Source: Agapetus fuscipes (Eukaryota > Arthropoda > Insecta > Trichoptera > Glossosomatidae). From it: a stretch of DNA of 64,000 nucleotides. This document shows positions 1 to 64,000 of this stretch, in pieces. The translations under genes and the position numbers were made by a program. The stretch's first letter is position 1, and every line of letters begins with the position of its first letter. The stretch covers positions 7,068,001 through 7,132,000 of the forward strand of contig OX637338.1 of the NCBI GenBank assembly GCA_951799405.1, in the 5' to 3' direction. The notes under the pieces were generated by a model. That model was not told the origin of the DNA and did not search any database. It worked only from the letters and a program-made list of their open reading frames with translations.

Positions 1-475
1 CATTTTATTTGTTGGGGTTAAACTAACATTATTGGTAAAACGTTCAACATGGTCAAAAGCAATCCTCAAAAACAGTTTACCATCAACAAACATAGAAAGT
101 GACAAGCAAATGATGAAAATAATAAAGAGTACACCCAAACTGCAGCCAGTACTCTTATTCGTAGAGTATGTCTCAATGTTGATTCCTTTTATCCATAATA
201 ATTGGCCATTTTTATTCAGCGCCGTTTAGTGGCACTAGCCACCCCTAGGGCGCTTTTATGTGTTGAAGCTCCTACTAAACTAATGTGTTGGCAGTTTCAG
301 GAAGTTGCTCAAGACGCATTAGTTCCAAGTAGTATTTGTGTGAATGTTGTTCATGACGCAATGTTCAGGAAGACTTCATGTTGAAGGCATATAAATTGGT
401 ATAAAAGAATTCCCAGGTCTCCATTTTGCCAGCACTGGATGATGTATTGATTTCATAAAAATGTTTTGGTTTCAG

Positions 476-513
476 ATTTTGATGACCTCTTCGATGACGA
501 AGACCTGCGATAG
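476..513 (+). CDS. Possible last coding exon of an upstream gene
   Basis: A pyrimidine-rich stretch ending in TTTCAG at 470-475 is followed by a short open frame that reads (D)FDDLFDDEDLR and stops at TAG 511-513. An acidic tail of this kind is common at the C-termini of nuclear proteins, but I do not recognise the gene. No further exon of it is visible in the first 470 bases, so its body would lie left of the window. It could equally be a chance acceptor in front of a short frame. Confidence 0.33.
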
Positions 514-1534
514 AGAAGGGAGAAGGTAGCCATGCTAAGTGAAAGTCAACATGTTCATATCTGCCAGGATTAGTTTATTCAGGGTCACAATATTATGCAA
601 AATACTTCAAAAACACTTAAAAACGAAATATTGAAACAATATTTGTTAAAATTTCTTGAGAACCCTGAAATTGTCCTTTTCCTTTTATTTTAAATGTAAT
701 TAAAAATATTTTTAATATAATTTTTAAGAACTAAAAACACTAATTGAACTTTTAATTTGTTAACATTTAAATCATAGTACTTATAAGTGGTGCACTGGCC
801 CCGCTCTCTGCTCGTGTTACAGGTGGGACTCCAGCCAACACTCACACAGCTCGGTAGACAAAACAAGACAAAAGGATTCCCAACTGAAGAGATAGCTACA
901 TACAATATATCAAATTACGACTAGGAGAAATCAATATGGTTAACTTCATTGAGCAACTTCTTGTAGATGAAATATAAGGCGGTTTCCTAATTTGTGTTGA
1001 CATCTGTGGCTTACAGGTTGGTTTGTACAAAATTACAATTTATCTTGTGTACACGTAGATACAAAGTTAAAACAAGCAATTACTCATCCCGCAAAACTCA
1101 AGTCTGCATGCGGGGATCGTTTATTGACAAACAGGACGTAACATAAACTACATAAACCGTGAATATTGATATCAATATAAAAGTGTCCAGATAATATGCA
1201 CGTCTATTAATTGTTGCCAGCGTTTGAACTACTTCATTTGTTTTTTTACTCCTAGGAGCTAGGGAAATAAGGATTTATTTTATATAAAATAATTCACCAT
1301 TCAAAAATTCCATAAAAATTAAAATTTGTCTGCCATTTGCATTAATCACCACGATGGACGTGTCAGACGGAGTGGGCTGGGAGCGCGCTCCGTTTTAATG
1401 GCACAAACACATCCAGCCAGCGTCAGTACATTACATTACAGCTAACATCAGGCAATAACTGAGGGTGCATTGCAGACGCCACTTACATAGCGGGACATCT
1501 ATATGGCATTAGTGCTGTGGTGAAGAGCTTGGGC
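514..1534. other. Intergenic DNA including the Dp 3' UTR
   Basis: No coding frame or repeat family is recognised here. It is downstream of the Dp stop codon on the minus strand. Minus-strand AATAAA signals at 1274-1279 and 1120-1125 are the nearest polyadenylation candidates for Dp. Confidence 0.4.
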
Positions 1535-4500
1535 TCAGTTGACGTCCACGTCGCTGGAACTGTCATCTTGGTCGTCGTCATCATCGTCTGAGTAAGTCAT
1601 CCCCAGGCCATCTTCCTCGCCGTCCAAATCCCCCTCCTCGTCCCCGTCAGGGTTGGATGAATCTTCCATTACATCACTCTCTTCTTTGATGATGATATTT
1701 GTTAACAAATCATCCAATTGTATGTTGACGCCTCGTCCCAGTTCTGTAATGATATTATCACTTTTAGAAACGGTTATTAAAATTTGATGCATACTGTAAA
1801 TAGGTTGGTATGAGGCTGACCACCCATACTGTAAAAAATGGTTCACTTTGCCAATGTCACCCCTGTTTCAGGGAAGGTCGGCAAAAGTTGTGGGGCTTAT
1901 GTTCATTTGAGGTTTGGATTTTATTTGTAAGTACACATTCAGCATTTGTAAGCGCGAACTACACTTGTTGGTTTGTGGGCATACATCTGAGAGCTTTAAA
2001 TGAATATATCCTTGCAACTTAGATTATAGATGCGCAGCACAAAATACAGAAGAGTTAACTTACGATCCACATAGTGCCCGAGAGATTTGGGAACCATGCT
2101 TTTTGCTTTCAGGAGATCATTTTCTGAGCACTGACCTTTATCTAAACCTGAAAAAAAAGAATCACAAGATTAATATAGAAGAACTGGCTTGATTTTGACA
2201 AATATGAGCTGAAAAGAAACACGGAATAGCTGATAAAACATACTATTAATCGCAAAAAGGATTTGATAGAAATGTATGGCATACCTAAGAGCAGTCCCAT
2301 TTTCTTCAAGATATCAATGTCATCATGAATTTGGAATTTCTCAGTGAAATTAAACATGTACTCCATTCTGCAAAGTAAAATAATGAAAGTGAACATTTTA
2401 ATGACATCCAATCATTATTAAAACAAGTTCCAGATAGAAGCAAAAGTGAGATGTTTACTTGTCATTGGATATGCTGCAATTAACAAGCGACTTATCAGAC
2501 GTGTTAACAACTATGAAAGGGAGCTGTATGGCAGAAGTGGCTGACGGTGTCAGGCCCCGACTTTCAGCTGACCGATTACGTTCAACGAGACTTTTAAATG
2601 AAATTTGCTGAAAATAAAAAATACATATTAACATTAGTTTACAATTTGATTATGTACCGAAGTGCAACAAATATGTCCTATATAAAATGAATGAGTAGGA
2701 GATGTACCTGTAAAATGAGATCATGCAATTGCTGAGTCTTTTGTTGAATACGATCAAGTTTGATCTGCTTCTCCTTCTCTAAGGATGTGCATTCTTGTAT
2801 GGAGTTGACGGGGAGTCCGAGCCAGCGGATTTCCTTTTTCTCTTTGGATATAATATTCATGGCCATTAGGACGTTCAGGGCGTCATACACACGTCTCCTT
2901 ATATTTTTCTGATCATATTGCTGAAAGATGGGCAACAAAATAATGAACAATTTTGTAATTAACTTAATAATTAACAAGGCTGTATTGGAAAACAAGGCTG
3001 TACCTGGCTGTCAGCAGAACCATGCATTCCAGCTGTGAACTCGGCAACTAATTCATCTGCTACTTCATTGTAAGAAGTGAACCCTTTTTTGCGGACCTTT
3101 TCACAGACTTTCATGGAGAAATGTCGCAGACCTTTACCCACTTTGTCAGCAGCTTTCCGCCTCTTGGAAGTGCTGCAAACAACAGACATGGTAGCAACTA
3201 AGTAATGATTTATATAATGCGTTTTGTGGACCGTGAGTGACAATACATGATCTTAGGTTTAGCAGTAACCCTTTGGTGCGGGTGGCATGTATATGCCATG
3301 AGCTCACTTGCTATAGAAGCGGTTTGCATCAATGAATATCATCAAAATTCAAAGGTACCAATCTGTTAATAAAGGTAGGAAATCAATTGCTGTTTACGTA
3401 AACAAAAATAATTCAAAAGATACTCTGTAGTATAACTGGAAGCCATTTTTTATATGGTGAGAAAATAATGAAGTGAAAGAGTTAAACACGTGAAATGAAA
3501 TTGGCTGATGCAGTATTTGGTAAGCTGTAGAGGATGACTCACTACTCCGTGGTGGCCTCATTGTCAGAGTCCCTCCTCTTGCGGGAGTTGTGGCTGAGGA
3601 TGGGTGATATGTGGTTCTTGTTGTCTTGCACAGCCAGCAGTTGGACTTGCTTCACTTGGCTTGTTTGCTGTTGCTGTTGTACTAGAGCAGGTACTGGTTG
3701 CATTACTTTATTTACTCCCGACACACTTTGACTTTGTACCTACAATTTCACAAGTAAATTAAATGGCATTACAAGTAAATAAACATCCAAGTTTGTAAAC
3801 TATGACAATTGAATTTGTGATAAGGACAGAATGGAATATTACTTTTTTGATTGCGGCATTTGCCTGAGCTGGACTCCCGCTGGCACCCTTTTGGAGTTGA
3901 TTAAGCGCTTGAATAGGTACTTGTACTAATTCTGGAAAAACCAAACACACATCTATATGAAAATACGGAAGAATATACTTTTACATGCTTGCTAACATTT
4001 TTGTTAAAGAAAACATGGTAGTTTGCGTCATAGTAATTATAAACCAGGAGGCAGGATGCTCAGGGACTTTATAAATAAACATTACGAACATTTATCCGGT
4101 GGGTGCTATTTTTTTGTGAATCATACCGCAAGAGCCCTATGCAAAAGTCTCTTCAAGGTTGGTCCGTTACTGTAGGAAGTGACAATTCTCAAGCAAGACT
4201 CAGCTGCTGGAAGGCTGGACGGATCTTTGGTGACCAGTCTTTAATAAAGACAAATGACTTTCAACCCGGCAAAGCTAATTTTGCAAATTCAGTGATTCGC
4301 AGATTCAGTTTTTTTGATCCTTGTCCTGAAGAACAAGGCAGTCAGCACAGAAATATGGCTATCATAGCATGCATTGCCTTTAAATCATGATATAAAGACA
4401 AGGATTAAATTATAGAAGTTTATAATTTTTTTTTAATACAATATAGAATACCTGAATAAATTAAAACGTGACTTTTTGTCTCATTTTCACCAGAAACGGT

Positions 4501-6419
4501 TACATCAATAAGTGATTGCACAATCATATAACTTCAAGATAGATTTTAATATTAATATTGCCATGTATTTGGAGAATCTGAATCATTGAGCGTAAAAGAA
4601 GAAAATGCATGAAAAAGGTGATGGATATGAAGGAATTGAAAGAGGTATGTCAGGATAGGAGAAAATGGTGGCAACTCTACAGATGCTATGGCCACCCCTA
4701 GCGGAATGGCGACAGAGTTACAGTTACAGTATTTGGAGGTAACTTACTTGAGCCACTTTTGAGTCCAGACACATTAACAGCTCTGTAGAGAGTGGGAGTC
4801 TGCAACAAAAACAAACAGCATGAGCCACTATTATTCAAATGACAAAATTAGTGAAACCTGTTATCTAGATTAACACAAATTATAAATTATACATGTCCAC
4901 AGCTAAAAAAACACAAACGCTGAATGGTTGTATTTAGTTGCAAACAATATTATTTCACAATTGATACTTATTCTTTAAGTAATCATTTGACTGTCAGCAT
5001 ACACCCAATATTGTTTTGTTTCATTTTGTTCTCTTATCTCTTATTATGTTGGTATGAGGCTGACCACCCATACTGTAAAAAATGGTTCACTTTGCCAATG
5101 TCACCCCTGTTTCAGGGAAGGTCGGCAGGAGTTGCAGGGCTTATGTTCATTTGAGTTTGGATTTTATTTGTAAGTACACAATCAGCATTTGTAAGCGCGA
5201 ACTACACGTGTTTGTTTGTGGGCATACATCTGAGAGCTTTAAATGAATATATCCTTGCAACTTAGATTATAGATTATAGATCCGCCAGAGTCCACGAGGC
5301 AGACTGATGAGAGCACAAGGTTGTAAGCTTGGAACTCTGCTTCCCCGAGGTTTGGCAGTTTTGAATTTGTCACACTTGACATCATTAGGTGAATTTGATA
5401 GGTGCTGGCATTAAGCCACCGCAGTTGTCACATAGGTTAGTGGATGGGATACCTGTTGGTACGCACATGCAATTTTATTTGAGTGTTGCTGTGGGACGCC
5501 ACTTTTTTTGTCTATGTCAAATGCTTCACTTCATTGCTAAGACACCAAGCAGGGTTATTAGGGAGAAAGAAAACTAATGTTTTGCCACTGGTAACTGAGG
5601 GCCATAGTAACATAGACCTATGATGTTTGGCTGCTGAGAAAACAAATAAATTTACAACTCTGTTCTGCCTTTATTCCTCTAACCCCCAGCTCGAGGGTGT
5701 GCTGCAGATAGACAGCCTTCTGAGTAAATTGTATTTTATAGTGAATGTATTGGAGACAGGGTGCTTATTCATTGTTAATGTTATGTTGACTTCGACAGTT
5801 CGGCTTACTGCAACTAAAATTGTTTGACTTGGCAGAAATAAAATGGTGTACTTATTGCTCGTATTTGTAGGATGACTGATCTGTAGTGTAATGGTTAGCG
5901 CTTTTGACTTGTAAATGGAAGGTCGTGGGTTCCAATCCCATCAGAGCACAGAAAATACACTATTTATATTTTCAATATGCTTTTTGCTGGGTTGAAAACA
6001 TTATATGCCTTTCATCCAGCCTTACAAAAACTGGGTCTTGTTTGAGGATTAGCGCTTTCTATAGCGATGACGAAGCTCACAGAGGGCTCTTGAGGTGGGA
6101 TTCACACAAAAACAGCGCTCACCAAATAAATCATCCAATTATTATTATTATGGCAATGTGCCCCAAAACATACTTTTATGTTAAGAAACACTTATTGCAG
6201 GTTATGTCATATTTCATTTGAGAAAATGTGATGGTGCGTTGGAGATAGTGCTGAAATTACATTAGATAACAAATTTCATGGTAATAACCTGTGATGAAGA
6301 GTCAGGATTCCCAGGCACTTTGAAGACCGGGCTCAGTCCCCCGGAGGCCAGCTGGATGCGGCTCACGGCCTGCTGCAAGGACGGGGACGGCTGCACCACC
6401 TTGATCAGCTGGGGCAGAC
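1535..6419 (-). CDS. Dp: Transcription factor Dp (E2F dimerization partner), 10 exons
   Basis: Dp pairs with E2F proteins to bind TTTSSCGC sites and control S-phase genes in the nucleus. Exons in coding order: 6289-6419, 4748-4799, 3843-3931, 3543-3739, 3004-3172, 2708-2920, 2459-2607, 2285-2367, 2064-2147 and 1535-1743, with stop TGA at 1535-1537. All junctions are GT-AG and all phases fit, giving about 458 residues, normal for the family. Visible landmarks are a Gln-rich stretch and a basic KRR patch, the winged-helix DNA-binding domain ([15 protein letters not shown]), the heterodimerization signature [17 protein letters not shown], the coiled coil and DP domain ([14 protein letters not shown]-like [14 protein letters not shown]) and an acidic Asp-rich C-terminus. 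The 5' end is unresolved. Exon 6289-6419 starts in phase with two bases of a codon, so an upstream exon is expected. Alternatively the frame stays open upstream to an ATG at 6493-6495. Introns contain family A, SINE and LINE copies. Confidence 0.95.
1801..2031 (+). repeat. Family A repeat (LINE 3'-end related)
   Basis: Near full-length copy running from GGTTGGTATGAGGCTGACC to the TTAGATTATAGAT tail. It sits in the last intron of Dp, antisense to the gene. Confidence 0.85.
4097..4320 (-). repeat. SINE B copy, degraded
   Basis: Minus-strand body of the tRNA-derived SINE B: the segments equivalent to 'agcaactgggtcttgcttgag', 'ggtcaccaaaggtcc' and 'cgctgggttgaaa' are recognisable in order but diverged. 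It lies in a Dp intron. Confidence 0.65.
4590..4740 (+). pseudogene. LINE-2 3' fragment
   Basis: The plus strand reads [27 protein letters not shown]...GHP then stop. This is the extreme C-terminus of the LINE-2 reverse transcriptase found complete at 38.7-41.9 kb, followed by the same 3' sequence (gcggaatggcgacag) and an ACAGT tail. It is a 5'-truncated copy inside a Dp intron. Confidence 0.75.
5048..5281 (+). repeat. Family A repeat
   Basis: Full-length copy in a Dp intron, with head TTGGTATGAGGCTGACC and tail ATTATAGATTATAGAT. Confidence 0.85.
5876..6160 (+). repeat. SINE B, nearly complete
   Basis: The tRNA-like head (ctgtagtgtaatggttagcg ... gggttccaatccca, with A- and B-box-like blocks) runs into the SINE B body and ends in an (ATT)n tail near 6140-6150. 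It lies in a Dp intron in antisense orientation. It is not a functional tRNA gene, because no acceptor stem closes. Confidence 0.8.
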
Positions 6420-7756
6420 CTGTAATACGTGGGGCGCAATGTGCTACACTTACTAATATTCTGTAGGAACATAACACACAAGGAGAGGGTAGCATACAAG
6501 GACTTGAAAATCTGTGGTGGAAATATGGACTTAAAATTGAAAGGATCAGCTGATGTTATTGCAAAGGTAATGATCTATAAAGCTAAATGTGATATATTTT
6601 CAAAACTTCTTTTACTATGGGCAAAGTAGGTGTGTTTACGTTTTGGAGTTACCATCACTATCAGAGATGTAATTCCCGACAAGATTCTGAAAACTTCACG
6701 TAGCTTTTGAAAAAAGATTTCCGGACAGTTACAATGAAAATAGTACCAGCTTCAAGAATATCACATTTATATTGCGGCCAGGTTGCTGAAATTACGGATA
6801 TCGATGAAAATTTAGAGGCAAGCCGCCCAGCAAGATGTATCGTGGCAGGAATGTTTGTCTACTAACCCTTCGCGTCCTTTATGAAGTAATTCACTGAACT
6901 GCTCTTCTGAGACATTTTCGTTGCTCGGGAATCGAAACGAGATATTAAAAACCATAAATAACTACGCAGACCCGCTAAAATTTATCATGAAGTTGTAAAA
7001 TAGTATTTTGACTTTGTGTTTGGTCAAAATGGCGACATCATCGGTGAACATTTTTCAACCAAAAATGCATAATAATTGTGTTTTCAAAATTCAAACTGAT
7101 ATAGTAGAATCGCTGAAACACTGCGATTATAAAGAGTTAAAATATATCATAATAATTGCTTAATTCACGAGTAATGGAACAGAAACCCAAACCAGCACAC
7201 GCAAATCACAACTGGAAAACGAGCTTGGCGGCGGGCACAGGATTGCCCAGCTGATTGGGTGACGCTACTCACGTGGTACAGGAAGATCCCCACCGTGCGG
7301 AATATCCGGAAAAGGCGCGAAACCCCGTATTGCCCTCTCTCGGTATGATGCTTACACTAATCACAGCGTACATTCATGGACACATCATGATACGCACTAA
7401 CCTGTTTTGTTCGAGAGTTTCAAAATTAGCTTCTTAAATCTTGACTTGAAGTAAATTAAAACATAAATGGAGTTCATTGATCGGAGGCATATAACTTAAA
7501 TTCAATACAAGATAAAACTGCAAGAAACGATTATGAACATTATTGTGTAACTTTTATGAACGTTTTGAATTTACCAACACACGCCTAAAAGTCACTTTGA
7601 CAGTTACTGCTAATAAAGTGAGGTTATAATTTTTGTTTGGAATATGAAATGATAAACTGTTTCGTTCATTACGCTATTGAATTTATTGTACAAGTGCTTT
7701 ATTAAATAATTAATGCAATCCTAACTTTATTTATTACAATTTTTGTGTGATAAGGC
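6420..7756. promoter_or_regulatory. Head-to-head region between Dp and Eogt
   Basis: This 1.3-kb stretch separates the first recognised Dp exon (minus) from the Eogt start codon (plus). It holds an E2F consensus site at 7315-7322, an inverted CCAAT box (ATTGG, 7254-7258) and an adjacent TGACGC (7260-7265). A consensus minus-strand splice donor GTGAGT is at 7267-7272 and could end a non-coding first exon of Dp. The block 7190-7340 is markedly more GC-rich than its surroundings, as expected of a promoter. No known repeat interrupts it. Transcription start sites cannot be read from sequence. Confidence 0.5.
7315..7322 (-). promoter_or_regulatory. E2F/DP consensus binding site
   Basis: The minus strand reads TTTCGCGC, a perfect match to TTTSSCGC, flanked by C-rich sequence (GGTTTCGCGCC). 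It lies just upstream of a possible Dp 5' exon and about 440 bp upstream of the Eogt ATG. E2F sites in promoters of E2F and DP genes are a known feedback arrangement. Function here is inferred. Confidence 0.5.
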
Positions 7757-10700
7757 ATGGCTAAATTATATTTCACATTCGACTTTTTACTAGTTTTTAT
7801 ATCCATTACAATATCTTGCGTACAGTCTTTCAACATTTCGTTGATAAATCTGCCAGAAGCACACTTGCCGTTTTACTTCAGCGCATTCCCAGAAGTTGCC
7901 AAAGAATGCGCAGAGGACGACAGTTGTGTGTATTCAGAATATCTGCACCAGGAGAGGTGTTGGGGATATGAACCCGACTGTAAAGTGGAGGACGCTTACT
8001 CCCAGCCGCACTGCTCGGGGGACCACAAGGGATGGGTGAAGACGAAGCAGGCGCAACTTGAAACATTCTACACCCAAGGGGACTTTGGTAATATAAAAGA
8101 TTTCTTTCAAGCCTTCTATCGATCCATCAATCAATTGCCTTGACCTTGTATAATCCATAATCTGAGTTGCAAATATAAATTGACATTTAATGCTCATATT
8201 TAATGCATGCCCACAAGCAGGTACATGTAAGTTCGCGCTTACACATGCTGCATGTGTACATACAGAATAAACGAAACCTCATATATAAACATAAACTTTG
8301 CAACTCACCTTTCAAGACTCACCTCTTCGTTCAATCATATGGACAAGCACCTTTTCAGTGACACACTGTCATAGAAGGCGCTATATAATTTTTGTATTAA
8401 TAATAATAAAATAACTCCTGCTGCCTTCCCCGAAACCGGGGTGGCATTGTCAAAACTAAGTTTTTTACAGCATGTAGGGTTAGATTCATTTCACCTATTG
8501 GTCAAGCAACTAAATCTTGTGTTTTTTATTTCACTTTTTTAATTTCGAAATACTAATTGTAGGTTATGTGAAGGAGCATATAAACGACATGATGGTCATG
8601 TGTGAACCTCTCTTTTATGATGATTCTTCCCTGGAGTGCTCCAAGTATTTGAGGTAAAATAAAATAATGTATTTCGCTGTAGATGATATTTAAATTTACT
8701 GAAATATTAAATCTTTACCGTTTGTAGTCTAATGTTTAACTCTTTAGACTCGTTACCGGTAGCGGGTTTGATTCATGCCAGCGCTCAAAAACAAAATCAG
8801 ATATGCTTTTCGCTTGTTTACAAAGAACATCAGCTGCCTTTATCAAAGATTGGTCTCCTAACATCTATCTATAATCTATAATCTAAGTTGCAAGGATATA
8901 TTCATTCAAAGCTCTCAGATGTAGGTATGCCCACAAACAAACACATGTAGTTCGCGCTTACAAATGCTGATTGTGTACCTACTTACAAATAAAATCCAAA
9001 CCTCAAATGAACATAAGCCCTACAACTCTTGCCGACATTCCCTGAAACAGGGGTGACATTGGCAAAGTGAACCATTTTTTACAGTATGGGTGGTCAACCT
9101 CATACCAACCTATAAGTCAAGAAATAACATATCTAATCTAATCTAATCTAAGCTGCAAAGATATATATCATTTAAGATTTACACTAAATGCATTCCCACA
9201 AGCAGATATGTATAATTTCGCGCTAACACATGCCGCATGTGGACCTACAATATAAAAACCCAATCTCAAATGAACATAAGCCTTGCAACTCTTGCCGTCC
9301 TTCCCTGAAACAGGGGTGACATTGGCAAAGTGAACCTGATACATGTAGCAAATCTAGCAACTGGGTCTTTCTTGAGAATCTTCGATTTCTTTAGCAACGG
9401 CTAAACTCGCAGGGGGCTCTTGACATGTGATTCACACAATATCAACGCTCACCAAATAAATCATCCTAATGTTAATTTTATTTAGATGTTAAGCATTCTT
9501 CGTGCTTCTTTTTGCTTAATTGATTTATTTTGTCAAATTAATAAATGAAATACCTGAATTTTGTAGATTTTGCCGTGGCAGAAATATCATGATGAATTTT
9601 ACAAACTTGATAAAAAGAGGAGATAACCTAAGGTACAAAATGGACATCTTGGACTCGGGACAAATAGGTGAGCTATGTGACTAACAAAATGTGCTCTTGT
9701 GAACATGTTCTTTGCTACTTTAATGAAAATGTTTCTGTGTTTTGATGCCTTATTGAAATAGAAAATACTTATGTATTTTATGGGCCTTTTCCTTAAAATA
9801 AAGTTATAATGTAAGATAGTATATCAAATTAAATATAGTCATGAAAAATGCTTAGGTACATTTTTTTTTTTTTGATTATAAGATAAATTGAAAGTTTAAA
9901 TAAGTGAATTTGTGTAGTAATTTAAAAAAATGTATTTGATTACGGAGCGAGTAAAATTTATACATGTACTACAGGTTTCGTGAACAAAGTTCTCATTATC
10001 AGATACAAAATATTACTAAATTAAAAACAAAATTAGTGCATCATTTCTCTAAGGGCTGTAGTTTACGACATTAAGAAAAATTAAAATGGGTTAGACATGT
10101 GTGGCGACAACGTGACTAAATGCAAAAACGCAACTAAGCTACACATATAGTGCAACTTCTTGCCGCGTTTTCCCTGAAGGGTTTAGCATGCGGCGAGTGG
10201 AATCAATCGACAATCTTAAAAATAATTTATTGAGGTGTATTTTGAATTGGTTTCAGGCGGTTACTGTAGGCTTCACAAAGAGAGGCTGATGAAAGAAGCG
10301 GAGCATCTCAGTCCCCTGCAGTCCTGGGGACCAGAGATGAGACATTTTGAATCTCTACCTCAGCGGCCCATAAACAACGACCTCTGCGATGTTGTCATCG
10401 AGAAGCCAACATATGTTATGAAGATTGATGCCAGTATGTGTTTATAACCCTTGATTCTTTTAAAAAGCATTTTGTATATCAGTACATTTTTGCAAAAAAG
10501 TGTTGAATTAATACTTTTACGACCATGTTTCATAGGAGTTCTGTTTTCCTGTAATTAAGTTTTTTGTTTAATTAAAAATTAAAAAGAATTTATTAGTTAA
10601 AAATCAAATAAACACTTCTGCCTTATTGGTTAATGAGTGCAGACATGTTTTTATCATCTTATTTTTATCCTAATTGAATTTACATTACTTTTTTATGCTT

Positions 10701-13700
10701 GTAATTAATTTGGGTAGTTATTTTTGTTCATTTTGTGTGAAGAACACTGCAATTCATCAATTTATTTCCTTTTTGTCCAAACAGGAACATATTGCACTAT
10801 AAATTAGTATTCCGTTATTTCTTACTTAATGAATTATTCCTAAATAATTATCCAAGCACATCCTTTAACTCAGGTTCAAAGCTATCATCATGCGTGCCAT
10901 GCGGTAATCAAACTGATGCTGTTTTCTTACAAACAAAAGAAAAACGATTGCTATTAACTGCTATTCCATAGCACCAACAACTACTAATTTTTATAATAGT
11001 TGTCTTTTTGTAAATATTAAAATTGCAGTCTATTTATTTCAGCAGTTAACATGTACCATCACTTCTGCGACTTCTTCAACCTTTACGCTTCTCTACATGT
11101 CAACTCAAGTCATCCATCTTGCTTTTCAAAAGACAACAATATTTTAATTTGGGAAACATTCACCTATGATTCTGCATTCAAAGACACGTTCAGTGTTTTT
11201 ACAAATAATCAAATTTTAGATCTGAAAGCATTCCGAGGAGAAGTTGTCTGCTTTAAAAATGTTGTCTTTCCATTGTTGCCCAGAATGATATTTGGATTAT
11301 ATTACAATACACCTGTGGTGAGTCACTTTATAATGAATTGTTATTTGCATGCACTCAACATTATCTGGTGGAAAAAACATGACTCAGATAACATACGGTA
11401 GAACTTTGATTATGCGAACTATTGTGGACCAAGCCAACCTCAGATAATCAAAAGCTTGGATAACATAGCCTTGTTTTATACTTGGAAATAAGATCACATT
11501 TTCATTATGTGTGCTTTATTTTCATGATAAATTAATATCTAAGTACTTAATGTAACTACACTGACAGTATGATTAAAGATTACAATAAGGCAAAGTAATT
11601 GTCAATGTTTTGTCAGCCATATCTCCATTTCTTCATGAAGAAAATGCCTGCTTTCATTGCTTCATTTTGGAGCTCCAAGTAAGGTTACACAGTTTCAAAT
11701 GCAGATAAAGAGAAACAATTTTAAATATGATTTCAAATCGTCATTAGGATAGACAAATTGTAAGCTCGGTTGATTACAACCTCGGTTAAAGCAGGTACTT
11801 GAGGTTCTAATGTAATACAATTGTTTGGAAATTGAAGAATAATGTTGTTGTTGTGAGTAAATTGACTGTTAACTCATTATAAATGCAACACCTAAATAAA
11901 CATTGAAGATAATTTGAAATTGATTGGAATACCAAATGGACCCATGTTTTACTAACATGCAATTTGATGTGTTATCAATGTTATACTCATATTACAATAC
12001 TGTTTTGTTATTATTGCAGATATATGGATGTGAAAAAAGTGGTTTGTTTCATGCCTTCTCCACGCACATTTTAAATGGATTGAATGTTGTAAAACATAAC
12101 AGAGAGAATGACAAAATTAGAGTCACTCTCTTGGCTAGGGAGACCAAATACAGGAGAATACTCAACGAGGATGAGCTGCTGGACGCTCTCAATGCTACAG
12201 ATGGAATCATTGTCAACAGAGTGGTGTACAATAGGAACATTCCCTTTGTAAATCAGTTGAGCATCAGCCACAATACAGATGTTCTGATTGGGATGCACGG
12301 CGCAGGGCTTACTCACCTGATGTTCTTACCTGATTGGGCGGCTATTTTTGAACTGTAAGATGTCTTCTTTTCATATATTACTCTACTTTTTGTATGGCCG
12401 GCAAGCGCAACAAATTTCTTGGCCATTGGGCAGCGTCAGAGGCGAAGATCCAAGCCCTCCATCCACTTCACTGCTTCTGGCGTGGCTTCATGGAAGTCTT
12501 TCAGGCCAGGAGAGTGTCTTCTGATGGGGAACTCCTCCGCTATGTGCCGGACAGTCTGGTTCTCCGCCCCACAGTTACATCCTGGAGATGGAGCTAATCC
12601 CCATCTATGGGAGGAATGAATTGCAATGTCCTTGCTTGGTGCGGACCCTATCTAAGATCATCCATAGTCCTCTCAGAATATTGAACCCTGGGACCTCCTA
12701 GTGTGGTAGAGTGGTTGTAAAATATATTATTTTTAATGTAAATTTTCAAGTCTAAAAATGTTCAGTTAGAATATTCACATCCCTACCATTCAAATGCAGT
12801 GATATGTCAGCTAAATTATCACCTGAATGCAACAAGTAGTGCCCTGTACGTTCAGGTACAAAAATGTATGTACCTGAAACCCACAAAACGTCCGTGACAA
12901 TTCGAATTGTTCCTATAATTCTAAATACACGTCTCGTTTAGTAATTTGATGTTAGCTAAAGTTAACAGATGTTTTTGTCTTTTTTTAAATAATTACTCCA
13001 GGTAGCAAGGTTAAAGTAAGGCAGATGTATTTTTAAGTAATTATTATTTAGCAAGTATTTATATACCCATGTTCAAAAGAAATTTTACTTTTTAAAATGG
13101 TAGCTTTCATCTGATACATGGTATTCAAAAAGTTGAATGAAAATTTGAAAAACTTTCCATGGAAAATTTCGAACGCTTTGCCTATTACGTAGTAAAGTAA
13201 AAAGTTACACAGAGGGTGCCAAATGTTTACCTCCTACATTAATTAATGAAATGGCAAGACTTATATGGTGCTATTCTTAGACATTTTAGTCGTCCGTTGA
13301 GCCCACGCTTTGACAAACTAATGATGCATTTGTATGAAGACCTGTCAATCCAAGATGGCCACAAGTGAACAGCTAATTATTAGTCTTCATACAAATATTA
13401 CCAAATTTCGGTAGGTAAGAATGACCGTGGTGATGAGACTTTCAGCCCAGGCATCATTAGTTTGTCAAAGCGTGGGCTCAACCGACGACTAAAATGTCTA
13501 AGAATAGCCCCTTAGTGTCTGTGACTGAAGGTATTTTCTGTGCATGGTATAATCTTGTTTGTTTCATTTGTTAATTTTATGATTTCAGATATAACTGTGA
13601 AGACGGTGGCTGTTATTCCGACTTAGCAAGACTGAGAGGTGTAAAATACATCACATGGCAGAAGAGTGATAAATTGTTTCAAGAAGATGAGGTAAGCATA

Positions 13701-14019
13701 ATTTTTTCATCATAAATTCTTTGCCTTTTACATTCTATTAGTACATATTTGTTTTGTGATATATTTTCTAGGCTTTCATCATTTAAAGACTGTCTTCATT
13801 GTTATTGATGTATAAATAATATTGTATGTACATTTTTTACACAAATGCATTAATTTCTAGGGTCATCATCCCGAGGGAGGATCTCATCCGAAATTTACAA
13901 ATTACGCATTTGACGTTGAAGAGTTTCTGCGATTGGTAGACATTGGTGTACAACACGTCAAATCTCAAGACACATTCCGGAAATTTGTCAACTCCAACAA
14001 AATCCATGAGGAGTTATGA
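7757..14019 (+). CDS. Eogt: EGF domain-specific O-GlcNAc transferase, 8 exons
   Basis: EOGT (GT61 family) transfers GlcNAc from UDP-GlcNAc to Ser/Thr in EGF repeats of secreted and membrane proteins such as Notch and Dumpy, in the ER lumen. Exons: 7757-8087, 8563-8653, 9567-9667, 10257-10433, 11043-11317, 12020-12354, 13589-13691 and 13861-14019. All junctions are GT-AG with consistent phase, giving 523 residues against 527 in human. It starts with a hydrophobic signal peptide (about residues 1-24), followed by the Cys-rich N-terminal region (CWGYEPDC), [12 protein letters not shown] (237-248), [14 protein letters not shown] and the highly conserved [16 protein letters not shown] block (from 417). 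It ends in HEEL, an ER-retrieval signal like KDEL. The start is the only Met that supplies the signal peptide. Introns hold family A and SINE copies, a LINE fragment and a MITE, but no exon is interrupted. Confidence 0.96.
8147..8490 (-). repeat. Degraded family A copy with an internal insertion
   Basis: Diverged family A sequence appears as two blocks (8150-8315 and 8415-8490) in Eogt intron 1. The block between them ends in 'cgctatataatttttgtatt' plus an AAT-repeat tail, which looks like the 3' end of another short retroposon. Confidence 0.5.
8720..8860 (+). repeat. Degenerate SINE B
   Basis: A weak match to the SINE B head (tttagactcgttaccggtagcgggtttgattc) and to its middle (catcagctgcctttatcaaag). 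Eogt intron 2. Confidence 0.4.
8862..9120 (-). repeat. Family A repeat
   Basis: Full-length minus copy: (ATCTA)n tail at 8862-8885, head 'cataccaacctataagtcaag' at the right. Eogt intron 2. Confidence 0.85.
9131..9340 (-). repeat. Family A repeat, head truncated
   Basis: Minus copy with a clean (TCTAA)n tail at 9131-9152. It stops inside 'caaagtgaac'. It lies 11 bp from the preceding copy in the same orientation. Confidence 0.8.
9350..9478 (+). repeat. SINE B 3' half
   Basis: Begins at 'agcaactgggtctttcttgag' and runs to 'ctcaccaaataaatcatcc', matching the SINE B 3' body. Eogt intron 2. Confidence 0.65.
9890..10075 (-). repeat. Repeat with a hammerhead-like core (family G)
   Basis: Shares blocks with 15040-15200 (GAGCGAGTAAAATTTA, ATATTACTNAATT, AGTGCATCATTTCTCTAAGG). 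On the minus strand 10004-9974 reads CTGATAA, a stem GAAC/GTTC and GAAA. This resembles a hammerhead core with one core base changed (CUGANGA expected). Confidence 0.45.
10105..10200 (-). repeat. SINE C 3' fragment
   Basis: Matches the reverse of the SINE C tail: 'cgcaactaagctacacatat', 'ttcttgccgcgttttccc', 'gcgagtggaa'. Eogt intron 3, 56 bp before exon 4. Confidence 0.65.
12436..12660 (-). pseudogene. LINE-4 C-terminal fragment
   Basis: The minus strand encodes [12 protein letters not shown], then after one frame change [38 protein letters not shown] and a C-terminal GLDLRL plus stop. This is the Cys/His-containing tail typical of insect non-LTR reverse transcriptases of another clade than LINE-1 to -3. 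It is a fossil fragment inside Eogt intron 6. Confidence 0.7.
13270..13508. mobile_element. MITE with 58-bp inverted arms and a foldback element inside
   Basis: Arms 13270-13327 and 13451-13508 are reverse complements with one mismatch by eye (start GCTATTCTTAGACATTTTAG). The 123-bp loop is a partial copy of the foldback element also seen at 19048-19205 and 55002-55113, so one palindromic element has entered another. Eogt intron 6. Target duplication is unclear. Confidence 0.7.
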
Positions 14020-14219
14020 TCTGAGCTTACACAATACTTTTAATTTATTAAACATTCCTAATTTGCTTATGGTACAAAGTCGCTGAGGATACTTTATTTT
14101 TACTCATTTAACCAGTGATATAAATTATTATTCTACCTATTAATTTTTACCTCATTATTTTTATAAACTTTTTTTGAACTGAGCTGCTATACTAAGATTT
14201 TTAATTAAAAATACTCATG

Positions 14220-14335
14220 CTTTTGTTGGATGATCAGTGCTGTTTTTGTGTCAATGATACCTCAAGAGCTCCCTGCAAGGTTGTGGTTGCTTAATAGCGC
14301 CATTTTGAACAAGACCCAATTTCTTTGAACTGCAT
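14220..14335 (-). repeat. SINE B fragment
   Basis: Degraded minus copy downstream of Eogt: 'gtgctgtttttgtgtcaatgatacctcaagagct' and 'gaacaagaccca' correspond to the SINE B 3' body. Confidence 0.5.
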
Positions 14336-15039
14336 AGTTGAGCAAGTGTAGACGTATTCTTCAATGGGTCTAGAAGAGGCCTGTCCAACATACGGCCCGC
14401 GATGACATCAATAGTTATTGCGCAATAAGTTCAATCATTTAAAAAAATATTCATCATTAGGTACTCAGTTCAATTATCTATCTAAGGGAGCGGTTTTCCA
14501 ACCGCGCCGGTCTTTCCGTGCGGAATTTTGTTTTTGGCAATTTTTAAAAATTACCCCCCCCCCCCCGACCCCTTGGGGAAGAGCCTTGGTCTCTTTTAAC
14601 TCAACTTGGCAAGCCTTGACATATTTTTCAAATGCAAATTCTTGAAAAATTTTTTTTTTAGCCCTTCGTGGGATTGAACTTTTAGGCGCTAACTAGAGAG
14701 ACCATTTAGTATTTGTTAATGCTGGCAAGCTGTGGTACCATGGTGTGCTTTTATTTTAATTGTTCCGTTGAAAACTTCAAAGAGTTCCCTGCATATTGTT
14801 GATGGTTTATAATTCTTTCGCCCTTTAATGTTTCTCAAAGTATCTGTGATAATTTTCATAAAGTAGTCATTGATGTTTTATGAAGTTTAATGTTCCTTTT
14901 ATTTTATTGATTGTTACAGATTATCATCTTATTCTCAGTTGAAGAATTAAAAACAGTTTTACAAATCACGCATATCATTGACATAAATTATTGATCATTT
15001 TCAAATCATTAATTGATGAGGCATTTACTTTGTAACCCT
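14336..15039. other. No gene seen; Eogt 3' flank
   Basis: AT-rich, with a C13 homopolymer near 14556-14568 inside a GC-richer patch (14490-14610) that faintly resembles the interior of the hAT-1 elements. An ATTAAA near 14203, just before this stretch, could serve Eogt polyadenylation. Nothing else recognised. Confidence 0.3.
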
Positions 15040-15200
15040 TAATTTTTTTGCAATTTAAAAATTTAAAATAAATTGTTTGTAGTTACAGGGCAAGTAAAAT
15101 TTAATAATGTATGTACAGTTTCGTAAACAATGTTTACATCGTCAGGTACAAAATATTACTGAAATAAAACCATTAAATTAGTGCATCATTTCTCTAAGGG
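15040..15200 (-). repeat. Family G repeat with hammerhead-like core
   Basis: Second copy of the family at 9890-10075. On the minus strand 15145-15139 is CTGACGA (fits CUGANGA), followed by a 6-bp stem GTAAAC/GTTTAC with a 3-base loop and then GAAA at 15122-15119. Confidence 0.5.
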
Positions 15201-15382
15201 CTGGGAGTAGTAGGGTATGGATGGGATGAAGAAAGAGACAGTGTGTTGGTACTGCCTGTGAGATAATGATTATTTTTATGATTTCTCGGAAATTAAAATC
15301 AAGAGAGAAACATTTTTTTATGAACCTGGAAGTATATCGACAGTTAAAAGGAAGTAGGGCTTTTTTGTCCTAAAGGCGCTTG

Positions 15383-16415
15383 TCTAATCTAAATCTAAAT
15401 CTAAGCTGCAAAGATATGTATCATTTGAGATTCATATTAAATGCATTCCCACTAGCAGACATGCATAATTTCGCGCTTACACATGCCGCATGTGGACCTA
15501 CAATATAAAAAACCCAATCTCAAATGGACATAAGCCCTGCAACTCTTGCCGACCTTCCCTGAAGCAGGGGTGACATTGGCAAAGTGAACTATTTTTTACA
15601 GTATGGGTGGTCAGCCGCATACCAACCATCAGTCAAGGAATAAAAGCAATTAATACATTAAAATATATAAAACAAATAAACTCTTAAACAATTAAACAGT
15701 AAAAAATTAAAAAACTACAAAACGTATTTAAAAAATAAATAATTTAAAAGCCTCAGCTTTAACCGCCAGCATTACAGATCAACCGCCATTTCTTTCGATC
15801 CTTGCATACTTCTTTCATTTCATTCAGAGCCATAACCTTTTTCATACAAGCTCTCCTTTTATTATGACTCTGGATATCCCATTCATTCGCTATTTCGAAA
15901 ATTTGGTCCATCCATACCTTTCTCGGTCTTCCTCTTCCACGACATCCATCAATTCTCGCAGCATATACTTTCTTCGTCAGTCTTTCCTCATTCATTCTCT
16001 CCAAATGTCCAAACCATCTAAGTATACTTCTTTTAATCTTTACTTTCACACTTTCTCTTACACCACATTCCTCTCTAACAGAATCATTCCTTACCCTATC
16101 ACTCCGTCTTTTCCCAATCATACTTCTTAAGTAGTCCATTGCTACTGTATGGACTTGACTAATCTCACTTTCACTCACCGTCCAGGTTTCACTTCCATAC
16201 ATCAGAGTGGGCACTAGTATACCACCGTGCACCGCCAGTCGAACATTTTTTGAAAGATTCTGGTTCTTGGCGATGCTAGCGGTAGCACCCAGTACGCACC
16301 TGCCTTTCATTATTCTTCTTTCAAATTCACCGGTCATTCTTCCATCTTTTTCAAACTTACTTCCCAGGTATACAAACTCATTTACGACATCAACATACAT
16401 GCTTGTGACACAAAA
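15383..16415 (-). pseudogene. LINE-1 copy: RT C-terminus, 3' UTR and family A tail
   Basis: An open frame (stop at 15759) gives about 220 residues of the C-terminal third of an endonuclease-type reverse transcriptase: EFVYLGSKFEKDGR, VPTLMYGSETWTVSESE, RWFGHLERMNEERLTKKVY, GRGRPRKVWMDQI, VCKDRKKWRLICNAGG. It then has about 115 bp of AT-rich 3' UTR and a complete family A segment (15640-15383) ending in (TCTAAA)n. It is 5'-truncated near 16415, so the polymerase core is missing. Close to LINE-2 but distinct in sequence and 3' end. Confidence 0.8.
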
Positions 16416-17400
16416 AAATTGTAAAACCACATTAATAGGAATGCCAATAAATGTCTTTATTTTTTTATCTTAGAGCTGTTTTGATTTTAAAAATATGATA
16501 AAAAATAAAAAAGTTATGCCATTTTTTCTGCAATCTCAATCTTTAAAATGCTCTCCTGAACAATTAAGTTTTTTCGCTTATGCCCTATTGCCTTTTAACC
16601 GTCAATATAATTAAATTTTACTCGCCTTATAACTACATGCAATTTATTTGGAATTTTCAAATTGGTTCATTAATAAGTGTTTTTAGCTAATTTCAATAAT
16701 ATGTAACATAGCTAGTTAAGTTAATAAAGCAAAATAAACTTAGGATATTTTAATCAATTCGTAAAAACAATGGAAATGTACTTAATGTTATTTTTTTACT
16801 ATATTTTTTCAGCTATGTCTTCGGCCTCTATAATTTAATGATACTTTTTTAACGTTAGTATTAATTTGCTCATGTTATTGTGTTATTAACATTTAATTGA
16901 TTTATTTTTAATATTAATTTTCTAATGATTTTTATGACTATAAAATCTTTGGGTAACTTTAATTGTTCATTTAAACAAAATTATTTTTCACACGATTACT
17001 ACAAGGGGCATCGGAATTCCTTGAGATGGCGAATGAATTTCAGTCAAAGATTGAAGGCACACTTGAATTTATGTCCCTGTTATCAAGTCTATATTTAATG
17101 TATCTTATTATTTGACTCTTGAAAACTTTTGGCAATTTTTGTGATAATTTCACCATCAGCTTTCCAATTTTAATTAACATTGACATTTTATGGGAGTTGT
17201 AAAAATCACTGTGGAAATGCGGCCTTTTATTATTCCCTACTATCACCCAGGCCTTAAAACTGCTACCTGCAAAATTGTTGTTAATAGGCGAGTTACCCTC
17301 AAAAATTTATTCACAAAGAAGTTCTTTGATTTAGAAATGACTATTTTTACAGGCGACTCACCTACCTGTGTCATCTCTTTTCCTACTTGTGGTTAGGCCT
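16416..17400. other. No gene seen
   Basis: AT-rich DNA. A short reverse copy of family G sequence (TTAAATTTTACTCGCC, 16611-16626) is the only recognised repeat. Confidence 0.3.
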
Positions 17401-18080
17401 GTAATCTAAATCTAAGTTGCAAAGATATGTATCATTTGAGATTCATATTAAATGCATTCCCACAAGCAGACATGCATAATTTCGCGCTTACACATGCCGC
17501 ATGTGGATCAACAATATAAAAAACCCAATCTCAAATGAACATACGCCCTGCAACTCTTGCCGACCTTCCCTGAAACAGGGGTGACATTGGCAAAGTGAAC
17601 CATTTTTTACAATCAATCAAATTAACATCAATTACAAGCAATTAATTACATTGGAGTACGAGTAGGTATATAAAACAAATAAACACTAAACAATTAAACA
17701 GTAAAAATTAAAACCTACAAAACATATTCTATAAAAAAGTGAAATATATTTTTTAAAAGCCTCAGCCTTAAACGCCAGCATTACAGATCAACCGCCATTT
17801 ATTTCGGTCCTTGCATACTTCTTTCATTTCATCCAGAGTCATAACCTTTTTCATACAAGCAACGCAACTAAAAAACGCAACTAAGCTACACATATAGTGT
17901 AACTCTCTCTCCTTTTAAAAGCTCTCTTTTGAAAGCTCTCCTTTTATTATGACTCTGGATATCCCATTCATTCGCTATTTCAGAAATTTGGTCCATCCAT
18001 ACCTTTCTCGGTCTTCCTCTACCACGACATCCATCTATTCTTGCAGCATATACTTTCTTCGTCAGTCTTTCCTCATTCAT
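17401..18080 (-). pseudogene. LINE-1 3' end with a SINE C splinter
   Basis: Minus-strand LERMNEERLTKKVYAARID ... SHNKRRA is followed by the same 3' UTR and family A tail (17401-17620) as at 15383-16415. At about 17868-17915 a SINE C 3' end is inserted after 'catacaag'. The interrupted sequence (ctctccttttA) recurs in duplicated form around the insertion. Confidence 0.75.
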
Positions 18081-18189
18081 AGTAGATATTGCTTAAGAAG
18101 TAATAAGAATTGCATTTCAGGTTATTTTATTTTCTTTAACTCATGGTATGTATTAAAATGGAAGTATTTGTTTTGTTTTTGTTTTTAAA

Positions 18190-18682
18190 ATAATACTCAA
18201 AACTAACTTATTAATAGTTGAATCGCTGTGCAATTTAGATTTTATCCACTAATTTATTTAATTATATTTTTAAGACCTTTATTAAGTACATAGCAACAAG
18301 AAGAGGTTCCAATCTCTGGAGATTAATTAAATATACATATGTTTTTAATCACAATTTCTTTAATAAGTTGATGTTTATTTGGATAAAAAAAAATTTCATG
18401 CTTATTTTTTAAATCTCACAAATCTTAGTGTAATAATTTTATTTTCTTTGAAATCGATAACCAGTGATGAATAAAAATGCTTTACTTTATTTTGGTTTTT
18501 ATTAATTTTTGATTGATTATATGGTTGTATATTTGGCAACAATATCATATATCTCTTCAGACTTAGGTGTATGTATGGATAACGGTGTGAAATCTCTCAT
18601 CAACCGGGATGGGGATGGCCTTGTCGACAATACTGCATCCTAGAGGGATTGATGGACAATCAGCCTTACACATTTGAACTAT
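18190..18682. other. No gene seen
   Basis: AT-rich; nothing recognised on either strand. Confidence 0.3.
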
Positions 18683-19240
18683 CAGGCCCGGATTAACCCC
18701 ACCCCTCTGAGGGTCCTGCTGCAGGGAAACCCTCTCTGAAAATTACCCCCCCCCCCTTTCCCCCAATTTTTTTCACAACGTGAAAGATGCATACCTTTTC
18801 CGAAAAAGAATTATGTTGAAATGTTCTCTATACCATGTATTTCAGTCTCTGGGGGGCCCTTGGTCACGTATGCCTCATAAAACTTGAACCTCAAATATAT
18901 TTGTTTTGTAATGTATTTTTAAACTTACTAATTTCTATAAAGTCTGTAATCGGGAGTTCCTTGTTCACAAATGCCCGCAAAGAGCTGAGCACTGAAAAAA
19001 AAGAGTTTGTTTTTGGCCCTTTGGGAGCCCCAGGGCGTGGCCGGAAATACCATGGTAATTCTTACCTACCTAATATTGGTAATATTTGAATGAAGACTAA
19101 TCAGCTGTTCACTTGCGGCCATCTTGGATTGACAGGTCTTTATACAAATATTACCAATATTCGGTAGGTAAGAATTACCGTGGTGATGAGACTTCCAGCC
19201 CTGGTTCGGTCACACCGCTTGAACCGCCCTTAATCCTTTA
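18683..19240. mobile_element. hAT-1 element, inverted and eroded copy
   Basis: Starts with the TIR CAGGCCCGGATTAA and ends with the reverse complement of the other hAT-1 end (accgcttgaaccgcccttaatcc), i.e. the element of 44819-45569 in opposite orientation. The last bases of the right TIR are lost. It carries the same C-rich tract (18747-18757) and a nested foldback MITE. Confidence 0.7.
19048..19205. mobile_element. Foldback MITE nested in hAT-1
   Basis: Palindromic: 'ggtaattcttacctacc' at the left pairs with 'ggtaggtaagaattacc' at the right, and inside it 'aatattggtaatatt' with 'aatattaccaatatt'. The shared centre is 'ttgcggccatcttggattga'. Related copies are at 13328-13450 and 55002-55113. 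Confidence 0.7.
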
Positions 19241-19267
19241 CCCACTTTGCTTCAGACAAGGCTTTAT

Positions 19268-21099
19268 CCCTTTCAGAACTGAAAAATAAAAAGTATTTTT
19301 TTTCTTTCTTTTTCTTGATAATACTCATCTAATAGACCATAGGATAATGAAAAAAATATAAAAAAAAAATTACAACATTGGGTCTTTTGGAAAAGGTACC
19401 CACACAATTGTGTGGGTCAGGATTGAAGTACTACCAAAATATACTATTGGATGATTTTTTTAGAACTCAATATTCATGGAAATAACACAATTTTTATATT
19501 TTAAACTAACAGGTATCTTAAATTAAATCAATAATTCTGATTTCGGAACTACTGGAGATTGTGTCCATAGTTTTGTGGCTTTGAATGTCTATCATCTGGC
19601 TCATAATTTTCAGCATCATCGTCATCATCTTCATGAGCTCATGATGAGGTGCATCCCATCAAACCGCTTCATTTCTGTGCTTTTTATTTGTAATTCAATG
19701 TGCTTCTGCAACAGAGCACACATATTTGTAAATAACATGTTTGATGTTATTAAAGAATTCATCATTGTAATAGATCTTAAAATATTTTAGAGGTGTTTTT
19801 TTAGGTCTCTCTTTCAAGTTCGAGTGATCAGGATCATTTGGAAGAGAAACATCTTCAAAATCCTTTTTTTTCCATTTCATGTCTCTGATATTAGGTAAAC
19901 GAGGGTCTGGGACTTTTTTTATCTGTCACAACCTCGATTGGTTGAGGCTCTGGAATTTTTAACGTCAGTCACAACCTCGATTGGTTGAGGGTCTGGGACT
20001 TTTTCGTCAGTCACAACCTCGATTGGTTGAGGGTCTGGGACTTTTTCGTCAGTCACAACCTCGATCGGATGAGGGTCTGGGACTTTTTTGTCAGTCACAT
20101 CCTCGATTGGTTGAGGGTCTGGGACTTTTTTGTCAGTCACAACCTCGATTGGTTGAGGGCCTGGGACTTTTTTGTCAGTCACAACCTCGATTGGTTGAGG
20201 GCCTGGGACTTTTTTGTCAGTCACAACCTCGATTGGTTGAGGGCCTGGGACTTTTTTGTCAGTCACATCCTCGATTGGTTGAGGGTCTGGGACTTTTTTG
20301 TCAGTCACAACCTCGATTGGATGAGGGTCTGGGACTTTTTTGTCAGCCACAACCTCGATTGGTTGAAGGTCTGGGACTTTTTCATCTGTCACAACCTGGA
20401 TTGGCTCATCATCTCTCTCTTCCTCTTCAAATGTCTGAGGTGCATAAGTTTCCTAATTATCATCGTCGTCTGAATATTCCCCATCAGAATTTTCTTGTAA
20501 CAGCACAATTTCCTCAAATTCTTTAATCAGATCCAAGTAACGAGCTGAAGGCCAAGAAAAATCAGAATATATCTGAACATCAGCTTGTAATATATTTTTT
20601 TCATCATTATTTACATTAAAATCTAAAATAACACGTTTTTTTTTAAAACAAATACAGTGAAATTTCAAATAAAGAATTCACATTATGTACTAATTGAGTC
20701 TCAATTAAATCCCAACCTACACAATTGTGTGGGTGCACTTTTTTTGACAAATTACGAAAAAAATACAAAAGTTACAGCTATATTTACTTTATTAAACTAA
20801 TGTTTAGTTATTTTTCATTTAATATTTAAACATTGAGCATAATTAAAGCATATTTAGAAAAAAATATTCACTTTCCCATTTTCTAAATCGAGGCGCACAA
20901 TAATCACAAACTTTGACCTTAGTGTACATAAAATTATAGAATGCTTTTAGCCTCAGAACGCTTTCTATGCATAGTATGTAACTTACACTAACGATGTATG
21001 CAGTTTTCTACATAGTCTCAAGTTATTTTATGTGAAATATTTGACGAAATATAACCACATGTTTTACCCACACAATCGTGTTGGCCAGTTCTGAAAGGG
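19268..21099 (-). mobile_element. piggyBac-like element, internally deleted
   Basis: Ends are perfect 14-bp inverted repeats, CCCTTTCAGAACTG at 19268-19281 and its complement at 21086-21099. The flanks TTAT and TTGA look like decayed TTAA targets. Subterminal palindromes CCCACACAATTGTGTGGG (19399-19416) recur near 20718-20733 and 21067-21083. Minus-strand coding remnants: an acidic N-terminal domain (20668-20453, ending SDGEYSDDDDN and a TAG), a repeat-expanded linker, then WKKKDFEDVSLP and TPLKYFKIYYNDEFFNNI (19880-19695). These match the start of the piggyBac DDE domain. The catalytic remainder is absent and there are frameshifts, so it is dead or non-autonomous. Confidence 0.75.
19919..20400 (-). 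repeat. 42-bp coding minisatellite in the piggyBac linker
   Basis: About 11 tandem 42-bp units encode VPDPQPIEVVTDKK-type 14-residue repeats on the minus strand. The unit length is a multiple of three, so the frame survives expansion, apart from a frameshift near 19955. The long plus-strand frames over it are by-products of the period. Confidence 0.9.
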
Positions 21100-21194
21100 T
21101 TGAATGAAGAGAAGAAAATAATTTATAACAAAGGAGAAAATACATCAAACCAATGTCTATTATGAAATAGGCCTACTAAGTCATATATTATAGG

Positions 21195-22334
21195 TAGGGA
21201 CTGGAAAAAAGTGGTGTTATTTTTTGCGAAATTCGCGTTATTTTTTTGGGAAATTCGCGTTATTTTTTATGATAAAAGGGGAGATTCGGTGTAATTTTTA
21301 GGGTTGATTTGATCGAAATAAAGGTTTATGTAATTGCAAAACTCTAGATTTTACTAAATTTACAATTTATCATATAAACAACAATATGTACCTTCAAAAA
21401 CAATGAATAAACAACATCTGAATCAATACGAGTTACAACTTACAAAAAACCGTTGATTGAAAAAGTATTAATATTTGAATGACACTCCGAATACCCTGCA
21501 ATATCCTTTTAAAATATTAAATTACGTCTCTCTTATCTAATCTAAATCTAAATCTAAGCTGTAAAGATATGTATCATTTGAGATTCATATTAAATGCATT
21601 CCCATTTCCCATAAGCAGACATGCATAATTTCGCGCTTACAAACATGCCGCATCTCTAGATGAGGGTTATCTAATTTTTTCGAGGGATGTTGGATTTTAT
21701 GAAAGCCTCAAGTTGTGCTCTTGGCTAATCCAGCAGCAGCTTCACTCCTTGATGTATTTTCCTTCATTGATGTCACGATTCAAGTCTGTTTGGATGTCAG
21801 GGACAGTTCTGCTTATCATTTATTTTTTTAATAAAATACATTTGTGAATAGGAATGCAATTCACCAACCTACTCTGCCTGGCCGGCCAGAAATAGGTATT
21901 AATATCATTAATGACAAATTCATTACGAGTATTGTTCATTTTAATTAATTATTAATTTATAATTACCCAATTACATTTGTTGAACCAGGGTCAAATTTAT
22001 GGTCAAATGACCCAGGCGGGGATCGAACCCGCGTCTAGCGTTCTAGCGTGTTTCAACGTTGAAAGATCAGCCCACTTGGCCCCCTCGGCTATAACACCGA
22101 CCATTTTTTCTGTGCTTTGCACCTTGCAAAGGGTTTTCACAGGAATCTTTTCTTTCCCACAAAATAGTTGCGTTGCAGAAGCGACACATAACAACTTTTT
22201 CGCACAATTTCTACCAAAAGTACGAAAATTCGCGTTATTTGCGTAAAACCTCAAATTTCGCGTTATTCGCGTAAAAACATCAAAATTCGCGAATAAATTC
22301 GTTTTATCGCGATCGCGAAATTTTCCAGTCCCTA
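21195..22334. mobile_element. hAT-2 non-autonomous element with 8-bp duplication
   Basis: TIR TAGGGACTGGAAAA at 21195 and its complement ending at 22334 are flanked by the same 8-mer ATTATAGG (21187-21194 and 22335-22342), as expected for hAT transposition. Subterminal zones carry repeated 'aaattcgcgttatt' motifs at both ends (21225-21265, 22225-22290). No transposase frame. A family A fragment (21538-21660) and a SINE D copy are nested inside. Confidence 0.85.
21845..22110 (-). repeat. SINE D nested in hAT-2
   Basis: Minus-strand tRNA-like head (accgagggggcca ... gggttcgatccccgcc type) and the shared SINE D block 'ggaatgcaattcaccaacct...gcctggcc' with 'gttgaaccagggtc'. Diverged. Confidence 0.65.
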
Positions 22335-22389
22335 ATTATAGGGTTGGCGGGTTTAGGGAACTTGCATGCAAATAGTCAGTACTCCAAGT

Positions 22390-22512
22390 ATAAAGCTTTA
22401 CGTTTAATCCAACCACAAGGTTTACCTAAAAATGCATGGAAAATGAAACAGCGCCTCCAGTTCACGTTTTAGTTTCCGTACATTTTTTTAGCAAACGCTT
22501 GTAGAGCCCTGT
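22390..22512. repeat. Foldback family E
   Basis: About 120-bp palindrome: 'aaatgcatggaaaatgaaac' on the left faces 'gtttccgtacattttt' on the right, around 'agcgcctccagt', with outer 'acgtttaatccaaccac'. Other copies: 35518, 36826, 38105, 44690, 52925. Confidence 0.6.
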
Positions 22513-22564
22513 GGACCCTGTGACATTATTTAGGCCAGTCATTCAGTAGCTTGGTGGGTGACAG

Positions 22565-22805
22565 GTTAGAACGACACATGACATAACGACACAGGACAGA
22601 ACAACACATGACAAAACATCACAATTACAGTACATCACATGACAAAACAACACAGAAAATACATCACTATCACAAAACAACTCAAGGACAAAACATCACG
22701 ATCACATCTTGTCTTGTGATGTTTTTTCATATGATGTTCTGCAGTGTGTTGTTCTGTCATGTGTCATTAGATCTTGTGTCGTTTTGTCACTGTGTCGTTC
22801 TACCA
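22565..22805. repeat. Foldback family F (tandem units in inverted arms)
   Basis: The left arm is built of degenerate units such as 'gacaaaacaacacatgac'. The right arm is the complementary series 'gtcatgtgttgttctgtc'. The two arms could form a 100-bp-scale hairpin. A second copy is at 53295-53765. Confidence 0.65.
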
Positions 22806-23082
22806 TGGAACCGTTTGGGGCCTTCAACACCCCGCCACTCCTAGTGTAACGGATTGGCGCCCAAGCGTGTCGCGCCTTGCCGCGCGCCTGCGCAGGTTGG
22901 CGCGTGTCACATATGCCGGTATTTTCTTCTGATAATTACACTTGAGTTTCTATCAGCAGGTGCATTGTTCTGTTCGGTTTGTTTATCCGGTTTGAAAGGA
23001 GTAACGGAAGCGTGGAATTCATTTATTTATTCATATCTAATGATATTTTGTGTTTTACATGAATATGAATAATTTATTTTAC

Positions 23083-23590
23083 GGACCGGTCCGTAGTTCA
23101 AGTGGTAACACTCTGAATGGGGAGGTTGGGGGTAGATTCCCGGCGGAGCACAAATATATACTTACCATTTATATTTTCAAATTTGCTCTTCGCTGAGTTG
23201 AAAAATTCATAAAACCTTTACCAATGACCTGTCACCAAAGGTCCATCCAGCCTTACAGCAACTGGGTATTGCTTGAGAATTGGCGCTTTGTAGCGACGAC
23301 GATCAAGCTCGTTAAAAGGTCGATAGCTCAATTTGTAGAATACTTGCATTCCATGCCGAGAGCAAGGATTCGATCTCAAAGGTTTACTCAGCCTTCTCAA
23401 GAAATGAGAACCAGCACCCCCGGGAGCTGGGAAACCCCCACTTCAACTGAAAATGGTTGGTGTGAGGCTGGTCCCCTTACCTGTAAAAATAAATAGGTCC
23501 CGAAGCGTCACATGCGACCCCTTCGGGGATAACGCAGGCAAGAAGTTACACTATATGTGTAGCTTAGTTGCGTTTGCGTTTTCAACTTAA
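23083..23590 (+). repeat. Two-headed (B+C) SINE, copy 1
   Basis: A SINE B unit (tRNA-like head ggtccgtagttcaagtggta, body to 'gacgacgatcaagctcg') is fused to a SINE C unit (head ggtcgatagctcaattt, body, tail gtagcttagttgcgt). The fusion point is the same as in the copy at 24697-25195. Confidence 0.8.
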
Positions 23591-23699
23591 TCATCACGTA
23601 AAGAAACGAAAAGGAATGGGGAGGAAAAGCTTCCAACAATTAAACCTCATGAGACCCCACTGTCATCAGAGATCTTTTTACAGCTTCTTTAAATTTCAG

Positions 23700-24190
23700 T
23701 ATCTATAATCATCTATCTATAATCTAAGGTGCAAGGATATATTCATTCAAAGCTCTCAGATGTATGCCCACAAACAAACACGTGTAGTTCGCGCTTACAA
23801 ATGCTGATTGTGTACTTACAAATAAAATCCAAACCTCAAATGAACATAAGCCCTGCAACTCTTGCCGACATTCCCTGAAACAGGGGTGACATTGGAAAAG
23901 TGAACCATTTTTTACAGTAGGTATGGGTGGTCAGCCTCATACCAACCTATAAGTCAAGGAATACGAGTAATAAATAACATTTAAGTATAAAATAAAAACA
24001 ACAATATCTTAAAAATAAATCTATACCAAAAAAGTCAAAAATTTATTATGCAAAAAATGTAGCAAACTAATAAACCAACATTACAAATCAGCATTGCAGA
24101 TTAGCCGCCACTTCTTCCTGTCCTTGCATACTTCTTTCATTTCATCCAGAGTCATAACCTTTTTCATACAAGTTCTCCTTTTATTATGTA
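23700..24190 (-). pseudogene. LINE-1 3' end with family A tail
   Basis: Minus-strand remnant of the LINE-1 C-terminus (RRTCMKKVMTLDEMKEVCKDR region, 24190-24095), its 3' UTR, then a full family A segment (23965-23700). Same order as in the other LINE-1 copies. Confidence 0.75.
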
Positions 24191-24696
24191 TGGTGGTGTT
24201 AAATAGGCCAATGTTGATAAAAAAAATATTGCAGTTATTGCAGGCATGCTTACGTCCTTTTAATTAAATGTAAAATCAGAAGGTATAATTATCCACGATT
24301 ATAGACTTTAGATAGGAATAGGCGTCGTTAAATTCTTCCACCGTGTAAAGGAACAAAAAAGATCCACTCTTAAACATCTTATAAATCCAGTAGCCAAATT
24401 TTTAAAAGCCATAAATTAGATGGTATCTCGTGTGTCGTGATGTTTAATAGAATGCTGCGATAATACCAGCATCCAAGACGTAATACTCGGTGGGGCCATA
24501 AAACCAATTTACTAGTTTCTCATTAAGCCACTTGCATTCCTGAATCACATTAGCCATTTAATCAAACAAACAAAAAAGTGAGATGCTTTATAGTGGGCAT
24601 CGGTGTAATTAAGAATTAATTAACCATGTTAAAAAAAAAAACGTTTCTTGTGTTTAAAAGAACCGCGACATACCAATGTTAAATAAGTACGAGTGC
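24191..24696. other. No gene seen
   Basis: AT-rich sequence with no recognised repeat or frame. Confidence 0.3.
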
Positions 24697-25195
24697 GACC
24701 GGTCCTTAGTTCAGTGGTAACACTGTGGACTCTGAATGGAAGGTTGTGGGTTCGAATCCCGGCGGAGCACAAAAACTATACCATGTATATATTTTCAAAT
24801 TTGCTCTTCGCTGGGTTGAAAAAATCATAAACCTTTACCAATGACCGGTCACCAAAGGTTCATCCAGCCTTACAGCAACTGGGTCCTTTGAGAATTGGCG
24901 CTTTGTAGCGACGACGACCAAGCTCGTAAAAAAGTCGATAGCTCAATGGGTAGAATGCTTGCATTTCATGCCGAGAGCAAGGGTTCGATCTCAAGGCTTA
25001 CTCAGCCTTCACAATAAATGAGAAACAGCCCCCCCCCCCGGGAACTGGGAAACCCCCACTTCAACTGAAAGTGGTTGGTGTGAGGCCGGCCCCCTTACCC
25101 GTAAAAATAAATAGGCCCCGAATCGCCACATGCGACTCTTCGGGGATAACGCAGGCAAGAAGTTACACTATATGTGTAGCTTAGTTGAGTTTTTT
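24697..25195 (+). repeat. Two-headed (B+C) SINE, copy 2
   Basis: Same composite and same junction (caagctcgtaaaaaagtcga) as at 23083-23590, at an unrelated flank. It includes a C9-10 tract at 25030. Confidence 0.8.
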
Positions 25196-25499
25196 TTTTG
25201 CACATAAAAAAAACATCTATTTTTTGTAGAAGATTGACTTCGTTATCTTAACCAGTTCCTTCTTAAAAAATATATAAGGTACCTGCATATATTTTGTCGG
25301 AGATGTAGACTTTATTTAATCTATAAAATTTGTGCATAACTGTGTTTTGTCGTGTGCTGTTTATGGTATTGTCTGTTTGAGGTAGGTATGCTCTGTTTTT
25401 AGAACCCGAAAAAGTTGCTTCTTTCTGATTTCTCGGCAATTCTTTAATCTTCGTTGTCATGACAAAGTTCACTTTTGTGTAATGATTTAAAACAAATAG

Positions 25500-25715
25500 A
25501 TTTGTGGAAAGGAATGCAATCCTCAACCTATTTTGCCTGGCCAGTTGTCTTGATGCGAAAGCAGAAGCTTGTGTGCATGCAACGGCATCTGTTGAACTAG
25601 GATCGAAGTTATGGTCAAGTGGGCTAGACGCAAGATTCGAACCAACGTTATCCGGTTCCAAATACGCTAGTCGAACATGCGCCTCTACCCCTCGGCCATA
25701 ACACCGACATGTTAC
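25500..25715 (-). repeat. SINE D
   Basis: The minus strand starts with a tRNA-like head (gtcggtgttatggccgaggg) and runs through 'gttgaactaggatcgaag', 'gcagaagcttgtgtgcatgc' and 'caggcaaaatagg' to 'ggattgcattcctttcc'. Confidence 0.75.
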
Positions 25716-25849
25716 TAGTACTGATAGTACCTACTCGTTTTTTAGATGAGTTTACAGCTTCTGACTAAAGGTTACCTCCATCATATAAAAATAATTGTCC
25801 CATGATAGAACACAACGTGCCAGAACATCACATCACATTATTTTGAACC

Positions 25850-25954
25850 TTTCCTTTCACATCATCTTTCAAATTACCCAACACCTTCAGGAGCTGGGAG
25901 TCCCCCTCATCAACTGAAGTGGTTGGCGTAAGGCCGGCCCCCTAACCTAAAATT
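25850..25954 (+). repeat. SINE C fragment
   Basis: Short piece of the SINE C body ('ggagctgggagtcccc', 'caactgaagtggttggcgta', 'aggccggccccc'), directly abutting a family A tail. Confidence 0.6.
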
Positions 25955-26550
25955 TATCTAATCTAAGTTGCATAGATATGCAACATTGGGAATTCACAGC
26001 ATATGCATTTTCACAAGTAAACATGTATAAGTTCGCGCTTGTACATGCCGCATGTGAACCTACAACATAAAAAAAAAACAAATCTCAAATGGACATCAGG
26101 TCCGGTCGATAGCTCAGGTGGTAGAGTGCTTGCATTCCATGCCGAAAGCTCGGGTTCGAATCCCACCGAGGGTGTCAGAAATGATTTCCCGTTTCGGTGT
26201 TTATTTCAAACCCCAAAATAAAATACCGGCAAGGTTTACTCAGCCTTCACAAGAAATGAGTACCAGCACTCTCGGAAGCTGGGAAACCTCCACTTCAACT
26301 GAAGTGGTTGGCGTAAGGCCGGCCCTCTTACCTGTAAAAATAAATAGGTTCAACTCGCCACATGCGACCCCTTCGGGGATAACGCGGCAAGAAGTTACAC
26401 TAAAATGTGTAGCTTAGTTGCGTTGCGTTGCGTTACATACACCCTGCAACTCTTGCCGACCTTCCCTGAAACAGGGATGACAGTGATAAAGTGAACCATT
26501 TTATACAGCATAGGTGGTCAGCCACATACCAACCTATAAGTCAAGGAACA
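25955..26550 (-). repeat. Family A copy split by a SINE C
   Basis: The two family A halves (25955-26098 and 26435-26550) are colinear: 'caaatctcaaatggacat' resumes as 'acatacaccctgcaactc', leaving an ACAT duplication on both sides of the inserted SINE. Confidence 0.8.
26102..26434 (+). repeat. SINE C, full length
   Basis: Best copy with tRNA-like head: GGTCGATAGCTCAGGTGGTA (A box) and GGGTTCGAATCCC (B box), body with 'accggcaaggtttactcagc', 'caactgaagtggttggcgta' and 'ccccttcggggataacg', tail 'gcttagttgcgttgcg'. About 330 bp. Confidence 0.85.
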
Positions 26551-26639
26551 TACACAACAAGTGATATTTTTTAAATCACAAATAACAAAATATATAAACA
26601 TCAAAACAAATACAGAATACAAAATTCTAATTTAAAAAC

Positions 26640-26735
26640 CCTAGTCCTGCAAAAATACATAGGTTCCACTCGCCACATGTGAAATCCTTCGGGGATAACG
26701 TGGAAAGAAGTTACACTATATGTGTAGTTTAGTTT
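26640..26735 (+). repeat. SINE C 3' fragment
   Basis: Only the tail end is present, from 'aaatacataggttccactcg' to 'atgtgtagtttagttt'. Confidence 0.65.
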
Positions 26736-26739
26736 AAAG

Positions 26740-28150
26740 CTCGAGACTATGTTCTGTATCATACTCATGTATAAAATAGACTTTACCTGAATACCTCAAT
26801 GCCTGAATGTCAAAAAAATAAGTTCAAACTCATGTAAAAAATAAAATTTACCTGAATGTCAAAAAGTTAAGTCGATGCAGGGACCTAATATGAATTACAA
26901 ATTACACAGTGGGTAATCACACGTTGTGAGGTGTGCAGTGGTGGTGAACCTCCGGCCGGCAGCTGACCGAACTCGGCCCAACGACCTGTGACCAACCGAC
27001 AACGGCGACAACAAACAGCGCTGATGTGCTTATCACTGAACCTGCCTCCCCAACAGATGCTCCCTATCTCCTCATACAATCAAGCAATGCCCAAAACCAA
27101 GAGTTGCATAAGCAATGAAGTTCTAGAGTTGTGGTATGAGGATTTCCATTGAGGTTATCGGGTCAACTCAAAACAACACAAAAGATGTTGATGGTTGAAC
27201 ATATGGTAGAATTTTATTTTTCTCGTGGAAGAAAGTTGATGGATTTGAGTTTGAATCTGGAAAGTATTTTTTTTTAAGAAAATTGATAAAAAAAAAAATT
27301 CCGCTACACGGATCATACTAAACGTGGTGAAATTTGGAGCTAGGTACAGTCGACATCGTGTAAAATGCCACTTTTGATAGTTCAACGAGCAGTTAGCTGT
27401 GTCGTTGAAGCTTAGGGAATATATTGTTATGGAAAAAACAAATAATAACTATTGATTTTATCAGCACAACAGCGCCCTCCTTCAAACCACATTCGGTTTA
27501 CAGTTAGTTAGCTTTCGTACTATTTCGCTCAACGGCTCTGGTTCTAATCCCCTTCAAAGCATCACCATCTATTTTATTTTTATTTTTGCAGGTGAATAAG
27601 GGCTACTCTGGTATACACCAGACCATGCGAGAATCTTCCTGATTAGAAGCTTCGAGCGAACACTAGTCCTACGTCTAGAGATACACTCACATAAATAAGT
27701 AAAACACACACAGATACGCAATCATAAGTAAACATACAGAGAAATAAAATCGTACATTCGTTACAATGCTTTTAGATCTCAAAATCGTTATCAGGTTAGG
27801 TTAGGTTGAAAAATGAAAAGTTGTATTTGTGTAAGCATCTGAAAATGTTGCATTAGTAACTCCATATTCTTAGCTTTATGGATGCTGTAATGGCTGAAGA
27901 TGACCATTACGGGATCAGAGCGTGTGGTTGTGTGGTCTAAAATTATAGCCAACATTTACATATGTTTATTGTGAAGTTTGACGTATAAACATGTCACAAC
28001 AACAGCGTGACGTGTTTGGTACTAGGTTATGTGCCGCATCGCGAAGGAGGTAACGCACAATATTGTCGTCGTTTTGATGTAGTGCAGTTTTAATTCACAG
28101 TTTTCACAATATGGCGTGGCACTCGCGGCCAACGCAGAAGCGTCGCGAAA
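26740..28150. other. No gene recognised; left flank of the gypsy element
   Basis: A GC-richer patch at 26925-27070 has an open minus-strand frame of 64 residues that matches nothing I know. The rest is AT-rich. The insertion target of the retrotransposon is GTAA at 28151-28154. Confidence 0.3.
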
Positions 28151-28154
28151 GTAA

Positions 28155-28626
28155 TGTTATGTAAATATAAATATTGAAATAAGTATGGGTAGTTATAAGT
28201 ATAAGAGTCCTCATAGGTACAGGTAGGTAAGATCGATAATTATGTATAAGTGTAGAATTCTCTAGGCTAAGTAGGTATTTGTTATAATTATAGGAATACT
28301 GTATTGCATTGGTAGGTAGGATTTTGGTTGTGTCTAGGTAGTACGTGAAACATCGAGAAGTAATAATTACTCTGGAACCTTCTAGCAACTATAGGTCTAG
28401 ATTATACTGCTCTAAAGAGTATAAAGGGTGCAAATGGCCTGCAGAGCGGCCAGTATCATAGAGACTTACAAACACATCGAAGTCATCTGATCAGTGAACC
28501 AAAACCAAGTGGAATAATCGAGAAAGTAGTGTGAAAATAAATTTTGTAACTGTGTAAAATAAATAACTATTGAAGAAGACCTGTGTATTTTTAATTTGAA
28601 GACAATTGAACCCTAATTTCGTAACA
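28155..28626 (+). repeat. 5' LTR
   Basis: Begins TGTTATGTAAATA and ends TTTCGTAACA (TG...CA). Contains a TATAAA at 28420-28425 likely to set the transcription start, and AATAAA at 28536-28541 and 28558-28563. Confidence 0.95.
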
Positions 28627-28628
28627 AT

Positions 28629-28646
28629 TGGCGTCAGGTGCGGAAT
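28629..28646 (+). other. Primer-binding site
   Basis: TGGCGTCAGGTGCGGAAT starts two bases after the LTR. TGG is what a tRNA CCA end would pair with. I cannot name the tRNA. Confidence 0.65.
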
Positions 28647-29307
28647 TGTCAAGAAAAATTAAGATCTTCTGTCTAAAAATAAATAAAATAAATTAAATAG
28701 TGTTAAAATGAACTTTATTCAAATTGAACTTTGTGTGAACTGACTTTTGTGAAAACAAGTGTTTAAATAAATTTTTGTTAAAAGAAAAGACGCAAAAGCA
28801 AGTTGTTTATAAATTCTGGAACATCATATGGAACATAATTCTGGACATAATTCTGGACATAACATAATGACTATTTTACCGCATTGAGAAAGTCATCAAA
28901 TTGGACCATAGTTTTTTTTATTATTGTGTGTGATTAAAAAAAATAAAATAAATAAATAAAAATCTTGAAAAATATTACAAAAGAACGTTCCAGATTCATC
29001 GAGAAAAAGTTTTTGAATAACTATCCTTTGTTTACAAGTGTGTGAATGTACATTAAATACCTACCTGTGTGTTTGAAAGACTTGAGACGAAATAAATAAT
29101 TATGTACTATCAGACATTATTATGTTAAAAATATTGGTGAATTAAAAATAAATATTAAAAGACAGTACCTACCTACCAATCAGTGTAATCAGACAAATTA
29201 TTATTTTTGCTAAAGTACGTATTCAAAACAGCTATATATATAAAACTCAAAACTTGTATTAAATAAATTTGAAAATATTTTTGTTTTGACGTAAATTTTG
29301 AAAAAAA

Positions 29308-30729
29308 ATGGCAACTAAAGTGAACGTCAAGGACCTCAAAGTCACTGAGCTTAAAAATGAGCTTCTGGAGAGGGACCTGGAGACCTCAGGAGGAAAGGCA
29401 GCCTTACAAGCACGCCTCATAGGGGCCTTGGAACAGTCAGGCGAAGACCCGGCATATTTTGTCATGGCGTCTGGAGGGGACCGCGCCTTGGACGAGCTAA
29501 ATATCAGCATCAACAGTAACCTGACAGGACTGAAGACTGAGATGGCTGACAACGCCAAGACCCTGGAGGAGAAGATGGCTGACAACGCCAAGACCCTGGA
29601 GGAGAAGATGGCTGACAACGCCAAGACCCTGGAGGAGAAGATGGCTGACAACGCCAAGACCGTGAAGGAGGACCTGACCGGGCTGGAGGAGAAGATGGCT
29701 GACAACGCCAAGAGCCTGAAGGAGGACCTGACCGGGATGGAGGAGAAGATGACCAGCAACCTGACCGGGCTGGAGGAGAAGATGACTGGGCTGGAGGAGA
29801 AGATGACCAGCAACCTAGCCGGGCTGGAGAAGAAAGTGGCAGAAAGCTCGCGAGCAATGTCGGAGATTGAGGCCCGTGTGGCAAGCCTGGAGGATCGTCT
29901 GCGTGCCGAGCTGGCTGACAAGTGCCAGATGGAGTCCACCAGAATATCCCCCAAAGACGGCCTTCACGACGAGACCGACCAGGGATGCTCAACTCCAACC
30001 AGGGTCACTAGAGGGGATGACGACCCTTCGCTGTCGAAGCACAACCTTCCGACCTTCGACGGGAAGACGTCGTGGGAGGAGTATTTGACCCTCTTTGAGA
30101 CGGCTGCCATGATGGGAGCCTGGAGCCAGCAGAAGAAGGCTTCGGTTCTCAGCCTGTCGCTCCGAGGAGACGCTCTCAGGGTTCTGCAGGCCATACCCCT
30201 GGACAACCGTGGTGACTTTGGGCAGCTGAAGCAGCGCTTGGATATGCGCTATGGCCACAAGTGCCTGGAGCAGCTGTACAAGTCGCAGCTGAACACAAGG
30301 GTGCAGAAGCCCAACGAGAGCCTCCAGGAGTTTGAAATGGACATCGCCCGCCTGGTACGAGACGCTTACCCGACAGCCTCCGACGACATCTGTGAGAGCT
30401 TGGCAGTGGACAAGTTCCTAAATGGATTGCGGGAATGGGAGACGCAACAAGCCGTAAAACTGGCCCATCCCAAGGCTTTGAACGAGGCGCTCAGCCAAGC
30501 TCTCGAGTTTGAGGCTGTCAAACAGTCCATCAGGGGCCACGCCAGGGTTCGTGCAGTCGAGGCAGAGGAGGTCAAGCTACCTACAACCGAGGAGCTAATT
30601 GAAAAAGTGCTGGAACGTCTGAGACCTCGAAGACGAGACCCACGCTGCTGGAACTGCGGACAGCTGGGCCACCTTAGCACCAAGTGTCCCAAGCCTCAGA
30701 AACCCAGAAAACAGGCTGCGGAAAACTAG
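29308..30729 (+). CDS. gag: Gag of the gypsy element (SAP domain, coiled coil, zinc knuckle)
   Basis: 473 residues. Residues about 6-46 (LKVTELKNELLERDLETSGG ... ALQARLIGAL) fit the SAP helix-turn-helix, a DNA-binding module of nuclear proteins. Residues about 79-190 are a long coiled coil made of 11-residue MADNAKTLEEK units. The first three are near-perfect 33-bp repeats (29542-29640) and later ones degenerate. Residues about 245-420 are a retrotransposon capsid domain (LPTFDGKTSWEEYLTLFE, LQEFEMDIARLVRDAYP). A CCHC knuckle C447-X2-C450-X4-H455-X4-C460 packages RNA. The ATG is the first in the frame and fits an upstream leader of 680 bp. Gag ends TAG inside the pol frame. Confidence 0.93.
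   Translation: MATKVNVKDLKVTELKNELLERDLETSGGKAALQARLIGALEQSGEDPAYFVMASGGDRALDELNISINSNLTGLKTEMADNAKTLEEKMADNAKTLEEKMADNAKTLEEKMADNAKTVKEDLTGLEEKMADNAKSLKEDLTGMEEKMTSNLTGLEEKMTGLEEKMTSNLAGLEKKVAESSRAMSEIEARVASLEDRLRAELADKCQMESTRISPKDGLHDETDQGCSTPTRVTRGDDDPSLSKHNLPTFDGKTSWEEYLTLFETAAMMGAWSQQKKASVLSLSLRGDALRVLQAIPLDNRGDFGQLKQRLDMRYGHKCLEQLYKSQLNTRVQKPNESLQEFEMDIARLVRDAYPTASDDICESLAVDKFLNGLREWETQQAVKLAHPKALNEALSQALEFEAVKQSIRGHARVRAVEAEEVKLPTTEELIEKVLERLRPRRRDPRCWNCGQLGHLSTKCPKPQKPRKQAAEN
29542..29850 (+). repeat. 33-bp tandem repeats in gag
   Basis: Units begin ATGGCTGACAACGCCAAGAC. Three are adjacent and nearly identical, followed by degenerate copies interleaved with GAGGAGAAGATG motifs. All keep frame and encode the coiled coil. 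Confidence 0.85.
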
Positions 30730-33700
30730 AAAGGGTTAATGGGAAGGGGCAACCGTTGACCCACGCTGGAGAGGCCCTGAAATCTGCTGCTACTGTCGCA
30801 ACCGTGAGAGGAAAAGCCAGCAGCATTTTTATCAATGGCATAATAGATGGAGTAACTCGTGAACTACTGGTGGACACGGGAGCAACCAGGACAATTCTGA
30901 GACGCGACATAGTGGCACGAGGTAAGCAGATTGCACCAACAAAGTGGTCTCTGCACACCGCCACGGGAGAGTCAGCACAGGTGTATGGGGAGACGATTGC
31001 CACCTTCCAAATTGGCAGCACCACTTTTGATCATCGGACGTTGGTGGCCAACATTGAAGAAGACGTTATATTGGGAATGGACATACTGGACAGATTTGGG
31101 TGCAGTTTAAATTTAAAGAAAGGGTCCATTAAAATTGGAAATGAAGAAGTCATCCTGCAAAGACGGAAAGAACTGGCTGCACGTGTTATCCTAGCCAAGA
31201 ATACCGAAGTGAAGGGGCGATCTGAGATGATAGTGAGTGCCCGCCTGGATTCCAGTAGTACAAATGACCAAATCTGTATGATAGAACCGGAGAACATGGA
31301 CAATGTTAACAAAGGAGTCATGGTGGCAAGAACAGTGATTCGCGCAAAGGAGACCATTCCTGTCAAGATCATGAATGTGAACAGCTACCCAGTTAAAATG
31401 AATGAAGGTTTTGTTTTGGGCAGATGTGAGAGGATAACTTCCATTGTGCAACAGATGACAAACATGTCATGCGAAGGAAACAAATTGTCAACACAATTGG
31501 AAGCCCTGGTCCACGACGCTTCCCAAGGTCTAACCGAGGAAAACAAACGGAGAGTGAGGAGTTTGATCTGCCGCTACCAGAACATTTTCGAGGACTCTAA
31601 TGGCCGTCTGGGAAGAACCAAGGTAGTGCGACATAGCATAGACACCGGAGAAGCGAGACCAATAAAACAGGCTCCAAGAAGACTACCCTTTGCAAAGCGG
31701 GAAGAAGCTGACAAGATCATCAAAGACATGAGCAAGGATGGCATCATAGAACCATCAAGTAGCCCTTGGACATCCCCGGTGGTACTGGTGAAAAAGAAGG
31801 ATGGTACCACGAGATTTTGTGTGGACTACAGACTGCTCAACGATGTTACGAAAAAGGATAGTTACCCTCTGCCAAGGATTGACGACACCTTGGACACATT
31901 GGCAGGATGCACCATTTTTTCCACATTGGACCTGAAAAGTGGCTACTGGCAAGTTGAATTGGATGCCAAAGATAAGGAGAAAACTGCATTCTCGACTGGA
32001 TCTGGACTTTGGCAGTTCACCGTGATGCCATTTGGCTTATGCAATGCCCCCGCCACGTTTGAAAGGCTGATGGAGAATGTGCTGCGAGGACTGTCATGGG
32101 AAACCTGCCTGGTATACTTGGATGACATAATCATCCTGGGAAAGGACTTCAACCATCAGTTGAGAAATCTGGAGCAAGTTTTCGGGCGACTACAAGACGC
32201 TGGACTGAAGCTCAACCCGAAAAAGTGTAACCTGTTCAAGAAACAAGTAAATTACCTGGGACACATAGTTTCTCAACGTGGAGTTGAAGTTGACCCTGCC
32301 AAAATCAAGGCAGTAAGAGACTGGCCCGTGCTGAAGGACAAACATGAAACTAGGAGTTTCCTGGGGCTGTGCACTTATTACAGGAGGTTTGTGCCAAGAT
32401 TTGCGGACATTGCAAAACCGCTCACCAAGCTTACGGAAGAAAACACTCGCTTCCATTGGAGTGATTCCTGCGCACAAGCATTTGAAGAGCTTAAGGGAAG
32501 ATTAACAAGTGCCCCCATCTTGAGCTACCCACGAAAAGATGGAAAGTTCATCCTGGATACCGACGCTAGTAATGTGGGGATAGGAGGCGTCCTTTCCCAA
32601 ATACAGGATGGGCATGAGACTGTTCTGGGTTACTTCAGTAAAGTGCTTTCCAAGCCAGAACGAAATTATTGCGTGACCAGACGAGAGCTTCTTGCCGTGA
32701 TAAAATCAGTGGAACACTTCCGCAAATACTTGTACGGGAGAAAATTCACACTACGGACTGATCATGCTGCACTGGTTTGGCTTCTGAAATTCAAAAACCC
32801 AGAAGGGCAAGTGGCTAGATGGATTGAAAGGCTCCAGGAGTATGATTATGACTCCGAACATAGACCTGGCACGCTTCATCGAAATGCGGATGCATTATCC
32901 AGACGACCATGCGCCAGTGACTGCAAACATTGCAGCAAGATGGAGGACAAGGTAGCAATTGTCCAAAGGACGACCACCGAAGATGAGGACTGGCAAGATG
33001 AAAAATTGGCGCAAGACCAACTGAATGATCCGGACTTGAAGTATGTGATGGAATGGGCGCGAGAAGGAGAAAGGCCAACCTGGGAAAAACTCGCCCCCTT
33101 ATCACCAACTGTCAAGGCTTATTGGGCTCAATGGGGATCCATAGTGATAGAAGGAGGGTTTCTGAAACGAAAGATCGAGAAGGAAGACGGCACACTTAGA
33201 AGAAAGCAAACCCTCGTTCCGAGGAGCCGAGTACCGGAAATCCTTGGACTGCTGCATGGAGGAACTTCTGGAGGACATCTAGGCGTTAAGAAGACGCTGG
33301 AGAAAGTGAAAGAGCGATTTTACTGGATCAACTGCAGCGAAGACGTCAAAGATTGGTGTCGAAAATGTGTAACCTGTGCAACGGCCAATGGACCGCAAAG
33401 GAAAAGGCGAGCACCAATGCGTCAGTACAATGTTGGCAGCCCCTTTGAAAGAATTGCCATCGACATAGCTGGCCCATTTCCTACAACTGAGAAGGGTAAC
33501 AAGTACATCATGGTGGTGATGGATTACTTCAGCAAGTGGGTGGAAGCTTACTCAATCCCTAACCAAGAGGCCGTAACCGTGACTGAAGTTCTAGTTACCG
33601 AATTTATCAGCAGGTTTGGCGTACCCCTGGAATTACATTCTGATCAGGGAAGGAACTTTGAAGCTGCTATCTTCCAGCAAATGTGTGAGCGGCTAGGGAT

Positions 33701-34946
33701 CTACAAGACCAGGACCACTGCGCTACATCCACAGTCTGATGGAATGGTGGAAAGGATGAACCGTACCGTGGGGAGGTACTTAGCCAAAGTAGTGTCCAGC
33801 CATCAGCGGGACTGGGACCGACATCTGCCTTTGTTCTTATTGGCTTACCGGTCGGCTGTTCAGGAAACGACGAAGAAGACTCCCAGCAGCATACTGTTTG
33901 GGCGAGAAATGCGACTTCCTTGTGATCTCAAATTTGGCTGCAAACCAGGTGAAGACCTAGCCGGAGAAGACTATGTGACAGACCTTCGCAGGAGGCTGGA
34001 TGACATCCATGATCAGGTCCGCATGAACATCGGGGAAGCCAGCGATCAAATGAAGGAGCGCTATGACACCAGAGCTGACAGCATGGGGTACAAAGCTGGT
34101 GACTGGGTGTGGCTTTTTGACCCCAAGAGGCGCCAAGGATACTGTCCGAAACTTCAGCGTTCCTGGGACGGGCCGTACGAGATCTTGGAGCGCATCAACG
34201 ATGTGGTCTACCGCATAAAAAAGAGACCAAACGGAAAACCAAGGGTCGTGCACTACAATCGCCTCTCACCATACCTAGGCGATAATGATGACCAACCAGC
34301 CCAAAAAGTACGACAGTGCGTCGCATCCGAAAGATCACCAGCCTTTGAGACGTTTTGGGAGAACGCGAAGGCAGGGCAGAAGTTTCGCCATGGAGTGACC
34401 ACAGAAGTCCACAAGGACTTATTTGAGGTCACTAGGGACCACACACTGGCATGCAGTGTACCGGAAGATCTAGATATGTCTAGAGGAATTGCACGGGTCT
34501 TCCGATACAAATTCGGAGAACCGCAACCCTCGAGCAGCCCGCAAGGAAGAGCTCTGAGACTACCGAAGGGGCGTCAACAAGCATACTGCCTGGTTGTCCC
34601 GGATTCCAGCAACCTGGAAGAGGACTACAAGGCATTGTGGGACGGCCTTGTTGAGCTGCGTGACTACATGTTGGAGGATCAGCAGGCGCGTCTGGCAATA
34701 CCGAAGATGGGTGGCGGCCGCGCTAATCGAGACTGGCGGATAATCCGGAGTATGATTGAAGCAGTGTTCTCGGGAGTCGGCATCAGCGTCATGGTGTGCT
34801 GCGAGCAAGCGCAGCCGAGAGCCAGTGGGGAGAAATCCGTGGACTGCCACTTCTTCCTGACCACAGGGTGTCGACGTGGATCAGCATGCCCCTACCTACA
34901 CAGAGTCAAGACTGTTCCGGGACGAAACAGTCTAGGTGGGGGGTAG
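30684..34946 (+). CDS. pol: Pol polyprotein with macro-like domain and CCCH finger
   Basis: 1420-codon frame, -1 relative to gag; real Pol probably begins after frameshifting near 30726. In order: aspartic protease (D64-T-G-A), reverse transcriptase (YLDD at 478-481), RNase H (DTDAS from 625), integrase with HHCC finger (H858, H865) and DDE core D927, D987, E1023 (35 residues between the last two), then a GPF/Y-type module ending near 1199. Residues 1240-1372 look like a macro domain: VHKDLFEV, then DLDMSRGIARVFRYKFG, a variable middle, and IPKMGGGRANRDW (1339-1351) before a final helix and strand VGISVMVC. The order and motifs resemble the TARG1/OARD1 ADP-ribosyl hydrolases. The two catalytic positions of TARG1 (Lys84, Asp125) do not appear conserved. 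A CCCH finger follows: C1388-X7-C1396-X5-C1402-X3-H1406. The stop abuts the PPT. Confidence 0.93.
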   Translation: MSQASETQKTGCGKLERVNGKGQPLTHAGEALKSAATVATVRGKASSIFINGIIDGVTRELLVDTGATRTILRRDIVARGKQIAPTKWSLHTATGESAQVYGETIATFQIGSTTFDHRTLVANIEEDVILGMDILDRFGCSLNLKKGSIKIGNEEVILQRRKELAARVILAKNTEVKGRSEMIVSARLDSSSTNDQICMIEPENMDNVNKGVMVARTVIRAKETIPVKIMNVNSYPVKMNEGFVLGRCERITSIVQQMTNMSCEGNKLSTQLEALVHDASQGLTEENKRRVRSLICRYQNIFEDSNGRLGRTKVVRHSIDTGEARPIKQAPRRLPFAKREEADKIIKDMSKDGIIEPSSSPWTSPVVLVKKKDGTTRFCVDYRLLNDVTKKDSYPLPRIDDTLDTLAGCTIFSTLDLKSGYWQVELDAKDKEKTAFSTGSGLWQFTVMPFGLCNAPATFERLMENVLRGLSWETCLVYLDDIIILGKDFNHQLRNLEQVFGRLQDAGLKLNPKKCNLFKKQVNYLGHIVSQRGVEVDPAKIKAVRDWPVLKDKHETRSFLGLCTYYRRFVPRFADIAKPLTKLTEENTRFHWSDSCAQAFEELKGRLTSAPILSYPRKDGKFILDTDASNVGIGGVLSQIQDGHETVLGYFSKVLSKPERNYCVTRRELLAVIKSVEHFRKYLYGRKFTLRTDHAALVWLLKFKNPEGQVARWIERLQEYDYDSEHRPGTLHRNADALSRRPCASDCKHCSKMEDKVAIVQRTTTEDEDWQDEKLAQDQLNDPDLKYVMEWAREGERPTWEKLAPLSPTVKAYWAQWGSIVIEGGFLKRKIEKEDGTLRRKQTLVPRSRVPEILGLLHGGTSGGHLGVKKTLEKVKERFYWINCSEDVKDWCRKCVTCATANGPQRKRRAPMRQYNVGSPFERIAIDIAGPFPTTEKGNKYIMVVMDYFSKWVEAYSIPNQEAVTVTEVLVTEFISRFGVPLELHSDQGRNFEAAIFQQMCERLGIYKTRTTALHPQSDGMVERMNRTVGRYLAKVVSSHQRDWDRHLPLFLLAYRSAVQETTKKTPSSILFGREMRLPCDLKFGCKPGEDLAGEDYVTDLRRRLDDIHDQVRMNIGEASDQMKERYDTRADSMGYKAGDWVWLFDPKRRQGYCPKLQRSWDGPYEILERINDVVYRIKKRPNGKPRVVHYNRLSPYLGDNDDQPAQKVRQCVASERSPAFETFWENAKAGQKFRHGVTTEVHKDLFEVTRDHTLACSVPEDLDMSRGIARVFRYKFGEPQPSSSPQGRALRLPKGRQQAYCLVVPDSSNLEEDYKALWDGLVELRDYMLEDQQARLAIPKMGGGRANRDWRIIRSMIEAVFSGVGISVMVCCEQAQPRASGEKSVDCHFFLTTGCRRGSACPYLHRVKTVPGRNSLGGG
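30720..30726 (+). promoter_or_regulatory. Candidate -1 frameshift site between gag and pol
   Basis: GGAAAAC sits in gag codons (G GAA AAC) directly before the gag stop TAG (30727-30729). Slipping back one base enters pol. It has the G GAX XXZ form of some known retroviral slippery sites. A downstream stem was not evident by eye. Confidence 0.45.
34933..34946 (+). other. Polypurine tract
   Basis: TAGGTGGGGGGTAG lies flush against the 3' LTR and also encodes the last Pol residues and stop. It primes plus-strand DNA synthesis. Confidence 0.75.
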
Positions 34947-35418
34947 TGTTATGTAAATATAAATATTGAAATAAGTATGGGTAGTTATAAGTATAAGAGT
35001 CCTCATAGGTACAGGTAGGTAAGATCGATAATTATGTATAAGTGTAGAATTCTCTAGGCTAAGTAGGTATTTGTTATAATTATAGGAATACTGTATTGCA
35101 TTGGTAGGTAGGATTTTGGTTGTGTCTAGGTAGTACGTGAAACATCGAGAAGTAATAATTACTCTGGAACCTTCTAGCAACTATAGGTCTAGATTATACT
35201 GCTCTAAAGAGTATAAAGGGTGCAAATGGCCTGCAGAGCGGCCAGTATCATAGAGACTTACAAACACATCGAAGTCATCTGATCAGTGAACCAAAACCAA
35301 GTGGAATAATCGAGAAAGTAGTGTGAAAATAAATTTTGTAACTGTGTAAAATAAATAACTATTGAAGAAGACCTGTGTATTTTTAATTTGAAGACAATTG
35401 AACCCTAATTTCGTAACA
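34947..35418 (+). repeat. 3' LTR
   Basis: Same 472 bp as the 5' LTR with no difference noticed on reading, followed by the GTAA duplication. Confidence 0.95.
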
Positions 35419-35517
35419 GTAACATTTCGTGTGTAATCCCCTAAGTAATGTGCGCACACATAAAATTATACTTGCTGTGACAATGCTGAAGATATGGAAG
35501 GACAGATCCTTAAGTAA

Positions 35518-35600
35518 CAAACTTTAACCGTAGCGTTTAGTCAAAAAATGTATGGAAACCAAAATACCACTTCTAGTGAGCGTTTAAGTTTTGGGACAAC
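35518..35600. repeat. Foldback family E
   Basis: 'accgtagcgtttagtc', 'aaaatgtatggaaacc' and 'tagtgagcgttta' match one arm and centre of family E. Confidence 0.5.
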
Positions 35601-35697
35601 ACTTGGGGACTGTTCTGCCGCCCACTGGTACCTGCACCAGAGCCCGCCCAACAAGACACCTTAATCCAGCTTTAGAGATTTCCATGTTAATTGGTCC

Positions 35698-35835
35698 TGT
35701 CCGTAGTGTAGTGGTAGACGCTTCGGACTCGTAAATGGAAGATGCTAAGTTCGATTATTGGCAGTGGAGTACAAAAAATCAGATTTAATTTTTCAAATAT
35801 GTTCTTCGCTAGGTCGAAATATTCATGTAACTCTT
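35698..35835 (+). repeat. SINE B 5' part
   Basis: tRNA-like head 'gtccgtagtgtagtggtaga' with B-box-like 'gttcgattat', then 'caaatatgttcttcgctagg'. Truncated at the 3' side. Confidence 0.65.
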
Positions 35836-36284
35836 ATATTAAAATATATTACCTACATTATATTTTTACTTACTTATCGAACAAAACGGATGATGTCCTT
35901 CCATACATATTAGAATGTAGGTAGGTATATACTTAAATTTGACTCTTACGGGTACCAAGATAAAATCATTTAACATTTTGGGGTTCAGCATCAGTAATAA
36001 AAAGTGCAGTTATCTTGGCTTAACGATTTTTAAAGTCTCATACAGTCGAGAGGAGTATGGGAAAATCTGATACGAAGAAAATTTGGATACTAAGAGTGTT
36101 ATTCTTTTTCCCTTGAGCTTGAGCTTTGCCAAATGCAGATTCTCATACGCTTAGGCCAAAGTTTGAAGCACAACGGACTAGTTCCTAAACGTAACCTGAA
36201 AACTTCCGACTTCAGGCAGTCTTATTTAGCTAAGCTTGAGCTCAAATGAGACATCATTATGTCTTTGTAAATGCTCAAATGTTA

Positions 36285-36600
36285 CTGGATCCTGCCGCCG
36301 TTCCACTAGGAGTGGCCGGTATCTCCGCAGATGTGTCTCCACTTTTCTGTCTTGCATATCTATTTCTTCTATTCAACATTCATCACTTTCCTCATACATA
36401 GGTACTCTTCTCTTATTCTCATTCAGCAGGTTACATTCTTTCGCCGTCTCACCTATTCGGTCCATCCATTCCTTCCTCGATCTTTCCCTTCCTCAAACTT
36501 TCCCTTCCTCGATCTTTCCCTTATTCGATCTTTCCCTTCCTCGATCTTTCCCTTCCACACTTTCCTCTGACATTTCCTCTGTGCACTTTCTTCGGTAGTT
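36285..36600 (-). pseudogene. LINE-2 3' fragment with expanded repeat
   Basis: Minus-strand 3' end of LINE-2 ('cctgccgccgttccactagg', then the C-terminal coding remnant). The part that encodes the basic GRGRPRKEW linker is expanded as about five 18-bp units (gatctttcccttcctc type, 36474-36560). Confidence 0.7.
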
Positions 36601-36825
36601 GTTCATCATCCATTCTTTCAAATCATCCAAAATTACTGAAAATAAGGAAAAAAATATTATGTAATTTTATAATGTTATGAAATGCCTGTCGCAATGTCCC
36701 TGAGCCCCTATTGTAGTACATTGAGTAATGTACTTTAGTTGGCAATGAACCTCATCGACAATGTGCATTGAAATGCGACCCACCTGACACAGCCAGCCAG
36801 GTTGCAATACCTGTAGGTACAGCTA

Positions 36826-36955
36826 GTACAAAACTTTACACTTAAACAAATGTATAGAACCTAAAAGCAGCACCTCTAGTCAGCGTTTTAGTTTCCACAC
36901 ATTTTTGTTAAAACGCAATGGTTGAGTTTAAAGGAAAGAAATGTATACTTAGGTG
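36826..36955. repeat. Foldback family E
   Basis: Both arms present: 'aaatgtatagaacctaaaag' against 'cgttttagtttccacacatt', around 'cacctctagtcag', followed by 'acgcaatggttgagtttaa'. Confidence 0.65.
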
Positions 36956-36959
36956 CAGA

Positions 36960-37526
36960 TAGAAATAATAACGACTTCCTGGCTTAGTGGGCGCGTGCCG
37001 TGACGCGTGGTGGAGTCGGAGGAACATGCAGGGTTAGAGGAACACGAGGGTGTTGGCCACCCCTTTGCACGCGCTGGTAACCAGGGCAAGTGTAGAGGCA
37101 CGAGCCATGACCCCATCACGACATACAAAAGGTGTAGGTGCATAATGTGGCACTGGCTTACTTTCATGTACAATAATGCTAAATTATTTAGTACGAGTGA
37201 CGAAAATTATGGTGAAGCCAAGCAATACTAAAATATAAAGTACCTACTTACTTTCTATTTCAGTATTTTAATTAGTAAGGTTTACTAAGCTTGTAAAATC
37301 ATGAAGGAAGTAGTGTACAACAAATGAGAAGTGCATCGTCTTTGAAAAAAAAACCTTTTTCAGAAGAAAACAATTGCGTAGTGCTAGTCCACTTATGTAT
37401 ATGCAGAAAGTAATCGGTTCAAAACAGTAGTGCTAAAATACCTTTACACTTGAGGATAAGTCTATAAGAAGTTGTGGTTTTTGAAATTTGATAAGGAATA
37501 GATAAGATTTTTTTCCTTGATTTATA
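36960..37526. other. No gene recognised
   Basis: A GC-richer patch at 36975-37120 lies in otherwise AT-rich DNA. Overlapping 74-residue frames on both strands there match no family I know. Confidence 0.3.
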
Positions 37527-37765
37527 GGTTGGTATGACGCTGACCACCCATACTGTAAAAATGGTTCACTTTGCCAATGTCACCCCTGTTCCAGGGAAGG
37601 TCGGCAAAAGTTGCAGGGCTTACGTTCATTTGAGGTTTGGATTTTAATTTGCAAGTAGACATTCAGCATTTGTAAGCGCGAACTTACACGTGTTTGTTTG
37701 TGGGCATGCATTTGATATGAGCTTTGAATGTTAATATATCCTTGCAACTTAGATTATATATTATA
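37527..37765 (+). repeat. Family A repeat
   Basis: Full-length plus copy starting 'ccttgatttataggttggta' and ending in TTAGATTATATATTATA. Confidence 0.85.
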
Positions 37766-38104
37766 TAGGTATTATAGATTCTAGAATCTATATTCAAAAC
37801 CACAGCATCCGAGGCCTAAATAGGCATGATGATCGCCGATCTTCGATAGACCACCAAACGAAGAAGAAGCAAGTGAGTTTGATTTTACTTTCACCGCATT
37901 CATCACCATTCAAAAATATGCAAATACTCTTTACTTCTTTGTATGATGAGTTTACTTACAACCAAATTGCTGGCCGATTAACAGGTGAACAGCTTCCTGG
38001 GACTTCCTCTTCGTCTCGTTTCAGCACGTTCCTCGTTACGGTGGCTGGTTTGCCGTTGCGCGCCCCAGAAGGGCGGGGGCCTAGCGCGGGCTTCCTGTAC
38101 CCCA

Positions 38105-38225
38105 ATAAGTTTAAGCTCAACCATAGCGTTTATCTAAATAATAAGTAAGCTAAAACAGCGCTTCTACAGAGCGTTTAACTTTGTATACATTTTTGGTTGT
38201 TTGGTTTGTATAAATGTTTTATACT
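38105..38225. repeat. Foldback family E
   Basis: 'aagctcaaccatagcgttta' and 'taaaacagcgcttctacaga' with right arm 'gtatacatttttggttgt'. Confidence 0.6.
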
Positions 38226-38432
38226 TGACGCATTGTACGGCGACAGGTGTCCTCGCCCGCAGCTCTTGCTCCCCGAATAGACAAGGCGTTGCTAGGCGAC
38301 CAACACGGTAATTTAACATGTATGAAGGTAATTGACTTCACTTCACTTGTCCTGGAATGTACGTAAAAAGTAGATAAATATTTAGTATGTTTTTTAGTAT
38401 GTTTTTTACTATTTTTATGAACTTCCATTTTA

Positions 38433-38690
38433 ATCTAATCTAATCTAAGTTGCAAAGATATGTTACATTGGAGATTCATATTACATGCATTCTCACAACC
38501 TGACACGTACAAGTTCGCGCTTGCACATGCCTCATGTGAACCTACAACATAAAAACCAAATCTCAAATGGACATACACCCTGCAACTCTTGCCGTCCTTC
38601 CCTGAAATAGGGGTGACATTGGCAAAGTGAACCATTTTTACAGCATAGGTGGTCAGCCGCATACCAACCTATAAGTCAAGGAACAAGGAA
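38433..38690 (-). repeat. Family A repeat
   Basis: Full-length minus copy with (TCTAA)n tail at 38433 and head 'cataccaacctataagtcaag' at the right. Confidence 0.85.
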
Positions 38691-38737
38691 CTTTTAAATA
38701 TTGATAAATAGAAAAATTGGTTCCACTCAACACATGC

Positions 38738-41700
38738 GACCTGTACTGTACTGTACTGTATCCTGCCGCCGTTCCACTAGGGGTGGCCGGTACCTCCGCA
38801 GATGCGCCTCCACTTATTTCTGTCCTTACAAACCACTTTCATTTCCTCAATATTCATCACCTTTTTCATACATACTCTTCTCTTATTTTCACTCTGCAGG
38901 TTCCATTCTTTCGCAATCTCACCTATTTGGTCTAACCATTCTTTCCTCGGCCTTCCCCTTCCGCGCTTTCCTCTGACATTTCCTTTGTACACTTTCTTCG
39001 TTAGTCGTTCATCATCCATTCTTTCGAGATGTCCGAACCATCTCATCTTACTTTTTTGTACTTTCATTCTCATATTCTCTTTTATACCACACTCGTTCAT
39101 CACCCAATCATTACGTACTCTATCATTCAGTGTTTTTCCAGCCATTGCTCTCAGGTAAGCCATTTCAACCGTACATACTTTACTCAGCTCACATTCATTA
39201 ACTGTCCACGCCTCACTTCCATACATCAAAGTCGGAACCAATATGCCATTGTGGACCGCCAATCTCATATTCTTCGTAAGTTTCCTATTTCTTGCAATTC
39301 TTCCAATCGTTCCCATTACACTTCTTCCTCTACTAGCACGCTTTTCCAATTCTTTCGTCAATTTCCCATTCGACTCAAACTTGCTTCCCAGATAATCAAA
39401 TTCTTTCACGACCTCCACTCTTGTTTCATTCAGTCTTATCTCAATTTCCTCGCATTCCTCAGTCCTGTCAAACACTAATACTTTCGTCTTACTGGCATTC
39501 ACTTTTAAACCGTTCTTACTAAAAGCATCATTCATTTTGGTGAGTATCATCTGGAGCTCCTCCGCTGTATCAGCCAACACTACGGCATCGTCAGCATAGA
39601 GAAGAACTCCAACATTCGTCTCACCCACTTTCACACCATAATGAGAAATTTCTGCTTCTTTCATACAATTGTCCATGATTATGTTATTATGATTATGTCC
39701 GGTCGATAGCTCAGTTGGTAGAGTGCTTGCATTCTACCCCGTGAGCTCGGGTTCGAATCCCACCGAGGAGAGTGTCAGAAATGATTTCCAATTTCGGTGT
39801 GTATTTCAAACCCCATAATATAAATACCGGCGAGGTTTACTCAGCCTTTACAAGAAATGAGTACCAGCCCCCTCGGGAGCTGGGAAATTCCCACTTCAAC
39901 TGAAGTGGTTGGCGTAAGGCCGGCCCCCTTACCTGTAAAAATAAATAGGTTCAACTCGCCACATGCGACCCCTTCGGGGATAACGCGGCAAGAAGTTACA
40001 CTATATGTGTAGCTTAGTTGCGTTTTTTTTTTTGCGTTAAATAACCACGGACTCATTAGGTACACACCCCTGTCGTACTCCCTTGTAAACATCAAACCAT
40101 TCGCTACATTTACCATCCACTCTTACACACGCCAAACTATTTTCATAGATGGCGCGTATTCCATTCAGAAGCTTGCCGTTCACACCGTACTTTTGGAGTA
40201 CTTTCCACATCATACCTCTGTCCACCGAGTCAAAAGCCCTCTCGAGATCCACAAAAGCCGTGTAGACCTTCCGACCCACAGCCAGATGTTTTTCAACAAT
40301 TTGTCTGAGAGTGAAGATCTGGTCTACACACCCTCTTCCTGGCATAAAGCCAGTCTGGATATCAGAAACCCCATGACCGGTAGACAGTCTCACTTTTTTT
40401 ATGAGAACCTTACACAATACTTTACCAGCTATACTAAGAAGACTGATGGGCCTGAAATTTTGGCAGTCCTTTTTGTCACCTTTTCCTTTGTAGATAGGAA
40501 CAATGACCGCCTTTTTCCAGTCCATCGGCACTTTACTCTCTTTCACACACATCTTGCACAGTTCAAACATCCATTCAACCATGCACTCCCCAGCACATTT
40601 GATCATCTCAGCATTCACACCATCATTTCCAGCAGCTTTTCCATTCTTCAGATCTTTTATACTTATTATCACATCCTCTTTCACAATTTCTTCACCGCTG
40701 TCATTATATTCAACATCATAATAGTCTCTTTCGCCCTGGCCATATAAATTTTTAAAATATTCATTCCATCTCTTCCTTACATCACTTTCGTCCCACAGCA
40801 AGATTCCCTCAGCGTTTTTAATGCCTGGGGTGGTTGATCCGCGACTTTCGTTTTTATCACGTACCCAGCTCCAGAATGATTTTTTATTGGTGAGGAAATT
40901 CTGCTGCGCTCTCTCATTTTCCTTACTTTCTATTTTCATCTTACTCTCAAAGACGACGGTTTTGGCTCTTCGTTTTGCTTGCTTATATATCTCTTCTAGA
41001 GCTTGATTTTTCCTATCATTCAGCCATCTATTAAAAGCATTCTTCTTCTGTTCAATAGCTTCTCTTACTTCGTCATTCCACCATGCATCACCTCTTCTTT
41101 TACAGACCTTCGCTTCACCACAAACAGATTTCGCACATTCAATCATATTTTCTTTCATTTTTGACCACATTTTTTCAACACATCCTTCTTCTTTTGTTTT
41201 TTTTAACTCATCGTGGTTAAGTCTTTCATTCATCTCACATTTGTACTTTTCTTTTATACTTACATCATTCATTTTTTCAACTTTTATTCGCTTCATACTC
41301 AGCAATTCCTTTTGTGCTCTTCTTTTTACATCTCCTATCATTATTCTCGAGCACAGCAAATAGTGGTCTGTGTTCAGCACAGCTCCACGGTATACTCGAG
41401 AGTCTCTTACATCCCCTCTCATTCTTTCATCCACACAGATGTAGTCAATAATTGTACGGTTGCCCGCTCTGTTCTGCCACGTATACAAATGTATACTTTT
41501 GTGGTTGAACCAGGTATTCGACGTAAAGAGTCTATGCTCCATACATAGGCTTATTAGCGCTCTACCGTTATCATTGGCTACACCTTTACCACTCGGTCCT
41601 ACCACATTTTCGCTATCATCTTGTCTCATACCTACCCATCCATTAAAATCTCCTAGTAGAATCGTTCTTTCATTCTCTTCTTTCTGTCTCATAACAATGT

Positions 41701-41918
41701 TAACTTTCTCCCAGAATTCTTCTTTCACTACCCTGCATTCCGAGTCCACTGGGGCGTAGCACGCAATCAGTAGAACTTTCATCCGTCCAAATCTCATTCT
41801 CACTAACAATATTCTCGGGGAGACTCTTTCATACTTAGTAATACAACCTTTCGCTTTTTCATCAATGATAACACCTACACCCTGTCTCTTGTATCCATCT
41901 TTCACCCCACACCATACA
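38738..41918 (-). pseudogene. LINE-2: APE endonuclease and reverse transcriptase, split by a SINE
   Basis: Non-LTR retrotransposon, 5'-truncated. Minus-strand frame 41905-40037 carries the endonuclease (LLGDFNGWVG, TIIDYICVD, NTDHYLL), a linker, and RT motifs (NFRPISLLSIAGKVLCK, GRGCVDQIFTLRQIVEKH, YTAFVDLERAFDSVDR, VRQGCV). After a 4-base frameshift MSPWLFN is still readable, then SINE C interrupts (39696-40037). RT resumes in frame 39688-38777 with IIMDNCMKEAE, YADD at 39598-39587, YLGSKFESNGK, MYGSEAWTVNECELS, RWFGHLERMDDERLTKKVY and GGTGHP stop. The 3' end is short and closes with an (ACTGT)n tail on the plus strand (38740-38760). Non-functional. The clade is not assigned. Confidence 0.9.
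39696..40037 (+). repeat. SINE C, full length, inside LINE-2
   Basis: tRNA-like head GGTCGATAGCTCAGTTGGTA with GGGTTCGAATCCC, complete body, and T-rich tail 'gcgttttttttttttgcg'. GTTA occurs on both sides (39682-39688 region and 40036-40039), and a short ttatgattatg repeat lies at the left border. Confidence 0.88.
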
Positions 41919-41924
41919 AAAAAA

Positions 41925-41985
41925 AACCCTTTCGAGGAAAACGCGGCAAGAAGTTATACTAAATGCGTAGCTAGTAGCGTTGTAG
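41925..41985 (+). repeat. SINE C 3' fragment
   Basis: 'ccctttcgaggaaaacgcgg' to 'gcgtagctagtagcgt' abuts the 5' truncation point of LINE-2. Confidence 0.6.
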
Positions 41986-42697
41986 TAGCGTATTTGGAGA
42001 AGAATTAGTATGAAATTTTACAATTACGTAACGTGTAATATTTGTTAGAAAATTTTAGGACTAAATATTTCTTAGCGCACGTACCTACTTGAACATATCG
42101 TGGGTCAAAGGCAACTCAAACTTTGATGGTTTTAAATCAATAATCCAAATATTTGCCTTGGGCAAGGAAAACACAATGCTATAATTATTTATCTCACATA
42201 TGCTGTCATTATTATATGAAAAAAAAACAGAAGTCTGGGTGTCTCACTATTTAAGTATTTTCAAAGTAATTAGGTAAATTCTAATAAAATTAAGTGACTT
42301 CCCGGAACTCAATCATGTCGATGTTATTGAAGAGTGCATCATTTATTAATTTCTATACTCGTGGAATACAGGTCATGATTTTTATGGGAACAATTTAAAT
42401 TGCTATTATACCAAAAGGATGCACACCGAGTTGTCTAGTTATAGAATTGAGCTCACGATATGCTGAAGTGACGGATCCAGAGAGACGCAGGACAGTTGGA
42501 AGACCCAGATCACGATGACTGGATGAAGTGGTTGAAACTGTCGTGCGGTAGGAGGATGGGACTGGAGAAGGAAGGATTCGGACAGGCAGCGATGGCTGTG
42601 GTTGATCAAAGAGACTAAGACCTATCCAGGATTGTGGATAGTGATGATGATCTGGGGAAAAAAGTGTATTTTTTTTCAACGGTATTTTTTTTGGGTG
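41986..42697. other. No gene recognised
   Basis: 42440-42650 is GC-richer with a 94-residue minus frame of low-complexity, TE-like character. I could not assign it. The remainder is AT-rich. Confidence 0.3.
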
Positions 42698-42708
42698 TAT
42701 ACGAATTT

Positions 42709-44150
42709 CTGCTGAGTTACTGAAATGTGGCGGAGAAGCCTTAGAAAATGCTCTGTGGGGTCTTTATCAGGATGTTTGGAAACATGAGGTACTGCCAGAT
42801 AGCTGGAAAGTTGCACTATTGTGTCCAATACATAAAAAAGGAGACAAAATGCTATGCTCTAATTATAGAGGTATCTCACTTCTCCCAGCGGCATACAAAA
42901 TATTGTCTAATATTCTGCTAAGAAGAATTATGCCATATGCTGAATGTGCTCTTGGAGAGTACCAAGCAGGTTTCAGAAGGAATCGGAGCACAACGGACCA
43001 GATCTTTTCTTTGAGGCAAATATTAGAGAAGAAGTGGGAATATGCTCAAGATACTCATTGCCTTTTTGTCGACTTCAAGACTGCTTATGACTCAGTGCAT
43101 CGTTTGGGGCTGTGGAGCGTTTTACGAGACTATGGAATTCCTGGAAAACTCATAAAACTGGTTCAGATATCCATAGAAAATTCAAGAGCTCAAATACTGC
43201 TGCAGGGACAGGTCTCGGATCCCTTTGAGATCAGTTCAGGCCTAAAGCAGGGTGACGCCCTTTCTCCATTGCTCTTCAACCTAGCCTTAGAAAAGGTTGT
43301 GAGAGAAACCAAACCTGTGTATGGTGGAATCACCATAGGAAGTACCATTAGGCTGCTGGGATATGCGGATGATGTGGTGCTTCTGGGAGAGAACGCTGCA
43401 CAGCTCCGGGCGCTCTTCTTACCAATGGAGAGAATGGCAAGGAGGATAGGATTGAGAATTAATGAGGGGAAAACTGAATACTTGCCTGTGGCGCGGCGGG
43501 ATATTCAAGAAGATTTGAATGTAGATAATTACAAGTTTAAGAACTGCAATTCATTCAAATACTTGGGTACCCTTATAAATGACAAAAATATCCTATCCTC
43601 AGAATTACATGCCCGAATTCACTCCGGCAATAATGCTTTTTTTGGCCTTAGAGGGCTATTGTGCTCAAAATGGCTATCCCGCTCCACAAAATTCAAGATT
43701 TACACTTCCATTGTTCGGCCAGTTGTGTTGTACGGATGCGAAGCCTGGAGTCTGACTCAAAAACAAGAAAAATCTCTCCAGGTCTTTGAGAACAAAATGC
43801 TTCGTCGCATTCTCGGACCTGTATTTGAAGATGACAGGTGGCGTATCCGGACCAACGCGGAGCTGATGTCCGTGTTTCAAGATGCTAACATAGTGTCGGT
43901 AATGAAATCAAGAAGACTCCAGTGGGCCGGACATGTAGCACGTGCAGAGGACTCCAGGATCATTAGAACAGTCTTGGATGGTGCCCCTTCAGGTGTTAGA
44001 CCACTCGGACGTCCCAGGATGCGGTGGGCAGACAACATTGAAGCCGATGCCGAAATTCTGGGAGTGAGGGGACCATGGAGGGAAGCTGCACAAGACAGAG
44101 AGTCCTGGAGGATTGTGGTGCGGGAGGCCCTGAGCCTTCAAGGCTTATGA
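42709..44150 (+). pseudogene. LINE-3 reverse transcriptase, 5'-truncated insertion
   Basis: Open frame from SAELLKCGGEALENALWGLY through CPIHKKGDKMLCSNYRGISL, AGFRRNRSTTDQIFSLRQIL, HCLFVDFKTAYDSVHR, GLKQGDALSPLLFNLALEKV, YADD, FKYLGTLINDKN, LYGCEAWSLTQKQE and WAGHVARAEDSRI to a stop after LSLQGL (end 44150). The endonuclease and N-terminal RT fingers are missing, yet the remaining frame has no stops, so the insertion is young. It has a (TAAG)n 3' tail (44163-44190). An 11-bp duplication TATACGAATTT flanks the insertion (42698-42708 and 44191-44201). Confidence 0.9.
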
Positions 44151-44201
44151 GCCGAAGAAAGTAAAGTAAGTAAGTAAGTAAGTAAGTAAGTATACGAATT
44201 T

Positions 44202-44689
44202 AATTGCTTTAATATTGAAAGATAATTGATTATGTAACATGGAGTGAAGACAGGATCGTGGCCTGTTGAGCAAATTAATTAAAGTTGTGTGTTGGACTGG
44301 GAGATGTTTTCAAGAGAAAATAAATGCAACGTCTTTCACACAATTATTTTTATACGTAACAAATTGTGTTGGGAAAAATAATAATTAAAAAAACAGGTTG
44401 ATGTGAAGATAATTAATAATACAACCAATATTGTTTTGAAATTCTCAACAAACATCTCTTGATTTGTTGAATAATTTCATTTATAGCAAAAAAAAACGAC
44501 TGCGCCTTTTTTATTGGAATAAAATCAATTAGTGGCGTAAAATTTGCGAGAAGCATTTTTGCGCTTCCTAGAAAAGGAGATAAAATCTTTGCGAAACTGA
44601 TGTATTGTTGTGGATTATTTAATGTTGTATTCGAACAGCTTCTATCGCCAAATTCCTCGTCGAGAAGTATGTTTAACTGAGACTCTCAA
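44202..44689. other. No gene seen
   Basis: AT-rich flank of LINE-3. No repeat family recognised. Confidence 0.3.
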
Positions 44690-44815
44690 AATCCCAACCG
44701 TTGCGTTTACCAAATATGTATACAAACTGAAACAGCGTCTCTAATGAGAGTTTTGATTGACATATTTTTTTTGTAAACGTTATGGTTGAGTTTGAATGAG
44801 AAGTTTTATACTTGT
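44690..44815. repeat. Foldback family E
   Basis: 'caaccgttgcgtttacc', 'atgtatacaaactgaaacag' and 'gtaaacgttatggttgagtt'. The hAT-1 element has inserted at its right end. Confidence 0.65.
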
Positions 44816-45577
44816 GGTCAGGCCCGGATTAAGGGCGGTTCAAGCAGTGCGACCGAATCGGGGCCCGCACACCCAGGGTCCCGAAAAGCTTAAAAACACT
44901 GGTATATTTTTTTTCAGTGCCCAGATCTTCGCGGGCATTTATGAACAAGAGACTTCCGATTACAATCTTATTAGAAATTATTTTACGTGCATTAAATATA
45001 TCTTTGGGGCTCAAGTGTTATCAGGCATTCGTGACCAAAGGGACCCACCCCCAAAGAAAAACAAATTGGTACGTTTTTGCTAGGTTCTCTTTTAATTAAA
45101 CTGCATTTATTTTATACGATTCAGTTCACAAATATACAGCACTTGAATTCCAGCTCTGGCTTGAACTTCACGGCTCAATGTTTTATCGACACCTGGCTGC
45201 TGTCCTATTCCAGTCCTCTTATATAGGTGCAACAGAGATCTTTCTTGCATATTCCAGATCATTCTTCGATCTCTAGCTCACACCAGAACGTCATCCTACG
45301 CACTACCACTTTCATGGACTACTCCACACTATCGTACAAGTATAGGTGAGCGTAGGTACTTTTATTTCGTAGTTCATACCACTGTCATCATTATAATAGT
45401 GCCAGACTGTACTATGGATACATGTACAGTCGCACGGAGGTACTCTCAAGTTATTAGCAAAATATTGTACAGGGGGGGGGGGGGGTAATTTTCTGGGAAG
45501 AAGGGGGTATATAGGGGGCCATGAGCTTTTTCCCGCACCAGGGCCCCCAGAGGGGTTAATCCGGGCCTGCTTGTGGT
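44811..45577. mobile_element. hAT-1 non-autonomous element with 8-bp duplication
   Basis: TIR CAGGCCCGGATTAA at 44819 and complement ending at 45569 are flanked by CTTGTGGT (44811-44818 and 45570-45577). The 751-bp element lacks a transposase frame. It contains a G13 run near 45473-45485 and the related end seen at 18683-19240. Confidence 0.9.
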
Positions 45578-45579
45578 AT

Positions 45580-46069
45580 AGGTGTACTGGTCTTCGCAAT
45601 GAAGTCATGTTCCCACGCCAGGCCGGGCGGCGACATCAAACATGGAGTAAAGAGTTGGATCAGGTGGTCTGCGGTCCATCTGCCGTCGTCCCAGCTGAAC
45701 TATGACTCTTGGTCTCTGTCCCAATCAAGCAGCATGAATGGCGATTTATCATAAATAAACATGGAGTGGTCTACCTAATATACATAGCGCCTCGCTGTTC
45801 GACTATCGACCAGTGTCATCGCAATGGATTTATGGCTGGCGGGAAACCAAATCGAAAATACTCGGTACCGACTCTTTCTTTCTGACTTTGTAGATTTATT
45901 GAAAAAGTATTCAGTGTGACTGATTTTCCTCTAGCGTGGATTACAAGTAAAAAAGCTTACATTAATCAAAATTAAACGTAACGTTTAATATATTTTTTGC
46001 ATTAGTTTGACTATAAATCTATCTAGGGAGATACTTAATTTATGCAGATCATAAAGTATTTTTTTGAAG
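45580..46069. other. No gene seen
   Basis: A GC-richer patch is at 45605-45690, otherwise AT-rich. No homology recognised. Confidence 0.3.
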
Positions 46070-46285
46070 TATGAGGCCGACTCCCCCATACTGTACAAAC
46101 TTGGTTCATTTTTGCCAAAATCACCCCTGTTTCAGGGAAGGTTGGTAAAAATTGCAAGGTTTACCTATGTTCATTTGAGGATTGGATTTTAAAATGTAAG
46201 TGTAGCACATGCAGCATTTTACTTGTTTGTTTGTGGACATGCATGCAATATGAATTTTAAATTATAAAACATCTTTACAACTTAG
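46070..46285 (+). repeat. Family A repeat, diverged
   Basis: 'gtatgaggccgactccccca', 'cacccctgtttcagggaagg' and terminal 'acaacttagattatgatt'. Confidence 0.75.
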
Positions 46286-46289
46286 ATTA

Positions 46290-47084
46290 TGATTGAAAAA
46301 TTACAGATGTAGGTTGAAGAATATTTTCCTCATAAAACGGGGGAAAAATCAATATGTAAATTAATGTTTTTGCAATCAATTATTAAGTTCTGCGAAATCT
46401 TGACAAAAGTGCACCTTTATCTTTTTCTGCAATAAAAAAATATGTAAGAAAATCATTCATTCCTACAAAGTAATGAAATTATTATAATTTAAAAAGCTAT
46501 AAAAATCAGCGGCGGTCAACATCAAACGACAGACTTGAAAAACATTTAAAACGTCGTTTAGTTTCGTTTGCAATAACATTTCATGGCACTCAGAAATTAA
46601 TAAAGGAAAGAAATAAAATCGTACATAATTTTGAGAATTAGTGTTTTTTTTTTGCTGTTTTACCAATCACATTATTTTTCAATTCAATTCTTAAAATATT
46701 AAAATCATTAAATAAAATATGCACGATTTCTGCATAAATTTGAAAAATAAAAAGAGTAGAAATGATTTTGATACTGAATTTATTATAATGTAAAAGTTGT
46801 TTCAGGGAAAGGCGGTTAAAGAGAAAACAATGATGGCTGTGAATTTAGATTCATATTTTCATGCCGATGATCTTGCTTTGCATACAAATAAATGTCAAGT
46901 CTACGTGTAATAACTATCAACATGTTATTCTATGCTAAATAGGCTACATACAAGTGGTCAATGGAAACACCATTAACAGACACATTGCTAACAATAAGAA
47001 AATGTACTTTAATTCATTTGAAAAAAATCCCGCAAAGTCTAAAAATTTAAGAAAGAAAAGACGTTTTAAGAACCAAACACGGCT
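46290..47084. other. No gene seen
   Basis: AT-rich DNA; nothing recognised. Confidence 0.3.
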
Positions 47085-47340
47085 ACGCTACATTACTAAG
47101 ATACACATAAAGCGCAACTTCTTACCGCAATTTAGCAAGTGGAACCAATTTATTTTACAGGTTTTTGCAACTTAGATTTAGATTTAAGGGGGCCCGCTTT
47201 ATGCCAACCACTTCAGTTGAAGTGAAGGTTTTGTACTCATTTATTGTGAAGGCTGAGTAAACTTACCGGTATTTTTATTTTTGGTTTGAAATAAACACCG
47301 AAACGGGGATTCGAACTCGAGCTTTCGGCATGGAATAAAG
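47085..47340 (-). repeat. SINE C split by a family A splinter
   Basis: SINE C tail (47085-47155) and body plus head (47195-47340, 'aaccacttcagttgaagtga', 'ggattcgaactcgagctttc') are separated by about 27 bp of the family A 3' end (tttttgcaacttagatttag). Confidence 0.65.
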
Positions 47341-47519
47341 ATCGGACTTTGGCAATCTAAGATTTTATCGAAAATCAGATAAATGTATGGAAATGATGAT
47401 AAAATGATCTCCCGTGTTTTCATATATTTTCTCGCTTTCGAAAACATTCTAGATTGTCACCTTTGGTTCATTACAATTCATTTGCTGATGCTTAGAGATA
47501 ATAATAATAATATAATACT

Positions 47520-47790
47520 AGGACGATTTATTTGGTGAGCGCTGTTTTTGTGTGACACACACCTTAAGAGCCCTCTGCGAGCCTGGTCGTCACTATGGAA
47601 AGCGCAAATTCTCAAGCAAGACCCAGTTGCTGTAACGCCGGATGAACCTTTGGTGACCAGTCTTTGGTAAAGGTATATGAATTTTTCAACCCAGCGAAGA
47701 GCATATTTGAAAATGTTAATGATATATTTTGTGCTCCACCTTCCAATTACGAATCCAAAGCGTTACCACCTGACAACGGACCGATCATCT
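47520..47790 (-). repeat. SINE B
   Basis: Nearly complete minus copy from 'aggacgatttatttggtgag' to the tRNA-like head 'ccaaagcgttaccacctgac'. Confidence 0.75.
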
Positions 47791-47824
47791 TATACCTATA
47801 ACTTTTTTTTTTTTTAAATTGTTT

Positions 47825-48068
47825 AAATATATTTGGTGTAAGTTATTCAAATAAACAACACTTTTAACTTTTGAACACTGTTTTTAATTTCACAAATATA
47901 ATATATTAAAAAAAAAAAAAAAATTATACTACTAACGTTTTCGACTATTCAGTCATCATCAGGTAGGAAAATATTAAAGTTAAAAGTGTTGTTTATTTGA
48001 ATAAGAAACTAAAACATGAATTTTCACAGTGTTAATACACAAACCATAAAAAAATATATTTGGTGTAA
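47825..48068 (-). mobile_element. Short hammerhead-bearing element with 17-bp duplication
   Basis: AAATATATTTGGTGTAA at 47825-47841 and 48052-48068 brackets a 210-bp insert. Inside are inverted arms (attcaaataaacaacacttt, 47845-47872, against 47975-48002) and, on the minus strand, a hammerhead-like core 47963-47937: CTGATGA, stem GACT/AGTC with loop GAAT, GAAAAC. Similar cores occur in terminal repeats of Penelope-like elements. Confidence 0.6.
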
Positions 48069-48409
48069 CTTTCAAACTGTAACAATTTCGTTGCATTAAC
48101 AAAAAATGTGTTTATTTTGTAAATGTAATCTTGATGTTTAATAGTTTCCCATGAAAATGAGAAGGTATTCATTTAGAGCTGATGGGAACCCAGAACACGT
48201 GCGCACTGATTGATGCTAATGCGCCTTAAAACGCTCTGCAGGCTTTGCTTTACACGAGACGCCGTGTCGGGAGGGAAACATCTCATTTTTGTGTATGTAT
48301 ATCACGATTATTATATTTTACATATTTACAGCTACGAAATTCCTTATAAAGGAACATCTAAACAAGAAAAAGTAACTCAAGGATATATAATTGCGTAAAT
48401 TCCCCTCAA

Positions 48410-48715
48410 CCGACCGTTCCACAGTCTAGAGGTAACGCTTTTGACTCTTAAATGGAAGGTTATGGGTTCAAATCCCGGCGGAGCACATTTAATATTTATA
48501 TTATCAAATATGCTCTTCGCTGGGTTGAAAAATTCGTAGACCTTTACCAAAGACCGGTCACCAAAGGTCCATCCTGTCTTAGAGCAACTGAATCTTGCTT
48601 GAGAATTGGCGCTTTCTATAGCGACGATCAAGCTCGCCGAGGGCTCTTGACGTGTGATTCACACAAAAACAGTGCTGACCAAATATTATTCATCCTAATA
48701 TTATTAATCATTGAT
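48410..48715 (+). repeat. SINE B, full length
   Basis: Good copy: head 'gaccgttccacagtctagag' and 'gggttcaaatcccggcggag', complete body, tail 'catcctaatattattaatc'. Confidence 0.85.
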
Positions 48716-48734
48716 TAATAATAATCATTAATTA

Positions 48735-49165
48735 TTAAGGTTATGACTCTGGATGAAATTAAAGAAGTATGCAAGGACCGCAAAAAAATGGCGGCTGATC
48801 TGTAATGTAGGCGGCTACGACAAAGACTCAATTCTCATTTTTATAGAAAATTTGTAGATTTTTTAGTGTTTGTTTTTTTAAACCTGGATGTAATTACTTG
48901 CTTGTATTCCTTGACTGATAGGTTGGTATGAGGCTGACAACCCATACTGTAAAATATGGTTCACGTTGCCAATGTCACCCCTGTTTCAGGAAAAGTCGGC
49001 AAGAGTTACATTTGTTCATGGGCTTATGTTCATTTGAAATTTAGTTTTTATATTGTAGGTCCATATGCAGCATTGTTAGCGCGAACTTATACGTGTCTGC
49101 TTGTGGGAATGCATTTAATATGAATCTCAAATGATATATATATTTTGCAACTTAGATTTACATAT
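48735..49165 (+). pseudogene. LINE-1 3' end with family A tail
   Basis: Plus-strand coding remnant MTLDEIKEVCKDR...WRLICNVGG-like (48740-48815), 3' UTR, then family A from 48903 to its tail 'ttgcaacttagatttaca'. Same arrangement as the three minus-strand LINE-1 copies. Confidence 0.75.
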
Positions 49166-49169
49166 GTTA

Positions 49170-50414
49170 TTATACATTTTCCGCGATCGAGCGCAATTTA
49201 CGCAATGGTAATCTATCTGTGGAAATAACTTCTACATTTGTTTGAAAGCCCTTTGTACAGATTTAATGCAATGTAACTGACAGTAATTTTAATTAAACTT
49301 TGTAATGCCGATCGCTATTGGTATTTTATAAGATTTTAATATGTAATATTAATGTGCGATTGAAAAAAACACGGAGCAACATAGTGGGCAAACTGAGAAA
49401 AAGAGGAAAACTGAGAAGGTCAGAAATATTTCTCAGGTCACAAATATTTTGTACAAAAATCAATGGAGTAACTTTTTCATGAAGCTCACATCTCCACCAT
49501 ACATTTTGGTGAAATTATTTATTTCATAATATTTAATACCACAAGATACAAACCTTTGGATAGAATTTGGAGTACTGATGACATCAAAATATTGTGGAAT
49601 ACTTAAATCAGTATGTATATAGGACAGGCAAAACAAATCTGGTTGAAACTTTTCATTGTTTGGCTAGTTAGGGGCTTGGGAAATATATTCACAAAATATG
49701 CAAGTTGAAAAGTATTTTTTTCGCTAGTCATGGCCACCCTGCTCAATGTGAACAAAATATCAGAATATAATAAAAAGGTTATCCGCGATAACGATGCTTT
49801 AGCGGGCATTACCTACAAATTATTATGCAGCCTGAAAACTTAACCTCGGAGGTTTTCTTTTCGGAGAGATCGCGGGCCCGATGCCATATTCCGTCAGTGA
49901 GTTCGATCCCGACTCATCACACATACTTATCCAGACTACTTCATTCTCTTCTTCAGGTCCTTTTTAGTCCATTCCTGGATATACACCTCCTACAATATTC
50001 TACATGTTTTTTTATCAGCTGCTGTGTTCAGTCATCCCTGACCCACAGTTCCCTTGATGTCATTCAGCCACCTCACTAGGGGTCTGCTTATTCCCCGTTT
50101 GGATATCCTAGGTTACCATTGTACGATCTTTTTCGGCCACCTGTCATGGTTCTGTTTCTCTTTAAGCAGACCATACGTTGTACGACATCGGTGACAGAAG
50201 TGCTTCTGTGGATCTCTTGATTAGGAAGCCTGTTCCTGAGGCTGATTCCTAGCGTCTTATTTTAAATGATTCTTCGGCATATCCTTACTCTGTTGACCTA
50301 TACTCACATAATGATATCCGTTGGGTACTCGCTAGAAAACGTCATATTGTATTCTCTCTTTGACAGCACTGCTTTGCAAATAGGAACTAGTTGTGAATAC
50401 TTGGTCTGAATTGG
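49170..50414. other. No gene recognised
   Basis: AT-rich to 49840; then 49850-50320 has more even composition and includes a tRNA-like 'gttcgatcccgac' (49902-49914). No frame with recognisable homology. Confidence 0.3.
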
Positions 50415-50670
50415 TTTGATAGCTCAATTGGAACAGCGCATCTGTGTAAGGTTCAAGCTCTACGAAATGTGTCAGAAATGATATCCCTTTTCGGTGTTCT
50501 TTTCTAACCAAAATCATAATACCAGCAAAGTTTGCTTTGAACAAGAACGTGATTCCCCGAAAAAACAGGAAAATTTCCAATTCAATTTAATCATTTGCTG
50601 TAAGGTTGGTCTTCTTACAAATGAATACTAATATTTTATTCGCAATGTGCAACCTTTTCGGGGACAATCT
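50415..50670 (+). repeat. SINE C, old copy
   Basis: Diverged head 'tttgatagctcaattggaac', body 'gtcagaaatgatatcccttt' and 'ataccagcaaagtttgct'. Confidence 0.6.
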
Positions 50671-50819
50671 AAGTAGCATATTATGCTAAGATTACGTGAG
50701 TTTGCTTTCTTTCTCTTAAAATAATGAATCGTGTACGTAAAAAGAAGGTTTAGGGATTGAGATTGTAGGGGAATCAAAATGAGGTTACATTGTGATTTGT
50801 GACAGGTTTGGAGCTTATA

Positions 50820-51115
50820 TGTGCATCTTGGTTGCGTTGTACAAGTATGTGTGAGGGGTTGGGATCGGACCGACTGTGAGGATACGCGGCTCAATGGGCC
50901 GATGGACCACGTCTTCCATATTAACACATGGAGAGTGTATGATGGGAAAGTCTCTCAGATTTCACCTGACCGGGGCGGCGGTGATTGCCGGCCCCGCCCT
51001 CGGACCGTGCTAATGGTGCGATCGGATTTGCATTTGTAATTTGGCGGTCGTCTTCCGGAGCGGCCTGTTTGAGGCGCGGGCAGAGGGCTCGCAGACAGGG
51101 CCGCAAAAGTGCATC
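50820..51115. other. GC-rich island, unassigned
   Basis: Sharp rise in GC in AT-rich surroundings, with a 72-residue plus-strand frame (GWDRTDCEDTRLNGPMDHVF part) and several CpGs. It could be a promoter or first exon of an unrecognised gene, or an old GC-rich transposon. Confidence 0.25.
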
Positions 51116-52364
51116 TTAAAAATTATCTAGATACCAGGGGTGAGCACTCCATGGAGGTCATAGTAGGTAACAAACAAAAAATGAAAGAATGTTACAATCT
51201 GAATTGCATATTTAATATTTTTAATGATGAATGCTATTCATTCAATTTTCCTTAAGTTTTCATCAAGTTTTTGTAGTGAAATAAGAATATCTTTCTAGCA
51301 TGTTTTATGTTTTTTCTCTCTACGTACAATGTAGTATGTACTTAGGTATATATGCATGATATAAAAACTCAAAAGATACCAATTGAAGATTTTGATGTCT
51401 TGATATTTTGAGGATCTCAAATCTACAGTTTTTTTTATAAAGATGCAAAAAATTCAGTAGATACGTGAGTAAATATATCATTTTCAATGTACAATAATAA
51501 GAAAACACCTAAGTGCTTACCGCCAATTTCTTATATTTTTGACGTCGACTGCAAAGAAGTGAATAAGAGTCGTTCTACGAGTTGCCATTGTTGAAAATAT
51601 TATTTGTGAACTTAGGTAAAAATTATTGACCAGAGCTGAAAGTTAACTGTTTGTTATTCTATAAACTTTTTGAAAAATTAACATGGAAGATACTTTCTGC
51701 TCTGGCTAAATGTGTTTGGCCGGACTTGCAACGTGAGCGAAATTTTGAAGAGTTTTGGCCTCCCGCACTCTTTCCCACAATGTTTAATATTTAATTCGAT
51801 CAGTTTGAGCCGCGGAGGGCTCAGATTTTTCTTTTTAAATTCATTTTGTATTACAGACAATTTTGAGATAACCTGAATAGAATGAGAAGGGTCCACCGGT
51901 CTTAAATCAGCTATACAACAAAAATATACATTATTTATATTTAGACGATTTTTTTTTGGATACATGAAAACAAAATGAGATAAACAAGTGAAAGGGAAAA
52001 GCTATTCACTATTAATCTATTTTTGTAAAGGTATATTCGTATTTTCAGGCAAAATAAATTCTCGTAGAGTGAGGTTGGAACATTTTTTTTGTAATTTGGA
52101 ATTTTTTTCTCGGTGAGCACAGACCAGTCTTGGATGGGACTGCCTTCCTTAGAAACCAATTAAAATAAATATGAGTATGCCTTTTTCCTAGCAACCTGGC
52201 CGAGTGATGACACAATATTGCGGATCTCATTTGTCTAAAAATCGCGAGTCGAGGTAAGCGACAGATTAATAATTATAATAGGCAAGTAATCATTATTTTT
52301 GACAATAAATTGAGTTTCAAATATTTTTGGATATAAACTCGTATGCAAATTTTAAATCATTTTC
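51116..52364. other. No gene seen
   Basis: AT-rich DNA; small frames only. Confidence 0.3.
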
Positions 52365-52735
52365 AAGGTGATGAACGAGTGTGGTATAAAAGAGAATATG
52401 AGAATGAAAGTACAAAAAAGTACGATGAGATGGTTCGGACATCTCGAAAGAATGGATGATGAACGACTAACGAAGAAAGTGTACAAAGGAAATGTCAGAG
52501 GAAAGCGCGGAAGGGGAAGGCCGAGGAAAGAATGGTTAGACCAAATAGGTGAGATTGCGAAAGAATGGAACCTGCAGAGTGAAAATAAGAGAAGAGTATG
52601 TATGAAAAAGGTGATGAATATTGAGGAAATGAAAGTGGTTTGTAAGGACAGAAAAAAGTGGAGGCGCATCTGCGGAGGTACCGGCCACCCCTAGTGGAAC
52701 GGCGGCAGGATACAGTAACAGTAACAGTTCAATTT
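52365..52735 (+). pseudogene. LINE-2 3' copy, frame open
   Basis: Encodes NECGIKENMRMKVQKSTMRW ... KDRKKWRRICGGTGHP and stop, nearly identical to the C-terminus at 38777-39120, then 'aacggcggcaggata' and an (ACAGT)n-type tail. 5'-truncated at 52368. Its similarity suggests recent LINE-2 activity. Confidence 0.85.
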
Positions 52736-52924
52736 GAATATTTACATGGTTAGGTTATAAATGTGATACGACATTAAATCTTATTATGTGTGATTTATAT
52801 TCCCGAGTACGTATTATCGGTGTTAGCATTTCTTTCCATAAGTCAAAACGTTAAAAGTGTAACACACGTCTTACAAGAAACTGGATTAGGCACAGTATCG
52901 GAGTATCAAGCATTGCGTTAATAC

Positions 52925-53050
52925 TCAGCAATATCGTAAACAGTAAAATATCTATGGAAAGTTAAACACTCACTAGATGCGCTGTTGTATTTTTTATACA
53001 TTGTTGTATTTTCGCGATGGTAGAGTATTTAGGGAATGCTTTATACTCGG
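52925..53050. repeat. Foldback family E, diverged
   Basis: 'tatctatggaaagttaaaca', 'actagatgcgctgttgtatt', 'gggaatgctttatactcg'. Confidence 0.45.
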
Positions 53051-53294
53051 GGTATAGAGCAGAGCAGATTAAATTATTATGAATGGCTCACGTACAATCC
53101 GCACAATAATAATAATTCATTTGTAGAATGTACAGAAACACAATGATATATCGCCCATCGACCATAAACCGGATGCGACAAAAGAAATACATGAATCTAT
53201 TTCATTTAGAAATTATACAAATTCGAATAATATTTAGATTCCGTCGAAATGTTCATATCGTTTACAATAAGTAGCTACACAGGCTGTTGTATAA

Positions 53295-53765
53295 AATGGT
53301 GACCGGTTAGAACGGCACAGTGACAAAACGTTACATGTTAGAACGACTCATGACTTAACGCCACATGATAGAACAACAAAATGACAGTAGATTACATAAC
53401 TAAAACAGAAGATACCATAAACGGCACATTAAAAAACATCACAAACAACACAAACATTTATTTTGCTTCCAAACGCCATTTGGGGATAACGCTCAAGAAG
53501 TTGCTCTTTATGTGCAGCTTAGTTACTTTTTACTCATAATCAAGAACGTTTTTTTTTATAAGCTTTATTAAATAATATATTCATGAACTCCATATTCTCA
53601 TGTTTTTCATGTCTCACTTTTTCGTCATACCGTTTATGGTGTTTTCTGTTTTATGATGTTTTGTCATGTGTTGTTCTATCATGTGTCGTTCTGTCATGTG
53701 CTGTTCTGTCATGCGTTGTCATATCATGTGTCGTTTTGTTACTGTATCACTCTTACATGGAACCG
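53295..53765. repeat. Foldback family F with SINE C splinter in the loop
   Basis: Left arm 53300-53455 (units like 'tgacaaaacgttacatg', 'gatagaacaacaaaatgac'); right arm 53610-53765 (tandem 'ttctgtcatgtgctg' units). A SINE C 3' end (53460-53530) lies between. The Cys-rich plus-strand frame here is a by-product. Confidence 0.65.
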
Positions 53766-53769
53766 AATA

Positions 53770-54321
53770 AAATGACTTGCATATAACTAAACGAAGAAAT
53801 CTAGGATTTTTCAGGTGAACGATATAAATACATGGAAATAATGAGAAAAATATTTTCTCGGGTTTCTATACATTTATGTCATTTTTACAAACAATCTAGT
53901 TTGCCGCCTTTGATTGTGTAGCATTTAAAAATGAATGTGAATGTTTTATATGCCGGACAACCGTAAAAAAGCTGTTTCCTCCTACGCGACACATTTATTC
54001 ATGAAGACATTCCTTACATCTTGGAAAATCCGGATTTTTTTGGCAGATGTATTTAATTTTATGAAGGTATGCAACATTATTCTAATTGTCTCATGTAAAA
54101 GTTACATTTCGATATGGTGTATTTTTTTTAATTCACACACATGAAGAAATCGTAATGAATATTGATTATTGCACTTAATTATTGAAAGCGTAGGATGTTA
54201 TTTCTATTCATCCATATAAAAGGTTTATTAATATTTTTAACTTTCTATGAAATACATTCACACTTGTTTCGAAAATTTGAATAATTAGTACATTTCAATA
54301 AGAGAACGCCAAAATAGTTAT
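53770..54321. other. No gene seen
   Basis: AT-rich; nothing recognised. Confidence 0.3.
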
Positions 54322-54447
54322 TTATGCCACTGCCAAGTAATGATAGTCTTTTTAACACGAGTGCTAGTTTGTGCCATGAGGCGCAGCCGAATGGCACAAT
54401 AGAAAGCACGAGTGTTACAAAGACTAATTACGTGCAGTGGCATACAA
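54322..54447. repeat. Foldback element
   Basis: Arms of about 56 bp: 'tatgccactgcc', 'taacacgagtgct', 'gtgccat' on the left are mirrored by 'atggcac', 'agcacgagtgtta', 'gcagtggcata' on the right, with a loop near 'gaggcgcagccga'. Confidence 0.65.
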
Positions 54448-54569
54448 TACTTTTTCTACGACCATGAGAGAATTAACAAAATAGTGAATAATAGTCATTA
54501 TAATGTACTCGTCCATTTGAAGTAATTAAAACCTTACCTTTGTCAAAACGTGTGATTTATCATTCCCTT

Positions 54570-54800
54570 GGATTATCTAATCTAACCTAAGTTGTAAAAA
54601 TAAATTATATTTAGTTTTCACATTGAATTCATGCCCACAAGCCGACACATATGTATAAGGTCGCGCTTTTACATCCTGCATATAAGCTTAAACATTCAAA
54701 CCCAAAACTCAAATAAACATATTATGCCCTGCAGTTGTATTGGCAGGTGAACCAAATTTGTACAGCATAGGTGATCAACCTCATACTCACCTATTAACCA
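54570..54800 (-). repeat. Family A repeat, diverged and internally deleted
   Basis: Tail 'atctaatctaacctaagttg', 'cccacaagccgacac' and head 'gtgatcaacctcatactcac'. The CACCCCTGTTTCAGGG block is missing. Confidence 0.65.
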
Positions 54801-55001
54801 AGTAACTTTTTGAGTTTGTTTATTTTTTGCGGTGAAATTTTTTGTATTGTTTTCCTTTCAAGCCTTTTATTTTCCATTGAAAAAAGGAAAGCTTTATTTG
54901 GAGCAATCCGATAAATAAATTCGATAAATTTTAGCACTATTAACAATTTTTATTTGACTCTACACATAAAATATACTTATTTATTTTCATCTGAAGAGGG
55001 C

Positions 55002-55113
55002 TGAAAGTCTCATCACCACGGTAATTCCTACCTACCGAATATCACTAATATTGTATGAAGCCTAATCAGCTGATCGCTTGCGGCCATCTTGGATTGACAG
55101 GTCTTCATACCCC
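55002..55113. mobile_element. Foldback MITE, one arm
   Basis: 'gaaagtctcatcaccacgg', 'taattcctacctaccgaat' and the centre 'ttgcggccatcttggattga' match the element at 19048-19205. The right arm is cut after 'ggtcttcatac'. Confidence 0.65.
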
Positions 55114-55198
55114 CATACAAGGTTGACATTTGAAATTAAAAAATGGTTCCAATTCTGACAATGCGCATGCGCACATGTTCATTTTAACACGGTTACCG

Positions 55199-55221
55199 GT
55201 TGCATAATGTAACATTATGCA
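55199..55221. repeat. Short near-perfect palindrome
   Basis: TTGCATAATGT and AACATTATGCAA form an 11-bp stem with almost no loop. Confidence 0.6.
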
Positions 55222-55374
55222 ACGGGTGTAGAAATGTATGGCATTGTGATTGCGTTAGCCGTTTTGTAATTAGTAAATTACCAAATGGGAGTAGAAAAAT
55301 GCCTATTAGCAATGCCGTATGGAAAAGAATAACATAAGTGCGTTGCATCGTTTTGTTTTTACAGGTTATGTACG

Positions 55375-55870
55375 TTCGATGGTTTAGCTGGTAGAATGCT
55401 TGCGTTCCATGCCAAGAGGCTAGGGTTTAATCCCGAACATGGCTGTGCACTACGCTACTAACGCTAATAAGCTACACAAATAGTGTCACTTCTTGTGCGT
55501 TTTTCCCACTGACCAGCGGAACCTATTTCAGAAATGAATTGCCATTTCAGTGTAGGTAACGCTATTTCAAATCCAAAATAAAATCTTTAGTTATTCAAAC
55601 ACTGTTTTATTTTCACTACTTTATTATTTAATTATTTGGACACATACGTTTTCGACTACACAGTAATCATCACCAGGTAATAAAATAATTTTAATGAGAA
55701 ATAAAATGTTATTTTTAGTGAGTAGGGCCTTCACAAGAAATGAGAACCTGCCCCCTCGTGAACTGAGAAGCCCCAACTTCAAGAGAAGTGATTGGCATAA
55801 GGCCGTCCCCTAACCTGTGAAATTAAAAAGGTTTCCGTAAGTTGCAGTATTTGTGTAGTTATTACCAGCC
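55375..55870. repeat. SINE C pieces around a hammerhead-like element
   Basis: SINE C head (55377-55440), inverted tail (55440-55510), body pieces (55530-55580 and 55725-55850). Between them, at 55600-55715, lies a family with minus-strand CTGGTGA, a short stem and GAAAAC (55676-55648); one core base differs from CUGANGA. Confidence 0.5.
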
Positions 55871-55879
55871 TAATACCAG

Positions 55880-56829
55880 ACTTTTAATTGGAAATTTCAA
55901 AGAGACTTTCAGTACACAAAACGAGAATTTAAGAACTGTTTTTTTTCTTTCTAATCATCACATTAATATTCCACTTACAAGTGTGGTGTTTTGTTTGCAA
56001 ATACAATTGTCAGAAAAGAGTGTAGGTATAATGAATTATAATTTATAAAGCAGCAGATCAGGTTGCCCACAGATCTGGGAGTCCTTGAGAGCTTCCATGT
56101 GACGTTTTCTTGACAGCGGCCTTACAAGGCGAAGGCTTTCATAGTTTATTGTGTTGAATGTAACAAGCTGGCGCCATGGCGAGATCCATCATCTCAAATA
56201 CTGTCAGCACAAAGAAGCTGCAAATCAAAATTAATGCCAATCTAACAGTCGCAAAAATGTCAAGACTTGATAAAGAGCTGGATGTAATGTTTGCAACACA
56301 GAAAATTTTAAGATTAATTACTTGCAACTGCTAAAAATGTATTCACCTTGAATAATGAAAATAAAATTTAACCTTGATGAAACTAAAATAAGTGAATATA
56401 GAAGAAATCTGCGAGGTTCAAGATGTTGTATGTTAGGACATTAGACTGGATAAAAAAATACAGTTTTAAGTGAATGTGGAGAAAATGGAAACAATCTATA
56501 ATTGCATAAATGAATTGAATAATTGAATAACTAGAAGAAGGTCCTTCTGGATGAAAAATTGATTGAAGAAAATGCAAATTACTAGACAAATACAATTACA
56601 ATTTAGACATTAGAGTAAATACTCGCATATCGCAAATATTCTTCATTGTTTAATACGTCTGAGACTTAACAGATTTAACAAACAACATAAAATGTTCATT
56701 CCGAGAGAACAATTCAAAACTTTTTTTTACATATAACTCTAAAGAAAAATAATTTGTGGATTGTAGAGGCATTAACTTTGTAAGCATTTATCTTAAAATA
56801 AAAAAAATATTTTTATTTATTTTAAACAA
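55880..56829. other. No gene seen
   Basis: AT-rich; nothing recognised. Confidence 0.3.
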
Positions 56830-56859
56830 AATTTTATATCCATATTTATTGTATAAATT

Positions 56860-56940
56860 ACAAATTACAAACGTTTTCGGACCTCAAACCATCATCAGGG
56901 GTAAACGAAACTTGAAAACAAATCCAAAATTTATGCATGT
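56860..56940 (-). repeat. Hammerhead-like motif copy
   Basis: Minus strand 56899-56873 reads CTGATGA, a weak stem (GG/CC), then GAAAACG, in the same arrangement as at 47937-47963. Confidence 0.4.
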
Positions 56941-57554
56941 TGATGGTGTTTCACAAATTATGTATTTGTAAGTCTATTAAGCGAAATAGCTGTAGGTACA
57001 GAGTTTTGTATTTTAAAATCCCTACGCACAAAGTACATCTCACCGCATGAATCAACATGTCTGATTCACTTTTTTTATACTTTTTGCGTGAAAACCGAAA
57101 TCTCGCTCGCATTGCCACTTACCTTGATGGCATGATCCGACTTTCTTCATCAGCTGGTACCCTGGGCGGGGACCTCAAGGAGGAAGTGTATCATTAGCTA
57201 GGAGGCCAACAGAACAAACCAGTACTTGGCTGTGCGGGAACCCAGCATTACGGGACGTGTGAAATTTCAGTTGGCCACTGCAAACTATAAATTAAGATGA
57301 GATATCTCTTTATAAGAGTTCGATTTATGAAAAGGTATTTTTCGGGCCCCCGGGGACTTGACCCGAGTGCGCCGTATAATGGATATATCGAGATGTGTGA
57401 TAGCCGACTTGTGTGCCCGGAATGTAAGGGGATCCAATTTATTGGTTCCTCGTCAAATTTTTCATCTGAAAACAATAAACTTTGTAGGGGTCCGTACTCC
57501 TTTAGTACAGAGAAAAATATACATCAATACAGGCTTTTATCATTGATAAATCGA
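56941..57554. other. Unassigned; one possible minus-strand splice donor
   Basis: Minus-strand CATCAAG|GTAAGT (donor at 57119-57124) follows a short GC-richer frame (57124-57175) that could be an exon. Another GC-richer patch is at 57345-57440. I recognise neither. Confidence 0.2.
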
Positions 57555-57800
57555 TACCTATAATCTAAGTTGCAAGGATATATTCATTCAAAGCTTTCAG
57601 ATGTATGCCCACAAACAAACACGTGTAGTTCGCGCTTACAAATGCTGATTGTGTACTTACAAATAAAATCCAAACCTCAAATGAACATAAGCCCTGCAAC
57701 TCTTGCCGACATTCCCTGAAACAGGGGTGACATTGGCAAAGTGAACCATTTTTTACAGTATGGGTGGTCAGCCTCATACCAACCTATAAGTCAAGGAACC
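57555..57800 (-). repeat. Family A repeat
   Basis: Full-length minus copy, very close to those at 8862 and 23700. Confidence 0.85.
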
Positions 57801-58114
57801 ACTTATTCAATTTTACCATTAAGGTTTCTCAGATAAATAAAACTTCTTTCGTATTTTCTACGAGAGAAAGCACTAAAAAACGTGAAAACCCTGTAGTTTA
57901 GAAGTGTTTCATGAGTTTTTTTTTACAATTAGTTCACTAACTATGAGAAGTTACTCGCAATAAATGGTTTTATCCACGATTTCTCAAATCAGTTTTACAA
58001 TACACTGGTACTTATTCAGTTTTAACTTTAAGGTGGCGATATTGTGCAGACATTAGACTTGGTGACTTACTCATTGACTCAGTAATCAACTGAATTAGTG
58101 ATACGTCTACAATC

Positions 58115-58365
58115 TATCTATAATCTAAGTTGCAAAAATGTATTCACATGTAATGCTTATATTTAATGCACGTCAACAAAAAAACACGTGTAATTTCACG
58201 CTCGCACATACTGCATGTGTACGTTTAAAATAAACATACCTTCACATAAGCATACACCTTGAAACTCCTGCCGCCTTTCCCTGAAACTAGAGTGGCATAG
58301 GAAAAAGTGAAACGAGTTCTTACAGCATGATGGGTCAGCCTTATTCCACCCTTTTAGTCAAGGAA
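58115..58365 (-). repeat. Family A repeat, diverged
   Basis: Tail 'ctatctataatctaagttgc', 'ttccctgaaactagagtggc', head 'ccacccttttagtcaaggaa'. Confidence 0.7.
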
Positions 58366-58587
58366 TACGTGAAAATAAATAAAAACGTAGTATCCTCTGT
58401 ATTCATTAGATTTGATGTTTGTGGCCAGTCATTGTCTTTTTTTATCGTAAGAACTAGGATTGATTTTCAGCGGAAGGCTTTTTCTTGTTGAAAAAGGCAC
58501 CAACCAGGATTGTTCTAAAGTACAAATGTTTAAAAAAATCAATGTTTTTATTATTATTTTATTATTATTTATGTGTATGTTCCTTGA

Positions 58588-59150
58588 CTTATAGGTTGGT
58601 ATGCGGCTGACCACCCATGCTGTAGAAAATGGTTCACTTTGCCAATGTCACCCCTGTTTCAGGGAAGGTCGGCAGGAGTTGCAGGGTGTATGCTCATTTG
58701 AGATTCGGGTTTTTAATATGTAATAATAATATTAGGATGATTTATTTGGTGAGCGCTGTTTTGTGTATCACACCTCAAGAGCCCTCTGCGAGCTTGGTCG
58801 TCGATGCAGAAAGCGCCAATTCTCAAACAAGTCCCAGTTGTTGTAAGGTTGGATGGACCTTTCAGTGACCGGTCTTTGGTAAAGGTTTATGAATTTTTTA
58901 ACTCAGCGAAGAGCACATTCGAAATATAAATGGTATATTTTTTGTGCTCCGCCGGGATCCGAATCCACAACCTTCCATTTACGAGTTCGAAGTGTTGCTA
59001 CTGGACTACGGACCGGTCCAATTGTCCAATTTTTATACTGTAGGACTACATGCGGCATGTTTAAGCGCCAACTTAAACATGCCTGTTTTGTGAAAATGCA
59101 TATAATGTGAATCTCTAATGTTACTTATATTTTGCAACTTTGTTTAGATA
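58588..59150 (+). repeat. Family A copy split by SINE B
   Basis: Family A runs from 'cttgacttataggttggtat' to 58722, is interrupted by a minus SINE B (about 58727-59020), and resumes at 'atactgtaggactacatgcg' to a TTTAGATA tail at 59150. The SINE B piece includes 'ggatccgaatccacaacctt' from its head. Confidence 0.75.
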
Positions 59151-59784
59151 AGATTTCGTTAAATCAACGAAACATAAGATGCGGTTGAGTAAACATTAAA
59201 TAAAAAACGGTAAGCCTCCCAGACTGAATTCCCGCATGAGGTATTTTTATTTTTTTGAAATTTCCAGTCATAATTTCCCATAAGTAAATTTACGTTACGG
59301 TCAATATGCGATATTTCAAAGTTATCAGTAGTTATGACAGGTAAGTGAATACTAAATAACCAACGTTTATTGCGTCTCCCGCTGGGGAAATGTGAACGAA
59401 AATATTTTGGCAGGTGGAAACGTGTCAAAACAGGTATTAAGATTTGTCAGAATTAACATCACAAAATATTAAAAGAACGTATAAATGTTACTTTATGTGA
59501 ATGGCTTTCCTTGATTACAGATTTTTTTTTCTTACATACATACATATGTATGTCTACATACTCGTAGATCATGCATTGTAAAAAAAATACCATGTTACCC
59601 ATTTTATATCGATACATATGGATACTAATTATTGTAAAATATGTATGCGCTTTAAAGATGCCAAGAACGGTGGATTTTTGTAAGGAATAGAAACTGCTGT
59701 AATAGCAATAAATTAAAAAAAAAAATAGTCAAAAAAGGAAGTCTCTATGGTAAATATATACACAAGTCAAAGTTTAAATTATGT

Positions 59785-59975
59785 ATGTACACTTTGCTAA
59801 TGTCACCACTGTTCCAGGAAAAGTCGGCAAGAGTAAAAGAGCTTATGTTATTTGAGATTGGGTTTTTGTAGGTCCACATGCTGCATGTGTAAGCGCGAAC
59901 TTTGTACGTGTCTGCTTATTAGAATGTATGTAATATGAATTTGAAATGTAATATATCTTTGCAACTTAGATTATT
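59785..59975 (+). repeat. Family A repeat, head truncated
   Basis: 'cactttgctaatgtcaccac' to 'tttgcaacttagattattga'. Confidence 0.75.
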
Positions 59976-60604
59976 GATTTTAGATAGTAATACACTTTTA
60001 TTCCAGTGTAGAAAACGTAAACATTGAACAGCCTTGTATAAAATACAAAGTGTTAAGGAAGTTTTTTCAATACAAAAATTGGGAAAGTGGCTGAGGTACC
60101 AAAACATACTGTTCTTCAGTTACAGACAATAAGGTTTTATTAAAATTAAGTAGGTACGGTACCTACACTGTAAATCTTGCGATTCCAAATTATTATGGAA
60201 ATTGCATTAACCTATCAAACTCGTGGTCAAAGAAACGTTTCATTTTCATTTTTCATTTTGAACGAAAACATTCACAGAAAGTTTAAGCAAGAGATTTGAT
60301 AGCAACGCATTATTTTCTTCTAAGAATTTACCTACCTATGAAACCTACCATAAAATTAACCGTTTTCTCATTTTCAAAGGAGAAATTTCTCGGCACCAAG
60401 CTGATGAAAATACATTCCTTTTAATGTAGTCCGTTAAATATATAAAATATGTTTTCAATTGACGTGGCCGATTTCTGCATAAAAAACCTTAACAAGGCTA
60501 CATCAAAACTAACGGACTAATCCGCAGTAAAGTATTAACAACACAGGTTATTGTTGTTATTAAAACAGGTTACTTTTCAATAGCATATCGTTTAAGTTTT
60601 ATAA
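59976..60604. other. No gene seen
   Basis: AT-rich; nothing recognised. Confidence 0.3.
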
Positions 60605-60819
60605 TAACCGGCCCTGCGGCGCCTTTACGATCAACACGTCAAAAGGGAGGATGTGATTTTCGCTACCTGATAAATTCCTATAATTTTTTTGAGGGTGTTT
60701 TTGTACTTTTAAACAAACGGATCACTATTAAGAACCTTATTTATTTTTAAAAGTTTATGTGATAAGAAAAAATCAATTGAATTGCATTAAAACTGACAAT
60801 AAAAATGTACATTTCAAGT

Positions 60820-61265
60820 GGTCGCTGGGATGGTCGAGGGGTAAGGCCGTTTGTCCACCGCACGCCGTCACCGGGAACGAGATGACGGCGCCGAAGTAGC
60901 GGTACATGTATTGTATTTATGTATTGCCTGGTTACAGGCAATACAATACATAACCTATAACCAGCGAAATCGGTCGCGGTGGACAAACGATCGCCGTCAC
61001 ATCAATTAAACTCGGCCCGAAATAATCTCGTTCTCGGTGACGTGACGGTGACGGCGTGCGGTGGACAAACGGCCTAAGGCGTTGACACTCGGATTTGGCA
61101 AACCACCGGTTCGAGTCCGGCCTTGTCCTATCGACAATAATTTCGACCCAGGTTCAACAGATGCCATTGAATGCACACAAGCTTCTGCTTTCGCATGAAG
61201 ACCACTGGCCAGGTAAAATATGTTGGAGAATTGCATTGCTCTTCACAAATGTATTGAAAAAAAAA
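60820..61265 (+). repeat. SINE D split by a MITE
   Basis: tRNA-like head 'ggtcgctgggatggtcgagg' and 'accggttcgagtccgg' with the MITE between. Body 'tttcgacccaggttcaacag', 'aagcttctgctttcgcatga', tail ending in an A-run. Confidence 0.8.
60845..61074. mobile_element. 230-bp Harbinger-type MITE
   Basis: Perfect 29-bp TIRs (start GGCCGTTTGTCCACCGCACG) and TAA on both sides (60842-60844, 61075-61077), as in PIF/Harbinger insertions. A second palindrome (gtattgcctg/caggcaatac) sits in its middle. Confidence 0.85.
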
Positions 61266-61459
61266 AACATACAATTCCTGTAAGTTGAACTTTTCACATA
61301 AATCCTTTGATAATAAATACGTCTTTTTCTTAGGATACTTATTTATTTAAAGTACAAAATTTTGTCAAAAAAATATAGATTTTTTTATGACAAGACATCG
61401 AAAAATCACATCCTCCCTTTTGACTAGTTTATTGTAAAGGCGCGGCCCGGCGTCTTATA

Positions 61460-62124
61460 ACAGCGTATTAACATTAATAAGCCGATATTAATAAGTGTGT
61501 GTATGTATGTATGTGATCTACTTTATCCGCACAATATTGTAATTATCCAGTTGAAGTATTAAGTTCAGAAGCTGTATCATATATCACGAGGTAATCGTGA
61601 CAGCCTTTTTATTGTGAAAAATATCTTACATGTCCTCTTGAAACGGGGCAGGCCAAGGCTTGCTCCGGTTTGTTTTAGGTACAACTTATTAAAAATATTC
61701 AGGGTGAATAAATCACTAATGGAATTCGCGTTTAATACAAGCAAGTTAATTGTGACACTTTTTACAAAACAATCTCGAAAATGTTAAGTAATTCTGAACC
61801 ACAATTTGATATAGATATTGTTGTGTTGTTACGCGTGTTCTTTTGAATTAAAACTGCGGTGATTTATTTTACACGATTTATTTCAGATTCGGTACAACGG
61901 TCGTTTGATTTCTGAAGCAACAGAGAGTTTTTGTCCTTATCGTAAGAATAAAGATCATTCTTGAAACATGGAGAATTGCTACTTGCTAGATTTTGCCAAA
62001 AAATTTTACCTAACACAATAGCAATTTCGAACAAATTATTACCTAACATCTACTTCTTTCTAAAGAGATTTCACAGATTTTATTATTAACTCACGCAGAT
62101 AAACACAACACACAACAACCATAT
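61460..62124. other. No gene seen
   Basis: AT-rich; a short (TGTA)n run at 61498-61512. Confidence 0.3.
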
Positions 62125-62310
62125 GGATGGTGTTATGGCCGAGGGTTAAGTCGCTATTCTTGACTAACGCATTTGGAACAGAATAACGTTGGTTCGAATC
62201 ACGCCTTGCCCTTTTGCATTTTTCACAAAAGCTTCTGCTTTTGCATGAAGACAACTGGCCAGGAAAAATAGGTTGGTGAATTGTATTCCTCTCCACAAAT
62301 CTATTTAAAA
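62125..62310 (+). repeat. SINE D
   Basis: Head 'ggtgttatggccgagggtta' with 'ggttcgaatcacgcc', then 'aagcttctgcttttgcatga' and 'caactggccagg', A-rich end. Confidence 0.75.
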
Positions 62311-62899
62311 AAAATCTTAACAATATTCTTAAAAATCTTGTTCGGGGTTGAAATTGAAAACAATATTCCATTTTGTACAATATGGGTGGTCGACCTCATA
62401 CAAATCTATCAGTTCAGGGCATCACTTGATCACACCTAGTAAATAAAGGAACAATACAATGCTTGTTTGGGGTATAGATTTTCTGAAAAGGATTGGATGA
62501 TTTTTTGCTGTATGGATGAAAAATGGATATCAGTTCTCGGAAGCCGGCTCGCTTCAGTCCTGATTGACAACAGTCTCGGCGTTTGGTCACACTGATCACA
62601 GGCTGTGTAATAGAGCAATGATCATGTTGTGCAATTCTATACACCAGATTCCAGCCAAGGCTCATTTGAATTTATAAAAAAAGGGAGAATATAGAAGCGC
62701 TTCATCTATTATTGGAGCTGTCTGTTGGGATCATTATGTCAGTGTGGTGGCGCACTGCGGGGGTCACCACAGCAACCAGCTACTAATGTTCATAAGAGTT
62801 CCACACACAGGTCTCATGTTATACGGTAAACATATTTGCTTTAATTCATCCAAACCACACAATTATGTTATGTTACAAAATCATATAAATTGACTTCAA

Positions 62900-63130
62900 T
62901 CAGGTCGCTAAGGTGGTCGAAGGGATAAGGATTTGGCACTCTAATTTGCGTTCCTAACACTAATGCCGGTTCGAACCCAGCGTTATTCTATCGACAATAA
63001 GTTCGACCCTGGTTCAACAGATGTCGTTACATGCACACAAGCATCCAATTTCGTATGAAGACAACTGGCCAGGCAAAATAACTTGAATATAAGGTGAATT
63101 ACATTCCTCTTTGTGAGGATCTATTCTGTT
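62900..63130 (+). repeat. SINE D
   Basis: Head 'caggtcgctaaggtggtcga' with 'ccggttcgaacccagc', body 'gttcgaccctggttcaacag' and 'acaactggccaggc'. Confidence 0.75.
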
Positions 63131-63689
63131 TAAAAAAAAGTCACTATATCACTGTCAGACGTAGAATAAGCTCTCACCCAGTTTTTGAGCTTAGGGGAAT
63201 CATAAAAAGAAAACAATGCATTCAGTTTGTAAATTGGTGTGCTAGTTCATTTTAGTCGATAACTCCACACATTTTTTCAAATTTGAATGAAAGAGTGATA
63301 ATTTAGTCCACGAATGACTTAATACTAATGTTGGCATCTTTTATACAAATCTGACACTTTTCACATATTTTTTATTGCATTTACTGTTCAAATTATAGAC
63401 TGATTATCTTCCCAACCGCATAACAAGAGACCTGCTTTGGCCACATGTGCTGTGAGGAAGTTGCTAGGTGGTTAGCGTCACTAGGCTGTAGTAGAGCCAC
63501 GCGGGCAGTGGAGGCGCGCGTGCCAGCATTCCTGCGGAGTTGCGCCTTGACACTTTAATCACTTTAATGTCCCGAGCCCCCTGCTGGGGCATATATTAAT
63601 GTCACACCAAAGTGTCTATGAAGCTTTTGCCCATTCATGCCAATATGAACTTATCAAACCAGTATTCCAGAGCTCAGTGTCGTAGCTAA
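63131..63689. other. No gene seen
   Basis: Mostly AT-rich; a GC-richer stretch at 63480-63590 without a recognisable frame. Confidence 0.3.
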
Positions 63690-63935
63690 ACTATAATCTA
63701 AGTTGCAGAGATATATTAACATTTAAGGCTCTCAAATGCATGCCCACAAACAAACACGAGTAGTTCGCGCTTACAAATGCTGAATGTGTACTTACAAATA
63801 AAATCCAAACCTCAAATGAACATAAGCTCTACAACTTTTGCCGACCTTCCCTGAAACAGGTGTGACATTAGCAAAGCGAACCATTTTTTTACAGTATGGA
63901 TGGTCAGTCTCATTCAAACCTATGTCAAAGAATAA
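63690..63935 (-). repeat. Family A repeat
   Basis: Full-length minus copy with slightly diverged head 'cattcaaacctatgtcaaag'. Confidence 0.85.
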
Positions 63936-63976
63936 TTTTTAATTTAAGAAAAATCTGACGGTTTTCGAAATTTCAG

Positions 63977-64000
63977 GGCCCGTTCCTTCTGAACTTCATT
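63977..64000 (+). CDS. Possible exon start at the window edge
   Basis: An acceptor-like TTTCGAAATTTCAG is followed by 24 open bases (frame GPFLLNFI) running off the window. Too short to judge. Confidence 0.15.

What the first reader, a model, noticed from the sequence alone, without database searches (positions are those of the whole stretch)
34407..34946. Ty3/gypsy Pol carries a C-terminal macro-like domain plus a CCCH zinc finger
Seen: past the integrase, Pol continues about 220 residues. Residues 1242-1372 show the full order of macro-domain motifs (VHKDLFEV; DLDMSRGIARVFRYKFG; LAIPKMGGGRANRDW; terminal VGISVMVC), then C-X7-C-X5-C-X3-H. Known: macro domains bind or hydrolyse ADP-ribose, several RNA viruses use them against host ADP-ribosylation, and the closest pattern is TARG1/OARD1. 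Inference: the element captured a host macro gene and may use it, with an RNA-binding CCCH finger, to counter PARP-type defence or to bind modified host factors. TARG1 catalytic Lys and Asp seem replaced, suggesting binding or another mechanism.
Basis: partly seen in the sequence, partly recalled or inferred. Interest (0 to 1): 0.88.

Follow-up and report, generated by a model that had tools for sequence, protein, structure and literature searches.

The report
TARG1-like macro domain in gypsy Pol
An abundant, recently active jumping gene in an animal genome carries, at the end of its integrase protein, a decayed relative of a cellular enzyme that removes ADP-ribose tags, and a second group of jumping genes in the same genome carries a similar domain elsewhere with the key residues intact.

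The parts
28155..28626 (+). 5' LTR, 472 bp, TG...CA
   Evidence: Direct repeat, blastn and ends; the single mismatch of the 476-bp blastn pair lies outside the TG..CA bounds, so the two LTRs are identical
28151..28154 (.). target-site duplication GTAA (left copy)
   Evidence: flanks printed
28629..28646 (+). putative primer-binding site; the tRNA was not identified
   Evidence: begins TGG just after the LTR; reading recalled, not tested
29308..30729 (+). Gag: SAP domain, repeat-rich stretch, Retrotrans_gag, CCHC knuckle
30684..34946 (+). Pol open frame, -1 relative to Gag
30831..31094 (+). aspartyl protease
   Evidence: PF13975 E 1e-11
31788..32270 (+). reverse transcriptase
   Evidence: PF00078 E 3e-38
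32541..32843 (+). RNase H
   Evidence: PF17917 E 2e-34
33216..33719 (+). integrase: H2C2 zinc domain and rve core
   Evidence: PF17921 E 6e-19, PF00665 E 4e-16
34098..34274 (+). integrase C-terminal SH3-like domain
   Evidence: PF22938 and PF24626
34398..34805 (+). TARG1/OARD1-class macro domain fused to the integrase end, catalytic pair lost
34599..34601 (+). codon at the position of TARG1 Lys84 (here Pro)
34722..34724 (+). codon at the position of TARG1 Asp125 (here Ala)
34845..34901 (+). CCCH zinc finger, C-X7-C-X5-C-X3-H
   Evidence: PF00642 over its cut-off; ligands invariant in the 3 families aligned
34947..35418 (+). 3' LTR, identical to the 5' LTR
35419..35422 (.). target-site duplication GTAA (right copy)

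Best explanation
Shown: an abundant Ty3/gypsy family, young in the window, has a TARG1-class macro domain and a CCCH finger fused behind the integrase SH3-like domain, in one Pol frame. Both TARG1 catalytic residues are gone, yet the domain is kept by purifying selection between families. Inferred: in this family it works as a binding module carried by integrase, in the place where chromoviruses (recalled) carry a chromodomain. It would hold the integration complex to, or shield it from, an ADP-ribose-marked host partner (chromatin, a PARP target or RNA), with the CCCH finger adding RNA contact. The sister lineage with the domain between RNase H and integrase keeps Lys and Asp and would remove ADP-ribose instead.
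For: Fold and family. Fusion directly after the integrase C-terminal domain. Catalytic pair lost in F (Pro/Ala) and D (Arg/Ala), kept in A, B and C. Selection: macro dN/dS 0.17 (F-F2), 0.18 (F-D, dS near saturation), 0.09 (B-A); excess of synonymous change p 7e-10, 2e-6 and 4e-14. CCCH ligands invariant in three families. Abundance: 830 exact 39-mer hits. Context, passages only: in parp-1 null Drosophila most of the misregulated mobile elements rise, including gypsy-superfamily ones (PMC7712786).
Against: No binding or localisation data exist. The loops that form the pocket (recalled) are changed as well (HCIS to CSVP; GAGIA to SRGIA), so ADP-ribose may not bind at all. The 4-bp target duplications suggest a DNA-sequence preference (RTAY), which needs no chromatin reader. 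The model's alignment was made of TARG1-like proteins, so the fold result is not independent of the sequence match. PMC7712786 itself says the effect on elements may be indirect.
Confidence: 0.42

Rival explanations
1. Counter-defence: the domain blocks or erases ADP-ribosylation that silences elements or is laid on Gag/Pol. In F it acts as a decoy or trap; in A, B and C as a working eraser.
For: The viral macro-domain precedent; retroelement silencing by ADP-ribosylation is on record (SIRT6/KAP1/L1 in PMC4695847; parp-1 null Drosophila in PMC7712786; passages only). A, B and C keep K84/D125.
Against: F, the most numerous family seen, and D lost both residues. PARP catalytic matches in this genome lie at only two loci (5 exon-like matches on C3 and C17; an intron-blind search, so a lower bound). 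Insect-restricted alphaviruses are reported to lose macro catalysis where antiviral PARPs are missing (passages of PMC7729036).
Confidence: 0.25
2. RNA or particle role: macro plus CCCH finger form an RNA-binding tail of integrase that helps packaging or reverse transcription.
For: The CCCH finger resembles CPSF30 fingers (E 0.002); a macro domain-RNA complex is among the solved structures (3gpq, title); finger ligands are kept.
Against: Families A, B, C and J carry the macro-type domain at another place, where no such finger follows it in the stretches read; RNA binding was not tested.
Confidence: 0.18
3. Passenger: a captured domain that drifts without a function.
For: Catalytic residues lost in F and D; the domain evolves faster than the integrase core (F-F2 dN/dS 0.17 against 0.03; B-A 0.09 against 0.05); J is strongly decayed.
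Against: Synonymous excess in F-F2, F-D and B-A; the frame is open past the integrase in three families; CCCH ligands invariant.
Confidence: 0.1
4. Not a macro domain: an ordinary gypsy C-terminus that only looks similar.
For: Pfam Macro does not list it.
Confidence: 0.02

Closest known systems
TARG1/OARD1 (C6orf130), ALC1-like macro-domain class
   Different: Window family lacks Lys84 and Asp125, has altered loops, and is fused to integrase with a CCCH finger
Fish epsilon-like endogenous retroviruses with macro-domain ORFs (Basta et al. 2009, as told in a passage of PMC4977317)
   Same: Retroelements that carry a macro domain
   Different: There described as additional open reading frames of vertebrate retroviruses; here inside Pol of Ty3 elements, TARG1 type, two places. 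The original paper is not held, so the macro class there is unknown to me
Chromodomain at the integrase C-terminus of chromoviruses (recalled)
   Same: Extra module just behind the integrase C-terminal domain
   Different: No chromodomain match in the tail; macro fold instead
dUTPase between RNase H and integrase in some lentiviruses (recalled)
   Same: Families A, B, C and J carry the extra enzyme-type domain at the same Pol position
   Different: TARG1-like macro domain, not dUTPase
Viral macro domains (alphavirus nsP3) and phage TARG1-like proteins
   Same: Macro fold in mobile or viral genomes

Membership tests
TARG1/ALC1-like macro domain | macro fold closest to TARG1 | tested here: met
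TARG1/ALC1-like macro domain | sequence similarity to TARG1 | tested here: met
   E 6e-11 window, 2e-18 family D, 1e-20 family A
TARG1/ALC1-like macro domain | catalytic pair Lys84/Asp125 (pair described in passages of PMC7050489, where the second residue is written Glu125; the solved chain reads Asp) | tested here: not met
   Window Pro/Ala, family D Arg/Ala; families A, B, C and the host gene keep Lys/Asp. So the window has a degenerate TARG1-class domain, not a TARG1 enzyme
TARG1/ALC1-like macro domain | ADP-ribose binding or hydrolysis | not testable with these tools
   needs protein
Pfam Macro PF01661 | match to the model | tested here: not met
   not listed up to E 10; the same model finds three matches at two other loci of this genome (C7, C8)
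Ty3/gypsy LTR retrotransposon | LTRs, 4-bp duplication, Gag, then PR-RT-RH-IN order | tested here: met
CCCH zinc finger | C-X7-C-X5-C-X3-H and Pfam cut-off | tested here: met
   window 21.7 bits against 20.5; F2 21.6, family D 19.2 and below the cut-off; ligands invariant in 3 families
Chromovirus (chromodomain integrase) | chromodomain behind integrase | tested here: not met
   no such family among the 8 listed for the tail up to E 10
Captured host OARD1 | groups with eukaryotic OARD1 to the exclusion of viral kin | tested here: inconclusive
   not found in the free trees, not rejected by AU tests (p 0.61 and 0.67; 0.33 and 0.61)

The most novel reading that the evidence does not exclude
Ty3 elements of this genome (host probably an insect, not tested) took up a TARG1-class macro domain at two places in Pol, on two lineages. 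In one (A/B/C) it is a working ADP-ribosyl hydrolase carried into the reverse-transcription or integration complex; in the other (window family) it turned into a non-catalytic integrase module. ADP-ribosylation would then be a standing battleground between hosts and their retrotransposons.
Probability: 0.33. Interest if true: 0.88.

Novelty: new variant of a known kind. Interest (0 to 1): 0.72.

Why it matters
PARP-1 and SIRT6 are linked to retrotransposon silencing in flies and mammals (passages), but no retrotransposon-encoded answer to it turned up in the listings seen here. A conserved TARG1-class domain inside Pol of a family with more than 800 matches to its macro segment, and an apparently intact version in a second lineage, gives a direct biochemical test: does an LTR retrotransposon read or erase ADP-ribose? 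It also offers a new kind of integrase tail to compare with chromodomains.

Tried and rejected
Ordinary gypsy C-terminus: rejected by sequence and fold matches. Pfam Macro as detector: blind to this domain. Folding the tail alone without relatives: poor model, pLDDT 47, not used. Related elements in IMG/VR: none with the tail (0 of 1 stretch; 0 of 34) or with the internal domain (0 of 484). A third type of internal domain, sought with J: none (19 matches = 10 J, 3 A, 5 B, 1 C). CCCH finger near the host OARD1 exons: none by a motif scan of L030-L032. Canonical XXXYYYZ slippery site in the Gag-Pol overlap: none by a simple scan of 30651-30735. Origin by tree: unresolved. The branches to F/D (4.0) and A/B/C (3.2 changes per column) are long, the program warned of long-branch joins, of odd letter make-up in A, B and C, and that the bootstrap had not settled; the AU test of F/D+A/B/C+OARD1 did not finish.

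Literature: the searches that answered cover open-licence PubMed Central only. each held one paper, PMC4977317; one search listed 30 of 91 and 15 of 736 papers, so print is not excluded.

Full report
What is in the window. A complete Ty3/gypsy element lies at 28155-35418. The two LTRs are 472 bp and identical within their TG..CA bounds, flanked by a 4-bp duplication GTAA. Gag (29308-30729) has a SAP domain, a repeat-rich stretch, a gag domain and a CCHC knuckle; Pol (30684-34946) has protease, RT, RNase H, integrase zinc domain and core, and an SH3-like integrase end. The Pol stop codon (34944-34946) stands directly before the 3' LTR, behind a G-rich stretch, so there is no room for a further gene.

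Catalytic residues. Counting along the solved chain, Lys84 and Asp125 of TARG1 (described in passages of PMC7050489, where the second is written Glu125) align with Pro and Ala in the window family, Arg and Ala in family D, and Lys and Asp in families A, B, C, in the host gene and in 72 of 72 viral rows (the Asp was required by the pattern that fetched nearly all of them, the Lys was not). So the window domain is very unlikely to hydrolyse ADP-ribose by the TARG1 mechanism. Two loops that form the pocket (recalled) differ too, so even binding is open.

Other families in the same genome. The window is G000:C6:7068001-7132000 of a 618-Mb assembly. Searching with the window tail gave 1403 candidates, of which 150 were scored, and 150 of 150 were 100% identical in protein: one large family hides everything else. 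An exact 39-mer of the macro domain occurs 830 times (432 forward, 398 reverse; reversed control 0); how many of these lie in full-length copies was not counted. Searching with a phage TARG1-like protein (995 candidates, 150 scored), then with the family A domain (988 candidates, 150 scored), and reading representatives, showed: F2 (L156, one copy read) and D (L027, L028, L040 and others) with the same macro+CCCH tail; A (L025, 3 copies), B (L026, 5 places) and C (L033, 1 place), a different Ty3 lineage with a TARG1-like domain between RNase H and the integrase zinc domain; and J (L152, 10 places), the same place, strongly decayed. RT identity is 89% F-D, 82% A-B, 62-69% A/B-J, but 44-54% between the two groups. 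Family A's domain matches human TARG1 with E 1e-20, family D's with E 2e-18. The profile of the F/F2/D tail and that of A/B/C match each other at hhalign 97.6%, E 4e-12. J has no PDB match but aligns with the A/B/C domain (97.0%, E 9e-11) and weakly with viral TARG1 (80%, E 1e-5). In a search with family A's integrase (2237 candidates, 150 scored) the first 18 matches belonged to A, B, C or J; the other 132, at 38-39% identity, carry frames and places of the window family as far as looked at. Of the 18, 17 lie right behind a macro match, and one partial match does not. No close relative without the domain stands in that capped list.

Selection. By Nei-Gojobori counts the macro part has dN/dS 0.17 between F and F2, 0.18 between F and D (dS near saturation) and 0.09 between B and A. 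The integrase core has 0.03 (F-F2) and 0.05 (B-A); the integrase C-terminal domain 0.08 (F-F2) and 0.17 (B-A), so between B and A the macro part is not the fastest. The share of synonymous changes in the macro part exceeds the neutral share with p 7e-10, 2e-6 and 4e-14; it also does for the finger F-D (p 0.002), not for the short F-F2 finger (p 0.09), and modestly for B-J (p 0.003). These p values treat sites as independent. Between F and F2 dS falls from 1.7 in the integrase to 1.0 in the macro part and 0.15 in the finger, which hints at recombination between families near the 3' end.

Age. In ten window-family copies, taken from the 100%-identical list and so biased to young ones, 5' and 3' LTR pieces agree at 99.4-99.8% over 179-523 bp. 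Exact 4-bp duplications, all of the form RTAY, flank 7 of the 9 copies where both flanks could be read; 2 of the 9 do not match.

Origin. The host genome has OARD1-like exons at three places: the second macro exon at L030, L031 and L032, the first only seen at L031. In a tree of 80 rows (of 82; two host rows with one exon were dropped) the F/D group and the A/B/C group are each firmly one group on long branches, and neither is placed. Further runs left out 13 long-branched viral rows. Holding F/D, or A/B/C, with eukaryotic OARD1 is not rejected and even scores higher when the other group is left out (p 0.61 and 0.67). With both in, F/D+OARD1 scores lower (p 0.33), A/B/C+OARD1 higher (p 0.61), and F/D+A/B/C is not rejected either (p 0.43). 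By pairwise score OARD1 and viral proteins are about equally near (human rank 7 of 76 for F, 2 for D_L027, 9 for A, 1 for B, 6 for C). Two places in Pol argue for two acquisitions, or one and a transfer; this is inference.

How it may work. Retroelement silencing by ADP-ribosylation is on record: SIRT6 modifies KAP1 and silences L1 (passages of PMC4695847), and in parp-1 null flies most of the misregulated mobile elements rise, including gypsy-superfamily ones, though the authors allow an indirect effect (passages of PMC7712786). This genome shows PARP catalytic matches at two loci only, by an intron-blind search. Insect-restricted alphaviruses are reported to have lost macro catalysis (passages of PMC7729036), a parallel to the window family. 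I think the window domain is most likely a non-catalytic binding module carried by integrase, and the A/B/C domain a hydrolase inside Pol. The anatomy, conservation and residue states are shown; ligand, partner and effect are inferred.

Known or new. Fish epsilon-like retroviruses with macro-domain ORFs are a precedent (passage of PMC4977317; the original paper could not be read). A TARG1-class domain inside Ty3 Pol, with a CCCH finger and at two places, was not met in the listings of the paper searches that answered (the long listings were seen in part). I call it a new variant of a known kind.

Noticed in passing
L025:4203-4634, L026:4442-4870, L033:2383-2805: TARG1-like domain with Lys/Asp kept between RNase H and integrase of a second Ty3 lineage in the same genome.
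   Followed up: yes
L152:4884-5348 (also L153, L154, L159): Family J: the same linker, no PDB match by sequence, but aligned with the A/B/C domain.
   Followed up: partly
L160-L179: Window-family copies share a 4-bp target duplication of the form RTAY in 7 of 9 readable copies; the window copy has GTAA.
   Followed up: partly
window 29308-30729: Gag begins with a SAP domain over Pfam's cut-off (E 2e-7) and has 33-bp repeats.
   Followed up: no
L030, L031, L032: Host OARD1-like exons at three places; at L031 a long charged N-terminal part precedes the first macro exon.
   Followed up: partly
L156: F2 differs from F much less in the finger (dS 0.15) than in the integrase (dS 1.7): a hint of recombination near the 3' end.
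   Followed up: no
BFVD A0A8E0KJF2: Best viral structural match is the putative VP8 protein of Kadipiro virus (E 1e-12).
   Followed up: no
L064:6794-7294: A viral contig of 79 kb encodes a TARG1-like protein that groups with human and host OARD1 (98/82).
   Followed up: no
window 38777-44150 and 15759-16430: Non-LTR reverse transcriptase ORFs: RVT_1 in three of these four ORFs; 15759-16430 gave no Pfam match, its likeness to them was seen by eye only.
   Followed up: no
window 11924-12358: Exon-like ORF with a glycosyltransferase 61 match, EOGT-like by recall.
   Followed up: no
window 19919-20526: Repetitive stretch open in several frames on both strands.
   Followed up: no
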